Positions 1 through 64,000 of a DNA stretch of 64,000 nucleotides are shown here, piece by piece; within the stretch, counting starts at the first letter, position 1; each line of letters begins with the position of its first letter. The notes beneath the pieces are model-generated. The model was not told the origin of the DNA, did not search any database, and saw only the letters and a program-made list of their open reading frames with translations. This DNA comes from Pinguiococcus pyrenoidosus. Taxonomy: Eukaryota; Sar; Pinguiophyceae; Pinguiochrysidales; Pinguiochrysidaceae. Where the stretch lies: positions 186,001 through 250,000 of the forward strand of contig JAAMXY010001516.1 of NCBI GenBank assembly GCA_019677205.1. Direction: 5' to 3'. The position numbers and the translations under genes are program-made.

Positions 1-1441
1 CCCAGGCCAAAAGCGACCGAATGAGGCGACGGTGGAAGCGCTCAATCTTCAGCTCCATCCACTCCAACGCATTCTCCACTCGTCCGCCGTCGAATTCATC
101 CACGGTGGCCGTATCAGCCTCGCCCGCGAGCGGCCCGACGATTTCCTTCCGCGGCGTCCTGGACGGAGAAGACGGCACCGGCAACTCCGTGCCCTCCGCG
201 GGGGTGGAGAAGTCTGGAACGAGCAGGCCACCGCTGTTGTCGCCGCCAGTGATCCGGTGCCCGAGCTCGGCGATGGTCAAGGCCTTCTGCGTCTCGCCGA
301 TGCGGATCACGTTCAGGCAGTCCAGGACCGTCTGGAGCCACTGCGCCCGTGCTGCCTTGCGAACTCCACACACGATCTGCGACTCGTCCGCGCGGCAGAA
401 GCCACAGTAGCAGATGGTCTCCATCGTCGTCAGCAGGAACACGCGCAGCAGGGTGAAGAACCGGTAGACGGAGCCATACCAATGGTACTCCGCGCGAAGA
501 GTGGCCTCTTCCACCGGTGTCTTTCGCCAGGGAAACACCGTCTCCGTCACGCCCGCCGTTCGCTTCAGCATGGTGCTCTCCTCGATGTTCTCCTTCAGCT
601 CATTCGCGGACAGCCACGCCTGCCTCACGCGGCTGCTGTACACGCAGCAGTTCACGCTGAAGACTTCTCCATCGCTGATCTTGTTGAAGTACGTCCGCAG
701 AGCGCCGTTGGAGCGAAGGCTGGGCGGCAGCCCTTCCACCAGGATGCTGTACACCGCCTGCTTGCTCGCACTGGGGTCGCCGTTGAACTGGAAGTACCGC
801 TGCAGCTTGGAGAACAGGAGGAACTCCTTGTGCAGCTGGTTCAGGGCGTGCAGCGTGAAGAGGCCAGAAAGCAAGGCCGGGATCCAGAGCACGCGGTCGG
901 CATCGGTCTCCCACCAGCTGCTCTCCGCGCTGCGGATCTCGGCGCCACGGATGTTCGCCATGGTCCACGACAGGAAGCGGCCGTCGTCGAATTCCTCTCC
1001 GTGCTCCCGGTAGACGGGAAGGAGGAAGATGGCGCCCAGGAGCGCCGCGAAGCCGGCTTGCCTCGTGGCCATCTTGAGGAACCGCAGGAAGCAGTAGGCG
1101 TCCAGGCCCACCGCTTGGAAGAGCCGGTTGTCTTCGGCCTTGCATCGCGGATCATCGCCGTCGTCGGGAACCCGAAGCGTCGCCCAAAGCCAGGCGAACG
1201 GGCCGGATCCCCTCTTCGGTGGTGTGAGCGCATGGCCGTGCAGTCGTCGGGACTCGTAGGTATCAAAAAGCCGCGTGGAGTACACGGCTCGGTCGAGCGC
1301 TGGGAAGCGCTTGGTGACCTCGTACACGGACAGCAGGAGCACCGCCACCATCACGCAGAAGAGCAGCGTCCAGCCGATGTTTTGCCATGGCTCCAGTGTG
1401 GAATCGGTCGTGTCTTCGCAGTTGTCTTGAAAGACACCCAT
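1..1441 (-). CDS. OSCA/CSC1/TMEM63-family mechanosensitive channel (partial, C-terminus outside window)
   Basis: The frame stays open from the ATG at 1441 to the window edge, giving about 480 residues. An N-terminal membrane segment (residues about 17-37, LLFCVMVAVLLLSVYEV) is followed by GLDAYCFLRFLKM and a second membrane segment (LLGAIFLLPVY), the order seen in the RSN1_TM region of CSC1-like channels. A third hydrophobic segment (WIPALLSGLFTLHAL) precedes a cytosolic domain beginning YSILVEGLPPSLRSNGALR, which matches the PHM7_cyt domain. The family forms hyperosmolality- and stretch-gated cation channels or lipid scramblases in plasma or organelle membranes. The pore helices lie beyond base 1, so pore residues cannot be checked. 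No intron is needed in the visible part. It is divergent from G6PD. Family assignment is good; the substrate ion is unknown. Confidence 0.8.
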   Translation of the reverse strand, partial: MGVFQDNCEDTTDSTLEPWQNIGWTLLFCVMVAVLLLSVYEVTKRFPALDRAVYSTRLFDTYESRRLHGHALTPPKRGSGPFAWLWATLRVPDDGDDPRCKAEDNRLFQAVGLDAYCFLRFLKMATRQAGFAALLGAIFLLPVYREHGEEFDDGRFLSWTMANIRGAEIRSAESSWWETDADRVLWIPALLSGLFTLHALNQLHKEFLLFSKLQRYFQFNGDPSASKQAVYSILVEGLPPSLRSNGALRTYFNKISDGEVFSVNCCVYSSRVRQAWLSANELKENIEESTMLKRTAGVTETVFPWRKTPVEEATLRAEYHWYGSVYRFFTLLRVFLLTTMETICYCGFCRADESQIVCGVRKAARAQWLQTVLDCLNVIRIGETQKALTIAELGHRITGGDNSGGLLVPDFSTPAEGTELPVPSSPSRTPRKEIVGPLAGEADTATVDEFDGGRVENALEWMELKIERFHRRLIRSLLAW

Positions 1442-2091
1442 CCTGTCGACTCCCGCACCACTGCAAGCCCTCTGCGCGCGGGATCACCCGTCCACGGCCC
1501 TCGAGAGCGACGTTGGCGCGAGCGTCTGCCGACTCGAAAAGCGGCCGAAAAGTGCAGCGCGCCCGTCCACGCCGCGGAGAAGAGTAATCCCACCTTGGGT
1601 TGTTTCTTCGACGGTCGTTGCGCCCCATTTTCGCTCGCTCGTGTTCCGCGCGCTATCCTTACGATGATAGTGTCACTTCTCGGTCCCAGAAGGCCAATGA
1701 GATCGCCGCTTCCATAAAATTGGCTGCGCATTGGATGTTCCCAGCGGTGCCACGCGCTATTCCGCCATAGGACGGGATTCAATCACGCTGCTGACGAAGT
1801 CCAGAACGGTCGAGATGCCCGCGGAGCCTATACGTCAATGCTTCGGAAACTTTTGATCCAATGAAGCTTTGGAAGAAGGCCTGCGAGCTTCTCCGAAGCT
1901 GCGAGGACGGCGCGCGTCCAATCGTCGCGCCGATCGCGCGTCAGCTGAGCTCGAAAAGATCGAGGAGGCAAAAAGCGCGGATTCGGAGCGCCTCTCCAGC
2001 GCAGAAGCAGGCGCCGAGACCGACTCTGGCGGCTCTGCGATCTTCGCTGTCCTCCGCCTAGCTCCGTTCCGACCCACGGGGGCACGTAGCA
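1442..2091. other. Divergent intergenic spacer (OSCA-like / G6PD)
   Basis: This 650-base stretch lies between two divergent start codons and should hold both promoters. I see only short overlapping ORFs without family resemblance, and no recognisable repeat or RNA gene. Confidence 0.5.
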
Positions 2092-4065
2092 ATGTCGGAA
2101 GAGCAGCATATGACGTCGCACCGGAGGAGTTCGTCTCAGTGCGAAGGCGAAGAGTTCATGCGAAATGCGCTGAGCGTCGTCGTGCTGGGCGCCAGCGGTG
2201 CGAGAGCCTCGTTCACATCCTTGCTGTGGTTTACACCGTGGATTCTGAAGTAGGGATGCCGATTCTACAGGGGATCTCGCCAAGAAGAAGACCTACCCAG
2301 CGCTGTTCGACCTCTACACGCACGAGATGCTACCGAAGCACGTGACCATCTGCGGCTTCGCCCGCTCAGAGAAGTCATGTGCGTTCCGACAACGCTCACC
2401 TCGCTGCTTTTGCCGGATTCAGCGGTTTACTGACGAGCGCGACTGCTGACCATGTGCGCAGTGGAAGAGTTCCGCAGCAGCATCGGCGCCAAGCTGGAGG
2501 GCGGAGCAGAAGGCGAGAAGGAGGCCTTCCTCGACCGCTGCTACTACATCGCGGGCCAGTACGACTCGGAGGACTCGTTTAAGACGGTCGCGGAAAGGCT
2601 GACGGAGTGGGAAGGCGGCCAAGGTGAGCAGATCGCGCCCTCGCGCCGTGGCCTTGTTCGCTCGCGCGGTCCTCACACAGATGGCGCACTCGTTCAGGCG
2701 CTGGCCCCAAGGCGAACCGATTGTATTACTTTGCCATCCCTCCAAATGTGTTCCTGGCGAGCGCCACGGCGATCAAGGCGCAGGGACTCTCGCCGAGTGG
2801 GTGGACCAGGCTGATCGTGGAGAAGCCTTTCGGCCACGATCTTGAGAGTGCCACCGCTCTTGCCGACAACATGAATGCGATCTTCACGGAAGAGTACCTG
2901 TATCGCATCGACCACTACCTGGGCAAGGAGATGGTCCAGAACACCCTTGTGCTTCGCTTTGCGAACGCTTGGCTGGAGCCGCTGATGAATCGAAACCACG
3001 TCGCTTCGATCACCGTCACCTTCAAGGAGAACTTCGGGACGCAAGGTCGCGGTGGCTACTTCGACAAGTACGGCATCATCCGCGACATCATGCAGAATCA
3101 CCTCATGCAAGTCGTGTCGTTGATCACGATGGAAGCGCCGAGTGCCGTGGCGGGTGACCTGGCGAGCGCGGCGATCCGAAACGCCAAGGTCGCCGTCCTC
3201 AAGTGCATGGAGGAAGTCGACTTGGCACACGTGGTCACGGGACAGTACGTCGCAGACGACAAGGGAAACGAAGGCTATCTGGACGATGAGACCGTTCCTG
3301 ACGACTCTGTCACTCCCACTTACTGTGCTGCTCTTCTCAAGGTAATGTGCCGTAGTTTTGATCTCGTACTTGGACGGACCCCGTACTTGGATGGACCTCG
3401 TACTTGGATGGACCCCGTACTTGGATGGACCCCGTACTTAGATGGACCCCGTACTTAGATCCCGTAGCCAGCTGAGCAGCTCTTGTGCCGCTTGCTTGTC
3501 GCTGACAATCCACCACGTCCACGTTCAGATCCGGAACCCTCGTTGGGATGGCGTGCCGATCATCATGAAGGCAGGGAAGGCGCTCGACGAGCGGAAGGCT
3601 GAGATTCGCATCCAGTTCAAGACGGCCCCCGCAGCTGGCTTCATGTTCGATCAGTTTCCCGTTTCCCGCAACGAGCTCGTGATTCGCATCCAGCCGAACG
3701 AGGCCGTCTACCTCAAGTGCAACGTGAAAGCCCCGGGCTTGCATACGGAGCCGATCGTCAGCGAGATGGACCTCAGCTACGGCGAGCGCTACGCCGAGGT
3801 CTACAGCCCAGATGCGTACACCCGGCTGATCCTCGAGGTGCTCCGTGGAAACCAGTCGACCTTCGTCCGTCGGGATGAGCTTATCGAGGCCTGGCGTATC
3901 TGGACGCCCGTTCTGGAGCGTATCGAGAACGACGGAGTGCGTCCCCTGCCGTACACGTACGGCGCTCGCGGACTCAAGGAGGGAGATGAGCTGGCGGCGG
4001 CCGCCGGCTTCCAGCACGACAAGAATTATTCCTGGCGCAAGCATGGTGAGAAGAAGGCTGGGTAG
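2092..4065 (+). CDS. G6PD: Glucose-6-phosphate 1-dehydrogenase (five exons)
   Basis: Exons are 2092-2197, 2271-2378, 2462-2623, 2698-3341 and 3529-4065 (518 aa). All introns are GT-AG and the phases agree. It oxidises glucose-6-phosphate to 6-phosphogluconolactone with NADP, the first step of the oxidative pentose phosphate pathway. The NADP-binding motif [19 protein letters not shown] is split across intron 1. [11 protein letters not shown] and the catalytic RIDHYLGKE (active-site His) are intact, as is RNPRWDGVP just after intron 4. Length fits the family (about 480-560). No signal or transit peptide is visible before the NADP fold, so a cytosolic enzyme is likely. Intron 4 contains a 17-bp minisatellite. 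The third acceptor could alternatively be at 2680; the one at 2697 restores [14 protein letters not shown]. It is convergent with the CoaD-like gene. Confidence 0.93.
3366..3463. repeat. 17-bp minisatellite inside G6PD intron 4
   Basis: Units of the form GTACTTGGATGGACCCC begin at 3366, 3383, 3400, 3417, 3434 and 3451, exactly 17 bp apart, with one or two substitutions per unit. They fill about half of the 187-nt intron. Confidence 0.9.
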
Positions 4066-4345
4066 GATGGTCGTTTTCTTGATGGCTGCCCAAGTTCCTT
4101 GATGGCTGCCCAAATTCCGGCAGAATCGCAAAATTATACATTGGATTTGGATGATATCTCTTGTCATGTTGCCGGAATTGCGGCAGCGCGAAAGGGGAAG
4201 GAAAATAAAACGCGAGCGGAACAAGAGCGGGCGCTTGGGGAAAGGAGCAGGGGCGAGACGAAGGATGCTTCACCTCATGGGCGAAAGCCGATCCCGGGCA
4301 GCAGAGGGAGCCGCTGGATGCAATTCGCCAGCACTTGCCAAGCAG

Positions 4346-5118
4346 CTATTGAGTCGCCGATGTCTCACTGGACTCTTGACTGCCGTTCGTGACGCCACGG
4401 CTGTATATTCTAGTGATGTCCTCCGCCACCTCGCTGGGCACAAAATCGGACAAGTCTTCTCCAAGCTTGGCCTTGTCTCTTACAATGGTGGACGAGATGT
4501 GATTGTACTGCGGATCGCCTAGCAAAAACGTGGTCGGCAAGGGCCAGCGAGGTCCGTACATGATCGGCCCGATCTGGTTGAGGAAATGCAGGTGCCGCTC
4601 CTCTTTGCCATCCAGCTCCCACGAGCGGATGCCCCGATAGAACTTCGTGCAGCCTTTGGCCATCGCAAAGCGCCAGATGTAGCCCTCCACCAGCGCCACC
4701 TCGACATTCTCGATCCCTTCTACCTGCAAGCATCGCTTTAGAATGGCCCTGCGCTCCTCCGGGCTGGCCTCGTACTTCTTGTTTGGGTTGAAACCAATCG
4801 CTGCGTACACCTTTCTTGGAGCATCAGCCAGGTCTGCTCTTCCACCTTCAAGCGGCTGCGCCTTGCACGACGCACCTTGTCATGCCGCTCGGAAAGGAAG
4901 CGGAGCATGCTGAGGTGACCTCGGTGCGCAGGGTTGTACGAGCCCGCCAGGACCACCGCGTCGGACGACGCTTTCCTCGCGCTGCCCACGACGCTCTCCA
5001 CCCTCGGGAAGAGCAGAGGAAACGCCAACCGCGTCGCCACCAGAGCCAGAGCGGTACCAATGGTAGCAAGCATGAGCCCAAGAACGCCGGCCGGCTCCTC
5101 TCCAGGCGCAAAGGGCAT
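4346..5118 (-). CDS. CoaD-like pantetheine-phosphate adenylyltransferase with N-terminal membrane segment
   Basis: Two exons, 5118-4876 and 4810-4346 (235 aa), joined in phase 0. The HIGH-superfamily motif GSYNPAHRGHLSML lies near residue 60, followed by NPNKKYEASPEERRAI, GCTKFYRGIRSWE and HISSTIVRD, in the order and spacing of bacterial CoaD. CoaD transfers AMP from ATP to 4'-phosphopantetheine in coenzyme A synthesis. NMNAT/NadD enzymes share the HxGH and SST motifs and are the main alternative, but the NPxKK...EER and RGIRS blocks favour CoaD. A hydrophobic segment (GVLGLMLATIGTALALVATR) precedes the fold and could anchor the protein or act in targeting; bacterial CoaD has none. An upstream in-frame start at 5280 would add 54 residues. 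I chose 5118 because it leaves more promoter before the divergent ARF-GEF. Confidence 0.75.
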
Positions 5119-5450
5119 TCTCCCAAAGCGGCCCCGGACGCCCTGACTGCCTCGCGAGCTCCGGGCTTCACTCACTACTGTGTCCTGAATCGAAATTCTA
5201 CACGGCAATGCGCAAAAATCGAAATACGCCCGCTGGTACAACCCGTGTCGGAGGCTCGAGAAGGCTCCGCAGGCGGGCAAAGGAACGCGCTTTTTGCGGC
5301 CCGCGCTCGGCGGTGCGGTGGGTCCTACGGTGCTCGGGTCCCTCTCTACAGAAGATACTAGGCGAGGAGGACGAATTCGTGGACGTGCGTGCCCCGCTGG
5401 GGTGCGTGTGCGCCGCAGTGGCCTCGACGTAGGAGTTCGAAAGAGACGCC
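5119..5450. other. Short divergent spacer (CoaD-like / ARF-GEF)
   Basis: These 332 bases lie between two divergent start codons. They hold the putative shared promoter and possibly an N-terminal extension of the CoaD-like gene on the minus strand. No other feature is seen. Confidence 0.4.
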
Positions 5451-8400
5451 ATGGCCTCCGGGGCCTCGGTACTTAAGGGAGAGATCCACAACGTGGTGTC
5501 CGTGCTGCGACTGAACTCGAGATGGGCCTCCGAGGAGCGCTTCCGCAGAGAGATTCCGCTCCAGGCGGAAACGGCGCTGCTGTACTCCCTCAAAGAGTTG
5601 CAGGAGCTCCTGAACGACCACGCCGAGATGCGCGAGCTGGAGGCGCCGGTGTATCTGAAGCCGTTCGCGGACATTGTGGAGTCCCCCGATGCCAGCAACG
5701 TCGTGACGGGAATGGCCCTGGGGGCCATGCAGAAGTTTCTGCTGTACGGAATCATTTGCATGGACTCCCTGCGGGCGTTCGACGGCGTGAACATGATTGC
5801 CGAGGCCGTCTGCACCTGTCAATTCGAGGAGACGAATCGCGCCATGGACGAGGCAGTGCTCATCAACCTCCTGGACCTGGCCCAAAGCTGCTTGAGGAGC
5901 GACGTGGGGGTGCTTCTGACGGACGACAGCATCTGGGGCCTTTTTGAGGTCTGCTTCGCGATCAGCAAGCAGGAGAAGACGTCCTCGCTGCTGCGTGCGA
6001 CGGCTTTCAACGCCCTGGCGAACATGGTGCTTCTGGTTTTCGGCCGAACCGAGGATTTCCTGTCCATGAAAGGCTTTGGACGAGAGGCTGCGCCCGCAAG
6101 CTTCAGCGGTGTTGAGGACGCCGTGAGCAGGCCGCCCTCGGCTCGCCAGCGAATCATCAAGCACTTGTCCATGCTCGCTGATAATCGCGTACAAGACGTG
6201 AAGACGTGCATGCTGGCCTTGCGGCTGACAAACGTGGCCCTCGAGACCGGGGGCTCCAATCTCAGCCAAGAGACCGCGGTGGTGGAGGTGCTGCGGACCG
6301 ACTTGTGCAAGGTCTTGCTCCAGAACAGTCAGACGAATGACCTCAACGTCCTGACTCTGGTGCTGCGCGTGGTCTTCAACCTCTTCAACAGCATCAAGGA
6401 GCACATGAAGGTGCAGCTGGAGGTCTTTCTGCTCAGCGTGCACGTTGCGCTCGTGGAGAGCTCGGGGAGTACGAACGAGCAGAAGGAGCTCGCCCTGGAA
6501 TCCCTCGTCGAGTTCTGCAGGGAGCCCCTTCTGATGCTTGATCTCTACGTCAACTACGACTGCGACGTGAACTGCACGAACTTGTTCGAGACCATCTGCA
6601 AAGCACTGGCGAAGACCGCCAACGCGAACCCAAAGCGAGCTCAGGGCGAGGGCAGCATGCAGAAGCTCGCCATCGCATCCCACACTGCGGCGAGCGCACA
6701 GCTGCTGGTGAACCCGAAGCAGATATTCGGTCCGAATCTCGGAACTGGTGCTGCAGGCGCCTATTCCTCTCCGGCCAGAACTGGCACGGCGAAGAGAAGC
6801 AGCATGAACGTCCTCAACAAGCTAGCGATTGAAGGGATCCTCGCCGTGATCGAGGCAATTGCGAAGAGATGTCGCATGGAATCGGACTGCGTCAGCCATC
6901 CTGCGGACGCGGGCCTTGGCCAGGGCAAGGAGGATGCGATTTCGCCACTTCCGGCGATTTCGGGACTCTCCACGCCTCTCCAAGCAAGTCGACACATCAG
7001 CTACAGCGACGTCGAGGATGGCGACAGCATGGAGGGCCTTGAGCTGAGCTACGGCAAGGAGGATGCGCAGTGGCTCTCGAACGCTAGGGAGCGCACGTCG
7101 ATCATCCTGCAGGAGCGCAAGCGTCTCAAGAAGAGGGTTGAGCTAGTCAAGCGAGCATTCAACGGACGGCACAACAACGGGGTAGAATCGGAAACGGAAG
7201 CCGAGCAAGCGAAGGCTCCCAAGAAGGACTGGATTGAGATCGGCTGCGATCTTGGGGTCTTTGTGCGCGCCGTGAAGACCTCCCCTCGCGAAGCGAAGGA
7301 CCGGCGGTCGCCGAACCCAAGCCCGGCGAGCATCGCAATCTTCTTGAAAGAGACACCGGGCCTTGACAAGGGCAAAATTGGGGAATATCTAGGCAAGGGG
7401 CCCCCGGAGAAGTACCCGTTCCACGCCGAAGTGCGTGCATGCTATGCAAAGCTGTTCGATTTCAGAGGGTTTACCTTCCATCACGCCCTTCGGACATACC
7501 TGGAGGGCTTTCGCCTGCCTGGCGAAGCCCAGTGCATTGACAGGCTCATGGAGAGCTTCGCAAAGCAGCTCTTCGATCAGTGGAGCAGCTTGCCACGGCC
7601 CGACGGGATCGAGGGATCGGCTCCTGGGAATCACGCCTACGACTCAGACCCTGATGCGGACAACGCGTCGACGAAGACGTCCATCGGAGACGACGCGTTC
7701 TTTGCGAATCCTTTCGTGGATGCAGACGCGGCGTTTGTGCTGTCGTTCAGCACGATCATGCTGAACACCGACCTGCACAATCCCAATCTTCCGGAGCACA
7801 AGCGAATGAAGCTTGAGGAGTTCAAGAGGAACAATCGGGGCATAAATGGGGGGTCCGATCTCCCGGGCGGCTTCCTGGAGGACTTGTACTACTCGATTCG
7901 GGATGAGGAAGTGAAAGTCCGCCATGACATTGTGAGCCTCACGGACAATGGCGTCATCGACACGGACCTTTTCATCGGAGCAATGGAGCAGCATTTCTCA
8001 AGAGCCCTGGGCTCGAGTGAGGCCGGGGCGTCCTCCATGTTTGCACGAACGAGCTCACCAATGCCTTTGGCGTCGACGGTTGACGCAAACGCAGCGTGCG
8101 GCGTCGCTGGACCGCACGAGCAGGAAATGTTTGCCAATGTATGCGTTCGCGTCCGCGAGAGCATCTTTGAGGTGTTCGAAGAGAGCATCGACGATCTGCT
8201 GGTGGTCAAATGTCTACACGGCCTGCACAGCTACGTGCGAATCTGCGTGTTCTTCGGAAGGGACGTACACTTTCGCATCGTGCTGGAGCAGCTCCTGTGC
8301 TATGCTGAGAAGTACACGACGTCGCTGATGTACCATCCTTTCCTCTGCGCGGTTCGTCCACCTTTGGCCATTGGAGAGGCGCTTCGAGCGGGCCTCCGGG

Positions 8401-11400
8401 CGGGTGGTGGTGCTGACGAGATTGATTCGGACAAGATCCTGCCCGTCCCGAATCCTAGCCTGAAGGAGTGGAGCGGAGCGGCAGCACATCGAGGCCTCCT
8501 CGCAGCAATTCTAGCGCTGCGCCTGCTGCTCACCATCTTCAATGATGTTGACGATTTGAGCTTTGCAGAGAACGCGCTTTCGCAACCGGTGCAAGACTTC
8601 ATCGTCCGGTGGCTCGTGAACCTGTGGTGGCATGGAGTTCTTCCCGAAGAGGTGCAGCAACTCTCGCGGCCGAGGTCAAAGCTGGCTGCCGGTGTGTCGG
8701 CGGCTCGGGGCATGGATGACCAGGAAGGCCTCGTCGAAGCGAATCCGGAGTATGACCCCGCCGTCATCCAGCGTCGGGACCACGCAGCTGACCGCGCGAA
8801 GCGCAGAAGCACCGTTTTTGAGGCGCTTCGATCTAAGGAGCTGGCGGGTGGAAACTCCGGCTTTGGATTTAACATCGGACTTGGCCTTGGACTGGGCAAC
8901 GTGTTTGGGTCCATTTTCCAGGATGCCGATGAGGACCTCATGGACGACGGTGACGATGCCGAAAAGGCTCTTTCAGATGGACCTTCCGTGCTGCGACTGG
9001 CCGTGGCCGCAGCCCAGATCAGAGACCTCGTGAGCTTTCAACCCCGGCAGGTGCATTCCAAGGCCGGCTACGAGCCGTTCCTCCTGCAAGCGCTCCTGAG
9101 GGCCGGTCTCGAGAAGTGCCAGGTCTCCTTGTCGCAGCATCCGGATCTGGAGGGAGAGTTTGTGGAGGAGTCCTCGCAGCAGTCTCAGAAGGCAAGCGTA
9201 CAGAAGAGAATTCGTCCGCCAGCAGAGGCGGCGTTGCTCTTGCAGTGGGCTTGCAGTGTGTCGGGCCTGCACGAGGACGAGTACGACGCGTTTGAAGTCA
9301 TGGACACCGGCTTCCTCGGTCACTGGCTGTCGTTCTTCGAAGCTGCTCTGGGCGCCACGCCCCGGGAGAAGTACAACTACATGACCGACGGTGGCCTTTT
9401 CTGCGTCGAGCGCGTGCTCTGCTGCCTTTTGCTTGTGCTCCGCGCCCACGTGAGAGCGTCGGATCCCAACTCGGCCGCGCTGCAGGAGCTTCTTGAGAGG
9501 CTGAAATCGATACCCATCTCGGTCGTGAGAAGGATCGGAGCAGCCCTGGCCCTGGGCTTCTTGGAAGTCTTCTACGACCTCCTGCTGTACCTGCCACCTG
9601 AGCAAGCCGCTGTTGCGGTACCTTTCCGCGAATACCTGCAATGTCTGGTCGGGCAGATCGACGTCGCAGAAGAAGGGACGCTCGTCCTGCTGCAGGCACT
9701 GAACAATGCGAGCTACTTCACCGCGGCTCGGCTTGAAGCGCTGCTGCCCCTCGTCCACCGGCTTTGTGGGAATTCACTGGCTTCGCAGGCCAAACTCGGG
9801 GCGATCGCCCTCTTCCCCTGCTGGATGACCATGTTGATGAGAGGTGCGGAGGACAGCATCTCTTCTTGTTGGAGTGCGTTGGTGGATCTGTGCACGAAGT
9901 GCCTCTTCGATGAGCACGAGGATGTATCAAGGGCTGCGTTCGAGGCGCTGCAGCGCCTTTTCTTGGAGTCACTTGGAGAGCAAAGAGGCTTGCCCAGCGC
10001 GGAATCCGAGTCGTCCGTCGATCCCGAGAAAACCAGCGTGTCGAGGCCTCCAGGCATCGGAGAGGTCAGGACCAGCCACTGGGCTGAGAAGCTGTGTCAC
10101 GTGCTGACGCGCCTCCCGATTGTACCGTTTCGCGCCGGGGGTGGTGAATCGGATGAGAGCTTCACTCGCGTCAGCGTTGAAGCGCAGCTGCGGTCGATCA
10201 GCTTCGTGAGCCGTGTCTTCACGGCCAACGTCAAGGCGCTGGCGGAAGCGGGTGTGCTTCAGTTCGCGTGGTTGGCAGTGGTGGAGTTCTACGGCACGAT
10301 TCTCGCGACGAGTGTGCAGAATTCCATGACTCGAGAGTCTGCCGCGCAGCTTATCGTGAACATGATTGTGTTTCTCACGCACGAGGGCTTCTTGACCTAC
10401 GACCGGACTGCTGATACGAGCATGATGGGGTTCCGCACCTGGGAGCTTCTCGACCGCCTCGCGCCGGACGTCCGGAACGAGGTCCAGATTCTGCAGAGCG
10501 ATGTAGAGCTGCCGCTGCCAAATCCGCAGGGAGAGCTCCAAGCCCATCCGGCTCTCTCTGGCGACGCAGAACCAGGGGTCGCGAGGTTTCCCTCGGATTC
10601 GCGTCCTCCGGAAGCGCTATCGCCACATCAGAAGCGCGGAAGTGCAGCGCGTGTGCAAACGGGTGACCTGGCGAAGGCCATTGAAGAAGCTGCACCGCAC
10701 CGCTCTGCGTTTGGTTCGCCGCCGAGGATGCTCGCAGGAGGCTCGGGGGTGCACGACACAAGTGGCACAGCCACGAGAGTCTTGGGAGATGAGGGAGAGA
10801 AGACGTCGGCAGCCCCTTCTCGCAACACGGCAGCACTTGCAGTCGCGGCAAGCACCCTCGATAAGGACGGGATTGCGCACTCAGGCGAGGCGAGCGCTTT
10901 GGGACGAGAAACTGCCCCAAGTGATCGACGGAACGCGACTGACGAAGTCCCACCAACGGCGAGCCCGAGGCCGAGGCCGAGGCCGAGGCCGCTTGTCATT
11001 GCAACGGGAGACGAGCCGGATCCGGCCGGAAAGCCTCCTGCCTTGTCCCCGACGAGCGGGAAAGCAGCTGAGCGAGCGGCGGCGGACTCTTCCATTGCGG
11101 CCCCGAGAGCAGAAGTAGTAGACCGAGGAACTCCGTCATCTTCGGCTCGAAAGAACGCCGCTCCGTCGAGTGCTCTGCGCGACGTGGATCAAGAGCCACA
11201 TAGCGGGCCACAAAGCAGTGCAGGAGCATCCCGGCATGGTGATGCCTCAAAAGAAGCCGGGTCGTTTCCTTCGACTGGATCAGAGAGCAGGTTGAGAACG
11301 CCGCCTTCTAAGTTGCCGGCAGAGGAGCGATTGGTTCGCACCCCGGCCAAAAGCACACCGAGAGCACAAGACCTGTCCCCTCGGAAGCTCCGGAAGCACC

Positions 11401-11429
11401 TCAGCGCGGGAAAGTCGCTGGTGGTATGA
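5451..11429 (+). CDS. GBF1: GBF1/GNOM-class Sec7 ARF guanine-nucleotide exchange factor
   Basis: A single intronless ORF of 1992 aa. Large ARF-GEFs load GTP onto Arf1 at cis-Golgi/ERGIC membranes and so start COPI coat assembly. The N-terminal third carries the DCB and HUS regions, including the HUS-type YDCDVNCTNLFE. The Sec7 domain spans about residues 600-830. FLKETPGLDKGKIGEYLG leads into FRLPGEAQ, whose Glu692 is the catalytic glutamic finger, then LSFSTIMLNTDLHNPN and FKRNNRGINGGSDLP. The NNRxINGGxDLP block marks the GBF1/GNOM rather than the BIG class. An acidic insert of about 30 residues splits Sec7 between two helices. Helical HDS-type repeats follow, and the last 300 residues look disordered, with a PRPRPRPRP tract. 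Its ATG at 5451 follows GACGCC. Confidence 0.93.
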   Translation: MASGASVLKGEIHNVVSVLRLNSRWASEERFRREIPLQAETALLYSLKELQELLNDHAEMRELEAPVYLKPFADIVESPDASNVVTGMALGAMQKFLLYGIICMDSLRAFDGVNMIAEAVCTCQFEETNRAMDEAVLINLLDLAQSCLRSDVGVLLTDDSIWGLFEVCFAISKQEKTSSLLRATAFNALANMVLLVFGRTEDFLSMKGFGREAAPASFSGVEDAVSRPPSARQRIIKHLSMLADNRVQDVKTCMLALRLTNVALETGGSNLSQETAVVEVLRTDLCKVLLQNSQTNDLNVLTLVLRVVFNLFNSIKEHMKVQLEVFLLSVHVALVESSGSTNEQKELALESLVEFCREPLLMLDLYVNYDCDVNCTNLFETICKALAKTANANPKRAQGEGSMQKLAIASHTAASAQLLVNPKQIFGPNLGTGAAGAYSSPARTGTAKRSSMNVLNKLAIEGILAVIEAIAKRCRMESDCVSHPADAGLGQGKEDAISPLPAISGLSTPLQASRHISYSDVEDGDSMEGLELSYGKEDAQWLSNARERTSIILQERKRLKKRVELVKRAFNGRHNNGVESETEAEQAKAPKKDWIEIGCDLGVFVRAVKTSPREAKDRRSPNPSPASIAIFLKETPGLDKGKIGEYLGKGPPEKYPFHAEVRACYAKLFDFRGFTFHHALRTYLEGFRLPGEAQCIDRLMESFAKQLFDQWSSLPRPDGIEGSAPGNHAYDSDPDADNASTKTSIGDDAFFANPFVDADAAFVLSFSTIMLNTDLHNPNLPEHKRMKLEEFKRNNRGINGGSDLPGGFLEDLYYSIRDEEVKVRHDIVSLTDNGVIDTDLFIGAMEQHFSRALGSSEAGASSMFARTSSPMPLASTVDANAACGVAGPHEQEMFANVCVRVRESIFEVFEESIDDLLVVKCLHGLHSYVRICVFFGRDVHFRIVLEQLLCYAEKYTTSLMYHPFLCAVRPPLAIGEALRAGLRAGGGADEIDSDKILPVPNPSLKEWSGAAAHRGLLAAILALRLLLTIFNDVDDLSFAENALSQPVQDFIVRWLVNLWWHGVLPEEVQQLSRPRSKLAAGVSAARGMDDQEGLVEANPEYDPAVIQRRDHAADRAKRRSTVFEALRSKELAGGNSGFGFNIGLGLGLGNVFGSIFQDADEDLMDDGDDAEKALSDGPSVLRLAVAAAQIRDLVSFQPRQVHSKAGYEPFLLQALLRAGLEKCQVSLSQHPDLEGEFVEESSQQSQKASVQKRIRPPAEAALLLQWACSVSGLHEDEYDAFEVMDTGFLGHWLSFFEAALGATPREKYNYMTDGGLFCVERVLCCLLLVLRAHVRASDPNSAALQELLERLKSIPISVVRRIGAALALGFLEVFYDLLLYLPPEQAAVAVPFREYLQCLVGQIDVAEEGTLVLLQALNNASYFTAARLEALLPLVHRLCGNSLASQAKLGAIALFPCWMTMLMRGAEDSISSCWSALVDLCTKCLFDEHEDVSRAAFEALQRLFLESLGEQRGLPSAESESSVDPEKTSVSRPPGIGEVRTSHWAEKLCHVLTRLPIVPFRAGGGESDESFTRVSVEAQLRSISFVSRVFTANVKALAEAGVLQFAWLAVVEFYGTILATSVQNSMTRESAAQLIVNMIVFLTHEGFLTYDRTADTSMMGFRTWELLDRLAPDVRNEVQILQSDVELPLPNPQGELQAHPALSGDAEPGVARFPSDSRPPEALSPHQKRGSAARVQTGDLAKAIEEAAPHRSAFGSPPRMLAGGSGVHDTSGTATRVLGDEGEKTSAAPSRNTAALAVAASTLDKDGIAHSGEASALGRETAPSDRRNATDEVPPTASPRPRPRPRPLVIATGDEPDPAGKPPALSPTSGKAAERAAADSSIAAPRAEVVDRGTPSSSARKNAAPSSALRDVDQEPHSGPQSSAGASRHGDASKEAGSFPSTGSESRLRTPPSKLPAEERLVRTPAKSTPRAQDLSPRKLRKHLSAGKSLVV

Positions 11430-11729
11430 GATAGAGATAGATTTTTTCATGTTCCTGCCCCTGCCCCCGGGAAGGTGGTGGTGAATAGCGGTGCGCGGGC
11501 AAAGCTGACTAATGAATGCAGATTGCCCGTTGCCCTACGCTTTGTCTTCGGCGCGATGCTAGGCGCCCTCATCAACTCAGCCCGCCGAAAGCGCTGCATG
11601 AAGTGGAAGCGGGAATGCGGAGGATGCTTCTCTACGGTTTTAAGCAGTGGATGTTGAAGCAGTGGATGCTGAAGCAGTGGATGTTCTCTGGTCTGGGCTC
11701 CTTCGGCTGGCCTGTCCGCGACCGCGTCC
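11430..11729. other. Convergent 3' spacer with 15-bp repeats
   Basis: Between the ARF-GEF stop and the C2/EF-hand gene stop. It contains three tandem copies of a 15-bp unit (GAAGCAGTGGATGTT and variants) at about 11641-11688 and no supported gene. A small ORF reads through the repeat as KQWMLKQWML, but nothing else supports it. Confidence 0.6.
11641..11688. repeat. 15-bp tandem repeat, three copies
   Basis: AAGCAGTGGATGTTG-type units repeat three times with one variant base, in the convergent spacer. Confidence 0.85.
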
Positions 11730-13097
11730 TCAAACTGAAATGAGCCCTCCGAGCCAGAAATTCCAGAAGGTAGCAGCCAGGAAGACGAGCGAGCTGGCGC
11801 CAATGGCAGCTTTGCCAGTGGTGCTGCTCAAGTCTGATGCCTTCTCCATGTGCTCCGTGAAGAAGTTGCTCCCCTTGGCCCGGAGCGAGGTCAAGTATTT
11901 CGTCATTTTGCTTTGGTTCATAGCCTCGGCCGCGGCGTCCTGCAAAACGCGCATCGTGAAGGCAGCGAGCTCATCGGGCTCGACAGCACCGCTGTTGTCG
12001 GTGTCGATTGTTTGGAACAGATGCAGGAGCCCTTTGTCGGAGGTCTTCTTCACGCCCGGGATCATCTTCGGGGCAAGCTTCCGGAACTCCTCGAAGCCGA
12101 TCGTTCCCCGTCCCGAGCTGTGCACAAGGCACCGCCACGCCCTGAACGCGATGACCCCAACTGCGCCTAACATGGCAGACGTCGAGACGGCGCGAAAGAT
12201 GAACGACGAGCTGGGATAGTACGTGGCGAAGGCGAGCAGGATCAACCACGCCCAGATCGGTGGACCGGCTTGGTCCCCGTGGATCGCCTCGGGAAGAGAC
12301 AGCTGCCTGCGGATCTCCCCACCCGCCGTGTGCGTGCTGCTCGGCGCGTCCAGGCGCGTCACATTGACGCCCAAGCGCCCCACGCGCTTTTTGCTGCGGT
12401 TGTAGATCCGAACGGTCTGGAAGCCGGCCTTGAGGAGAACTTCTCCGCGGCCGATCGCTTGGCTATCCTTCATTCGCTTCCTCATGTGGTCTTTCAGGGA
12501 GACGTCCTCGGCGTCCATCTCGAACCTCCTCAAGTAGTCGTAGCGGTACGTGTTCTCCTTCTCCCTGGTGTGCGCGGCCCCCTTGCGCAAGGATCCATGC
12601 AGATCATGGTCACGCACTTCGACCTACGGAAACCAAAGATACAGTCAGAGTCAATCGACAACACCACGCCAGAATCGCTCTGTTCTTCTCTTCGTTTTCC
12701 TTTCCAGCGAGGGGTCGGGTGGCTGGCTGGGTGGGTGGATGTGTTTTCTCCCTTGGGCCGAGCAAGACCGGTCTCCGGAGAGAGGCTTGAGGAAGAGAAG
12801 AAGAGAAATGGAGAAGGAGAAGAGAAGAGAAGAAGGCCTTGGGCCCACCTCGAGAAACACGGTGCTCTCCGGGACAGTGACCTTGAACACCTCGTTCCAC
12901 TGCGCCACGCCCGTCCTGGCCCGTACGCGGAAGATGGTGCTCGTCTGCAGAAACTCCTCGGTCGCCTCGGTGGAGGCCAGCACCACGAAGGGGTCCGAGC
13001 TATTGGCGATGACGCCGTCCATGGAGGGAAACTCCGTCCCGTCCACCACCACAACCTGCCAGATCGCCTGCGGATCCGCATCCGGTGCGGACGCCAT
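11730..13097 (-). CDS. C2-domain, EF-hand, two-membrane-segment protein of unknown function
   Basis: Two exons, 13097-12849 and 12623-11730 (380 aa, phase 0). The first about 180 residues resemble a C2 domain: the strand IWQVVVVDGTEFP, then DPFVVL, WNEVFKVTVPE and FLEVEVRDHDLHG, the last formed across the splice. A membrane segment (WAWLILLAFATYYPSSSFIF) follows. Then comes an EF-hand with a full calcium loop, DTDNSGAVEPDE, preceded by a weaker helical pair around GTIGFEEFRKL. A second membrane segment (SSLVFLAATFWNFWL) ends the protein. The parts suggest a calcium-responsive membrane protein. Plant-type phosphatidylserine decarboxylases also combine C2 and EF-hand, but no decarboxylase domain is present here. 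An in-frame start at 13256 would add 53 residues. The 225-nt intron is rich in GAAGAG. No name can be given. Confidence 0.75.
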
Positions 13098-13513
13098 GCT
13101 TCTGAAACCGGCGGGAGGCGCCCAAGGCACCAACTTGGACGGATCTTTGCGTCGGCGGGCTGCGGAATGGTCGGCACTGCAAGCAAGGCGTAGCATGCGC
13201 GTATAAAGGATCATGCTTATGTCACGCGAGAATGGCTTGATCTCCAGAGGAAACAATTGAAAATGTTAATTAAAATGGTCATGGCAGCAGTCTGCCCTCC
13301 GACTGCTGAAGCATCAATTGATAAGAGAGTCTGTCCTCAAAACGGTTTCGGTTTGAGCACTTTTCAGTAATTTCTGTCTTTTGCTCCCAGCTTTTTCCAG
13401 CTCCTACGGTTTCAAAACTCTGTCACAATCCGAACGTCTCGAGTCCATTACACAGCCGTATAAGCCTTTGCCGGCTGGATCCCGTGCTTCGCGCCACAGA
13501 GGGTACAGGTAGC
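13098..13513. other. Divergent spacer (C2/EF-hand gene / golgin)
   Basis: About 415 bases, AT-rich around 13255-13330. It presumably holds promoters for both genes; no gene or repeat is seen. Confidence 0.45.
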
Positions 13514-15663
13514 ATGTGGGAGGCCATCTCAGCAGCCGGTGACATCGTTGGGGAGTATGCAGCCACGGTGGGCGAAGTGGTGGCGCCGACCGAAGACTCG
13601 GACATCTACGATCAGGAGCGCGAGCCGGCTTCCACCGAAGGTTTCCGCAAGCTTCAGGACGACAATGCCCGGCTAGCCGAGGTTCGCTTGCTCCTTAGTC
13701 TGGAAAAGAAAGAGATGAAGTAAACTGGATCGAGTGCTCAAGGTTTCGTTCCTCGCAGGCGCTGAACGAGGCCGAGACCAGCCTGGCAGAGAGCACAGCT
13801 GCGTGGAAAGCAGCAATCCGGGAGAAGGACGCAGAGCTCGAAGAGCTCCGCAGGCAGCCGGAGACGTCGCAGCTTGTCTCCCTCGAGAACGAGAAGCTGG
13901 AAGAAAGGCTGCGAAAGAAGAATGAAGAGCTGCAGAGCGCGGTGCAGGAGCTGACTAAGCTTCGCGAGGGGCATTTCGGCCTGAACGGGGCGAATGAAGC
14001 GCACGAGAGCGACCCGGCGTCCGCGCAGCAGGAGCTGGACAAGCTTCGGGAGCAGCTGCGCATTCTTCAGGAGGACCGTGATGCGCAGGAAGCTCGGTCT
14101 GCCACCATGGCGGCGGAATTCCGAAGGCTCCAGGAGGAGGAAGCTCGGCACGTCGACGAGTTGGCCAGGCTGGAGAAGATGCTGGAGAGCGTGGCGAAGG
14201 AGAAGGATGCCCTGGAGACGCAGTTCCAGTCTGCCGGTGCCGAGCAGAGCGGGCTCGAGAGAGAGCGCAAGCTTCTTGCAGAAGAAAACACGCAGCTGCA
14301 GGAACGACTCCATCAGATGACGGAGCAGAGGAGCAAGCTGGCCGAGGACGACGCGACCTCCCGAGAGACGGTTCGCGCCCTCCAGGAGAAGCTGAGGGTA
14401 CTGGCGCAGGAAACCTCGACAGCCGAGACAGAAGTAGAAAGTCTCCGGCAGGAGCTTGAAGCCAGTAAGCACAGCAGCTCTGACGGAAATCGCATGGCGG
14501 ACCAGCTGAAGCAAATTATTGCCCAGCTGCGAGCGACCCTGCAAAAGCGCGGAGAGGAAGCTGACAAAGCTATCGCAGACAAGGAACGCGTTGCGGATGA
14601 AGTCCAGAGGCTCGGGGAGGAGTTGCAGAGGCAGAGGCAGCAGCACCAGCAAGAGGTGGAAAGCCTCCAGCACGAGATGCGAGCGCTCGCGAGACGGGCG
14701 GAAGCCGCCGCCGAGACGAACGAGGAGGTAGAGAGGTGGAGAACCCAAGCGGAGAACCTGAGCACTTCGGCCCGGGACGCCGCAGAGGCTGCGGAATCGG
14801 CGTCGAAGGAGCTGCAGAGGGTGAGGGAGCGAGTGGCTGAGGAGATCGCCGAGGCACGGAACGCGGCGCTGGCGGACAGAGCAAAAGCGGAGCATCTCCA
14901 AGGGGAGATTGCGATGCTCAAGGAAGACCATGAGGGGTCACGAGAAGCTCTTGAGAACTTGAATCGCGTCCTTGGCCAGTTTGAGCAGCAGAAGGCCGCT
15001 GAGTTGCAGAGGCAAGAGGTCGAGCTGGGGGAGAGGTTCCGCGAGCAAGCGGCGGCCGCCGATGCGAAGCATGAAGCCGAGAAGCGAAGCTTGAGGATCT
15101 CCCTGGAAGAGGAGGTCAAGAACGCCCGGGATCGGGAGACGGAGGCGCGCTTGGAGGCTTCGAATCTGCGCAGCGACGGAATGAAGCTGGAGGAGGAGAA
15201 GCTTAAACTGGAAAAGGCGCTTCAGGAGGCTTCCAAGCGGCTGGCCTTCAACGAGGGCAATGAGACGGACGGGATGGTGGACCGCAAGCTCATGGCGAAT
15301 CTGACGCTTACGCTTCTCACGCGGAAGAGACCTCGACGAGAGATCTTGCCCGTTGTCGCAGATGTCCTGAACTTCACCGATGATGAGCGAATAGCTGTGG
15401 GCCTGAGACCGAAGCGCAGTGGCCTCCGGGAGACTGGGCTGCAGATCGTCGACGACCCGGACCCCGCTCCTGGCTTCTTCGGAAGCATCGTCAATCTCAT
15501 CGCCGGGGAGAATGTGGCATCACCAGCGGAGCATGTGAAACGAGAGGACCTAGAAGGCGATACGATTGCAGATGTGTTCGTGGATTTCCTCATGAAGGAG
15601 ACTGACGAAGAGGCAGCTAGGAGAGCAAAGATGGGCGCCCCCCTTGGCGGCGGTGGCCTTTAG
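13514..15663 (+). CDS. Golgin, GMAP-210/Rud3-like, long coiled coil with GRAB-type C-terminus
   Basis: Exons 13514-13681 and 13759-15663 (690 aa, phase 0). Residues from about 45 to 570 are almost continuous heptad coiled coil rich in E, K, Q and L. The C-terminal segment LTLLTRKRPRREILPVVADV followed by LNFTDDERIAVGL resembles the GRIP-related Arf-binding (GRAB) domain of GMAP-210, Rud3 and Sgm1, which binds Arf1-GTP at the cis-Golgi. The first about 25 residues (MWEAISAAGDIVGEYAATVG) are rich in small residues, like the N-terminal membrane-curvature-sensing segment of GMAP-210; this likeness is weak inference. Golgins tether vesicles at Golgi membranes. A GBF1-class Arf activator lies 2 kb upstream on the same strand. 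If the C-terminal match is wrong, it is simply a long coiled-coil protein. Confidence 0.75.
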
Positions 15664-16024
15664 ATAACGAAGTTACTGGCTCTTAACGATCTTGACAATC
15701 TTGACGATCTTGACGATCTTGACGATCTTGACGATCTTGACGATCTTGTCAATCTTGACGCCTCTTCGTGGAATGGCAGTGTACAGTGGATATCGTGGTC
15801 CAGCCAACAGTCTTATCTTGCCGTGCGGGACTCGGCTGACGCCGGACAAGGCAATGCTGAGCAGACTCGAAGCTGCTGCACTGGACCGATCTCTTGTGCA
15901 CTCCTGTGTGTCGTGATTGAGCTTCTCGCGGCTACGTACTCTATCTCGCAGGCTCACGAGGTATCTACTGCTCCTCCTGCATGCTTCTCTGGTCAGCAAT
16001 GGTGTACAGAGCGCGAGTTCAGAA
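15664..16024. other. Convergent spacer with 9-bp minisatellite
   Basis: Lies between the golgin and LysM stops. Apart from the 9-bp repeat at 15681-15760, no feature is supported. Confidence 0.5.
15681..15760. repeat. 9-bp tandem repeat CTTGACGAT, about eight copies
   Basis: CTTGACGAT units run head to tail, with end units altered to CTTGACAAT, CTTAACGAT and CTTGTCAAT. They start about 20 bases after the golgin stop codon. Confidence 0.9.
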
Positions 16025-16723
16025 TCACGCACGCTTCCTCGCGCGCTTGGCCCATTCGTCGTCTGCTCGAAATTGCGCCACAGCCGCTTCCAGATGCCAC
16101 CCGTTCTCATCAAGGTAGTAGAGTGCCTCCTTCTCGCCCAGCCGAGTGCTCGTCTTGAAGCGTTGTAGAATGATTTGCCTGCTACTCGGGTCCTGCATGT
16201 CCGCCTCGAGCTGATCGGGCTTGCCGATCGGAACCCGCAGGACGTCTAGACAGTGGAACGACTCTCCCGGGAAGTCATTCCACCGCTTGAGCTCGCGTTT
16301 ACTCACATTGTAGCGCAGCAGAATGCCGAAAAGCGTGTCCTCCGGCATTATGACATGCTCCACAAAAGCCGTCGCAGGAGACGGCTGCTGCTGCTGCGGC
16401 TGCTGCTGCTGCGGCTGCTGCTCTTGCTGCTCTTGCCGCTGCTGCTGCCGTTCGTGCACCTCTTCTCCTTCGTCTTCCTCCTCTTGTGAAGTCCGTCCGC
16501 TGCTCACCACTTCTGGAGCTGCCACCGCCTCGGCCAGAATAGTGGGGTCCTGAACCGGCACTCCCAGCACGCGTGCCGCATCCGCCACCAACACGCCCTC
16601 CGCGTCCTGCAGACGCGCGTCATGAGCGGGCTTCCACGCGGTGTTCAGAGCTCGAGCAGCACCTCACCACTACGTTGATCAGGTTCCAGTGACCTGTGAG
16701 GTCGCGGGCCCATCTCTTGCCAT
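16025..16723 (-). CDS. LysM-domain protein with glutamine-rich linker and UBA-like C-terminus
   Basis: The well-supported exon is 16606-16025. It contains a polyglutamine linker (about 16380-16445), then a LysM domain reading FVEHVIMPEDTLFGILLRYN with KRWNDFPGESFHCLDVLRVP. A C-terminal helical region follows, with KEALYYLDENGWHLEAAVAQ, resembling a UBA-like fold. No signal peptide is present, so an intracellular LysM protein (LYSMD type) is more likely than a cell-wall receptor. The frame has no ATG between an upstream stop and the domain, so a first exon is required. I propose a 10-residue exon, 16723-16694 (MARDGPATSQ), spliced with GT-AG to 16606. That first exon is tentative. Confidence 0.6.
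16380..16445. repeat. CTG/CAG triplet-rich tract (polyglutamine)
   Basis: GCTGCTGCTG and TTGCTGCTCTTGC repeats on the plus strand encode the Q/E/P-rich linker of the LysM protein on the minus strand. Confidence 0.8.
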
Positions 16724-17241
16724 TCGGAGGCGGCGGAAGCGGCTTTACTAGATCGTCATAACTAGCAAGCGCCGAAGATTAGCGGCTTTTACAAGCGGTT
16801 GCGGATGCGATAGGACCCACTTCTTATATCTCCTCTGATCCGCGACCTGTCGGCGCCACGGAAATTGTCCGCCCTCGCTCATGACTGGACGCGCGTGGCA
16901 CAGCGCAACTGCGTCGCCGTCGGAGTTCCACGAAAGCGCAGAAGGCGTCGGAACGCCATCGAAGTGGATCTTACGTCGGCCAAATTCGGAGGAAATAGCG
17001 AAAGCATTTTGTCTTTCCGCAATCGGGCAATTGTACAATATAATAAAGATAATTTTGAATAATTTCTGCTTTTTGAAGAAGTTCCGGGAAGCTACCGTAT
17101 CCGTTGACAAATGAAGTACTAGTATCCAATTGATTCTGTCGAAAACGAGACTTGCCAGCGAACGCCACAGCTTTGCGCGGACCACAGCGTCTGCGGTCTC
17201 TGTCTCGCCTTCTTTCTCTTTGTTTTAGACAGGACTAGACA
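16724..17241. other. Divergent spacer, AT-rich near 17030-17110
   Basis: Separates the LysM gene from the molybdenum cofactor sulfurase gene. The stretch around 17030-17070 is strongly AT-rich. No ORF with family likeness and no RNA gene is seen. Confidence 0.45.
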
Positions 17242-20105
17242 ATGCTGCGCTCGGCGAAGGCCGACTTTGTGCGGGAACACCCAGACTATGGCTATGGCGA
17301 CGTGGAGGAGTTCGAAGAGCGCCGCCGAGCGGACTTCCCCACTCTCCTGAAGGCTCCCAGAGCCGATGCAGAAGGGCTCGCAGCCTCCGAGATGCTTTAC
17401 GTGGACTTTGCGGGGGCTGCCCCCCTCCCAAAGCGGCTCTTGGAGGCATCCACGGCTGCGCTCTTGCAAAGCGTGCCGTGCAATCCGCATAGGTATGCTG
17501 CGCTCTCTGTTCTCCTTGGGCGTTTTATCAGTCAACGCTCCGGACACGTGGTTCGTGTTTTTAATTTCGCCCTTGCAATAGCTCTGGACCCATGGCGTCG
17601 GCTACGCAGAGTGAGGTTGACGCGATGAGGCGGGCGGTGCTGGACTTTCTGGGTGCTTCGCCAATGGAGTACGAGTGCGTTTTCACGTCGGGGGCGACTG
17701 CGGCGATCAAGCTTCTGGGCGAAAGCTTTCCGTGGGAGCCGCATGGTGCACTTGTCTACACCGACAACGTGCACAACTCCGTGGTTGGAGTAAGGGAGCT
17801 TGCGAAACGGGGCGACGCCTCCGTGTTCGTGCTGCCCTCGGAGCATGTCGCAGGCACGGCTCGATGTGGTCAGAAAGGCCCCGACGGAGGCGGGCAGAGC
17901 GATGGTGAGGCCTCGTCGAGCTCGGGTCGGATGGGGCATGGTCTGTTTTGCTATCCAGCGGAGTCAAACTTCGACGGCCTGCGCATGGACCTCTCGCTCT
18001 GTCGCAAGCTACGGGAGGCCACGTTTGATCCGACGGTGGACGCCGTAGAGCTGGGCAGCCCGTCTCCGCCGAAGACCCGAGAAGCGAGGAAGCTTAGGTG
18101 GTGGAGCCTCCTAGACGTGTCAAAGTTTGTGGCAACCTCGGCGCTCTGCCTCTCAGGTCCGCAAGCAAATGCCAAGCCGGATTTCGCGGTCCTGAGCTTC
18201 TACAAGATTTTCGGATACCCAACTGGCCTAGGAGCGCTCGTCTGTCGACGAGAAGCGCTTTCCTTACTTGTTCGTAACCGGGCGTATTTTGGGGGAGGGA
18301 CTCTTGCAGCGCTATCGGTGTACCATGAGTGGAGAATGCTGCACGGCTCCGGCTCCGGCCCCAGGCAGACTGAGGGCGGCACCTCTGCCGGGGACAGCGG
18401 ATCAGAGGAGCACTTGGTTGCACGCAGCAGCAGAGCAGAAGCACTTGAGGATGGATCCCTCAACTACGTTGCCGTCTTGTCGTTGCGACAGTCATTCGAA
18501 TGGCTTTCAAGCGCGCGACTCGCAAAACCGATGGATGCTGTCCAGCAGCATGCAGACGCGATCGCGTCATGGTTTGCGAGAGCGCTTTCAAGCCTCCGGC
18601 ACGGCAATGATCTTCCCGTTGCGCGCCTTTACGGGCGTGACTTGTCACGTGAAGGACGGAATGGACCTGTCGTAACCTTTAACCTTCTGCGTGCCAGCTG
18701 CTCGGAAGTCGGCAGCCAAGGCTTTGTGGGATACGCAGAGGTCGAGCGGCTGCTCGGCCTGGAGCACATACAGCTTCGTACCGGATGTTTCTGCAATTCT
18801 GGAAGCTGCATGAAAGGCCTGGGTCTTTCATATCAAGCGGTGAGAAAGTTTGCAGCGCAGGGAAAAGTCTGCGGCGATGATCATGACGTGGTCGACGGCC
18901 AACCGCGAGGCTGCGTGCGGATTTCGTTTGGGATGACTTCGTGCTTCGAGGACGCCTTCTACTGCATCGAAGCCATCAAGAAGTATTTCGTCGCTCGTGG
19001 GCAAAGAGGCGGAGCGGACGAGGGAGAAGAAAGGACTACAAGCAACACCGATCTTCCACGGCATGTGGAGATATCGCGCTTGTATATCTATCCCATCAAG
19101 TCGTGCGCGGCTCAGGATGTGACAGGAAGCCCGGGGGGATGGCCTCTCACGGGCTCGGGCCTTCTGTACGACCGGCACTTTGCGATAGTGGATGATCTCG
19201 GGAAGGTTCTGCGCGCGTCTTCTTGCCCGCATCTGGTGCAGATCAAGCCAAGGATTGACCTCGAGGCCAAGACGCTCACAATGGCCACCGCCCGAAGCGA
19301 CCTGCGGCATCTAGCCGAGCTGGTGCTGCCCATCGAGCAATTAGTTGCACAGATGGATGCAGCGCAAGGTGGCTCGAAGCGCCAAGTGCGAATATGTGCG
19401 AGAGACTGCAACATCCTAGCCTACGCCGGATGCCATCGAGACCAGCTGTCAACGTGGCTGTCCTCGGCCTTGGGTCAGCAAGCGTCCCTGGTCGCAGTCT
19501 CGCCAACGCTTGCAGCGTCCCGTGGGCGAAGCGAGGGGGCGTTGCAATCCTTTGCAAACTCGGCCAAGCTGCTTCTGATTGCGGAAGAGAGCGTGCGGGC
19601 CCTGAATCACAGAATCAATGCTGCGGGAGACGGAGGGGCCAATGGATTTCAAGTAGACCACCGGTACTTCCGGCCGAACCTTGTTGCCAAGCGCCTAGAT
19701 GCGCTTTCGAGTGCTCGACTCAATGAAGAATCGGACGAGAATGCGTTCTGGGAGGACAGCTTGGTATCCCGAGTCTTCGCGATTCGGGGGAGCGCGGGCA
19801 GAGATCATGCACCCGTGCTTCTTCGAGGGGTCGGTCCTTGTAGCCGCTGCTCGATGGTGGACGTGAACCCGGACTGCGGCGCGAAGACGCGCGGAAATCC
19901 TACTCTGCGAACGTTAGCTGCTTTTCGAAGAGGGCAAGGCTCTGGCCGTGGAGAGTTGTCGCAGGCGGAGAAGGGGATCAATTTTGGTGTATATCTGGAT
20001 CTTCCCCGTCGAAGTGAGGTTACCGATGGTCCTGCTTTGGCGGCGATTGCGGACAAGATGCATCCCGGAAGGTTTGTGATAGATGCAATAAGCACAACAT
20101 CCTAG
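17242..20105 (+). CDS. MOCOS: Molybdenum cofactor sulfurase (MOCOS/ABA3 type)
   Basis: Exons 17242-17492 and 17582-20105 (924 aa). The splice creates NPHSSGPMAS, matching the conserved NPHS of the family. The N-terminal two-thirds is a class-V aminotransferase/NifS-like cysteine desulfurase. SFYKIFGYPTGLGALV carries the pyridoxal-phosphate lysine (Lys292), and RTGCFCNSGSCMKGLG carries the persulfide cysteine region. The last third is a MOSC module: a beta-barrel start ISRLYIYPIKSCAAQDV, then YFRPNLVA, GVGPCSRCSMVDVN and KGINFGVYLD. The enzyme adds the terminal sulfur to the molybdenum cofactor of aldehyde oxidase and xanthine dehydrogenase in the cytosol. Length is close to plant ABA3 and animal MOCOS. 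All key residues appear intact. Confidence 0.95.
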
Positions 20106-20404
20106 ATAGAGGCATTCGCAACGCAATGAAAGTCAAGAGGAGCTATTGACATGGCGAATCTCAGCGTGGATGGATGGAGGTTCTGTCGATATTGCGGGAC
20201 GTCGCCACCGAGTGGGAGGATGGTTTTGGAGACCTGTTCCCATCTTGAGTCCCTTCCTCTTATCCATTGAGTCGAGTTTGTAGATCATGGAAGCTCTTTG
20301 AACAAAGCGTTCTGGAGCAAAGCGCTCTTGAGCACGTGTCAGAATGGGAAGCCTTTTCGGGTTTGGGAGGAAGATGCTCAGCAAATGATTTCCTCACGAC
20401 TTTC

Positions 20405-23400
20405 TCACAAGCAGACCCGCCCGTCGAATCGGTTGGCTTCCCGGTGGACGTCCCGATCTTGCGGACCGATCAACCAGCGCCTTTTGTTGACGGATGACAG
20501 GATCGTTTTGCGGTACTTCACCCACTCCGACGCACCTCGAAGCTTCCGCGATACCTCCGCCGCTTCGGGATAGAGAATCGCCTTCGCTTCCACCTTCTTC
20601 ATTAGCTGTTTGGATATCTCGAAGGAGTGCAAGAGCTTCCGGTGCACGCGGATAACTTCGACAGGGGAAACGGCGACGATCGTCCCCAGGGAAGTGCCCT
20701 CGGCAGGATTCAGTAAACAGGCCTCCCCGAAGATGGAGACTGGCGTGATCCTCGAGACCTCGAAAGCCTCGTCGGGGATCGTCGTGATCGAGCTTTCTTC
20801 CCGTTGCTGCATGTACGAGATTCGGCGTTGCAGCATGGAGATTCGCGTCTCGACCTGCTTCTGCTTTCGCTCTGTCCAAGTGAGCCCCTCGCCGGCAGCC
20901 TTCCCTTTGGCTCTTGTCTTTCCTGTCCTCCCACCGCTGCGCAACACGACCTTTGTCCTTTCTACGCGATCCAAAAGGCGGTGGGGCGAACGCGAGGCTC
21001 CCAACTTGGCGGCACTCGATGCTGTGGATTGGCGAGGCTGCCGGTTTGCAAGCGACGTTGACGAAGCCACTTCTACGTCCACAAAGGGCTGCCGCGCATC
21101 GTGTCGAAGCGTGTGATGGAACGAGTACTGCGTCTGGATTTTCTTCAAGGTCTCCTTCGCGTCGAAAAGCTTCCTCTGCAGTTGGCCCACCGTGTCTGGC
21201 CTCTTCTGCGCGCTGCAGATGCCTCGAACCAGGAAGTAGAGGAAGTCGGGACGATCCCCTTGCCGCAAGATGACGGTGCTCTCTTCGAAGGTCTCGACAC
21301 GGGCGTACCTTGCAAGCCTGTCGATGGCTTCCATGCTCCAGTCCTCAAAAATGCCGCTCCGCTTGAGGTATCCGAACTTCGCGCGCTGGCAGCAATAGAA
21401 AGGCTCCAGCAGGAGCTTCTGGAAGTCGCTTGCCAAGATCACCAGCAACTCGGTGGCTGCCGTGGTCTCGTAGGATGCGAAGTAGCGTGGCGCTGCGTGT
21501 CGGACGAGCGGTGCCATCATCAACGCCTCGGAGCCGATGCACCGTCGAGGCCCAAGGCGACCGATGCTGGATGGTGGCATGTCGTACTCTTGGATGTAGG
21601 CCTCGATTTCCCCAGAAAGGATCCAGGCCATCGCGTAGGCTTCCTCTCCTTGGATGAAGACGCTATCACCCTCCGGAAGCGTGCGGTACTCGACTACCTC
21701 GGCGACTCTCGCGAGCAGCTCCGGAGCCTCTTCGAGCAGCTGCTCACAGGTCCCTAGAAACTTCGAGATCTCGGCGATATGGCCGCTCTCTCGGCTCTCA
21801 GGATCGTGCAGCAAAACCTCCTGCAGCGGGCTGGGCTTCTCGAAGAGCTCCGAAAATAACGACGGCTCGGATCCGAAAAGGGCTTTATACTCCTGCAGGC
21901 CGAGCGACTCGGTGCTTCGAGGAGGAGGCTTCTGCCGGCGGTGCGCCGCTTCGGACGTACCTCGCTTTGAGTAAGGTGTCGCAGAGGCGGTTGAGTCTCC
22001 TTCGGACGCTGACGACGCCTCCTTGAGCGTAGCCAACACCTCAGTACTCTGCGACAGAGAGTGATCCAGGTCCATGGCGAGGACGAGCGCGGCGAGGTCC
22101 ATGGACGTCTTCCTCTTATCAGCTTGTGAATCCTCCGGCATACTGTCTTGCTTCAGAGCTTTGGACAGCCGCGAGAGAAGCATCAGCTTCTTGCTTTTCA
22201 GCCTTAGCGTCCGGAACGCCTTGTCAATCGGACTTTCGTCTGCCGGTCGCGTCGCCGCTTCCTCGACTCGCTGGCGAGCCTCTCCTTCGGAATCGTCCTG
22301 CCAGACCTCGGCAATGGATGGTGCCGTGTGCTCTCCTCCTGGCAAATCCCCGCGATTGCCAGTACTTCCTTCCAGCCCGTTGGCCTTGCTTCGGGCGTCG
22401 TATCGACCAGGACTCTCAGCGCCATCGCCGCCTTGCACGCATTTGCTCACCTCACCCCCTTCTTGAGCTTTATTGAGCCACTTTTCGACAATGCCATGGA
22501 TGAGTTCCACCAAGCTGTTGCTATCAGAAGACGAGTGCCGATCTTCATCCGAATCGAGAGAGCTGAGGTTTTCTTCCGAAGATGTCGAAGGTGGATCTTC
22601 GTCTCTTCCGCTGTGTCGCCTCACAAACTCATCCAGCGGCTGGGCGCTCCGGTGAAGGCCCCGAACCTCGGACGAGACTATGTCTTTCAGCGTTGTTGAG
22701 ATGCTCTCGAGTCCCGACTCAAGATCCTTGGCTTCATTCGAAAGGGGGGAAGCGCTTCCCGCAACCTATCGACGCAAAACTCGATATGACGCGAACGCCA
22801 GATCGTCGCATTCAGATTTCCGCTGCATCCTCCTACCTTGTTGAGAGCTTCGCGATTGCGGCTCTGCTGCTGCTCCAACTGCGCGAGATGCCTCGCGAGA
22901 GCAGCTTGATGTCGAGTCCCTTCCTCGAGGTCGAAGGTCTCCGCTTCGCTGTGCAGCTTCAAGGCGGTCGAGGAGCTTTCTTCAAGAACCCGAGGGGCCT
23001 CCACGTTCTGCTCCCCTTTCTTGAGATGCGCCGCAATAGCGGAGTTGAACGCCGTTCCTCTGCGATTCAGGAGAGAAGATTGCTGTCTCATGTTCACTCG
23101 AGCGGATTCGGACGAAGCCATCTTGGCGATCAGCAAGGTCTTGTCTTCTCGGCGCTGAAGTGCAGGATCATGAGCCTTGATGTACTTCGCCAGGGCCTCC
23201 TGCCCGCCGCCCACGGCGATCTCGTCCTTGATGTCCTGATACAGTCGATCTTGGAACAGCTGATGGTAGTCCTTGTAGGCTTCGCTGTAGCGGCAAAGAC
23301 GCCGAAGTAGCAGAGCTCGGGTGTGGACGAAGAGCAGGTTGCCGGGGCAGATCGCGATGCACCTGGACAGATCATTCAAGGCACGTAGATCTCGGCCGGT

Positions 23401-25213
23401 GCGCACGAATGCAATGCATCGATTATGCAGCAGCTTTGAGAATTCCTCGACCTCCAGCGCCTGCGATGAATTCCCGCGGGTGAGTAGAAGAGCTGTAGGG
23501 CTTTGTCTGCTCTGTGTGCTGAACGCTCCTCCATCCCCATATCCAGATCATACGCAACGCACAACGACCAACTCCACACGCTGTAGCCATGCAAGGGCCT
23601 GGCCTTCGCGACGGAGACTTGTGCACGCACCTTCGAGCGAAACGAATTCAGCGGATGCTGGCGCTCCGCCAGACCAATGCTGATACCGAAGTCTCTCAGT
23701 GCACGTTGCGTCTGGTTCACTCGGCACAGGACGAATGCTCGGCAATGGTACGCGACGGCCTCCGTCGGCTCCGCAGCGATGGCGCGGCAGCAGCAGTCGT
23801 ACGCTCTCGCCCATCTGTCGGCCTCCCAGTGTCGCTGCGCCTCGGAGAGGAAGCGACTTGAGCTGACCCCGCTGCTCCGGCGGAGCGTCGGCTGCAAGAT
23901 CTCGCCGAAGAGTAGATCCGCCGCGGCGTCGTGCTTGATGAGCTCCCGATCGATCTCGAGCCGGCGCTGCACGTGGCGACGATGCAGGTGGTGCAACCTC
24001 CGCGAATGCGCGTTCACAGCCAGTGACGACTGGCGTCGGTCTTTCTCCAGTGCACTTTGCAGGAAGCTCGTCTCCTCGAGAATCGCCTTGCTGAGTCCCA
24101 GTGCCGACCTGGCTTCGGCCGGCAGCAGCGGCTGCCGCAGAATGAACGGCTTCATTTCGTCGGAGAATGAGGCGCGCCAGGACTGCTCGACCATTGCAGC
24201 GGGATCGCTGCCTGCTTCTTCCGCCTCCGCGAAGAGCTGCGGCCGATAGGCCGGCGTGCTGAGCGCGGTCTTTCTGGACCTGAAGCGGTGGTCCAACAGT
24301 TTCTCCACGTCGGCACCGGCGTTCATGTCGGCGATCTCGTGCACAAGAGTCACTCGCGGGTAGCTATCTTCCCGGCCATCCTCCGGCGCAAGCAAAGCGT
24401 ATACCGCCTGTACCTTGGCGTAGCGCTGCAGGACGGCTCCCATCTTCTCAAGGAGGCCGTCAAAGCGCGGCTCCGCTCCCCCGTTGCTCGCGTCAAAGCA
24501 GCCAGCGCAGCCGTCCATGTCCAGATAGCGAGCTCGGAGAGCCGACGCGCTGGTGGGATACGCCACAAGCAGCACCGGCACGACGTGCACGGGTGTCCGC
24601 TTTTGCGGCGGCGGAGCTGCTTTCGCAGAGCTGCGTCCGGACGCCTTCGAGTCCACGCTGCCTTCGACGGACGTGTCGTCCTCGCTTCTGCCTTCCTCGC
24701 TGGCGGGAGCAGGCGCGGCAGCTTGCATGACGCACCGAAAGACTTCCGTGGCGCGAACGCTTACGGCAGCGATGACGAGATCGACCTTCTCGGCGGGATC
24801 GACGTACATGGCCTCGATGGTGCGGCAGGCCACGTCTGCACACGGTGGTAGTGTAAGCGGCAAAGACAAGCGAACCAAAGGGGTAAGTCTGTTCATGCCA
24901 GCAAGCCTTCAGAGTCAACGTGCTCCCCATCATCGCGGTTTCACACCCCGTGGGAAAAGCGCGATGTGCTGCAGGGACACGCACCGGTGTCCGCCGTGCT
25001 TGTCACCTTCCGAACCATGGGCCGCAAGTGCTCCAGCAGTTCCGCGCGCGTCTGATCATGGGGGTCGACAAGGAGGACGTGGGAAGGCTTCAAGAAATCC
25101 TGGCCCGTCCTCCTTCCAGCCGTCCGGAAATTCAAGATGCTGCGGAACCCGGCACCGCGGGTGATCTTCGCCAGCCTGCCAGCTGGCCGCTTTTGTTCGG
25201 TGGCGGCGCTCAT
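20405..25213 (-). CDS. Receiver-like / TPR / dual cyclic-nucleotide-binding-domain protein, four exons
   Basis: Exons 25213-24985, 24835-23631, 23460-22837 and 22765-20405 give 1472 aa; all four phases agree. Residues about 45-195 look like a degenerate response-regulator receiver. SHVLLVDPHDQTRAELLEHL, completed across intron 1 by VTSTADTDVACR, resembles strand 1 to helix 2. The strand-3 phospho-aspartate position (KVDLVIAAVS) has no Asp, so it cannot be a normal phospho-acceptor. TPR-like helices occupy about 410-560, split by intron 2. A serine/acid-rich linker leads to two cNMP-binding folds. The first is near 1015-1135 (YRTLPEGDSVFIQGEEAYAM). The second is near 1150-1420 (VILRQGDRPDFLYFLV ... 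SIFGEACLL) and is interrupted by about 150 basic residues. Both lack the usual phosphate-binding PRxA signature, so ligand binding is doubtful. Function unknown. Confidence 0.75.
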
Positions 25214-25616
25214 CGCGCACGATGCCGCGGGATGCAAGGGGTGCGCCAAGTCCGCTCATCTTCGCTCCGTTCCCTTCCTGGGTCAGAGCCCGGAGCCGGA
25301 TTCTTTCTTCCTGCTCTCCTCTCCGGAATCGCCCCCCCCGGATCGCCCCGGATCGGCCCCGGATCCAGGGCTGAACCCTCGATGAAGCGCGGGCGTCTGT
25401 CACTCACGACAGATGCCAGGATTCCCGAAGAGCAGCAAGCGCAGCAGGATCACGCACCACCATTGCGGCGAATACCCCGAGACTCTTGATGGCAAGCTGA
25501 CGTGAAGCGAGAAGCGAACGGAGGCGGCGAAGAGGGAAGAGTGAAGAGTGAAGCACGAAGAGGGAAGAGCGAAGAGCGAAGAGCGAAGAGCGAAGAAGAG
25601 CAACGTCGAAGGGGAA
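25214..25616. other. Spacer with 7-bp purine repeats
   Basis: Upstream of the receiver-like gene and downstream of the GNAT gene, both on the minus strand. It holds AGAGCGA repeats at about 25527-25600 and a C-rich tract near 25330. No gene is supported. Confidence 0.45.
25527..25600. repeat. 7-bp purine repeat (AGAGCGA and variants)
   Basis: GAAGAGGGAAGAGTGAAGAG runs into AGAGCGA units, all purine-rich on the plus strand and pyrimidine-rich on the minus strand, just beyond the GNAT stop. Confidence 0.8.
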
Positions 25617-26357
25617 TCAGTCATTTCTGTCTTGTCTCCGCAAACTCTTGCTTGCGCCCTCGAGGATGTCTAGGATGTCTCCTTCCATCAGGGTCCCCAC
25701 GCCTCCCCAGACAAGCCGGTCCGGGACGCTTTTAAGGTCGTCTCCCACTTCTCGAACGACGCGAAATCTCAGCCGCTGATAGTGGCGCACGAGAAGCTGG
25801 TGCTGTCGGGGATCATCGTTGATCGCTAGCAGCTCGGCCCTCCGGCAGCCTCGATCGTACGCGCGCCTCACCGCAAAGAAGCCCATGAGGATGGATAAGC
25901 CATGCACGGACTGGGACCTCCAGGCTCTCTCGGCCGCCTTCCCTTTCCCTTTGTCCGGGCTTTGCTGCGCAGCGACCTCGGCGGGCACCTCCAAGGCAGC
26001 CCGGCCGTAGCCGCGATTCACGCCGTAGATCTGCATGGTGTCCTGTCGGAGCAGCGGAGGCGTGATGAAGCCCGTGGTGTACCCGATTATCTGGCCTTTG
26101 CCGTCGCCTTCTTTTTCCAGCGTCCGCGCCACTATCTGATATGACGGCCCCAGATACGACTCGGTCAAGGTGATGCCCCACTGCTCTTCGGCGATTTCGA
26201 GGAGCTCGTCACACGTGCAGTAGCCGTCCGTCGTCCCTGCCGTCGCCCGAAGCCGCAGACTCCTCCTGAGAGACAGCGCCGGTCTCCGCAGAAGCAGCGT
26301 CCGCGTCGACGCGACGAAGCTCAGCAGAATCCCCAGAACGAACGCCGGCCTCCTCAT
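25617..26357 (-). CDS. GNAT-like acetyltransferase, probably plastid-targeted
   Basis: Intronless, 246 aa, ATG at 26357. The first about 18 residues (MRRPAFVLGILLSFVAST) form a signal peptide. A strongly basic, leucine/arginine-rich stretch (LLLRRPALSLRRSLRLRATA) follows, which is the bipartite presequence pattern of complex plastids. The mature part has a GNAT-like end: a strand and loop RRAELLAINDDPRQHQLLVR followed by HYQRLRFRVVREVG, a layout seen where a GNAT helix binds acetyl-CoA and is followed by a YxxLGF-type motif. The classical Q/RxxGxG/A loop is not obvious, so catalytic activity is uncertain. The acceptor substrate cannot be predicted. Confidence 0.65.
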   Translation of the reverse strand: MRRPAFVLGILLSFVASTRTLLLRRPALSLRRSLRLRATAGTTDGYCTCDELLEIAEEQWGITLTESYLGPSYQIVARTLEKEGDGKGQIIGYTTGFITPPLLRQDTMQIYGVNRGYGRAALEVPAEVAAQQSPDKGKGKAAERAWRSQSVHGLSILMGFFAVRRAYDRGCRRAELLAINDDPRQHQLLVRHYQRLRFRVVREVGDDLKSVPDRLVWGGVGTLMEGDILDILEGASKSLRRQDRND

Positions 26358-27045
26358 CTACGAGAGTGGCGAAACACACCAGAACAAGAGAGCAAGAGAG
26401 GAGCTGTCAGATGTCCCGATGCTTTCCCAGCACATCCCATAATAGCCGAAGCTTCAGGGGGTCAGAAATAACAAAGGATCTCTTTCGCAGCGATCAAAAC
26501 CGGCCCAGTCAAGCGGGCGTGAAGCTCATCGGGGGTCAGTGATCGTCAACTGCGTGGCCATCTCGGCATTCTTTCCTAGATTTTTCCTCCCGAAACGTAC
26601 CTTTCTTTAGAAGCCGCCGAAAGCGTGAGACAGCGCATGCCTCGGCCGTAGGGTGGTGTTTGATGAGCGCGGCGGCGCTGTACAAACACGTCAAACCCAA
26701 AGCGCTGATTCAGTGCCGGCGATGGATTGTCAGCTGACATACTTCGTGCACTCGGTCAGCTGATCCGGGCGTCCTTCCACGCGGCTCCGGATCGAAATGG
26801 GGCTTGGACGTGTGCCTTGCGCAAGCCATACTCGTGCACCCACGCGGCATTCACCAATCATTTTACGTGCTTTGCTAGTCTGTTCACTTTTGATATAGCA
26901 TCATCAAGAATGTCAAAGTCCCCCACCTGCCCGCCCAGCAAACATCCAGCATCGAACTTCTGCAGGGGAGCTGACTTGGGAGGCCTCCATCGCCTTTTCG
27001 ACGGCCGTTTTGATCGCGAAACTCCGGCAGAGCGTTCACTTGGTC
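26358..27045. other. Divergent spacer (GNAT / CREG-like)
   Basis: About 690 bases without a supported gene. Short plus-strand ORFs here show no domain likeness. It presumably contains two promoters. Confidence 0.45.
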
Positions 27046-27835
27046 ATGAGAGGTGTGGCGCTTGCCGCGCTTGCAAGCGTAGCAGCCTTGGCGCTGGTAA
27101 AAGTCTCTTCTTCTCTCCTCGGGATTGGCAAGACAGAAGCAGGAACATGACCTGCGCCTCGACAGGGAGCCGACCCCAGGCCACCGCCAATCTGGGAGAA
27201 GGCAGAGACGGCAAGGTGGATGGCGCACGTGTTGGACTATGGAGTTCTCAGCACCATCAGCACGAGGGAAGCTACGCAAGGTGATTCTAGCCCGAAAGCC
27301 GAGCTCCCCGTCTGAGTGCTCAACCCCACCACGCGCGCTGGCTTGCCGCTTAGATCGCCCTTGGGGCAATCCCTACAGCTTTGCCGACGGTCCCGTGATG
27401 AATAGCACCGGAGTCCTGTATTTCTACACCACCACCTTAGATCAGTCCATGAAGGATCTGGCGCAGAACCCAGCTGCGACTTTCACGCTCACCGAGGCGC
27501 AGCTTGACGTTTGCGAAGCGCGGGGTCTGGACCCTGAAGACCCGCCTTGCGCCCGGCTCGTCCTCAGCGGCGTCTTCGAAGAAGTGACGGACGAGGCGGA
27601 AATCAGCTTCGCGAAGAAAGCCCTGTTCAGCAGGCACCCTAACTTCAAGGGTTATCCCGAGGATCATGACTGGTACTTCGGCAAGATTGTTCCCACCAAT
27701 GTTTGGCTCATCAACATCTACGGTGGAGCCACGGACGTCCCCGTCGACGAGTACTTCGCAGTCACAGACAAGGACCTGGCCGCAGTTGCCGAGCGGATTG
27801 AGACCGCCTTCAAGGGAGCCCTTGCCCACAAATGA
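27046..27835 (+). CDS. CREG-like secreted protein (FMN-binding split-barrel fold)
   Basis: Exons 27046-27096, 27166-27280 and 27354-27835 (215 aa). The first exon encodes a signal peptide, MRGVALAALASVAALAL, and the next begins GADPRPPPIWEKAETARWMA. After intron 2 comes RPWGNPYSFADGPVMNSTGV. The middle and end match CREG: YFYTTTLDQSMKDLAQNPAA, then DPPCARLVLSGVF, SRHPNFKGYPEDHDWYFGKI and NVWLINIYGGA. CREG proteins have a pyridoxamine-phosphate-oxidase-like split barrel, usually without enzyme activity, and are secreted or lysosomal/vacuolar glycoproteins. Length matches animal CREG1 (about 220). The three-exon model is required because no single frame contains both the signal peptide and the family blocks. 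Confidence 0.88.
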
Positions 27836-28034
27836 TGCTTGCGTCGCATGTGCAAGCGGTGTCTTCTCCTGAACCCACATTTGGATCGTTTCCAGTCGTT
27901 GACCCAAGTGAACGAGGCAGTGGATGTTGCAAACGATTCATGCTATTTGTCTAGACCGAGCGGTTTCACACCTATGTATCAAATCACTTTCCTGCCGCCG
28001 CAGTTCCTTCCTTCCTTCGTTCCTTCCAGTCATT

Positions 28035-29337
28035 CTAAGAATCCATCATGAAGTGCAAGGTTTCGATGAAGCGCTGAGCGTCCTCCTTCCTGATCTGTAT
28101 GATGCTGGTGTCGAAGCCATCGTGCTTGATGCGCGCACTGATCTTCTCTGCCGCAAGCTGGAAGTACTTGCCAAAGCGATTCTTGGTGATGTCGCTCTCG
28201 CCGTCATTGCAGTTCGTGGCAACCACCAGGTACGTATCACCTCGTTCGCTCAGCAAGACCAAAGGCCTGGAGCGCGCTCCTTTCCACTGACCATTGCTCG
28301 TATGCAACGTGATAATGAACCGTGCGAGGCGCCCCAAAGCTAGCGGCTGTGCTAGGATGGTGTCGCGCGCCGCAGTTTCCCCTTCCCCGGCAGCTCGACC
28401 CTTCTCCACGCCACTTGCCTTCACAGTGGCGTACCTGAAGTATCGTAGGCGGGTGATGGCGCCAGACTCCATGATATGCACCGCCTGCTCGAAAATGACT
28501 TGATGCAAGCTCTTGCTGAGCTGCACGCCGCGCTGGAACAGCGCATGCCGCTTCAGCGTGAGGCAGTCCATTGCGTCGTTAAAAGCGTGCAAGAAGCTGT
28601 GCGCCTCTCCCGCCTCGGCTTGGAAGGTGTGGATACTCGCCTCCAGCAGGGCATTCACAGCGAACACCACATCCGTTGCTGCAATGGGCTGCCGATACCC
28701 ATACGTTCGAGAGAAGGAGCGGAAGAAGAGGTTCGGCAGGTTGTACTTCTCCCCGTAGTGCCGGCACTTCTCTCGCAGGCGTTGAACCAGCGACGGGCTC
28801 ATGAAGGAGAACTTCTGCTTCGACTGGATCAGGCTTATCCCCATTTTCGCCAGGAATTCCTCCATCTGCGCCTTCCCCTGGCTCGTCCACACGCGCAGCC
28901 TTGGACAGACATAGTCACTGTGGTACATCGCTTCGTACAAGGACCAGTATCGGTAGAGCATGAAGCGGAGCTCGTCACGATCAGCGGAGATCTTCCCCGT
29001 TTCCGCCACCCGGACAACGGTGCCGTCCTCTGTTGTGATCTCGCCGTCCTTCTCGCCGTTCGTGGTGTTGACTTCCTCCGCAAGATATTGCGCCATACTT
29101 TCATACACGTCTTGGTCGATCCGGCCGCTCGTGTACTGATCCGTCAGACCGAGGATGGCGAACCACAGGAGGTCGTTGCAGGTCTTGCCAAGCAGATTGC
29201 CCAGCTCGTACATCATCGCAGTGGCGGGATGGCCGAAGTAGCTTCCGCTGTAGTAGTCCTGGATTCGCTGGCGGCGCAAGCGCTTGGCGGCCTCCTTTTC
29301 GTTCCGCTTGCGCTTCCTGCTGATCTTAATGTCGTCT

Positions 29338-29387
<50 letters not shown>

Positions 29388-30170
29388 CTTATCGTCGTTG
29401 CCGGCGGGAGCAAGGTGTGCTCGCTCTTCCTGCAGCCGAACTTCGCGTGCCTGCTTTTCTTGCTCCGTGAGGTCGTCATCGTCAGCAGCCTCCGCATCGT
29501 CGACGTCCGCGCCCTCGTTGTCCGCGTCCGAGTGACTCCTCTCCGATGCGGTCCCCACGATGTTGTCTTCCTCGGGCAAGGTGTCGGACGCTCCCTCCTC
29601 GGTCGTGGCATCCTCCACGCTGTTGAGTCCGTCAAACTCTGCCTCGCCCTCGTCGTCGACATCTGAGAGCTTGTCCAGCTCGTCTTCCGAGTCGCTCGAG
29701 ATGTTGTCCGATGAGGTCATCGCTCCGCTGAGGTCGCTCCCCTCCGACGGGATCTCTCCAGCGTCGATGAAGTCATCATCAAAGACTTGAATCTGCTCGT
29801 CGGCGTAAATGTTGGCCAGGTGGATCGGCCGGTGGCTGTCCACCACAAAGCAGGACATGTGCGGCTCGAGGCTGAGGTGCTTCTCCAGGTCCACAATCCC
29901 GCCGCAGTTGATGAGGAAGATGCTGCGCAGCTCTTCGTTGTCCTGAATCTCCGTCTTCGCCACATCGCTGATGTCACTGTAGCTCGACACCGGGCGGACC
30001 TTGTACGAGATGTGGTCCGTGCGCAGAATGTACGTCAGGATCTTCGCGGCGCACAGTGCGTCACAACTCAACGCGACGAGGATCAGCGTGTTGCAGCCAC
30101 CGACCGAGTGCAAGGCCTCCTCCCTGATTTTGCGGTATGCCTTGTCCAAGGTGTGCCTGTCTACGAGCAT
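28035..30170 (-). CDS. CDC45: CDC45 replication initiation factor
   Basis: Intronless, 711 aa from the ATG at 30170. An upstream in-frame ATG at 30299 would add 43 residues, but CDC45 proteins normally start just before the block that here reads MLVDRHTLDKAYRKI. CDC45 joins MCM2-7 and GINS to form the CMG helicase in the nucleus. It descends from RecJ/DHH phosphoesterases. Seen here: TLILVALSCDALCAAKILTY, IFLINCGGIVDLE and CFVVDSHRPIHLANIY, the degenerate DHH-type core. An acidic linker follows, with an extreme polyaspartate run (about 29338-29395), then basic KRKRNEKEAAKRLRR. The C-terminal half (YYSGSYFGHPATAMMYELGN onward) is helical and well conserved. The acidic insert is longer than in most CDC45 proteins I know. 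Confidence 0.93.
29338..29395. repeat. GAT/GAC microsatellite encoding polyaspartate in CDC45
   Basis: A near-perfect ATCGTC hexamer repeat on the plus strand reads as about 17 consecutive aspartates, broken by Lys and Glu at its ends, on the minus strand. Confidence 0.9.
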
Positions 30171-30741
30171 GATGCGATATGCTAGCAGAGCAGGGCTGCA
30201 CCGCTTGAGGCCGTCCCGCTTCGCCCTTTTCGTTTGGGCTGAGCTGCGCGTTTCGCATTCGAACGAGATGCGCGGGAATTTCCCACTTGTGACAGACATG
30301 CGACGGATGGAAAAAGAAAAAGGGAATATCCGTTTCTTTTTAAAATTAAATATATTAATTAAATATGAATGTTGACTATAAATTACTGTGACTTTCCGTT
30401 TTTGCGAAATCAGAAAATTTCTACACAGTTAATGCGGCAGAAACGAAAACGGAATCTGTCCGGATCTGTCCTTTCTCGCAGGGATTTTAAGTTCGTTCCA
30501 GGTTCGCACGACGCCACAGGCCCTCATCGGCCGCTTTGCGCTCTCCAGCTTGTCATCTGCGGAGCACTATCTCTCTAGGAGCTACTGGATCCGACGCCTC
30601 CACACTGACTAGCATTTGGCTCGGCAGGGTCGGTCCGTGGGGGGGGGATAACGTCTTTCGAAGTCGTTTTTGGTGAAGGATCTTTGGCGCGGTCTTGCCG
30701 CAGTTCGAGTCCCGGTGTCGACTTCGCTCCGTATCGAGGCG
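30171..30741. other. Divergent spacer, AT-rich near 30330-30420
   Basis: Between CDC45 and the LRR gene. The stretch around 30335-30380 is very AT-rich (TTTTTAAAATTAAATATATT). A run of nine G occurs near 30640. No gene is seen apart from a possible CDC45 N-terminal extension to 30299. Confidence 0.45.
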
Positions 30742-33430
30742 ATGGAAGGACCCAAGGCAGCATCTCGGTATCAGCAAGCCTGCGACAGATGGAAGGTGCC
30801 TCCGTCTGCGAGGCTGAGCCATGTTCTGCAGGCTGCGGAGAGCGAGCTCGTCATATCCCCGGATGTCATCGGGTCGGGGATCCCTTTAAGCAGCTGCGTG
30901 GCGGCCCTGGCAGAGATACTACCGAGCCTGCACTTCTTGGAGTCCGTGACCATCACCGACCTGTCTTTCACGGACTTGGTTCCCCTGCTGGAGAAGCTGC
31001 CCGTTTCTGCGGTGACTCTCAAGCTCCGGCAGTGCCACGGATCGAACGACAAATCCCTCAGAACTCGCGTAGGACTGGCGCTCGGAGCAGCGTTGGGAGC
31101 GACGGTCAGCCATTTGCGATACGTGTACATTCAGGAAGTTCCCATCGGCGACGACGGGGCGATGGCACTGGGGCAGAGCTTGGCGGACGCTCCAGCAACT
31201 GGAGAAAGCAGCGGGGATCTGCCGTCGCTCGTCTTCATCGAGCATCTCCAAGTTTCACATGCTGACATTGGTGATGCGGGAGTCAAGTCCATCTGCGATG
31301 CTCTTCGACTTGCTTCAGGGGCGACCGCGGATGGCTTTGTAAATGGGGAGCCGACCGTGCTCATGCTGAAGCACCTGGACTTGGGCGACAACAAGCTCTC
31401 GGCAACCGGGCTGGAGTACCTGTTGGACTTCCTGAGCTCCTCTGCGGAGGCTCTGCTCTGCCTGGAGGTGCTGGCGCTCTACAATCTCCCCAAAGCCATC
31501 ACCGGTTCCACTGCAGACAGGGCCAACCAGCTGCTCTCCAGTGTGCTGGGATCGAATCGCAGCATCAAAAGCATTGACATCTCAGGCCACGGACTGAACC
31601 CGCAAGCATTGGCTTCCGTCCTTTGTCCGGTGCTTCGCGACAACAAGGCGCTTCAGGCGGTGTCCGCAGGCTCGCCCAAGCTCGACGTGACCTCCCCTAG
31701 GTCCGCCGCCGAGCAGGATGCGGCCGAAGATGCAGCGACGGACCTTGCGATGGCCTTGGTGGGCACACGGTAAGCGAAAGACAGAAATGGTGATTCAAGC
31801 TCCATGACCGATGCTCGATGCGGTATCTGTGCCTGACAGCCTCCTGCTCCTCAGAAACCGGCATCTTACGAACCTCGACGCCGTCGATCTCGGAGGCTTC
31901 CAAGCTCTCTTGGAGATGAAGCGGAACGACATCCTTCGCTCCGGAGGCCCCCGGCAGGATGCTTCCAATACCGTGGCCGTGCCCGCTGCACATAAGAAAG
32001 AGCCCGCGAGGCCTGTAGAGCAGATGTCTGTGAAGCGCGAGGCGGATCTTCCAAAAGACACAAGCCCCGCAGATGCACGAGACGAAGCGGAAGCGGGGGT
32101 CCACGAGCCCCAGGAGCGATCCGCCGCAACAGAAGCAGGAGGCAAGGGAGACGTGTCGTCTGCGATTGCCGAGCTCGCCGACGAGGTGCGCAATCTTTTG
32201 CCCATCATAGCGCCTCCTGCTTTCAGCAATTCCGGGGCGGACCAGCCTTCTTCGTCCATGCCCATCAAGAGCGTGTCGTCCATCGTGACCTCTCCCGAGC
32301 CCGAGTTCGTCGGACCCCCGGTGGCCCCGATGCAGGGTACGGCTGCTCCGGCAGCGATGCCTCCAGCGATGCCTCCAGCGATGCCTGCAGCGATGCCTGC
32401 AGCAATGCCTGCAGCGACAATGCCTCCAGCGACAATGCCTGCAGCAACGCCTGCGTCGATACCTGCGTCGATCCCTGAGGCGATCCTACCACCAGCATTT
32501 GAGCACGACTCATTGAAGCGCAGCAGGCCAGCTTCCACGGTTGCCGCTGGAGGGGACGAGGAGGTCACAGACTACGAGGAGTACTACATCAAGGTGCAGG
32601 AGCGTCTGCACAAGGTCAACCAGCAGATGAAAGATAGTATGGGCATGAGCGTCGAGGATGAACACGACAACGTGGTAGCTCTCATGGTCGAGAAGTTGAA
32701 GCTCGAGCTGCGGAGGGACGTGCAAGACCAGATGCAGCACATGGAGGCTAGGATCGAGCGCCAGCTCAATGAAGTGGACGAGCAAGGGCTCCGTGATCGC
32801 GTCGCAGAGGAGGCACGCTTCCTGGAGCGCATCGAGGTCATGGAGGAGAGACAGGAGCGAGTGATGCAGCGGATGGGACGGATGGAAGACGTGATAGCCC
32901 AGATCCAGCAGGCGGTCTCCCGCAACGCGGACGCCATCCATGCCTTGGAGGAGAGGCAGAGCATTCAATCACTCCCCGTGGCCGCCCCGAGGGACGAGGT
33001 GTCGTCAGCGCTCACGAACCAGGTCGCCGACATCGCCCAGCAGGTTTTGGATCTCAAGTCCAAGGTGCTGACGCACGGAGTGCCGGGCCCGACCCAAGAC
33101 CTTCTCGGCATGCAGACCATGCTGCGAGAGGAGATCCTTGAAGACGTGGAGCGGCTCACGAGCGCCGTGCAGGTCGATCGTCACATCTCGACGAAGAAGC
33201 TCAACGATTCGGTGCAGTCGCAAGGTCAGCGCTTGGACGCTCTTGAGAACAAGCTGCATGCCTCGGAAGAGATGACCACCACCGGAATGACCATGATCAT
33301 GGAGGTGCTCCAGGGCCTCGAAGGGCGGCTGCAGGAGGTCGGCATCAGTGTGCGCACCAGCGCCGGATCAAGCTCCAACCCCAGCCCAAGCACCAGCGCG
33401 ACGGGAGCAAATGGCCGAGTTCGAGGATGA
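30742..33430 (+). CDS. Leucine-rich repeat plus coiled-coil protein
   Basis: Exons 30742-31769 and 31855-33430 (867 aa). The splice joins VGTR to NRHLTNLDAVDLGGFQALL, so the last LRR is completed by exon 2. Residues about 40-370 contain ribonuclease-inhibitor-type repeats, for example LKHLDLGDNKLSATGLEYLL and LEVLALYNLPKAI. A linker of tandem AMPPAMPPAMPAAMPAA-type repeats (32345-32480) is followed by an acidic/basic coiled coil from about residue 590 to 780 and a Ser/Thr-rich tail. The build suggests a scaffold or cytoskeletal adaptor, but I recognise no named family. AATAAA occurs immediately after the stop codon (33432-33437), which is unusually close to serve as a polyadenylation signal. 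Confidence 0.8.
32345..32480. repeat. 12-bp tandem repeat encoding (A/P)xMPA units
   Basis: GCGATGCCTCCA and GCAATGCCTGCA units repeat about eleven times in frame within the LRR gene, giving a Met-Pro-Ala linker. Confidence 0.85.
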
Positions 33431-33567
33431 TAATAAAAAGTTTCTCATAGCCTGTTTCGATCTCGCACGAGCCACTTCGATGGGGCATGGGAAATCATCG
33501 CCCGGCGCCCCGTAAAAACGCCATACTTTTTCGACAGTCGAGTCTTGCACCGGCCATACATGCATGC

Positions 33568-35331
33568 ATGTCGCGTCCCGAAGACCAGGCGGTCCTGGGG
33601 GACGAAGCGATCGCCTTCGACGACGGAAGCCGGATCATCCAGGAAGACCTGGCGGGCAGCTCGGCTGCTGATCGCTCCACGGATGCCTCTCTGGAGGGCC
33701 GCACCGTCGCCGAGAAGTATGCCGTTGGGGCAACAATCGCGCGGCTGCTTGAACAGCAGGATTGGAAACGCGTCGCGTTGCAACTGCCGGACGAGAGCCT
33801 CGGGGACGCAGCTGTTCTAAGCAGCCTGATCGAGGAAGGATTGCTTGATGGGGGGGCGGAGGACGCCCTGGTCTTTGTGTTGGGCGACACGACCTTTGGC
33901 AGCTGCTGCGTTGACGAGGTGGCTGCGTTTCACCTGGGCGCGGACGTGGTGGTGCACTATGGCAAGACCTGCTTCACCCGGAACGGCAGCCTTCCCGTGC
34001 TGTATGTTCTCGGGCGCCGCCCTCTCGACGTAGATCGGGCTTGTGCGGCAGTGGCTGCCAGGGCACGGCCTGGCAAGAGTCTCGTCATCACGTACGATGT
34101 ATACTTTTGGCATGCCATGTTGGCGTTGGAGCGCGCCTTGCAGCGGAAGCTCCACGGGCACCGAGTTCGGATCGCGAAGGCTCCCACCAGCGTGCTGGAC
34201 GCCGAAGCGCTTCAGGGAGCTGCAAGGATGGTTGCCTCCGAGGAAGACCTCTGGAAAGGGAATCTTGTACGCCTCGGAGGCTTGGTGCTGACCGGCGAGG
34301 ATGACGGTGGTGCAATGGACGTGCTGAGGGACTCGGTGGTGGTCCACATCGGCGCGAGTGACCTCACTTTCGACAACATCCTGCTTGCGGCGGCTAGCGC
34401 TGATGCGACTTGCTATGTATACGACCCTTCTAGATTAGATGTCGCCGATGCGCAGAGAGACGAGCGCTCCTTGCGGCTGCTGGGAAGCCGATATGCGATG
34501 TTAGATCGCGTCCGCGATGCAGAGATCGTGGGCATTCTGGTGGGCACTCTGGGTGCGGACAGGTTCCGCGAAGTCGTGAAGAACCTGCAAAGGACCCTTG
34601 AGAATGCTGGCAAGCGGACGTACACCTTCGCCCTCGGCCGACCGAAGCCCGAGAAGCTGGCAAACTTTCCGGAGTGCGACGCTTTCGTCATGGTTGCCTG
34701 CCAAGAGCAGACCCTAGCGCTGAACCAGCACGACTACGACAAGCCCATCGTCACTCCGCTCGAAGTTGAGATTGCGCTGGAGATCCAAGAGTGGACCGGC
34801 CGCTACTCCACTTCGTTCGAGGAGCTGCGCGCGGCGTCGGACGCTGCACCTGCTGGAGGCGAAGTCCTTCCGGCGAGCAACCCAACTCCCTCCGCCGAGG
34901 CCTCCACAGAGCAAGCAATAGTGAAGCAGAGCGAGAACTCACAAGCGTTGGCCCAGTTCAGCAGTCCAGCAGCTGTCTATTTGGCCCAAAGAGAGTACAA
35001 GGGATTGAAGAAAGAAGGGCCCCGGACAGTTCGCTCAGCCCAGGAAGGCTCCTTCGGCCGCGCCTCGTCGTACACCAGGCACGGACAGAATCTGTACCTT
35101 GATGAGGAGGACGACGACGAGGACGGCGGTGGGACTGAGGCTGCCAGGTCGCCGATTCCGCAGCTGCCTCCAGCGGTGGCAGAGGAGACGAGCGATGCGG
35201 TTGAGGAAGTTGCCCCCCCAATCCCCGAGTCGAAACGCAGCGGCAGCATGGACGCTGCTCAAGAGGCGGACATGTTCTCGCACGCTCCGGCCCTTTTCGA
35301 CGACATCACATCATCCGACGAAGAAGCGTAG
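33568..35331 (+). CDS. DPH2: Diphthamide biosynthesis protein 2
   Basis: Intronless. From the ATG at 33568 it encodes 587 aa; an in-frame ATG at 33487 would add 27. DPH2 pairs with DPH1 in the radical-SAM-like [4Fe-4S] complex that transfers 3-amino-3-carboxypropyl to the histidine of elongation factor 2, in the cytosol. Family blocks are present in order: WKRVALQLPDESLGD, LGDTTFGSCCVDEVAA, ADVVVHYGKTCFTRNGSLPV, a central VVHIGASDLTFDN, and VMVACQEQTLALNQHDYDKP with TPLEVEIAL. The cysteines at CCVDE, KTCF and VACQE are the likely cluster ligands. The C-terminal about 150 residues are acidic and disordered, with YKGL as in other DPH2 proteins. It lies 137 bases downstream of the LRR gene on the same strand. 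Confidence 0.93.
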   Translation: MSRPEDQAVLGDEAIAFDDGSRIIQEDLAGSSAADRSTDASLEGRTVAEKYAVGATIARLLEQQDWKRVALQLPDESLGDAAVLSSLIEEGLLDGGAEDALVFVLGDTTFGSCCVDEVAAFHLGADVVVHYGKTCFTRNGSLPVLYVLGRRPLDVDRACAAVAARARPGKSLVITYDVYFWHAMLALERALQRKLHGHRVRIAKAPTSVLDAEALQGAARMVASEEDLWKGNLVRLGGLVLTGEDDGGAMDVLRDSVVVHIGASDLTFDNILLAAASADATCYVYDPSRLDVADAQRDERSLRLLGSRYAMLDRVRDAEIVGILVGTLGADRFREVVKNLQRTLENAGKRTYTFALGRPKPEKLANFPECDAFVMVACQEQTLALNQHDYDKPIVTPLEVEIALEIQEWTGRYSTSFEELRAASDAAPAGGEVLPASNPTPSAEASTEQAIVKQSENSQALAQFSSPAAVYLAQREYKGLKKEGPRTVRSAQEGSFGRASSYTRHGQNLYLDEEDDDEDGGGTEAARSPIPQLPPAVAEETSDAVEEVAPPIPESKRSGSMDAAQEADMFSHAPALFDDITSSDEEA

Positions 35332-35422
35332 CGTGGCGATGATGTAGGCAGCTTCGCAAGCAAAGGCAGCTGGGCTATGGACAGTTGGCAAAGTCTGTTG
35401 CTTTAAGCTAGACTTCCGCGCG

Positions 35423-35986
35423 TCACGCATGCGTCTTCTCATCCAAGAAGTCTCTCCAGTCATCCTCTTCACAGCTGTTCTCTAGAGTGTCAGTTCCAGC
35501 GGCCCAGTCCCCAAAGTCAGAATCAAAGCGACCTGCCGCTGGTGCCCCCGCAGAGCCAGCAGCATACTTCTTCTTGCTTTTCGCCTTCTTTCGCGCTTTG
35601 TTCTTCCTTCGCTTCTGCGCCTCTTGCGCCAGTTTCGACTCGTCGCCGTGGAGGTACTCGTCCAGCTTTTCCGCCAGAAGAACGCGGGCGATCTTGCGAT
35701 TCTGCGCCAGCGACCGGGTGTCTTGGCACCGCACACTCAGACCAGTCGGCAAATGCTCAAGAACGACACAGTTCCGCACTTTATTGATCTTCTGCCCGCC
35801 ATTTCCACTCCCTTTCACGTACGACTCCCGCAGCTCGGCATCGTTCAGGTCTCCCACGCTCACGAACAGCTCCTGCGACCGCAGCCGGCCTGAAACCGCT
35901 CTGTACGACCGCGGCTGCAAGCGCCCGAAGCCGGAAACGCGGAAGGAAAGGCCCAGGAGCAGCACGAAAACGCTTCTACACCTCAT
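35423..35986 (-). CDS. GGQ-motif release-factor-like protein (MTRFR/C12orf65 type), plastid-targeted
   Basis: Intronless, 187 aa from the ATG at 35986. The catalytic GGQ of class-I release factors lies in VKGSGNGGQKINKVRNCVVL, followed by QDTRSLAQNRKIARVLLAEK and a lysine-rich tail (RRKNKARKKAKSKKKY). Codon-recognition domains are absent. This is the MTRFR/C12orf65 layout: a short factor that hydrolyses peptidyl-tRNA on stalled organellar ribosomes. The N-terminus, MRCRSVFVLLLGLSFRVSGF, is a signal peptide ending before a phenylalanine (SG-F). A basic stretch follows, matching the ASAFAP-like plastid signal of red-lineage secondary algae. A plastid rescue factor is inferred, with mitochondrial MTRFR the alternative. 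The C-terminus extends past the usual basic tail with an acidic end. Confidence 0.83.
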   Translation of the reverse strand: MRCRSVFVLLLGLSFRVSGFGRLQPRSYRAVSGRLRSQELFVSVGDLNDAELRESYVKGSGNGGQKINKVRNCVVLEHLPTGLSVRCQDTRSLAQNRKIARVLLAEKLDEYLHGDESKLAQEAQKRRKNKARKKAKSKKKYAAGSAGAPAAGRFDSDFGDWAAGTDTLENSCEEDDWRDFLDEKTHA

Positions 35987-36058
35987 CAGGCACCATACGA
36001 GTACAACGGTATCGCGTCTGATGGACAATCAATACCAAAGAGGCCCGAAATTCGCGAG

Positions 36059-36271
36059 ATGGGTCCCAAAAAGCGCCGCGAGGGGGTCGAGACGTGGCCA
36101 CGTGAGACAGACGGACTTGCACCCTTGGGATACGCCCGCAGGTACTTCTTCACGCCCTTGGATCAGCTGATCCGAAGAGAGCCCGCCAAAAAGCTCTCTC
36201 GGGCGCAGCAGCGCTGCTTCTGGCGCGCACGACGCAGCGCCGACCCCGCGCTGATCGCTCCGCTGCGATGA
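36059..36271 (+). other. Upstream ORF overlapping the CDC123-fusion start by four bases (ATGA)
   Basis: A 70-codon ORF starts with ATG at 36059 and stops with TGA at 36269-36271. The main ATG of the next gene is 36268-36270, so stop and start overlap as ATGA. The peptide is basic and matches nothing I recognise. It could be a regulatory uORF, a separate small protein, or sequence removed by an intron (a GT follows an AG near 36140). Whether the mRNA contains it cannot be seen here. Confidence 0.4.
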
Positions 36272-38172
36272 GTCGAGAGGCGCTTGATGCGTGTGCTCTG
36301 GAGAGGTGGTACCCGTACCTCCGCAGACACACGCTGAAGACGCGGTTTGTTCAGCTTTCCCCGGTGGCCCTGAGCTACCTTTCCGAGGATGGCGTCACTT
36401 TGCCGCCGAAAGCTGAGGTCTCCAGCATGTCGACCGTCTCCCTGCGGACCTCGAAGGCATGTGGGAACGACTCGCTGGCCGGACATGAGCAAGTGGCCGC
36501 TCTGGTGGACGAGTTAGACGAAGCCATCTCGGCTCTGGGCGGAGCTGTGTTTCCAAAGCTGCGATGGAGCGCACCACGTGACGCCACGTGGGCCACTGCT
36601 GGCTCCGCGAAGTGCCTCTCTGCTGGGGACGTCCTGCTGCTGCTCAAGAGTTCAGAAATCGTTCTGCATGAGCTGGAGAGCCAGGAGGACAGCGAGACGG
36701 TTTCGGTTGCCATCGGCCTCCGGAAGTGGTGTTCCATGCGCCCCTGCAACGATTTTCGGTGCTTCTGCGCCGCCGGTAGGGTAGTGGGTATATCACAGCG
36801 CGATCTGGGGAAATCGTACAGCTTCTTGCTTGACGAAGACTACCGAGATCGGCTGCTCCAGACGATCTTGAGCGCCTTCGAGCACGCCATTTTGCCGAGC
36901 CACGCTCCGCCCGTGCAGCTCGAGCGCTTCGTCGTGGATGTCTATGTGACCACCGAAGCGAAGCGCGTGGTTGTAGTGGACTTCTCGCCGTGGGGCGAGG
37001 CCGCGGCGACGGATCCTCTGCTGTTCACGTGGCCTGAGCTTGATGGTCTTGCCGCCGGGGCCTCGGCAGCTTCAGAGCTCGACCTTGAGCACTTGCGAGT
37101 TGTGGGAGAGACAGAGCAGAGTGGCACCATCCTGCGCAATCCTTTCTCAGAGTTTCGCGCACCGCTTGAGACACAGCTGCTGCAGAATGGGGTCAGCGGG
37201 GTGTCGTTCATGGACTTCATGAAGATGTGCAAGGCGGGGGGCTACTCGGACACGGAGAGCGGCGAGGAAGAAGCCGAAGGGCAGGCCGGTGGAGAGGACG
37301 CCGACGCAAGCGCGAAGCAGCGAATCATCAAGGCGGCCACGGCGATCCTGCTGACGCCGGACCCGTTCGAGAAGGCGAGGCTGAGCTCGGTGGTCTACGG
37401 GGCTTGGGAAGATGATCAGCTGCAATGCACACCAGGGCCGCTTTCGGAGGCATTTGAAGCGATCGGGGAGCAAGCCCTGCAAGAGCCGCCGGTGGCGCCA
37501 GCGCGGCCCAGCGCACCAGACACAGATCCGGACGCACTGCGGAGTAAGTTCCGGAAGATCAAGCTGGGAAACCGGAAAGGACTTCTGCACTCGATTGCAC
37601 ACGCGGAGTCGTACGCCATTGATTTGATGTGGGATTTGATAGCGCGCTTCGGCAGCGGCATGGTGGTGGAGGGGGAAGAGGGAGCGCGTCGGCTTCCAAT
37701 CGAATTCTTCAATGATTTCGCCGAGGCAGCTGCGGAGGAAGCAAGGCATTTCCTGGCTTGGTGCGGGCGGCTCGAGGCGATCGGGGCTCCGTACGGATCC
37801 TTGCCGACGCACGACGGGCTTTGGGAGAGCGCTGCTCAGACCGCCGATGATCTCGCCGCACGGCTCGTGATCGTCCACTGCATCCATGAAGCGCGTGGCC
37901 TCGACACGTTTCAGAGCACGCGGGAGAAGCTGCAGCGCTGCCAAGACGACGAAAGCATTCGAGTGCTGGAACAGAACGTGGAAGAGGAGGTGCAGCACGT
38001 CCGGAAGGGAGTCTCCTGGCTCCACTGGTTGGCGGACACTAGAGGGATGGACGCGAGGGAGCTTTTTGATCGTGCCTTGACGGAGCGCTTTGTGGGAGGT
38101 CTTAAACCTCCCTTCAACCTAGAACTTCGCGACAGAACGCGAATGCCACGGTCCTGGTACCTGAAGGAGTGA
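36268..38172 (+). CDS. CDC123: CDC123 (eIF2 assembly factor) fused to a DUF455 ferritin-like domain
   Basis: One uninterrupted ORF of 634 aa with two recognisable halves. Residues 1 to about 265 are CDC123/D123, an ATP-grasp-like chaperone that assembles eIF2. WYPYLRRHTLKTRFVQLS, FPKLRWSAPRDATW, LRKWCSMRPCNDFRCFC and VVVVDFSPWGEAAATDPLLF (about 230-250) are diagnostic. After a linker of about 115 residues, residues 385-630 match DUF455, a MiaE-related ferritin-like family. HSIAHAESYAIDLMWD, AAEEARHFLAW, THDGLWESAAQTADD and EEEVQHVRKGV supply the expected Glu and His metal ligands, and GGLKPPFNLELRDR is the typical end. CDC123 normally stands alone at about 330 residues. The ORF has no break or intron between the halves, so this appears to be a true fusion. 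Confidence 0.9.
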   Translation: MSREALDACALERWYPYLRRHTLKTRFVQLSPVALSYLSEDGVTLPPKAEVSSMSTVSLRTSKACGNDSLAGHEQVAALVDELDEAISALGGAVFPKLRWSAPRDATWATAGSAKCLSAGDVLLLLKSSEIVLHELESQEDSETVSVAIGLRKWCSMRPCNDFRCFCAAGRVVGISQRDLGKSYSFLLDEDYRDRLLQTILSAFEHAILPSHAPPVQLERFVVDVYVTTEAKRVVVVDFSPWGEAAATDPLLFTWPELDGLAAGASAASELDLEHLRVVGETEQSGTILRNPFSEFRAPLETQLLQNGVSGVSFMDFMKMCKAGGYSDTESGEEEAEGQAGGEDADASAKQRIIKAATAILLTPDPFEKARLSSVVYGAWEDDQLQCTPGPLSEAFEAIGEQALQEPPVAPARPSAPDTDPDALRSKFRKIKLGNRKGLLHSIAHAESYAIDLMWDLIARFGSGMVVEGEEGARRLPIEFFNDFAEAAAEEARHFLAWCGRLEAIGAPYGSLPTHDGLWESAAQTADDLAARLVIVHCIHEARGLDTFQSTREKLQRCQDDESIRVLEQNVEEEVQHVRKGVSWLHWLADTRGMDARELFDRALTERFVGGLKPPFNLELRDRTRMPRSWYLKE

Positions 38173-38262
38173 AGGATGCAAGATAACTTTGTGACTACGA
38201 TAGTATCTTAACCAGTACTTCCTTAATCGTCGTCCTAGCCGCTGCACTTGGCAAGCAGAAAA

Positions 38263-39637
38263 TCACTGGTGCAAAAACGCCTCAAACTCGGCCAGCTCGT
38301 CTTCGATGCTCTTCATCTTCGCCATTTCTGGCGCGAGCTCAGGCGGCACCGTCGTGCTCGACGTCGACTCGTCTTGAGCTGCTGTCGCTGTCGTTGGAGG
38401 CGAACTGACAGGGGCGGATTCTTCCAAAGGAGGGGCGCTCGCGGTTTCTGCGCTCAGCGGCCCTTGCTCCTTCGGCGCAGCATCCCCGGCGCTTTCGACG
38501 GCTGCGTGGACCGGCTCCACCGCAGCCTTCGCAGCCATGGCCTTTGCGGCCCTCTTCTCCGCCATGATCTCGGCGAAGCTCTTGATCTTCGGCAGAACTT
38601 GCGTCGCGGGGTGCTCTCCGCCGCCGTCTGCGTCTGTCCGCTGCCGTTTCGTGATGCTCTCTGTGTCGCTCGGTTTTTGCTGCGCTTGTCGTTTCCCAAG
38701 TTTTCCGTCCGCTCGTCCACTCTTCTTTTCGCCTTGCTGCGGGAAGCCCTGCTTTGCCGAGAAGACCGACGTCGCCGAATTTTTGCTGAGGATGGACTGG
38801 GCCTTCTTTTGGGTCTCTCCCGCTGCGTTTGTCGCTTTCGCTTTCGCTTGTCGGGCCGGGCTCAGAGCGGACGCAGGAAGTCCTCCTTCTGTCGCCGTGC
38901 CACTGTTCGCATTCTTCTCCGGCGTCTTCGTCTGGAAGCGAAGCCGATTCTTCTCCGCCAGTTTCGCAGCGACCTCGCGCTGCGCAGCTGCTTCTTTCTT
39001 TTGGAGCGCCTCCGCCTCCTCCCGCTCCGCTCGTGGGGGACTGTTCTCCAGGCCCTCCACTCCGCTCTGTACAGCTCCTGCTTTTTCATACACTGGCCAT
39101 CGTCGCAGACAACGCGAGGACTTAGTCGCCCTTTCCTTGCACGAGACCTCGAGGAGAAGTGGACATCGTCAAATCCTACCTCGAGAAGCCACGAAGCTCT
39201 CCACACCTCTGCCTCTGCCTCTGCCCCTTCCCAGGCCCCGCCCGCGTCCTCTCGCATGTCCACCACGCATCGCTCTTGGGACGTTGACTCTCTTGCGGAT
39301 GATCTTGAGATTGCGGCCCAAAAACTCGTGTCCATCTAAAGATAAGGCTCTGTCGACCGAGGCCGCGTCGGCGAAAGCCACATAGGCAAAGCCTTTTGGA
39401 TGGCCTCCGAAGCCCACAGGGATTGTGACGCGCTGCACAGCACCGCAGCTCTCAAACAGCGTCTTCAGCTGCTCGGGTGTGCAGCTGTAGTCCACCTGCA
39501 GCCAGAGAAAGAGAGCGAGAGAGATGGGAAGAGAGCCCAAGTCTTCGTGATTGGCGTCGGAACGGAGATGTCCACCATGAAATGTGAAGTACCTGGCCGA
39601 CATACACGGACGCAGCATCTATCTCGTCGCTGGACAT
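38263..39637 (-). CDS. PABPN1-like RRM protein with RG-rich region and long C-terminal extension
   Basis: Exons 39637-39593, 39495-39180 and 39092-38263 (396 aa). Exon 1 encodes MSSDEIDAASVYVGQ and exon 2 continues VDYSCTPEQLKTLFESCGAV, reconstituting RNP2. RNP1 follows as KGFAYVAF, then RNLKIIRKRVNVPRAM. That order matches nuclear poly(A)-binding protein 2 (PABPN1). An RG tract (GRGRGLGRGRGRGRG) comes next. A phase-1 junction leads to an Ala/Lys/Glu-rich tail of about 275 residues that PABPN1 lacks, containing LPKIKSFAEIMAEKRAAKAM and ending DELAEFEAFLHQ. Reading through the second donor would instead stop at 39169 after VASRGRI, giving a compact PABPN1, so alternative retention is possible. 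Exon 3 has no ATG at its beginning, which supports joining. Confidence 0.78.
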
Positions 39638-39948
39638 CGCGGCAAGATAGCGGAGAGGGACCGACGTGAGGAGAAAGAGCGCCCTTTTGGATGGCCCGGA
39701 TGTGCCGGATTCGGCCCAACTTTCCATTTTCCCCTTTGCAGATGTGCTAAGAATTTATATAGTATTTATATGTATAATGATATTTAGTAACAATATGCAA
39801 CGTTACAGTCATTAAAATACATTTGAAAACGAAGATAATGAATATAATATAGATTATATAAGAATGATTGCTATAAAATGGACGAGGCTATTTTCAAAAA
39901 GCCGAGAAGGCGCCTTGGCCGCGCAGATTTCGCCGTCGTGCGCTCAAG

Positions 39949-42079
39949 ATGGTGGAAGCGACGTTCCAGCTCGAGCACCTGAACCTCGGGGTGAAGGATG
40001 CCAGTTACAAGGACGGCTTCCTGCCGGACTGCCGCTCCGGAAAGAGCGGAAATCTCTGCGTCGTGTTCTCGGCCAGCGCGGACCAGAGCCTGCTTCTCTG
40101 CCTCTCCGGCGCCCCGCGGAAGACCAAAGACTGCTACGAGCTCTGCATTGGCGCGTACGGCAACACTGAAGTGTGGCTGAAGAGAGGGAGGCTGCAAGTC
40201 GCAAGAGTTCCCGCGCGTTTGTGCAAGGGGGACGAGCATGTTACGTACTGGTTGACCATGTCCAATGGGAAGATCTGCTTCGGCGTCGGCTGGGAAATGG
40301 TACGTCGTGGAAACTTGCATCTCTTTTTGGCCTTGGCCGGAGACGTGCTCTTGTGAGTTTGAGAAAGTAAACGCGCCAAGAATCGAAGCCTTTCTAACCG
40401 AGAGCTGCGCAGGGACGAGGCACCGTCCTCGCGTACCAAGACCAGGAGCCGCTGCAAGTGGAGCATGTGGGCTTCTCGTCGGGCCTTCGTCCGGCCATCT
40501 ACCGGAACATCAATGTGGGATACATGCAGGACCCCATGGGCTTCAATCCCGAGCAGCCGGAGCAGGCCTTCGCGACGATTCAGACGGCGGGAGACGCCCC
40601 GGAGGCGACGCCGACGGTGATCCGCAGCACGCGCGACGAAGACGACGCCGCCATTCGAAGGTATCAAGAGGTCTGCAAGAAAGCCAAGGAGCGAGCAGAT
40701 CGCTTCGGGGTGCCCTACGTACCTCCGGCGCCATCTTCCGCGCTGCCTTGGTCGGTGGCGAAGCGACTGAGCCAGAACATCACGGGCGCAGCTGCCCCAA
40801 CGGTGTCTGTTGGCTTTGACGTGACCTCGGAGGAGGCGCAGGCGAAGATGAAGGAGCGTGCGGACCGATTCGGCGTGGATAGCGCCGATGCGAAAGCCCA
40901 GGCGTTGGCACAGGAAGAATCCGTCCTGATGTCTAAGAGGCGGGAAAGATTCGGCCTGGAGCGCGACCTTCGAGGTGTGACCGCGAAGCAAGGCTTGAAG
41001 GTCAAGCAAATCTTCGGTGCAGACCCCAAAAGGACGGATCCGGCCACGGAGAGCAGCCTGGCTGGAGACCCAGACGCCAGCTTCGCCATTGAAGCGGGCG
41101 CGCTGCTGTCCTCCCAGCCTTTGCCGCACAAGCTGCATCTCCACTGCCTTCCTGACGATCGCGAGCAGTTCAAGGCGATCCGTTCGGGCGACATCTATCG
41201 GCACTTTGGTGGATTTGGCGCAAGCTACGTCGAATGGCTGGGACCGACGGCGTGCAATGTGCATTTTGGAGACGAGTTTAGCGCGAAGCGAGCGCTGGTT
41301 AGCAAGAGCTATGAGCTGCCAAGCCTCGAGGAAGCGAAGCAGTTGCACCTTGCCGAGTCGACTTCCAGCGCGAGTGCACCCCAGGAAGCGAAGGCGGAGA
41401 ACGTCGCAGAGAATAGCACAGTGAATGGCGCGAAGAGTGGCACGGAGGAGAAGGAAAGCGAGTCCGAAGGAACGGATGGCGTCCACGCGATGGACGAAGA
41501 GAAGGAAGCGCAGCAAGAGGAGAAGAAAATGCAAGAGGCATCTTCGGCGGAGGAGACGGCGAGCTGGCCGGATCTCAAAGAGATGGGATGGCGCCTAGGC
41601 GCGCCGATCATGAAGGTGTGACGAGGGCATCGTCGCTTCTGGACGGAGCTTGCCTGACGATACGAATCTTTTCCCTCGTGTTCCTCCAGGGCAAATCCGA
41701 CGAGTGGGGGAAAAAAGGAATTCGCGTGCGACTCCTCGTGCGCGTGGCAACGTCTGAAGATGTTCTTCATGAGGTGAGACGGAGCACGCGCGCTTTCTGC
41801 AATGGCAAAGGTTCTCAAAGGTTTTCACTTTGCTGCATCGCGTAGAAACCTGAGGAGCCCTTGCTCCCTCCTTCGCTGTCTCGCCGATCGCAGAACCGGA
41901 GGCGGAGGGAGGCGACCAGCTGGGACCGAGGGCTCACGCTGAAGCGAAAAGTCCGCCGCGACTCGGAGCGGCCTGAGGAAGAATCCATGGATGCAGATAT
42001 CATTGAGGAGAGGGACGGTAGAAGGACCCACCGAGGCCGATGGAAGAAGAGGCGGACCAGCCGAAGCCACGAGCACTGA
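39949..42079 (+). CDS. NCBP3: NCBP3-like cap-binding/export protein fused to FAMeT and Tho1/MOS11 repeats
   Basis: Exons 39949-40299, 40413-41615, 41690-41773 and 41846-42079 (623 aa, all phase 0). Residues 1-150 match a farnesoic acid O-methyltransferase-type (FAMeT) domain: YELCIGAYGNTEVWLKRG, VTYWLTMSNGKICFGVGWEM and LQVEHVGFSS. Three basic repeats follow, KERADRFGVPY (about 207), KERADRFGVDS (about 262) and SKRRERFGLER (about 290). They are like the RAxRFG repeats of Tho1/MOS11/SARNP, an RNA-binding export factor. Residues 360-430 (HKLHLHCLPDD, DIYRHFGGFGASYVEWLG, CNVHFGDEFSAKRALVS) match the NCBP3 RRM. WRLGAP, VRLLVRVATSEDV and a basic tail follow as in NCBP3. The parent families act in nuclear mRNA maturation and export. 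Confidence 0.82.
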
Positions 42080-42264
42080 GTGCTTGCCAAAGATGGGAAC
42101 TGCGGGGCGCGTGACGACCATGCGCAAGCCTTGCCTCAGATAGAGAACTCCGCGTGGGAGAGATCTTGCCGTGCAATCGACTGAGACGACATCGTTGGAC
42201 AGACATCTAGTTTAGAACAGCTAAGAGCAAATTTCCATCTGCTGCCCGCGTGGGCCCGTCGTTC

Positions 42265-43525
42265 TCAGGGAATCTTCTCCTGATGCTGGTCTCCCTTTGG
42301 GAGAATGATCGTCACAGTCGTTCCGTGGCCTGGTGCGGACGAAAGCAGCAGTCTGCCATGAAGGTACTCAAGCATGCTCGTGGCTATGGGAAGGCCGTAG
42401 CCGAGCCCTGCGAGAGGCGGTCGCTGCGGCGAGTCGTAGGACTGCTGCTCGTCGAGCCGATCGTAGCGCTTCATGTTGCGCCTATCGCGGGACCACCGCT
42501 GGATGGAGTCCAAGTGATCCGGTTCCATGCCGAGGGCGCGGTCCTGCACGGTGATGGCCACCGACTTCGGGCTCTCACTGACGGTGACGGTGATGACGTT
42601 CTTGAGCACTTCTCTACCGATTGTGGCGCTCAAGGCATTCTTCATCACCTCTAGTAGTCCGTGATAGACAAAGCGCGCGGGGAACCAGGATTCTCCTGCT
42701 GGCGCCGTCTTGGAAGCGGGCTGCATCAATTCCACCTGCATCTGTGGCAGAAACTTGGATGAGGGCTCCAGGAAGGCGCTTGCTCCGGTACATGCAGGGT
42801 AGCCTACCTCGGGTAGCACCCCGTGCACCGAGTCGCAGATCAGCATCGCCTGCTGCCGAGTGTCTTCTACGATATCGGGTAAGGTCGCCATGGACTCGAA
42901 CACTCCCACCGAAGTATCCAGCGGACATGTTGCCTCTGGCAAGAGACGAGAAACCACCACAAAGGCGCGGCAGCTGCGTCAGCATATCATGCTCGTTGCG
43001 CGCCAAGGCAGCAGCTCGACGTTGCCTACCATCGGCGTGGAAGCCACGACGGTCAAAGCCTCGCTGCTTGGCGGTGGCCAGGAAATGCTGCAGAAAGAGC
43101 GTCGTTCCCACGTGGGACATCACCACGTCCCGGAGACTCTGCTCGGCGTTCTTCCCTCTCCAGACATACTCGTTCACTTCTTCGCAGAAGAGCTCCAGGA
43201 AGGTCGCTCGCTGGGCGTCGACGGAGGCGTAGTGCTTCACCAGGTCCTCGAAGGCCTTTTGGGAATGGGTCTTCTCCACGATGCCGCGCAGGCCATCGAG
43301 CTTCTCCAGCGAGTTCAGCATCATCCGGCACACGGTGGACTTGGGGCCCAGCAGGCGCTGAAGGCGAAGGCATTGGTGAGCGCTTCGGACGCACAGCTCC
43401 TGGTGTGCCTGCGGGGTCCGGCTGAGCAGCTCCGGCACGGAATTCCGCCCGAAGCCCAGGAGGTCTCGGAGGCGATACGGGACTGTCCGTTGAGTCGCAT
43501 AGCGCTGCAGCACTTTGGAGGGCAT
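42265..43525 (-). CDS. Pyruvate/branched-chain 2-oxoacid dehydrogenase kinase (PDK family)
   Basis: Exons 43525-43030 and 42935-42265 (388 aa, phase 1). The enzyme phosphorylates the E1 subunit of mitochondrial pyruvate or branched-chain oxoacid dehydrogenase and inactivates it. The N-terminal helical domain begins VLQRYATQRTVPYRLRDLLG and includes ELCVRSAHQCLRLQRLL and VMSHVGTTLFLQHFLA. The GHKL ATPase part carries the N-box FVYHGLLEVMKNALSATI, a G1-type DRALGMEPDHL, and the G2 box GLGYGLPIATSMLEYLHG, then GHGTTVTIILP. G1 normally reads DxGxG; here the first glycine is replaced by alanine. No clear mitochondrial presequence precedes the fold, so a further upstream exon may be missing. PDK and BCKDK cannot be separated by eye. 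Confidence 0.87.
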
Positions 43526-43924
43526 GCTGCCGCATTCTCCGGGTGATGGCCCTCTCCAGTCCGCAGGTGCGCGGGCGAGAGAAAGATTTTCACGCCGACC
43601 TTGAAGGTCTGTCCATCTGTCCTACGCAGACGCTGCGGGGGCTTCGGAGCTCTCGAGGACCGTCGCAACTCCTGGTGGAGCTTGGGGAGGCGTGTCGAGG
43701 ATGGCAGGTGGAATGTGGAAAGGACGCGAGAGGAGGATGGCAATGATGGCAAGCATGCCGGAAAGCCAGGGGAAGAACGTCTTGCTCTTTGCTGGCGCCG
43801 CTGCGCCCGTCGCCCCAGTTCCAGGGCAGGATGCATCCTACGGGTTTATGCCTCGTCAAGGGCGGGAAGCGCTTGCGTCGCGTCGCGGAAATCTACAGAG
43901 GTGCTTGGGAGGGGGGTGTCGCAC
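43526..43924. other. Spacer between arsenite methyltransferase stop and PDK start
   Basis: About 400 bases between two minus-strand genes. It may hold the PDK promoter and an unrecognised PDK first exon. No supported gene. Confidence 0.4.
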
Positions 43925-45106
43925 TCAGCAGCAGCCGCCGCCCGTGCTCGGGGCCGGCGTCTTGCTATCTTCTTCTGCGGCGGGCGTGGCGCCGAAGAGG
44001 CCAAAATGGGTGTTGCGGTTGCCGATGATCTCGAAGTGGTCTCGAAGCCAGGACTCCCCGACCATGGAGGCGGTGTTGCCGCAGACGAGCTTCGGGCGAT
44101 GCGCCTCGAAGACGTGGCCGGAGTCCAGGGAGTACTCGTTGGGGAAGTCCTCGATGGTGCCCTTGTAGATGGCCACCTCGCCGTAGTCCTCGCAGAGCGT
44201 CTCCATCCCGGCGAGCTTGAAGCAGCGGTACGTGATGCTGTAGAACTTGGCGTTGCCGCAGAGCGCCTTCAGCTCCGGGTCGTTCACCTTGATCTCCTCC
44301 CTGGAGAGCTCTCGCGGATCCAGGAAGCCCACGCTGTGGCAGATGCGCTTGAAGTCCTCGATGTACAGCGCTCCGCCGAGGCATTCGCCCACCATGACCT
44401 CGTGGTCCCGTGCGCTCTGCGGGAGCCGGCGGTCGCAGTACACGTCACTAAAGTAGAACTCGCCGCCCTCGCGCAGCGCGTCATACACCCCCTTGATCAC
44501 GAGCTCCTTGTTCGGCGACAAGTTCACCACGCAGTTGGAAATCACGAGGTCGACGCTCTCCGGCTCCACCCCGGCCTCCGCCAGGAACTCGATCATGCCC
44601 TTCTTGAACGCGATGTTCGGCTTCGCGTAGCCCATCTTCTGCGTGAATTCGTCCACATGGCTCCGCGCCACCTCCAGCTGCTCGTCGGTCATATCAATGC
44701 CTGTGACGAAGCCGTCCTCTCCCACCAGCACCGCAGCCGCGTAGACGTCGCGGCCCGAGCCGGAGCCCAGGTCGAGCACATGCAGGCCCCGAATGCCCGT
44801 GGGCACTGGGTTCCCGCATCCGTAGAAGCGCTCCAGGATCTCGTTCGGCACGTGTTGAATAGCCTTCTTGAAGGCGTTGGTGGGCGCGCTGGCGGTGGTG
44901 CAAGCGGACGTCTTGAGATCCTTGCTGCTGCTCAGCACCTTTCCGTAGTACGTCTGGACGCTCTCGTAGGTGTTTTCGCCCAGCGTGATGCCCTTGCTGG
45001 CGGCGCCGATGCTCGCCGGGCGCGCCGAAACCGGCCAGAAGCGCGGGCTCAGCGTGGTCAGGGCCACCACGGCCCTCGACATGGACCTCCACGTGCTGCT
45101 CATCAT
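43925..45106 (-). CDS. AS3MT: Arsenite S-adenosylmethionine methyltransferase (ArsM/AS3MT)
   Basis: Intronless, 393 aa, ATG at 45106. It methylates As(III) with SAM to mono- and dimethyl arsenicals. The Rossmann motif HVLDLGSGSGRDVYAAAVLV lies near residue 108, with VTGIDMTDEQLEVAR next. The arsenic-binding cysteines appear in SACTTA, FYGCGNPVP, ISNCVVNLSPNKELV and ALCGNAKFYSITYRCFKL. The last blocks are VAIYKGTIEDFPNEYSLD and RDHFEIIGN. It ends GGGCC, as many microbial ArsM proteins end with Cys pairs. About 35 extra N-terminal residues, rich in Ser, Arg and Ala, could be an organelle presequence. The family is widespread in bacteria and algae and often transferred between them. Its base composition looks like its neighbours, so any transfer would be old. 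Confidence 0.95.
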   Translation of the reverse strand: MMSSTWRSMSRAVVALTTLSPRFWPVSARPASIGAASKGITLGENTYESVQTYYGKVLSSSKDLKTSACTTASAPTNAFKKAIQHVPNEILERFYGCGNPVPTGIRGLHVLDLGSGSGRDVYAAAVLVGEDGFVTGIDMTDEQLEVARSHVDEFTQKMGYAKPNIAFKKGMIEFLAEAGVEPESVDLVISNCVVNLSPNKELVIKGVYDALREGGEFYFSDVYCDRRLPQSARDHEVMVGECLGGALYIEDFKRICHSVGFLDPRELSREEIKVNDPELKALCGNAKFYSITYRCFKLAGMETLCEDYGEVAIYKGTIEDFPNEYSLDSGHVFEAHRPKLVCGNTASMVGESWLRDHFEIIGNRNTHFGLFGATPAAEEDSKTPAPSTGGGCC

Positions 45107-45808
45107 TCGAAATCGAGCTCACGAGCGGGTCGGGACGTCGGCGCCGCCGCACCGAACAGCGCAGAACGCACGTCGCCGGCTGAGCGACAGGAGCGGACGA
45201 AATGGCGACGGCCTCGCTGAACCATGATTTGGGCTGCTGCTTCCCCTTTTCCCCCTTTCCCCCGATTCCCATCCTCGCAGCAAGGTCAAGACAGGCTGCA
45301 CGAGCTGCTTTTTGCTTTGGGGCACTGATCGCCAATTGTATCAGAGCGCAACGATGATTGGTGTCCGCAGGTTGAAGAATCTTCGCACTTTATGGGATCT
45401 TAGAACGTTCGGGACGATTCATAATCGGATGACGTCGTCATATCCAAAACCGATTGGTCGAGCCAAAGATTCAGCATTCAGTACACCACCGACAGCGTCT
45501 CTGTCCTCCCGCCTCGAAATCCTCTGTCCTCGGTCCTCTGTCCTCGGTCCTCTGTCCTCGGACCTTCATCATGTCATCACAAGATCACAAGTTACCATAC
45601 GCAAAATTAGCGAAAACCATGCCTTTCACGACTTCCAAAATCTGTTCCTCCTCACCACTTCCAGTATCGGCCGCGGGGTCCGATTTTCGCGCCTTTTCTC
45701 ACCAGCTCGGATCTCCTCCCTCCTCGCGGCTCCACGTTTTCCACAGAACCGCGCGCGCCTTCTCCTCGCAGTCCTGGCCCGTGTCCTCCACAGCAGTACC
45801 TGCGCGCG
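45107..45808. other. Divergent spacer with 14-bp repeats
   Basis: About 700 bases between two divergent starts. It contains a 14-bp tandem repeat at 45521-45562. No supported gene. Confidence 0.5.
45521..45562. repeat. 14-bp tandem repeat, three copies
   Basis: TCCTCTGTCCTCGG occurs three times in a row, about 250 bases upstream of the small secreted-protein start. Confidence 0.85.
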
Positions 45809-46554
45809 ATGCTTCTCGCCGCACTGACTCTCGCAGCGCTCAGCGGCGCGGCGCAGGCGTGTCCGGGCAGCCCGGTGCTGACGCACGCGAAGGCCCAAGT
45901 CGAGGCGACGTTCCTGCAGCCCTGCGACGTCGTCATCACCGAGATGCTGGCGCGGATCAACGGCGAGGGAGGCTGGACCGATCCCCACAACGGAGGCACC
46001 TACACGCTGATCAGCTCGTCGTCCAGCCGCATCGAAGCCCAGCGCCTCACGGGTGACGGCAAGGTAAGGCTTGGCAACCGAATTCGGTCCCTCGGCGGCG
46101 ACCCACACACGCTCACGCCACTCTCTACAGTACACGGACCTCATGGACTTCTCCTTCAGCCCCTCTGGGGGCGGATGCAAAGTGGAAGGCTGCAGCGAGA
46201 GCCAGGTCCAGAGCATCCTGGACTTCAGCACAAGTAAGGCCTTGGCGGCAGTGGCGGCATTGGCATCTGGAGCTTTTGGTTTTGGTGTGCACTGACGAGG
46301 GCGCTGGACACTGCTGCAGATTTCTGTAATCTCCACGTCCTGTACTGCGGACAGAAGGACTACTGCCCCATCGTGTCGCAAGATCTCGAGTACACGGAGA
46401 AGGTACGCTTGATTCTCACCAAGGACTAGCTGCCACGGCGGCAGCAGCAGGTCTCTAAGCTGCTTCACATCCACCCCTTCAGACCTCAGGATCCTTCGGT
46501 GCCGGCACCGACCCGAAGGCCTGCGTAAAGATGGCCTGGTGGCAAAAGTTTTAG
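45809..46554 (+). CDS. Small secreted cysteine-containing protein, unknown
   Basis: Exons 45809-46063, 46131-46233, 46320-46402 and 46483-46554 (170 aa); all introns are GT-AG and the phases close exactly. The N-terminus MLLAALTLAALSGAAQACPG is a clear signal peptide. The mature part has about nine cysteines, among them CDVV, GGGCKVEGCSES, FCNLHVLYCG, DYCPIV and DPKACVK, and ends MAWWQKF. No membrane anchor or ER-retention signal is seen, so it is probably extracellular or vacuolar. I recognise no family. The intron after DFSTN carries CTGAC about 30 nt upstream of its acceptor, which supports the splicing. Confidence 0.72.
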
Positions 46555-47361
46555 ATGCTTCCTTTCTTATCCTGTGTTTGGCGTGCATGCGCCGGAATCG
46601 AACGCCTCTGTGACATGTGGTCAGACAGACAGACAGACAGACAGATAAACAGGGGCGATCTTCGCTGCTTGCCTTGGTGCGCGAATCATACATTCGAGTC
46701 GACTTTGGCCGTTGTAGCTCGTTTAAGTCGCACAACACTTCACAGCTGGATGATGACATTCTCCATCCTAAACGCCCCGCTTCCATCCGCTCTCTTTTCC
46801 AGAATGGAGACGGATTTGATGAGCAGCTCGAATCTCCTGGGACGGCTCTTCCCGTCTCCCGCTCCTCGGCTTGCATCGCTCATGGGGGGCGCCCCTGCGA
46901 GACATGCGAAAGCCTCTTTGTTCTTCATGGCAAGAGGAAGATAAAGACCGAGCACATGAAGGGACACGCGCTGCGTTACATTTCCAACGAGGACCGCTCT
47001 GGCGAGAGTAGCCAGCGTGCAGATCTTGGTGCAAAATTGGCATGGCGGCACTGGCGGGTAGCAGGTGGGGAAACGATGCTGGCGATGAAAGAGCACAACA
47101 TGAACAGACAGCACCACTTCCCGAGCCTCGACGATCCCAACTAAAGTACTCAACTTACGTAGAACAAGACTGCGCCATCCCAACAAGACACAAAAAATAC
47201 AGCAGTGTCAAAAGCTGCTCCCTCTCTTCTTTGACCATGTCGACAAGTGATTGATCATTTGCCTCCCGACTAGACAAGCCGACATCCCAAGAGCAAGCCC
47301 TCGACGTTTTAGAGGGAGCCGAGAATGTCAGAACGCTTCAAAGCGTACTCCTCCTGGCTTA
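46555..47361. other. Convergent spacer with (CAGA)n microsatellite
   Basis: About 800 bases between two converging genes. It holds a CAGA tetranucleotide run at 46622-46646. ORFs of 175 aa (plus) and 148 aa (minus) overlap each other here and have no family likeness. Confidence 0.45.
46622..46646. repeat. (CAGA)n microsatellite
   Basis: Six tandem CAGA units. Confidence 0.9.
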
Positions 47362-48621
47362 TCAGCCCTTGCGCTGCAGACAGAAGGCAAACGTTGTCAG
47401 GATGCTTGTGAGAAGACCAGCACGCTCCGCCAGCCAGAGCTTTATGGTCGCACCTCGAAGGCTTTCGACTGCCTCCAAGCGCTCTGTGACCGACGAAGCC
47501 CCATCTCGTCCCTCCATCTGGTTCTGCTGAGCAGCAGTAAACTGCTGCGCTGCCATTGCTGCATGGGGGCCGCAGGTCCGAGAAGGTTTAGACTTGGCGC
47601 GGTGGTATCATGGGCAGGCGTGCTTCGTCTACCTTGTGCCATCGTTTGCTGCACCTGAGCCGCGTTAGCTTGCCCAAGAGCCATGAGCGTCGGGTTCTCC
47701 CGAGAGGCCTTCTCCATCTTTCGGATCTCCTCCGCGAACCACTCGTGATTCTTCACTCCATTCAGTCTGTGTCATGCACATTGCAGAACATTACATCAGT
47801 CGCGTCGTCCCGATATCGGGTGGATGTTGGACACGTACATGACCGTCGGCGTCCCCCAGCACTTCTCCGCAGAGGCTTGCGAGCTGCAATGGCAAGTTAC
47901 GAGTTACAGACAGCGTTATTGGTGCGCGCGATACACTCCGCGGGTGCTCTTCCGCAGCTTACTCGTAGATTTCCACGCGGGACATGTTTGGAACGCAGCA
48001 GCACGTGTGGCAGAGCTGCGCCTGCGGCTTCTTGGTGTCCGTGCTCACCGTGTCCAACTGCAGGAACAAGGTTTCGTGAACGGACACGGCCTCTGTCATG
48101 GCGCCGTAAAGCTCCATGCGCACGCTGCTAAGGCCGAAGTTGGTGACGATGTAGTGCATCGAAGCATCCGACTTCGCCCTGCTCGTGGTGGCGAGCTCGA
48201 GCAAGCAGCAGAATCCGCAGCACAGGCCCATGATGATCGCGTGGGGCCAGAAACAGGGAAGCAAAAGGAAGCCCATCCCGTTGGCCGTGTAGTCTGCATG
48301 GTTCGCCCTCCACACGGAGCCGGCGGATCTGCGATATCAGACGAGTCGCAGACACGACCCCTGTGAGACGAGAGCTGCAAACGTTGTGTGCCGGGCGTTG
48401 GAACCAGACTTCACGCTTACTCTTCGTCAACGGAGGTCCAGGCCAGAATGTCTTGGGTGGCGTACATCTGCCCATGGCGTTTGAAGCGGTCTAGCACCTC
48501 TGGAGGTATATTGCTGCGTTGACACGACGGCGTTAGCAAGAACAGCGGCCCTTGCACGCTGTTTGCACGCCATCGCTCGCCGATACCTGCTGTCGCCATA
48601 GCCTGCAGAGCTGGACTTCAT
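47362..48621 (-). CDS. Six-exon membrane-associated protein, unknown function
   Basis: Exons 48621-48587, 48513-48421, 48328-47963, 47883-47839, 47766-47633 and 47558-47362 (289 aa); every junction is GT-AG and the phases agree. In the middle, NHADYTANGMGFLLLPCFWP and HAIIMGLCCGFCCLLEL form one long or two short hydrophobic segments. HYIVTNFGLSSVRMEL, KKPQAQLCHTCCCVPNMSRV and VKNHEWFAEEIRKMEKASRE follow. A glutamine/alanine-rich stretch and an amphipathic end close the protein. The alternation of strands around HYIVTNFGL would suit a membrane-linked PH-like domain, but this is only a guess. Two donors coincide with in-frame TAA codons (GAGTAAGC), so unspliced RNA would be truncated. The last acceptor may be at 47550 instead of 47559. 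Confidence 0.65.
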
Positions 48622-48662
48622 CACACTTCGCGGAGTTGCCAAGATTCCTGATCTGGATACGG

Positions 48663-48691
48663 CGGGCGCGGCACACCGCTTGAACTGGCGC
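48663..48691. repeat. Direct repeat copy A (29 bp)
   Basis: CGGGCGCGGCACACCGCTTG plus nine further bases recurs at 48921-48949 with one mismatch. Copy A lies just upstream of the six-exon gene. Confidence 0.85.
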
Positions 48692-48856
48692 GCAGCGCGG
48701 TTTCAAGGAGGTTTCCGACTGGATATCAGCCGTTAGAAGTGATTTTGGCTGGAGCGTATTTTGGAGTATGATTCAGATATATTTTGGAATTAGATTCAAA
48801 TAAATTCCGAAGCTTTACAGCACTTTTTGCGAATCTATCCGCTCGGAGACGCGGTT

Positions 48857-51166
48857 TCATGCGGGGTTCGAATCTCCTCGGCCATGGCACGCCGCCAAGA
48901 TGCCGGCGTCGCGACAACGACGGGCGCGGCACACCGCTTGAATTGGCGCAGGATGCGTTTCCGAAACGACGTGCAGCTCTCGGGCGCAGCCCTCTCTTGC
49001 AGCTGCATTTTTTCCCAGGTAATCTTGCCGGTAGTCTTGCCGATCGCCCCGACAGGCAAAGCAGAGAGAAGGTGCTCGTGGAAGGCCACAGGTGGTCGGT
49101 TTCCGACAGTAATAGTGAATCAGCATTTCTTTGATGGCACTGCAAACGTCCTGCACGTTCACACAGGCTGTGCTTGCATCCAAGTGCCCCTCTCTCAAGC
49201 CTTTCATCACCGCTCGCTGAACAACGCCGGAGACGTCTCCACCCGTCGCGCCCATCGGTGTTTTGGCGGCGACGTAGTCCGCAACGCTCTCCACGGTGGC
49301 CAACGTCCGTTCTCCGATCTTCGAGGGCAGCGCCAACGGTACGCCTTGCAGGAAGTGCAAGTAGATTTGTCGAAGAGCTGCACGGTTTGGGATCGCCACA
49401 TCGACGACGCGATCCACGCGCCCTGGCCTCAGGATCGCAGGGTCCAAGAGCTTCAGAGGAGCCGAAGTAGCGGCCATGACAACGACAGCGGGTCCCGCCG
49501 TAGACGCTGCAGAGCCAGGCTGGGGCGTCGCCGCGCATTCGTCGATCTCCATCAGAAGCAATGACAGCAGCCGCGACATCGCACCCCCATCTGCGGAGAC
49601 GTCCGAGCGCCTTCCCGCGATGGCGTCGACCTGATCGAGAAAGACGATGCAGGGCGCGATCGCACGAGCAGCTTCAAACGCTTCCGACACCCTCCGCTCG
49701 GAAGCTCCGACGGCCGCCTGCAGGATGTCCGGGCACGTGATAGGAAGGAAGCGCACGCCGAATCGATCCAGGGCCTCGGCGGCAACTGCCCGGACGAGAG
49801 CGGTCTTGCCCGTCCCAGATGGCCCACGCAGCATGACTCCACCGGACCGCATGACACCGAGTCTCCGCGAGAGATCCGGTCTGACGAAGGGCAGTAGAAC
49901 GGTGGACGCGACCTCCGCGACGACACTGCCATACCCGGGCAGTGGATTGTACGAGTTTCCCGACCCCGGAGGCCATGAGAGGGGAAGCGGTCCCGGGTTC
50001 CGCGCAAGCTTTTCCGCAGACACCACTGTTTGCGTTTTCAGGAGGCTCGGCGGTTGCATGTCGATGTGCCGATGAAAGTCCGCTTCCTCCCGCGCGGACG
50101 AGCGCATCACAACCTCGGTGCAAAGGAGTTGGAGATCCGCTCCGCTGTAGCCATGGCACCGCTCCGCGATTCTTCTCACGCACGCGTCCTGCATGCCCAA
50201 GGTCCGGCCAATCCGGAGCGTGCCCATGCATCTCAGGAGAATCTCGCACCGCGCCTCCACGTCAGGGAGGCCGCAGTATATCTTCTCAGCCAACACATCT
50301 TCAATCTCGTGCTGGGTGAGCGACGTGATGCCGAACACGAAAGTGGCTCCCGCCGCGTCCAAATCGCAGGTCAGCGACGGCGCAATGTCCCGAAGCGCGG
50401 AGCGGAGGGCTTGTGCCATGCTCCACCGGACGCTGGCTCCCCTCTTCAGCGTCGCTTCGTCTTCTCGGCGGCAGATGGCATCCAGGTCCTCGAGGACCAG
50501 GATACTGGGCTTTCTCATCACGCATTCCGTGACGACGTCCCGCAACAGCCTCTCGCTCTGGCCGTGGTCTCTCCGAAACAGAGTGGGCGCCTTGATCCTC
50601 ACCGTGCGCAACCCGACCGCGCTGCAGACTTCATCCACTAGGAGCGACTTGCCAGCGCCGGGTGGTCCGAACACCAGCGCGCTGTGCGAGGCCGGTGCCT
50701 CCTCCAGAAGCCGTTCCTTTGGCGAGAGGCGGTGCCATTTGAGCCAGCGAAACACGCTGCGCAGTGCGCGGTCCAAGGGCCCTCGAAGACCACCGATCCT
50801 CCTGCGGCAACGCCGCACGCGTGAGCGGACCCAATCATCCTCGCGCCGCCAAAGAAAGGCGGTCGGCGCTCTCTCCGCCTCGGCCTCCGCGACGCTCACG
50901 ATCACGGACGAGTCGCCAGCCACAATCTCCTCCTCGGCCTCCGCCAATTCTAGCGCAACCACCTTGTACTCGACGGCCGCCAGCAGCGAGAGCGTCTGTC
51001 CCACGGAAAGAGCAGAGGCGATGGCGGAGGCGGAGCCGAAGCGCTCGCAAAGCCACTTGCTCAGGAACGAGCCGTTCTCCAGAGCTCTCCTCAGTCTTCT
51101 GGCGCACGATGCGGCCTTCGAGGTCGGGGTAGTGGGCCGCAGGATGACCTGAAGCTGCTGTGGCAT
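48857..51166 (-). CDS. Type II (double-cassette) AAA ATPase with altered Walker B motifs
   Basis: Intronless, 769 aa from the ATG at 51166. Two AAA modules follow an N-terminal region of about 150 residues. Cassette 1 has Walker A VFGPPGAGKSLLV and, in the Walker B place, ILVLEDLDAI. Cassette 2 has Walker A LRGPSGTGKTALV, Walker B IVFLDQVDAI, and a second region of homology DPAILRPGRVDRVVDVAIPN with arginine-finger-like residues. Canonical Walker B is hhhhDE. Here cassette 1 has E-D and cassette 2 has D-Q, so hydrolysis may be weak in both. The arrangement suits the CDC48/AFG2/PEX1-PEX6 group, but I cannot choose among them. About 75 C-terminal residues do not look like AAA sequence and include the 29-bp repeat copy B, so the true end may differ. 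Confidence 0.82.
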   Translation of the reverse strand: MPQQLQVILRPTTPTSKAASCARRLRRALENGSFLSKWLCERFGSASAIASALSVGQTLSLLAAVEYKVVALELAEAEEEIVAGDSSVIVSVAEAEAERAPTAFLWRREDDWVRSRVRRCRRRIGGLRGPLDRALRSVFRWLKWHRLSPKERLLEEAPASHSALVFGPPGAGKSLLVDEVCSAVGLRTVRIKAPTLFRRDHGQSERLLRDVVTECVMRKPSILVLEDLDAICRREDEATLKRGASVRWSMAQALRSALRDIAPSLTCDLDAAGATFVFGITSLTQHEIEDVLAEKIYCGLPDVEARCEILLRCMGTLRIGRTLGMQDACVRRIAERCHGYSGADLQLLCTEVVMRSSAREEADFHRHIDMQPPSLLKTQTVVSAEKLARNPGPLPLSWPPGSGNSYNPLPGYGSVVAEVASTVLLPFVRPDLSRRLGVMRSGGVMLRGPSGTGKTALVRAVAAEALDRFGVRFLPITCPDILQAAVGASERRVSEAFEAARAIAPCIVFLDQVDAIAGRRSDVSADGGAMSRLLSLLLMEIDECAATPQPGSAASTAGPAVVVMAATSAPLKLLDPAILRPGRVDRVVDVAIPNRAALRQIYLHFLQGVPLALPSKIGERTLATVESVADYVAAKTPMGATGGDVSGVVQRAVMKGLREGHLDASTACVNVQDVCSAIKEMLIHYYCRKPTTCGLPRAPSLCFACRGDRQDYRQDYLGKNAAAREGCARELHVVSETHPAPIQAVCRARRCRDAGILAACHGRGDSNPA
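48921..48949. repeat. Direct repeat copy B (29 bp), inside the AAA ORF end
   Basis: Matches 48663-48691 with one C/T difference, in the same orientation, about 230 bases apart. Confidence 0.85.
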
Positions 51167-51454
51167 GTTCAACAAGGAATGGCGTCGCAAACCAAAAAAA
51201 CCATCTCCAGATTATATATTGCAATTGTAAATATGAAATATGAAAATTGAATACCGTAGTGCCAAGATCGATTTGGTGATTGACGGTTTCATTCAACAAG
51301 TTTTCCCGCCATTTTTTTGAATCCCAATGCGCCGCGCTCCTGGCCCCGAGGGATCCGCGGTATCCGCGGTATCCGCGGTGGCTGCAGAGCACTGTCCGTG
51401 CATCGAGACGAATGATTCTTCGTGGAGGGCAGAGAGGCCCAACGTGAAGGTCCA

Positions 51455-53179
51455 ATGGCGGCGGGGCTGACGACGCTGCAAGTGCTGCCACGGCAGGCGC
51501 TGCGGATCCCCTTCTGGGTCCTTGCGCTGTACCGGGTGTGCAACGCGTTGTTCATCGCGACCGTGTTCGTTCCGGACGAGTACTACCAGGGCACTGAGGT
51601 GGCATACGCGCTGGTGTTCGGACGCAAGGCGGGGGCACTCACGTGGGAGTGGCAGCCGGACCATCGACTTCGCGGGTTTCTGCATCCCGTTCTGCTCTCG
51701 AGCCTGATGTGGCCTTTGAGAGGCCTCGGCATGGACGCTCGTGGGGCGGTTCTCGTGGCGCCAAAGGTGGTGGCTGGCCTTCTCGCAGCTGGGACAGATT
51801 GGTGCACAGTGCAAGTGGCCAAGCAACTCCTCACGCCCTCGGAAGCGGGCTGGGCGGCGCTCATGCAGCTCAGCAACTGGTTCATCTTCTACTGCGGGCC
51901 GAGGTGCCTGAGCAACGGCCTCGAAGCATGCTTAGTCATGCTTGGCATCTGGCTGTGGCTACCAGCCTCGGCACGCAGCCAGGGCACACCACGCTCACAC
52001 AGCAGGCTTCGCGAACATCTTGCGGTCGCAGTGGCAAGCTGCGCATGCTGCGTTCGGCCTACCGCGGGCCTCATCTGGTTGTCAATCGCCGTCCTCCACC
52101 TCCAGTCCTGTACGAATCGGAGCACGAGACTGGAGTGCATACTTGGTTGGATGGCAATAGGAAGTGGGACGTTGGCAGCCAACGTGCTGCTCGACTCGTA
52201 CATGTACGGGACCTGGACGCTTTGCATGTGGAACTTCTTCCGCTTCAATGTCCTCGAGGGGCAGAGTGCAGCATTCGGGACGCATGCTCTGCATTGGTAT
52301 GCTACCCAGGGGCTCCCGACCGTGCTTCTTGGGCAAATCCTAACCTTGTGCCAAGCTGTCTGGCTGGTGCTTCCTGGGCGGAACGGCCGGAGCGGCACCT
52401 GTTTGCGGACTATTGCCTTCTCGCTTTGCCTGTTCGTCGTCGGACATTCCTGCGTGGCCCACAAGGAGTTCAGGTTCTTGCTCCCGATCGTCCCTCTCTG
52501 CAACATCCTCGCGGGCACGAGTGCCGAACGGACTCTTCACGCAGGCTTCTCCAAGTCGACCAGGACCCGAATCCGAAGACAATCGAGGCCGCCGCTTCTG
52601 CTATGGTCGAGCGTCCTGGTCCACGTTCCCGTCGCGATCTTCTTCTCACGGTATCATCAAGGGGGAACGTTGGCGATTCTGGATACGGTCGCGAAAGAGC
52701 TTGTTCGCGCGTCAGCCTCGGCATCGAGAATGGCCGGGGCCAACCCCGCAACCATCGACTTGCTGATGCCTTGCTTTTCGTCACCTGCCTACAGCTACAT
52801 GCACGTTCGAGACGTCGATCTGGTGATCCGCAATCTGGACTGCTCACCATTTCAGGCTGGACAGGTGACGGAGAGCGCTGCATTCGAACTGGATCCTGTT
52901 GCCTTTCTGCAGGCGCGGTTTCGCCGGCGCGATTCGCTTCCTGATGTTGTCATTCTTTTCCGGGAGCACCTGCATCTGCTGCAGGCGTCGAAAGCCTCTG
53001 CGTTGCAGCACTATGACGAGGCAGAATGCCAGCGCCATGCATACTTCAACACAGATGCTGACAGAGATGCTCCGTATCGCTTTGCGTGCTACTTGCGAAA
53101 GAAACTCAGTCCGCTGTTTTTGTATGGCTCTTTGGCGAAGGATGCTCTTTGGCGAAGGACGCTCTTTGGCGAAGGGTGA
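51455..53179 (+). CDS. PIGB: GPI mannosyltransferase 3 (PIG-B/GPI10)
   Basis: Intronless, 574 aa. This GT22 dolichol-phosphate-mannose transferase adds the third mannose to the GPI anchor in the ER lumen. Blocks typical of PIG-B are present: VFVPDEYYQGTEVAYALVFG, ALTWEWQPDHRLRGFLHPVL, a WFIFYCGPRCLSNGLEACLV segment, VRPTAGLIWLSIAVLHL, TLCMWNFFRFNVLEGQSAAF and HALHWYATQGLPTVLLG. The GT22 motif AHKEFRFLLPIVPLCNILAG ends the membrane part. Acidic DE in the first luminal loop is the expected catalytic position. The ATG at 51455 precedes MAAGLTTLQVLPR. The last about 17 codons and the stop lie inside a 17-bp minisatellite, so the extreme C-terminus is probably recent and variable. Confidence 0.93.
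   Translation: MAAGLTTLQVLPRQALRIPFWVLALYRVCNALFIATVFVPDEYYQGTEVAYALVFGRKAGALTWEWQPDHRLRGFLHPVLLSSLMWPLRGLGMDARGAVLVAPKVVAGLLAAGTDWCTVQVAKQLLTPSEAGWAALMQLSNWFIFYCGPRCLSNGLEACLVMLGIWLWLPASARSQGTPRSHSRLREHLAVAVASCACCVRPTAGLIWLSIAVLHLQSCTNRSTRLECILGWMAIGSGTLAANVLLDSYMYGTWTLCMWNFFRFNVLEGQSAAFGTHALHWYATQGLPTVLLGQILTLCQAVWLVLPGRNGRSGTCLRTIAFSLCLFVVGHSCVAHKEFRFLLPIVPLCNILAGTSAERTLHAGFSKSTRTRIRRQSRPPLLLWSSVLVHVPVAIFFSRYHQGGTLAILDTVAKELVRASASASRMAGANPATIDLLMPCFSSPAYSYMHVRDVDLVIRNLDCSPFQAGQVTESAAFELDPVAFLQARFRRRDSLPDVVILFREHLHLLQASKASALQHYDEAECQRHAYFNTDADRDAPYRFACYLRKKLSPLFLYGSLAKDALWRRTLFGEG
53127..53177. repeat. 17-bp minisatellite at the PIGB stop codon
   Basis: GCTCTTTGGCGAAGGAT-type units begin at 53127, 53144 and 53161. 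Because 17 is not a multiple of three, each unit is read in a different frame, and the stop codon falls just after the third unit. Confidence 0.88.
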
Positions 53180-53201
53180 TCTTTCCTAGATCTACTTCTC
53201 G

Positions 53202-54137
53202 CTAGGTCTGTACTTTGCTCGGATTGCCGAAGACCTGGAGCGACCCATCGTAAGCCGTGCTGGCGAAGAGCGCGCTCTTGGGGCTGGCGCGCACGCACAT
53301 CACGCAGCCTGCGTGGCTGTTGTCCCAGCAATGGATGACTTGCGCCGTGAGGAAATCGTAGACATAGATCTTCCCATCCTCAGATCCCATGACCACCTGG
53401 GCGTCATCGTGACTCAAGTCGCCCCTCATGTGATAGTTATGATGCACATGGCCATAGTAGGCGTTCAGCTGCTTGCCTGAACTCTTGTCCAGCAGCCTCA
53501 CCGAGTCATCCAGCGTCATCGCCAGGATGCACTCCATATCCTTCGTCACCGCCATGCCGGTTACAGCCTCTCCAACACTATCCGCGTAGCATTCCCCTCT
53601 CCTCAGGTCGTACGTGCGCACGGTACCGTCCATTCCGGCGACGAGGACGTCGAAACTGCTCACGAAAACGCTCATCACAGCGTCTCTAGCCTCGTCAAGA
53701 ATCTGCACGGGGACGCGACCCTGCGCGCGAAGGTCGAAGATGCGGACGCTGCGGTCGTCACTGCCGCTGAAGAGCAACGTCCCATCCTCGTTGAAGGCCA
53801 CCGCGTTCACTTTCTCGTTGTGCCCTTTGAAGCGCCGCAGAACGGAGCCATGGACGTCCCAGTAGAACGCCAGCTTGTCACCGCCGCAGGTGGCGAATTT
53901 GGCGTTGCCTTGCGCAATGCAGATGTCGGACAGCCCGTGGCCGTGGGCGCCCTCGTAGCTCTTGATGAGGAGCGGACTGGACGGGCGGATGGGATCTCGC
54001 CGCAGCGGGTTGAACAGCCGCGCACAGCGGTCCGCGCCGCCGGAAATCACGTAGCCGCCATCCGTGCTGAAGGCACAGACGGTCTCCGGAAGCCCCTGAG
54101 GATGCTCATAACGCAGCAGCGGCGAGAGGGACTCCAT
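53202..54137 (-). CDS. WDR83: WD40-repeat protein WDR83/MORG1
   Basis: Intronless, 311 aa from the ATG at 54137. Seven WD-type blades can be traced: YVISGGADRCARLFNP, FATCGGDKLAFYWDVHG, LLFSGSDDRSVRIFDLRAQG, VLVAGMDGTVRTYDLRRGE, ILAMTLDDSVRLLDKSSGKQ, QVVMGSEDGKIYVYDFLTAQ and FASTAYDGSLQVFG. The end blocks, with YYGHVHHNYHMRGDLSHDDA between blades 5 and 6, match WDR83 (human MORG1), where the equivalent reads GHxNxEYKLD. WDR83 is a spliceosome C-complex component and a MAPK-scaffold partner in animals. Length agrees (human 315 aa). It is convergent with PIGB, 22 bases from its stop. Confidence 0.87.
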   Translation of the reverse strand: MESLSPLLRYEHPQGLPETVCAFSTDGGYVISGGADRCARLFNPLRRDPIRPSSPLLIKSYEGAHGHGLSDICIAQGNAKFATCGGDKLAFYWDVHGSVLRRFKGHNEKVNAVAFNEDGTLLFSGSDDRSVRIFDLRAQGRVPVQILDEARDAVMSVFVSSFDVLVAGMDGTVRTYDLRRGECYADSVGEAVTGMAVTKDMECILAMTLDDSVRLLDKSSGKQLNAYYGHVHHNYHMRGDLSHDDAQVVMGSEDGKIYVYDFLTAQVIHCWDNSHAGCVMCVRASPKSALFASTAYDGSLQVFGNPSKVQT

Positions 54138-54474
54138 TCTCGGGCGCTTTGCGGCCTCCGCTCCCAAGTCCGGCTAGCTCGTAAAACTCGTTATGTGCTT
54201 GTAGCACCCCTTCACAAGACAAGAACGAGAATAGCACACTTTCATTGGTTCATCTGTTCAGAAATTCTCCAATCAGGAATAATCATTACATTTCAATACC
54301 AAATTGTCTCTTGATCGACCGAATGTCGCATCCTTGAAGGCTTTTCAAGAATAGTTTAAAATAGGGTGACGTAGCCAAAGCCGTCTTTTCCACGCGTCTT
54401 GGAACGCCACATTTCCGCGAGTGGCTGCACCCCTTTTCCGCGCACTGGGCGTTCGGGGCTGTCCTCTTGCTGCA
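54138..54474. other. Divergent spacer (WDR83 / DUF4336)
   Basis: About 340 bases, AT-rich around 54270-54310. No gene is seen; it presumably holds both promoters. Confidence 0.45.
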
Positions 54475-55926
54475 ATGAGGGCATTGCTGCTGCTGTCGAT
54501 TCTGGCTGCCCAGGCCTGGTCGCTCCAGCGCTGCAGCCGCAGTCAATGCCGAATGGCCATGCCTCCGGAGGAAAGCCGCAGATCCGTGCTCAGTGGCGCT
54601 CTGCTGGGCACGGCTGCCATGCTGGCGCCAATGTCGGTACAAGCTGCTGTGAAGGAGGAGCTGAAGGGCTATGCGGCTCCTCCCTACGATCCCGAGCTGC
54701 GGCTCCTGGGACCCGACCGCACGGCGTTCAGCTTGCTTCCGCTGGCCCCGGGCTATCGGCGAAAGACGCTGGAGAACGAGGTCGTGCCCAGTCAGATCTG
54801 GACGCATGACCAGCTGCTGGGAGTGGTCAATGTCAACGTGCCGGTGAGGCAGATCGTCGTGCGACTGCCGCCGAGCAAGACGCGGAAGGAAGGCGGCCTG
54901 CTCGTCTACAACCCCGTGGGCCCGACGCCCGAGCTGCTCAAGATGATGAGGCGCCTGGAGAGCAAGTACGGCAAGGTGCAGCACATCGTGCTGGCCTCGT
55001 CCGCGCTGGAGCACAAGACGACCGCGGCCCTGTTCTCGCAGAGATTTGGGGGCGCCGACGTGTGGTACGAACCGGGCCAGTGGTCGTTCCCGATCCCTCT
55101 ACCGCTGACGCTCGAAGGCTTCTCGGGTCCAGCCGCTCGGGGGCAGCTCAAGCCAATGCCGCTGCCGAAGGAAGCTCCGTGGTCGGACGTTCTGGACCAG
55201 AGGACGCTGGCGCCGCTGATTTTCAAGTCGGTCGGGACGTACAGTGAGACGGCCATGTTCCACCGCCCGTCCAAGACGTTGATCCTCACGGATGCAGTAG
55301 TCGAGGTACCTGTTGATCCGCCGGCCATCATCCAGGAGGACCCGCGCGCCCTGCTCTTCCATGCGCGTGATACGCCCTCCGAGATCGTGACGGACAGCGC
55401 GGAGACGCGACGAAAGGGCTGGCGACGCATGGCTCAGTTTGGTCTCGTCTTCTTCCCGTCCCGGATCGACGTGAAGGACGCCATCACGGCCGTCAAGGAC
55501 GTGCAGAGCATGGATCCCCGGATGAGAGCGTTGGGGCAAAGAGCCGTTCCAGGAGGGGTGTATCCCTGGTCGTGGGACGCGGACGAGGAGAAGGCCTTCC
55601 TCGCGGACTACGTGGGGGGTCCGTTCGTGCCGCCCATTCTGCAGAAGCTCATCTACGATAGGGAGCCGGAACGGGTCTACGCGTGGGCGTCGGACATTGC
55701 CAAGTGGGACTTTGTGCGGATCGTGCCGTGCCATCTGAAGAACGTGATCGCCGCGGGCCCAAAGGAGTTCCTCGCGGCCTTCGAATTCTTGAAGCCGGGC
55801 GCGTCCTCGACAGCAAGGGTGCCGCAGCCCGGGAGCGATGATCTGCGGTTGCTGTCCGACGCTTCTCGGATTCTCACCATGTTCGGCGTGACGGCAGCTT
55901 CGCAAGTGGATTCCGGGTCGCAGTAG
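54475..55926 (+). CDS. DUF4336 protein with tripartite plastid/thylakoid-lumen presequence
   Basis: Intronless, 483 aa. The N-terminus has three parts: a signal peptide (MRALLLLSILAAQAWS), a short basic transit segment (LQRCSRSQCRMAMPPEES), and a twin-arginine signal (RRSVLSGALLGTAAMLAPMS) ending in an A-x-A-like site. Together they predict import through a multi-membrane plastid envelope and then Tat export into the thylakoid lumen. The mature part matches DUF4336, an uncharacterised family of cyanobacteria and algae with a metallo-beta-lactamase-like outline: WTHDQLLGVVNVNVPVRQIV, LLVYNPVGPTPELLKMM, VLASSALEHKTTAALFSQRF, LIFKSVGTYSETAMFHRPSK and VRIVPCHLKNVIAAGPKEFL. Function is unknown; the plastid location is well supported by the sequence. 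Confidence 0.87.
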   Translation: MRALLLLSILAAQAWSLQRCSRSQCRMAMPPEESRRSVLSGALLGTAAMLAPMSVQAAVKEELKGYAAPPYDPELRLLGPDRTAFSLLPLAPGYRRKTLENEVVPSQIWTHDQLLGVVNVNVPVRQIVVRLPPSKTRKEGGLLVYNPVGPTPELLKMMRRLESKYGKVQHIVLASSALEHKTTAALFSQRFGGADVWYEPGQWSFPIPLPLTLEGFSGPAARGQLKPMPLPKEAPWSDVLDQRTLAPLIFKSVGTYSETAMFHRPSKTLILTDAVVEVPVDPPAIIQEDPRALLFHARDTPSEIVTDSAETRRKGWRRMAQFGLVFFPSRIDVKDAITAVKDVQSMDPRMRALGQRAVPGGVYPWSWDADEEKAFLADYVGGPFVPPILQKLIYDREPERVYAWASDIAKWDFVRIVPCHLKNVIAAGPKEFLAAFEFLKPGASSTARVPQPGSDDLRLLSDASRILTMFGVTAASQVDSGSQ

Positions 55927-56262
55927 GAAGGGCCAACGACGTACAAACAAATGGTGATTGCTCGCAGAAGCGTTCTCGACTATTCTGCACTGAGCTACTC
56001 AAGCTGTGACGCAGATTCCCTTGAAAACATCAAGCATAAACCACGTATCTGAGTCACGGCTGGCACTGGGCGGCAAGGGCAACAAGGGACACCACTTTGG
56101 ACACCACGCAAGGCTGCTGGGTCTTCACAGCGCAGCCTCACACGAGCGGACGCATGCTTTCTTGGTCGCGAAGTCTCCAACGTCTCGGACGCTTCGCTTT
56201 GAGCAGTTTGAATTCGCGTTCGCATTCACATGGGCTGGACTTCTCTTGCCTGAACGTCCGAT
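55927..56262. other. Convergent spacer (DUF4336 / HAD-like)
   Basis: About 335 bases with no supported gene, repeat or RNA. Confidence 0.4.
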
Positions 56263-57588
56263 CTAGATGTCCACGTCAACGTCGACATCCGTCGCGACCG
56301 CCAGAAAGGAAGGCAAGGACGATGTGATCATCTCCAGCTGCCGTCGGATCACATCGGGTGTGCCGCGCTTCGCGAGGTGCATGGTCTTGGCTAGGGTGTT
56401 GAATTGGCGCGCCACCAAGTGGCAGGCCTCGTGCTCGTGGTCCGAGTCTCCCACCGAGACGATCTGGGAGGCGATGGCGATGCTCTCGTCGCAGCGCAAT
56501 GCTTCCGCGTCTGCGAAGAGGTTGGCCTCGAGCTCCTCGCACATCGCCGAGGAGGTCGATCCTGAGGACTCCAGCCTCGGTGACGAGGTTTGCGCGGCGT
56601 CCTCGTTCTTGAAATGTAAAGTCGTGTCAAGTTTCTCGCAGATCGCGTCGTCGGCCTTGGCGTCCTTCTCCTCCGGGTGCTTGTCCTCCTCCTTGGTCTC
56701 GCTCATGGCGCTCGCGGTGCTGGCATGGCTTGACGCGCTTCCGCTGCTCTCGACGCTCGGCGACCGTTGGCGCTGTATTCTCAGCGACTTGCGCTGGACC
56801 TCGCTCTGGTAGTTGCGGCGCTCGTCCAGCAGCCGGTGCATCTCCCAGGCGAACGTGCCGGCCTTCCAGGCGGTGGGCTGGCGCGGGTGCAGCTCCTCGA
56901 AGCAGTGCCGCGCGGAGACCACATGTGGTGGGGGGACGGCGCCGGGCGCCGCGGCCTTGCCGTTGCCGTGCGTGTCGGGGCAGACCAGGTGCAGCAGCGA
57001 GGGGAAGAAGATGTTGCAGGTCTCCTCCACCCATCCGCGGTCCGCGTTGGTGACGATGCTCACGTGGCACTCGTTGCGATTGAGCTCCTCGAGCAGGGCC
57101 AGGCAGGCGTTGGCCACGGGCAGGAGGTCCATGCGCACGCTGCTGATGTGTCGCACGCGCTGCTCAGGAGCCGCCAGCCAGGACGTTGGCAGGACTGCGA
57201 GGAGGAAGGAGAGGAAAGCGAAACGTCAGCGGCGGCAGCGGGATCGGGTCAAGGCGCTCCGAGGGCATCGGGACGTACTTGTATCGTCCCAGTCCAGGAA
57301 GACCACGGGGCTGGGCTTGAGGAAGCGGCGGAAGAGCAGCTTCCGGGCCTGGGCCCTCTTGGCGATCCTCGCCGAGTTGGGCGTCAGTGCGGCGATGGCC
57401 GCGGCCACCTGCCTCTCGGTCCGGACGCCTTGCGCCTGGCGGAAGGTGGGGCTGTTGAGGATGCGGGTGCGATCTTGCTGGGCCCGCGCCTCCTCGTCGG
57501 CAGGGGACAGCGTGTTGACGGGCTTGGGACGGCCGATGCTGACGCCCGCGGGGCGGGCGGTGAGCTTGCTGGACATGGTGCTGGACAT
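56263..57588 (-). CDS. HAD-superfamily-like protein
   Basis: Exons 57588-57279 and 57194-56263 (413 aa, phase 1). The splice joins PVVFLDWDDT to ILPTSWLAAP, giving haloacid-dehalogenase motif I, DWDDT. Motif II is CHVSIVTNADRGWVEETC. The conserved lysine (motif III) and acidic pair (motif IV) are less clear; HPRQPTAWKAGTFAWEMHRL may supply the lysine. The middle is serine- and acid-rich, and the end is helical, with VARQFNTLAKTMHLAKRGT and a short DVDVDVDI tail. A phosphatase of the protist DWDDTLLPTS type is likely, and the substrate is unknown. An in-frame ATG at 57711 would add 41 residues. Its AGC-rich N-terminal exon holds no targeting signal. Confidence 0.72.
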
Positions 57589-58544
57589 CCTTCTCACGGC
57601 GCTGGCGTAGCAGCGGTGTGGCGAAGTGCTCTGCGGGAGGCGATGCTGGCGGAGGGAGAATAATTCAGGCGCGGTGTCAGAGGACCCTAGCACTTGGGGT
57701 TGGGGTGGCATGTAGAGGTGACTTCGTGCGCTCGAAGGATGGCGTGAACACGGGTCGAATAGAGCGCTTGACAGCAGACATTGATTGAAGGTGCTTTGAC
57801 AGTCGGGAATAACCAGAATGCAGAAGCGGTGATTCCCGCGGGGATTGGATGAATCTTAGCGTCAATGTCCCTCATTGGCGCCAAACTCCAACAGCGTCGC
57901 TTGCTTAATGCGAACTTGACAAAAAAAATTGTGGATCGAGCACCAATCACCTGGCAGGGATCGAAGAAGGGGTTGGTCCACCCTGCTGACGACATCGGCC
58001 GACTTGCAGTATTTCGGCGGACATAGCCTTTCCGCAAACCGTGCGACTCCTTGCCCATTGGCTGCAGGTCGACGTCACCCACTGCTCAAGAGTGTACAGC
58101 CGACGCGAAGTGCCTCGGGCAAACTGGCGTGCCGACGAGACATCCAATAGCACGGCTTGCATTCCAGTCGACGTCACTAGGAGCAAGTTGCCGCCGCGAA
58201 TGAAGCGAACTCCCACGGAGAGAGCCAACGGAAGCCCGTGCAAGCGCGACGAGACAAATACAGAAGGTGAGAATAGTTTGCGCCTGGCAAGCTACGCCCG
58301 ACTGTAGTGTTGTGGTGCACTTGGAGGTGTGTTCCGGCACGGATCACGAAGCGCCGATCTGTTGTGGCTGTCGACGCTCTTGGATCTCTTGACGCTCTTG
58401 GATCTCTTGATGCTCTTGGATCTCTTGACGCTCTTGGATCTCTTGGAGAGGTTTCTCACTCTTTGATCGATGGTGATATCAAGTCTTTCTTTGTGTTTTA
58501 TTTATTTTTCCTCTTCACTCTTCTTTTTTTCCTGTCTTCCTTTC
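57589..58544. other. Large spacer with 18-bp minisatellite
   Basis: About 955 bases between two minus-strand genes, the longest spacer in the window. It contains the 18-bp repeat at 58373-58444 and a T-rich run near 58495-58535. No gene is supported; small ORFs on both strands have no likeness to known families. Confidence 0.5.
58373..58444. repeat. 18-bp minisatellite, four copies
   Basis: GACGCTCTTGGATCTCTT is repeated four times head to tail (58373, 58391, 58409, 58427) with one C-to-T change in the third unit. Confidence 0.92.
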
Positions 58545-59277
58545 CTAGTGTTCTATCTTCGCAACAGGTGTCGTGGCTGCTATCTTCTCGGCGGTGTCGT
58601 TCTGTAGTGACTGCGGCGCGTCCTTTGGGATGCCTGGCTGCGTGCCTGGCAGACCCTGCCCCACGTGCGAGGGCGTCGTCGCCGAGCCACTTGCCATCTG
58701 GATCATCATGAGGTTCATCGGCAGCCCCATGCTCAAATTCATCCCCAGAAGCGGCATGGCAGCCGGGCCCAACAGCTGCGTGAAGTTGGGCAGCCCGGAA
58801 GAGAAGACACTCGGCATTGGCAGGGCTCCTCCGCCACTTGCACTTGCCGCCGTCTCCATCCCCGCGGAGCTTCCCGATTGCTCAGCACCCTTCGCAGCGT
58901 TCTTGTTGAACGCTGCCACCTGCCCTGCCAGCGCATCCGCAAACGCCTTCTGTGCCGACTCGAACGGCCCGTTTGTAGCTAGCCCCTTCGATGCGCTGTT
59001 CAGAGACCAGCCCGAGAGCTTTGCCTTTGGGGAAGAGGAGGAGAGAAGCGGGGCGGGTCAGTCGCCGCGGTTCTCAGCGAGCCACGGTTGAGGCTGGAGG
59101 TTCTCACCTTCATCTTCGTCGCCTTTATCGTCGCCTGCACTGCCGTCTCCTGCAGTGACCTAATGTCCTCTGCTGTGGACTTTGGATCCGCTATTGCGGT
59201 CGCAGCTGCTTTCGTTGCTGCCTGAGCAGCTGCAATGGCCTACGGGTTGAAAGGAGTTGAGTCAGGTGGCCGCGACA

Positions 59278-59345
<68 letters not shown>

Positions 59346-60960
59346 GCGTATGGGACGTGGGTAAGATCTGGGTAATACCTTCTCTACAGTTGCTGCATTT
59401 ACGTCCTCTGCGTCGCCGAGACCGTCCTCTCCTTTCACTAAGCCGCTCTCCTTCTTCGCCGCATTCCGCTTCTTCTCCCGCAAATGTATCCGTTTGTGCG
59501 TGGAAAGCGTGCCCGGCTGATGGAAGGATTTTCCACAACCGGGATAGTCGCACACGTACGGCCGCTCCCCGGAGTGAATCCGCATGTGCGCCTTGAGCAC
59601 GTCGCTCCTCGAGAAGCTCTTGCCGCAGCCTTCCACCGTGCATTTGTACGGCCTCTCGCCAGTGTGCGTTCGCCGGTGAATGCGTAGCTGCGCCGGCTTC
59701 CCGTAGGTCTTCCCGCAAAAGTCACACGCGTACTTCCTTTCCCCGGACTTGCGTGTCTTCTGGTCCTCCTTCTTCCGCTTCCGCTGCTTGCGCGTGCCCG
59801 ACCGCTCCACCTCCTGCTGGGACACCCCTTCCACCTCCGCAATCTGCGAAGCGCTGTATGCCGGCGAATCCTTCCCAATGAGGGACTTTGCCTCCTCGAC
59901 TTTCGCCTTCCCTTTCTTCGCGACCGCCTTGTCTTCTACAACTGATGCCGCAGAGGCCGCCTCTGCAGGCGGAGCGCCGTGGACCGCGGGGTCGTAGGAC
60001 TGCAGATACATCTGCCCATCCTCGTTCTGGTAGACGACCATGTGATTCGTGTCCCCGAGCTGCACGTGCTGCAAGCCCTCCTCGTCGACGTAGAGGAACT
60101 GCACAGGCACGTATATTTCCTGCGCACGTCCCGGTGAGCCGAGTGCATAGAAAGCGAGAAGCAGGGCGGTTCCATCTTCGGCGTACCTGCCCGTCATCCG
60201 ACGTCGTCTGAATGTAGTGCATCTCCCCCTCCGCGTCTCCATCCTCCTCCTCGGCCTCGGCTCCGCCGCTGGCCTCCACGGCATCCGAGCTCAAGGTTTC
60301 CGTCGCCGCAACATATCGCTTTCCGTCGGCCGTCGCGGTTACCACGGCCCCTTCGGGCACCTCCTCTCCCTCGCGAAGCTCATAGTAGATAAGGCCCCCC
60401 TCGGCCTCGGCACCCTCCACTCCAACCCCAGCCTCGACGCCGTCTTCCCCGCCCATGTACATGCTCTGCGCCGCGGAGGCGGGAATCTGCAGGTACTGTC
60501 CGCTCTCCTCGTCGAGCACATAGTACGACTCCTCTTCCTCTTCCTCTTCCTCTTCCTCTTCCTCTCCGCCCTCCGCCTGCTCGAGCGCTTCTTCCGTCTG
60601 CTCCCCCATCGCCGCAGGGTCTTCGGAGGCCTCGGCAGCCGCCTCGCCATCGCCCACTGGGTCGCCAAGTCCCGGCTTCTGCAGCTCTGCGACGTCGTCC
60701 CCCTCATACGCCGCGGACGCCACGGAAGCCAGGCTGTCTAGTCTCGGGCGCTTGGGCTGTCCGTCGAACGACGACGCGTCCGAGGGCGTCCGCTGCCGGC
60801 GTCGACGTCTTTCCCGTCCGGCGCCCTCCGAAACGCTCTGATCCTCGTCTCCAGAGCGCTTTGCTTCCGAGTTCGATCTACTCCGGCCGCCCGTGGCGTC
60901 CGCTGCCGCCTCGATCTCATCCCCGACGGCGCCGGAGCGCTGCCGTCGGCGAGACTGCAT
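58545..60960 (-). CDS. C2H2 zinc-finger protein with three fingers, four exons
   Basis: Exons 60960-60187, 60119-59379, 59239-59108 and 59024-58545 (708 aa, all phase 0). The N-terminal third is acidic and disordered, with a polyglutamate run (60530-60568) after a nuclear-localisation-like RERRRRRQR. Three adjacent Kruppel-type fingers follow: CDFCGKTYGKPAQLRIHRRT, CTVEGCGKSFSRSDVLKAHM and CDYPGCGKSFHQPGTLSTHK, with TGERPY and SGERPY linkers. Those linkers are typical of sequence-specific DNA binding. Exons 3-4 encode an alanine-rich helix and a Gly/Met/Pro-rich tail. A transcription factor is likely. Intron 2 contains a long CA/GT dinucleotide run. The exon 3-4 assignment rests on matching phase and acceptor AGs. 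Confidence 0.83.
59279..59343. repeat. (CA)n/(GT)n dinucleotide repeat in intron 2 of the zinc-finger gene
   Basis: About 32 CA units with a single interruption near 59280. On the coding strand it is (GT)n and lies between the donor at 59378 and the acceptor at 59240. Confidence 0.95.
60530..60568. repeat. CTCTTC hexamer repeat encoding polyglutamate
   Basis: TTCCTC repeats on the plus strand encode about 12 consecutive glutamates in the zinc-finger protein. Confidence 0.85.
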
Positions 60961-61361
60961 CCCAAGACAACTCTGCGCGGCGCCCGAGCCGAGCCACGAG
61001 AGCTCTGCTGCGCCGCTCTGCGGAAGACCGCAAAGCGCCGCAGGCCACGCCTAGGTGGGGGACCAGCAGGAAACCAAACGGCGAGTTGCCTTGGTACTCG
61101 GGTGGGTAGTACGCATTCCTTTTCCCATCGGAGCATCGTTTTCGATACTATGAATTTAATCCGCTGTTTCTCGAAATGTTTCGAAACTGAAGGATTGGGA
61201 GAATCACTTCTGCGCGTTCTGCCAAAGTCTCTGTCCGCGGGACTGCGTCCGTTTTATCAGTTTCAACGTCGGCCGAGTCGCCGGAGAGCGTCGCGGAGGT
61301 GCTTCTTGTCGTCGCGTCTGTCCACGCTCGGTGCAGCAAGAGATCCGCCAGAGCCGCCAGC
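60961..61361. other. Divergent spacer (zinc finger / CFAP20)
   Basis: About 400 bases between two divergent starts. Short plus-strand ORFs have no family likeness. It is the likely shared promoter. Confidence 0.45.
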
Positions 61362-62257
61362 ATGTTCCGCAACACGTTTCAGTCCGGCTTCCTCAGCATC
61401 CTGTACAGCATCGGCTCCAAGCCGCTTCAGATCTGGAACCAGGAGGTACGGTCTCTCCCCCGTCTCGACCGGTCGTTCGGAAGAGCAGCTGCGCGCTGCT
61501 GCACTTCCATGAGCCTTGCGTCCGCGAAGGGAGACTGGATGCTCAATGGGCAACTCGTCGAAGTGGCGCGTGGGTTTCCAGGGGCCCTGGCTTTCAAACG
61601 CGGAGCTTTGGATCCGTGCAAGGCACGTGGAGAAACGTCGACTCACCGTTGCCGTTCGGCCCGCAGGTTCGCAATGGACACATCAAGCGCATAACGGACC
61701 AGGACATCCAGTCGAGCGTGCTTGAGATTGCGGGCACGAACGTGTCCACCACGTACATCACGGCGCCGGCGAACCCCAGGCAGACTCTGGCTATCAAGCT
61801 GCCCTTCCTCGTGATGATCATCAAGAACCTCAAGAAGTACTTCACCTTCGAGGTGCAGGTGAAGGATGACAAGGGCATCCGGAGGCGCTTCCGGGCGTCG
61901 AACTATCAGAGCACCACGCGTGTGAAGCCCTTCATCTGCACCATGCCGATGCGCCTGGATGACGGATGGAACCAGATTCAGTTCAACCTCAGCGACTTCA
62001 CCCGCCGTGCCTACGGTACCAACTACATCGAGACGTAAGTTCCAGACGGTGGTGGCGCAGGACGCAAGTGTGCTGCTTTGCTAACGTTGTCCGTTCCCAA
62101 CCTTTGCAGGCTCCGTGTACAGATCCATGCCAATTGCCGCATCCGCCGCATCTACTTCTCTGACCGCTTGTACTCCGAGGAGGACCTTCCGCCTGAGTTC
62201 AAGCTCTTCCTCCCCATCCAGAAGGAAGCTCAGCAGCCTCAGGAGGCCCAAGCGTAG
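61362..62257 (+). CDS. CFAP20: CFAP20/Bug22 ciliary protein
   Basis: Exons 61362-61445, 61667-62034 and 62110-62257 (199 aa). The protein is highly conserved: [20 protein letters not shown], then [78 protein letters not shown] and [20 protein letters not shown]. After intron 2 comes [24 protein letters not shown]20 is an inner-junction protein of axonemal doublet microtubules and regulates tubulin modification and ciliary beating. Its presence points to a lineage that builds flagella at some stage, although non-flagellate plants keep it too. Intron 2 has the branch site CTAAC upstream of its CAG acceptor. Length is close to the human protein (193 aa). Confidence 0.97.
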
Positions 62258-62444
62258 TAGTTTAGAGATCCGGAGAGACCAGGAGCCAGCTTGCCGGCGC
62301 CCCCCTTAGACTTAGTAGACCGCGTCTGGCAAGGTCAGCAGTGTTCTTCTCTTTCGTCAAGTGGCAGGATTGATGATGGAGGAAGCATGTGAATGCAGCA
62401 GTGTCTCAGTGCAATGAAGCATGTTTCCCGTCGGCGAGCCATCG

Positions 62445-63638
62445 TCATTCTTTCTCCAGTGCCGCGAAGAAGTCGTCTAGCTCTGCCATCTGCGTCGGAT
62501 CTGGTTCCTTCTCGCCATCCTCTGCTGCTATGCTTTCTACTCTATCAATTGGCCGAGCTGCGACACACGGCGGGGCTTGAATTGTTACGCTGGAGGCCGT
62601 GGTCACCTGGGCACGGCCCGGGGTGCTTTGCAGACTCGCAACGCCGGGTTCCGCCGCCTTGGTCATCCAAGAAGGCAGCGTCGCCGCTTGCCCGCGACCC
62701 ATGCCTCTCACGAACATCTTACTGCTCGAAGCCGCCAAGCTTTTCTCTTGCCTGCTCGTCTGAAATCCCAGGCCGGGACCGAGCTCCTCGTATACTTCCT
62801 TGATCAGGCTTCTGGTAACGTCGCTGCCCTCCTCGCCTTCATCTTTCGTCACGTCCGCCGTGGCTGGCGCTGGATTCTCCTCAACGCTCTCCCTGCTAGC
62901 TTCATTCTTGCGTCCAAAATCGGCAATGGACAGCTGGATCGGCTGTCCGGCTGCCAGGTCCACTCCATTGAGATCCTCGATGGCTCTTGCGGCATCCGCC
63001 GCGCGCGTCAGCGTTATCAAGGCATCTCCCTTTGGAACGCCCTCCTTTGTTCGGTAGAGCTTCACTCGCCGGACCGTACCGTACACGGAGAACAGCCGCT
63101 CGATGTTCTCCTCGATGATGTGCTCCGGTAATCCGCTGGCGTAGATCACGGCGTTTGGATCGCCTCTCCGCTTCTGGCCCTGCTGCCGCGGCGGCGGAGC
63201 GCTTTCTCGCCTTTTCGCTTCCTCCGCTTTTCTTGCCTGCGCCTCCAGCCTTGCGCGATCCTTCTCAGCGACTAACTCAAAATTGCGGAGCAAGGCTTTT
63301 CGCATTCGCTCGGCTTCCCGCTCTCCCAGAGGGTTGGCAGGGTTGAACGGCACAAAAGCTGCTCTCCGAAGGCCCGATTCCCCATCGGTAGACAGCATCA
63401 CCATGCTGGCCTCCTTCTGGATCTTCGCCACGGCTCTGGCAACCTCCTCGGCAGTGCCCCCCGCCGACGAGGACGGCGTGGACACGCTCTGTTCCTGGTA
63501 CAAGGTCGCATTCGGATCCGCCGCAGCTGGGACAGAGACTGCTTGATCACTCGCTGCCGAGAGGGTTTGGAGCTTCGCCAGGGCCTCCAGCGCCTTTGGC
63601 GGCAGAGGCACGCCTCGATGGTCACTCGAAGCCGCCAT
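62445..63638 (-). CDS. RRM-domain RNA-binding protein
   Basis: Intronless, 397 aa, ATG at 63638. The RRM lies near residues 165-250: VIYASGLPEHIIEENIERLF gives RNP2, and GVPKGDALITL stands in the RNP1 place. RNP1 normally reads (K/R)G(F/Y)(G/A)(F/Y)V; here its aromatic positions are Asp and Leu, so RNA stacking may be reduced. HTATSF1-like RRMs have a similar form. Upstream is a helical, charged segment (KALLRNFELVAEKDRARLEA). Downstream, GMGRGQAATLPSWMTKAA resembles the short LPxWMT motif of splicing-related proteins. The end is acidic, with MAELDDFFAALEKE. A nuclear role in splicing is a reasonable guess. Confidence 0.78.
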   Translation of the reverse strand: MAASSDHRGVPLPPKALEALAKLQTLSAASDQAVSVPAAADPNATLYQEQSVSTPSSSAGGTAEEVARAVAKIQKEASMVMLSTDGESGLRRAAFVPFNPANPLGEREAERMRKALLRNFELVAEKDRARLEAQARKAEEAKRRESAPPPRQQGQKRRGDPNAVIYASGLPEHIIEENIERLFSVYGTVRRVKLYRTKEGVPKGDALITLTRAADAARAIEDLNGVDLAAGQPIQLSIADFGRKNEASRESVEENPAPATADVTKDEGEEGSDVTRSLIKEVYEELGPGLGFQTSRQEKSLAASSSKMFVRGMGRGQAATLPSWMTKAAEPGVASLQSTPGRAQVTTASSVTIQAPPCVAARPIDRVESIAAEDGEKEPDPTQMAELDDFFAALEKE

Positions 63639-64000
63639 CCTCTCGCGTGAACATCTCCGAAGGACCGATCCGCGCCGAACTGGCGAACAGCGTTGGTGGA
63701 CAGAGACAAACGCCGGACAGATTCGGTCCTTGGACAGATCTTTGGCGTGCGGACAGATACAGCATCGGGCTGCAGATTCGAATATGGAATTCGAAACTCA
63801 GCAGTCAATCGACGAGCAATTCTGGCGAACCGGCGTTGATCCATTGGTCAATTTCTGCCGTGAAGACTCCTTTGTCGAACGCGTGCCACAGCACAGCAAC
63901 TTGGCGCAAGGCGTCTCCTCAACAAGCCGCTTGAGCTGCCGCGTCGCCGCGACTTTGTGTTATCCGACGCCACTCAGAGACCGTCTGCACTTTCGCGCCC
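63639..64000. other. Right-end spacer
   Basis: Upstream of the RRM gene to the window edge. No supported gene; a 112-codon plus-strand ORF overlaps the RRM gene start and has no likeness to known proteins. Confidence 0.4.

Follow-up and report, generated by a model that had tools for sequence, protein, structure and literature searches.

Does the gene at positions 39949-42079 of the window (the whole stretch of 64,000 nucleotides analysed here) encode a fusion of FAMeT, Tho1/MOS11 and NCBP3 modules that serves as the single export adaptor of its lineage, as the original prediction proposed? Our analysis indicates that the idea of a Tho1-NCBP3 fusion is mostly wrong. Taken as a whole, the product is likely to be an NCBP3-type UAP56 adaptor that is divergent and multivalent and carries an additional FAMeT domain. 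This is less remarkable than a three-way fusion, since the UAP56-clamping motif (UCM), and perhaps the WRLGAP block too, are already features of NCBP3. The predicted protein begins with a FAMeT domain, which is followed by two exact and one degenerate UCM and by an NCBP3-type RRM; an acidic linker then leads to a WR-G-P...LL-R-AT--D block and, finally, to an Arg-rich tail (Table 1).

Table 1. Features of the NCBP3-like gene in the window and of the separate SARNP-like gene of the same genome
Feature	Position	Strand	Remarks
Exon 1	39949..40299	+	residues 1-117, first part of FAMeT; in-phase GT-AG join; P0001 aligns from the same first Met
FAMeT domain (PF12248), residues 34-149	40048..40508	+	interrupted by intron 1 (40300-40412); 48 bits
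Exon 2	40413..41615	+	residues 118-518: end of FAMeT, three RFG motifs, RRM, acidic linker, WRLGAP; open frame of 407 aa
UCM1, residues 207-216	40680..40709	+	exact consensus; helix, block-mean pLDDT 82-84 (exon-2 model)
UCM2 with GFDVTSEEA lead, residues 251-271	40812..40874	+	best match to the spider NCBP3 motif
UCM3, residues 293-298, RRERFG	40938..40955	+	degenerate; residues 285-303 identical at 16/19 positions in P0001
NCBP3-type RRM core, residues ~355-420	41124..41321	+	score 93 against spider NCBP3; RRM-like fold matches
Acidic low-complexity linker, residues ~425-508	41334..41585	+	from sequence; mostly pLDDT <50 (exon-2 model)
Possible third NCBP3 block, residues 510-542, WRLGAP...LLVRVATSED	41589..41761	+	split by intron 2 (41616-41689)
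Exon 3	41690..41773	+	residues 519-546: second half of the WR-G-P...LL-R-AT--D block; in-phase GT-AG introns
Exon 4	41846..42079	+	residues 547-623 and stop: Arg-rich tail; in-phase GT-AG intron
SARNP-like gene	locus L017, contig C112, 1417-2271		SAP domain, interrupted by a 75-base intron and followed by four RxxRF motifs

The four predicted exons join in phase at 40299/40413, 41615/41690 and 41773/41846, each time across a GT...AG intron (113, 74 and 72 bases, respectively) and on a codon boundary, giving a product of 623 amino acids followed by a stop. Since this gene model is known from genomic sequence alone, exon 1, and FAMeT with it, could have come from another transcript. However, the PF12248 match crosses the first join and rises from 29.8 bits for exon 1 alone (exon-by-exon genome profile search) to 48 bits for the joined exons (E 1.4e-12, cut-off 24.2, Pfam scan). 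Moreover, P0001, a predicted protein of 385 amino acids from a JGI metagenome, shares the initial MVE of the window protein and runs collinear with it over this join. Because a single chain of P0001 carries FAMeT together with the three RFG motifs, exon 1 can be assigned to this gene, which disposes of the refuting case that the original prediction had set for this exon; an artefact at this join is hardly credible. The join of exons 2 and 3 is suggested by its in-phase splice sites and by a faint alignment to a spider NCBP3 (P0002) that spans it, within the NCBP3-like block. The expected basic tail was located in exon 4; no homologue of this exon or of its Arg-rich tail was seen.

P0001 is 61% identical to the window protein over 52% of the query in the database search, and 65% identical in a pairwise alignment; over window residues 1-165, the FAMeT-region search gave 64%. 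The collinearity extends through all three RFG motifs. Identity reaches 101/160 in the FAMeT region, 26/32 around UCM1, 23/25 in the linker that follows UCM1 (PPAPS..LPWSVAKRL) and 16/19 around UCM3; UCM2 is less conserved (15/25), and lower values are found in residues 161-185 (11/25) and 243-249 (2/7). P0001 departs from the common sequence before the RRM; hence, FAMeT and RRM are seen joined in this genome alone. Splicing is usually ignored when metagenome proteins of this kind are predicted, so that the contig encoding P0001 probably lacks intron 1. P0001 was the single match of the whole-protein search (7994 scored candidates) and of the FAMeT-region search (131 scored candidates), and scans of viral_contigs and genome_contigs for more relatives gave 18 and 34 pattern matches, none of them confirmed; the relative searches require shared 5-residue words and a similar length and could therefore be escaped by distant FAMeT-NCBP3 fusions.

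The FAMeT domain, predicted from the outset, passed the PF12248 profile search well above its cut-off. Exon 1 was the only match to this profile reported in the genome at E <= 0.001, P0001 scores 41.2 bits, and a low-confidence structure model of P0001 shows the domain as a beta-sandwich. PF12248 was not seen by Pfam scan in P0002, the one NCBP3 compared, relative to which the domain appears as a new element. The FAMeT proteins of insects and crustaceans share PF12248 with the window protein. However, according to PMC10015273, they carry it in tandem or with DUF3421, whereas here it would head a protein with UCM and RRM; the same text calls their function unclear and possibly not enzymatic. 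The literature search found no paper pairing NCBP3 with the exact phrase 'farnesoic acid methyltransferase' (the 'O-' spelling lay outside its scope), and the two papers found for NCBP3 and alga were off-topic by title and abstract; neither result implies absence of the combination from print.

The three RFG repeats were also confirmed, the RxxRFG motifs starting at residues 211, 266 and 293. Two of them (207-216 and 262-271) agree exactly with the published UCM consensus, R/KxxxRAxRFG, which occurs in five copies in SARNP (Nature 2025, PMC12823420). The third is off consensus: by eye, the first R/K is replaced by L and the A by R. When residues 186-326 were shuffled (n=200000), at least one exact motif arose in 20 shuffles and two in none. 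In PMC12823420, an alignment shows putative UCM copies in LENG8 and human NCBP3, and an NCBP3-UAP56 contact is predicted on the RecA2 lobe. Spider NCBP3 has one UCM-type motif, located before its RRM; compared with it, the three motifs of the window protein (two exact, one degenerate) would constitute a new feature. Furthermore, the three copies obtain scores of 48, 65 and 41 with the spider motif and of <=37 with the SARNP-like segments of this genome. An NCBP3 motif that has multiplied is thus favoured over a captured SARNP tail, these motifs being too short to settle descent. A multiple alignment hinted at an extended NCBP3 block before UCM2; this candidate was rejected, the flank alone being no more like spider NCBP3 than expected by chance (2083/5000 shuffles). 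The spider protein itself matches FoP_duplication (PF13865, 29.8 bits) in three stretches over a repeated LDSELDSYR, the best one at residues 461-506. We take these repeats to resemble the UAP56-binding motif of CHTOP, and spider NCBP3 is perhaps multivalent by this other motif.

The C-terminal part of the window protein is very likely affiliated with NCBP3 (C17orf85; PF10309). Residues 190-440 retrieve P0002 with an E value of 1.3e-3 from a database of 5.8 billion proteins, and P0001 and P0002 were the only 2 matches at E <= 10 among 7956 candidates. P0002, the single NCBP3 in our comparison sample, is a spider protein whose UniRef name begins with nuclear cap-binding protein subunit and which is a hypothetical protein at NCBI, and it matches PF10309 with 65.8 bits. 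BLASTP aligns the UCM and the RRM of the two proteins in the same order. The UCM precedes an RRM core with VEW....(A/S)CNV..DE....RAL, which is followed by an acidic stretch and then, as a weak and only possible match, by a WR-G-P...LL-R-AT--D block. In a block-by-block comparison with shuffled sequences, whose segments were picked after the alignment had been seen, UCM2 scores 65 (0/2000 shuffles reached it, best 42), the RRM 93 (0/2000, best 50) and the third block 44 with an 11-residue gap (5/2000), and the C-terminal part as a whole is not beyond shuffles (722/2000). Conversely, the spider RRM searched against the 23.7 Mb genome at E <= 1 found one place, this gene (E 1.1e-5). An exon-2 structure model of middling confidence has strands and helices in RRM order, and RRM-like fold matches were found. 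The WRLGAP that had been predicted is present (residues 510-515, from 41589); it has a weaker counterpart, WRVGEP, in spider NCBP3.

Besides the N-terminal FAMeT and the three RFG motifs against one in the spider protein, the window protein differs from NCBP3 in that its PF10309 match is below the curated cut-off (E 0.17, 12.2 bits, cut-off 28.9). The predicted NCBP3-type RRM thus held in the comparison with spider NCBP3 and failed in the profile search. In the genome, a PF10309 search with E up to 1 scored no candidate, though the spider RRM found this gene. An unrelated RRM protein may have gained UCMs and may act as a SARNP-like UAP56 clamp, in which case its RRM would not be NCBP3 by descent. 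The low PF10309 score is compatible with such an origin, as are the slightly higher score of PF08675 (RNA_bind, 14.8 bits, but 14.4 in spider NCBP3), the absence of WLDD and the weakness of the third block. However, this origin is unlikely given that UCM and RRM are arranged as in spider NCBP3 and both match it better than any of 2000 shuffles, that an NCBP3 is the sole database match besides P0001 and that UCM2 resembles NCBP3 more (65) than the SARNP-like segments (<=37).

A true fusion of SARNP/Tho1, NCBP3 and FAMeT, acting as the single export adaptor of the lineage, would account for the presence of all elements in one gene model and for three motifs that recall the array of SARNP. Like SARNP/CIP29/Tho1/MOS11 (PF18592), the window protein repeats R/KxxxRAxRFG, which is predicted to clamp UAP56. 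However, PF18592 gives 19.3 bits in the window protein (E 0.0011), below its curated cut-off of 26.8. This cut-off is a strict test in this genome since a separate SARNP-like protein misses it too (22.6 bits in exon 2), and a genome search with PF18592 reported neither gene. The gene of this second protein contradicts a single fused adaptor: its product (259 aa, gene model built here) has a SAP domain (first part, 30.5 bits) and four RxxRF motifs, one of which is an exact UCM. Searched against the genome with E up to 1, the SAP profile gave 27 matches; the motif scan covered 20 of these loci and five from other searches, and among the 20 listed loci an exact UCM was found only in this gene. 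For the window protein, the Pfam scan with E up to 10 listed five families, none of them SAP, and the motif scores are nearer to spider NCBP3. Moreover, the putative UCM of human NCBP3 (alignment in PMC12823420) and the one before the spider RRM suggest that NCBP3 has a UCM of its own, without a Tho1/MOS11 module. The three-way fusion is therefore very improbable, and an NCBP3-type protein with multiplied motifs remains the preferred reading.

The name of this family does not guarantee cap binding in the alga. Human NCBP3 binds the cap through WLDD, and a change to ALAA abolishes this binding (PMC4595607). The window protein has WLGP at the corresponding position (residues 392-395). Since the Trp is retained here but both Asp are replaced, recognition of the cap by this motif is probably weak or lost. 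The motif seems to vary within the NCBP3 family too, since the spider relative has WIND. Hence, 'cap-binding' should be used with care in a name for this protein.

On the basis of its motifs, the window protein may well bind UAP56, although somewhat less surely than it belongs with NCBP3. The UCM helices would dock on the RecA2 lobe of UAP56/DDX39B and hold the helicase on mRNA, by analogy only with SARNP, whose UCM binding helps to release the THO complex and has been proposed to retain UAP56 on RNA (PMC12823420). Such a release would be expected here by the same analogy only. The RRM and the Arg-rich basic tail would contact RNA or the mRNP and thus place the protein on mRNPs, and a chain with several UCMs could recruit two or more helicases or grip one of them better than one motif would allow. 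FAMeT probably forms a beta-sandwich and serves as a binding module, which would tie the complex to a partner; its ligand is a guess. Alternatively, the RFG helices might bind a partner other than UAP56, the protein being an RNA-binding scaffold outside export. UAP56 binding is here predicted from the motif, and the third motif departs from the consensus; however, two copies of the exact published consensus, a pair that none of the 200000 shuffles produced, make this improbable. According to PMC7544205, human NCBP3 is found in association with TREX and EJC and promotes export jointly with THOC3; its depletion alone causes no prominent export defect, which counts against the preferred reading. 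Genome profile searches for NCBP1 (PF09088) and ARS2 (PF04959) gave no match, controls being equally silent.

Several neighbouring frames of the window were also recognised. On the forward strand, an unbroken frame of 688 codons from stop to stop (36106-38169) encodes D123 (PF07065, 211.7 bits) followed by DUF455 (PF04305, 236.3 bits) in one exon. On the reverse strand, an RRM_1 frame (39169-39618, 55.2 bits) with an RG-rich tail, PABPN1-like as judged by eye, is oriented head to head with the NCBP3-like gene, from which a short AT-rich spacer separates it. The reverse strand also carries a frame resembling mitochondrial branched-chain ketoacid dehydrogenase kinase (42614-43621; PF10436, 23.5 bits, slightly below its cut-off of 24) and a methyltransferase (43925-45118; PF13847, 101.4 bits), arsenite-methyltransferase-like by eye. 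In the genome, the chlorophyll-binding family PF00504 has 29 matches, counted exon by exon. Hence, the source organism is probably photosynthetic.

PMC4595607 describes NCBP3 orthologues of the fungal and the metazoan kingdom. As judged from sequence, the window protein is probably an algal nuclear RNP protein of the NCBP3 type, though a divergent one. Such an NCBP3 would extend the family and suggest that the link to UAP56 can be multivalent. It would also place the poorly understood PF12248 in an mRNP context and, since partners can be predicted for the rest of the protein, may offer a concrete handle on the ligands of FAMeT domains. More tentatively, and as a rather doubtful possibility, the algal FAMeT could be a nuclear module recognising a partner or a modification, the three linked UCMs delivering several UAP56 molecules to chosen mRNPs. 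If this were true, NCBP3 would act alongside SARNP as an export adaptor that is both selective and multivalent, and a role in nuclear RNPs would fall to PF12248.
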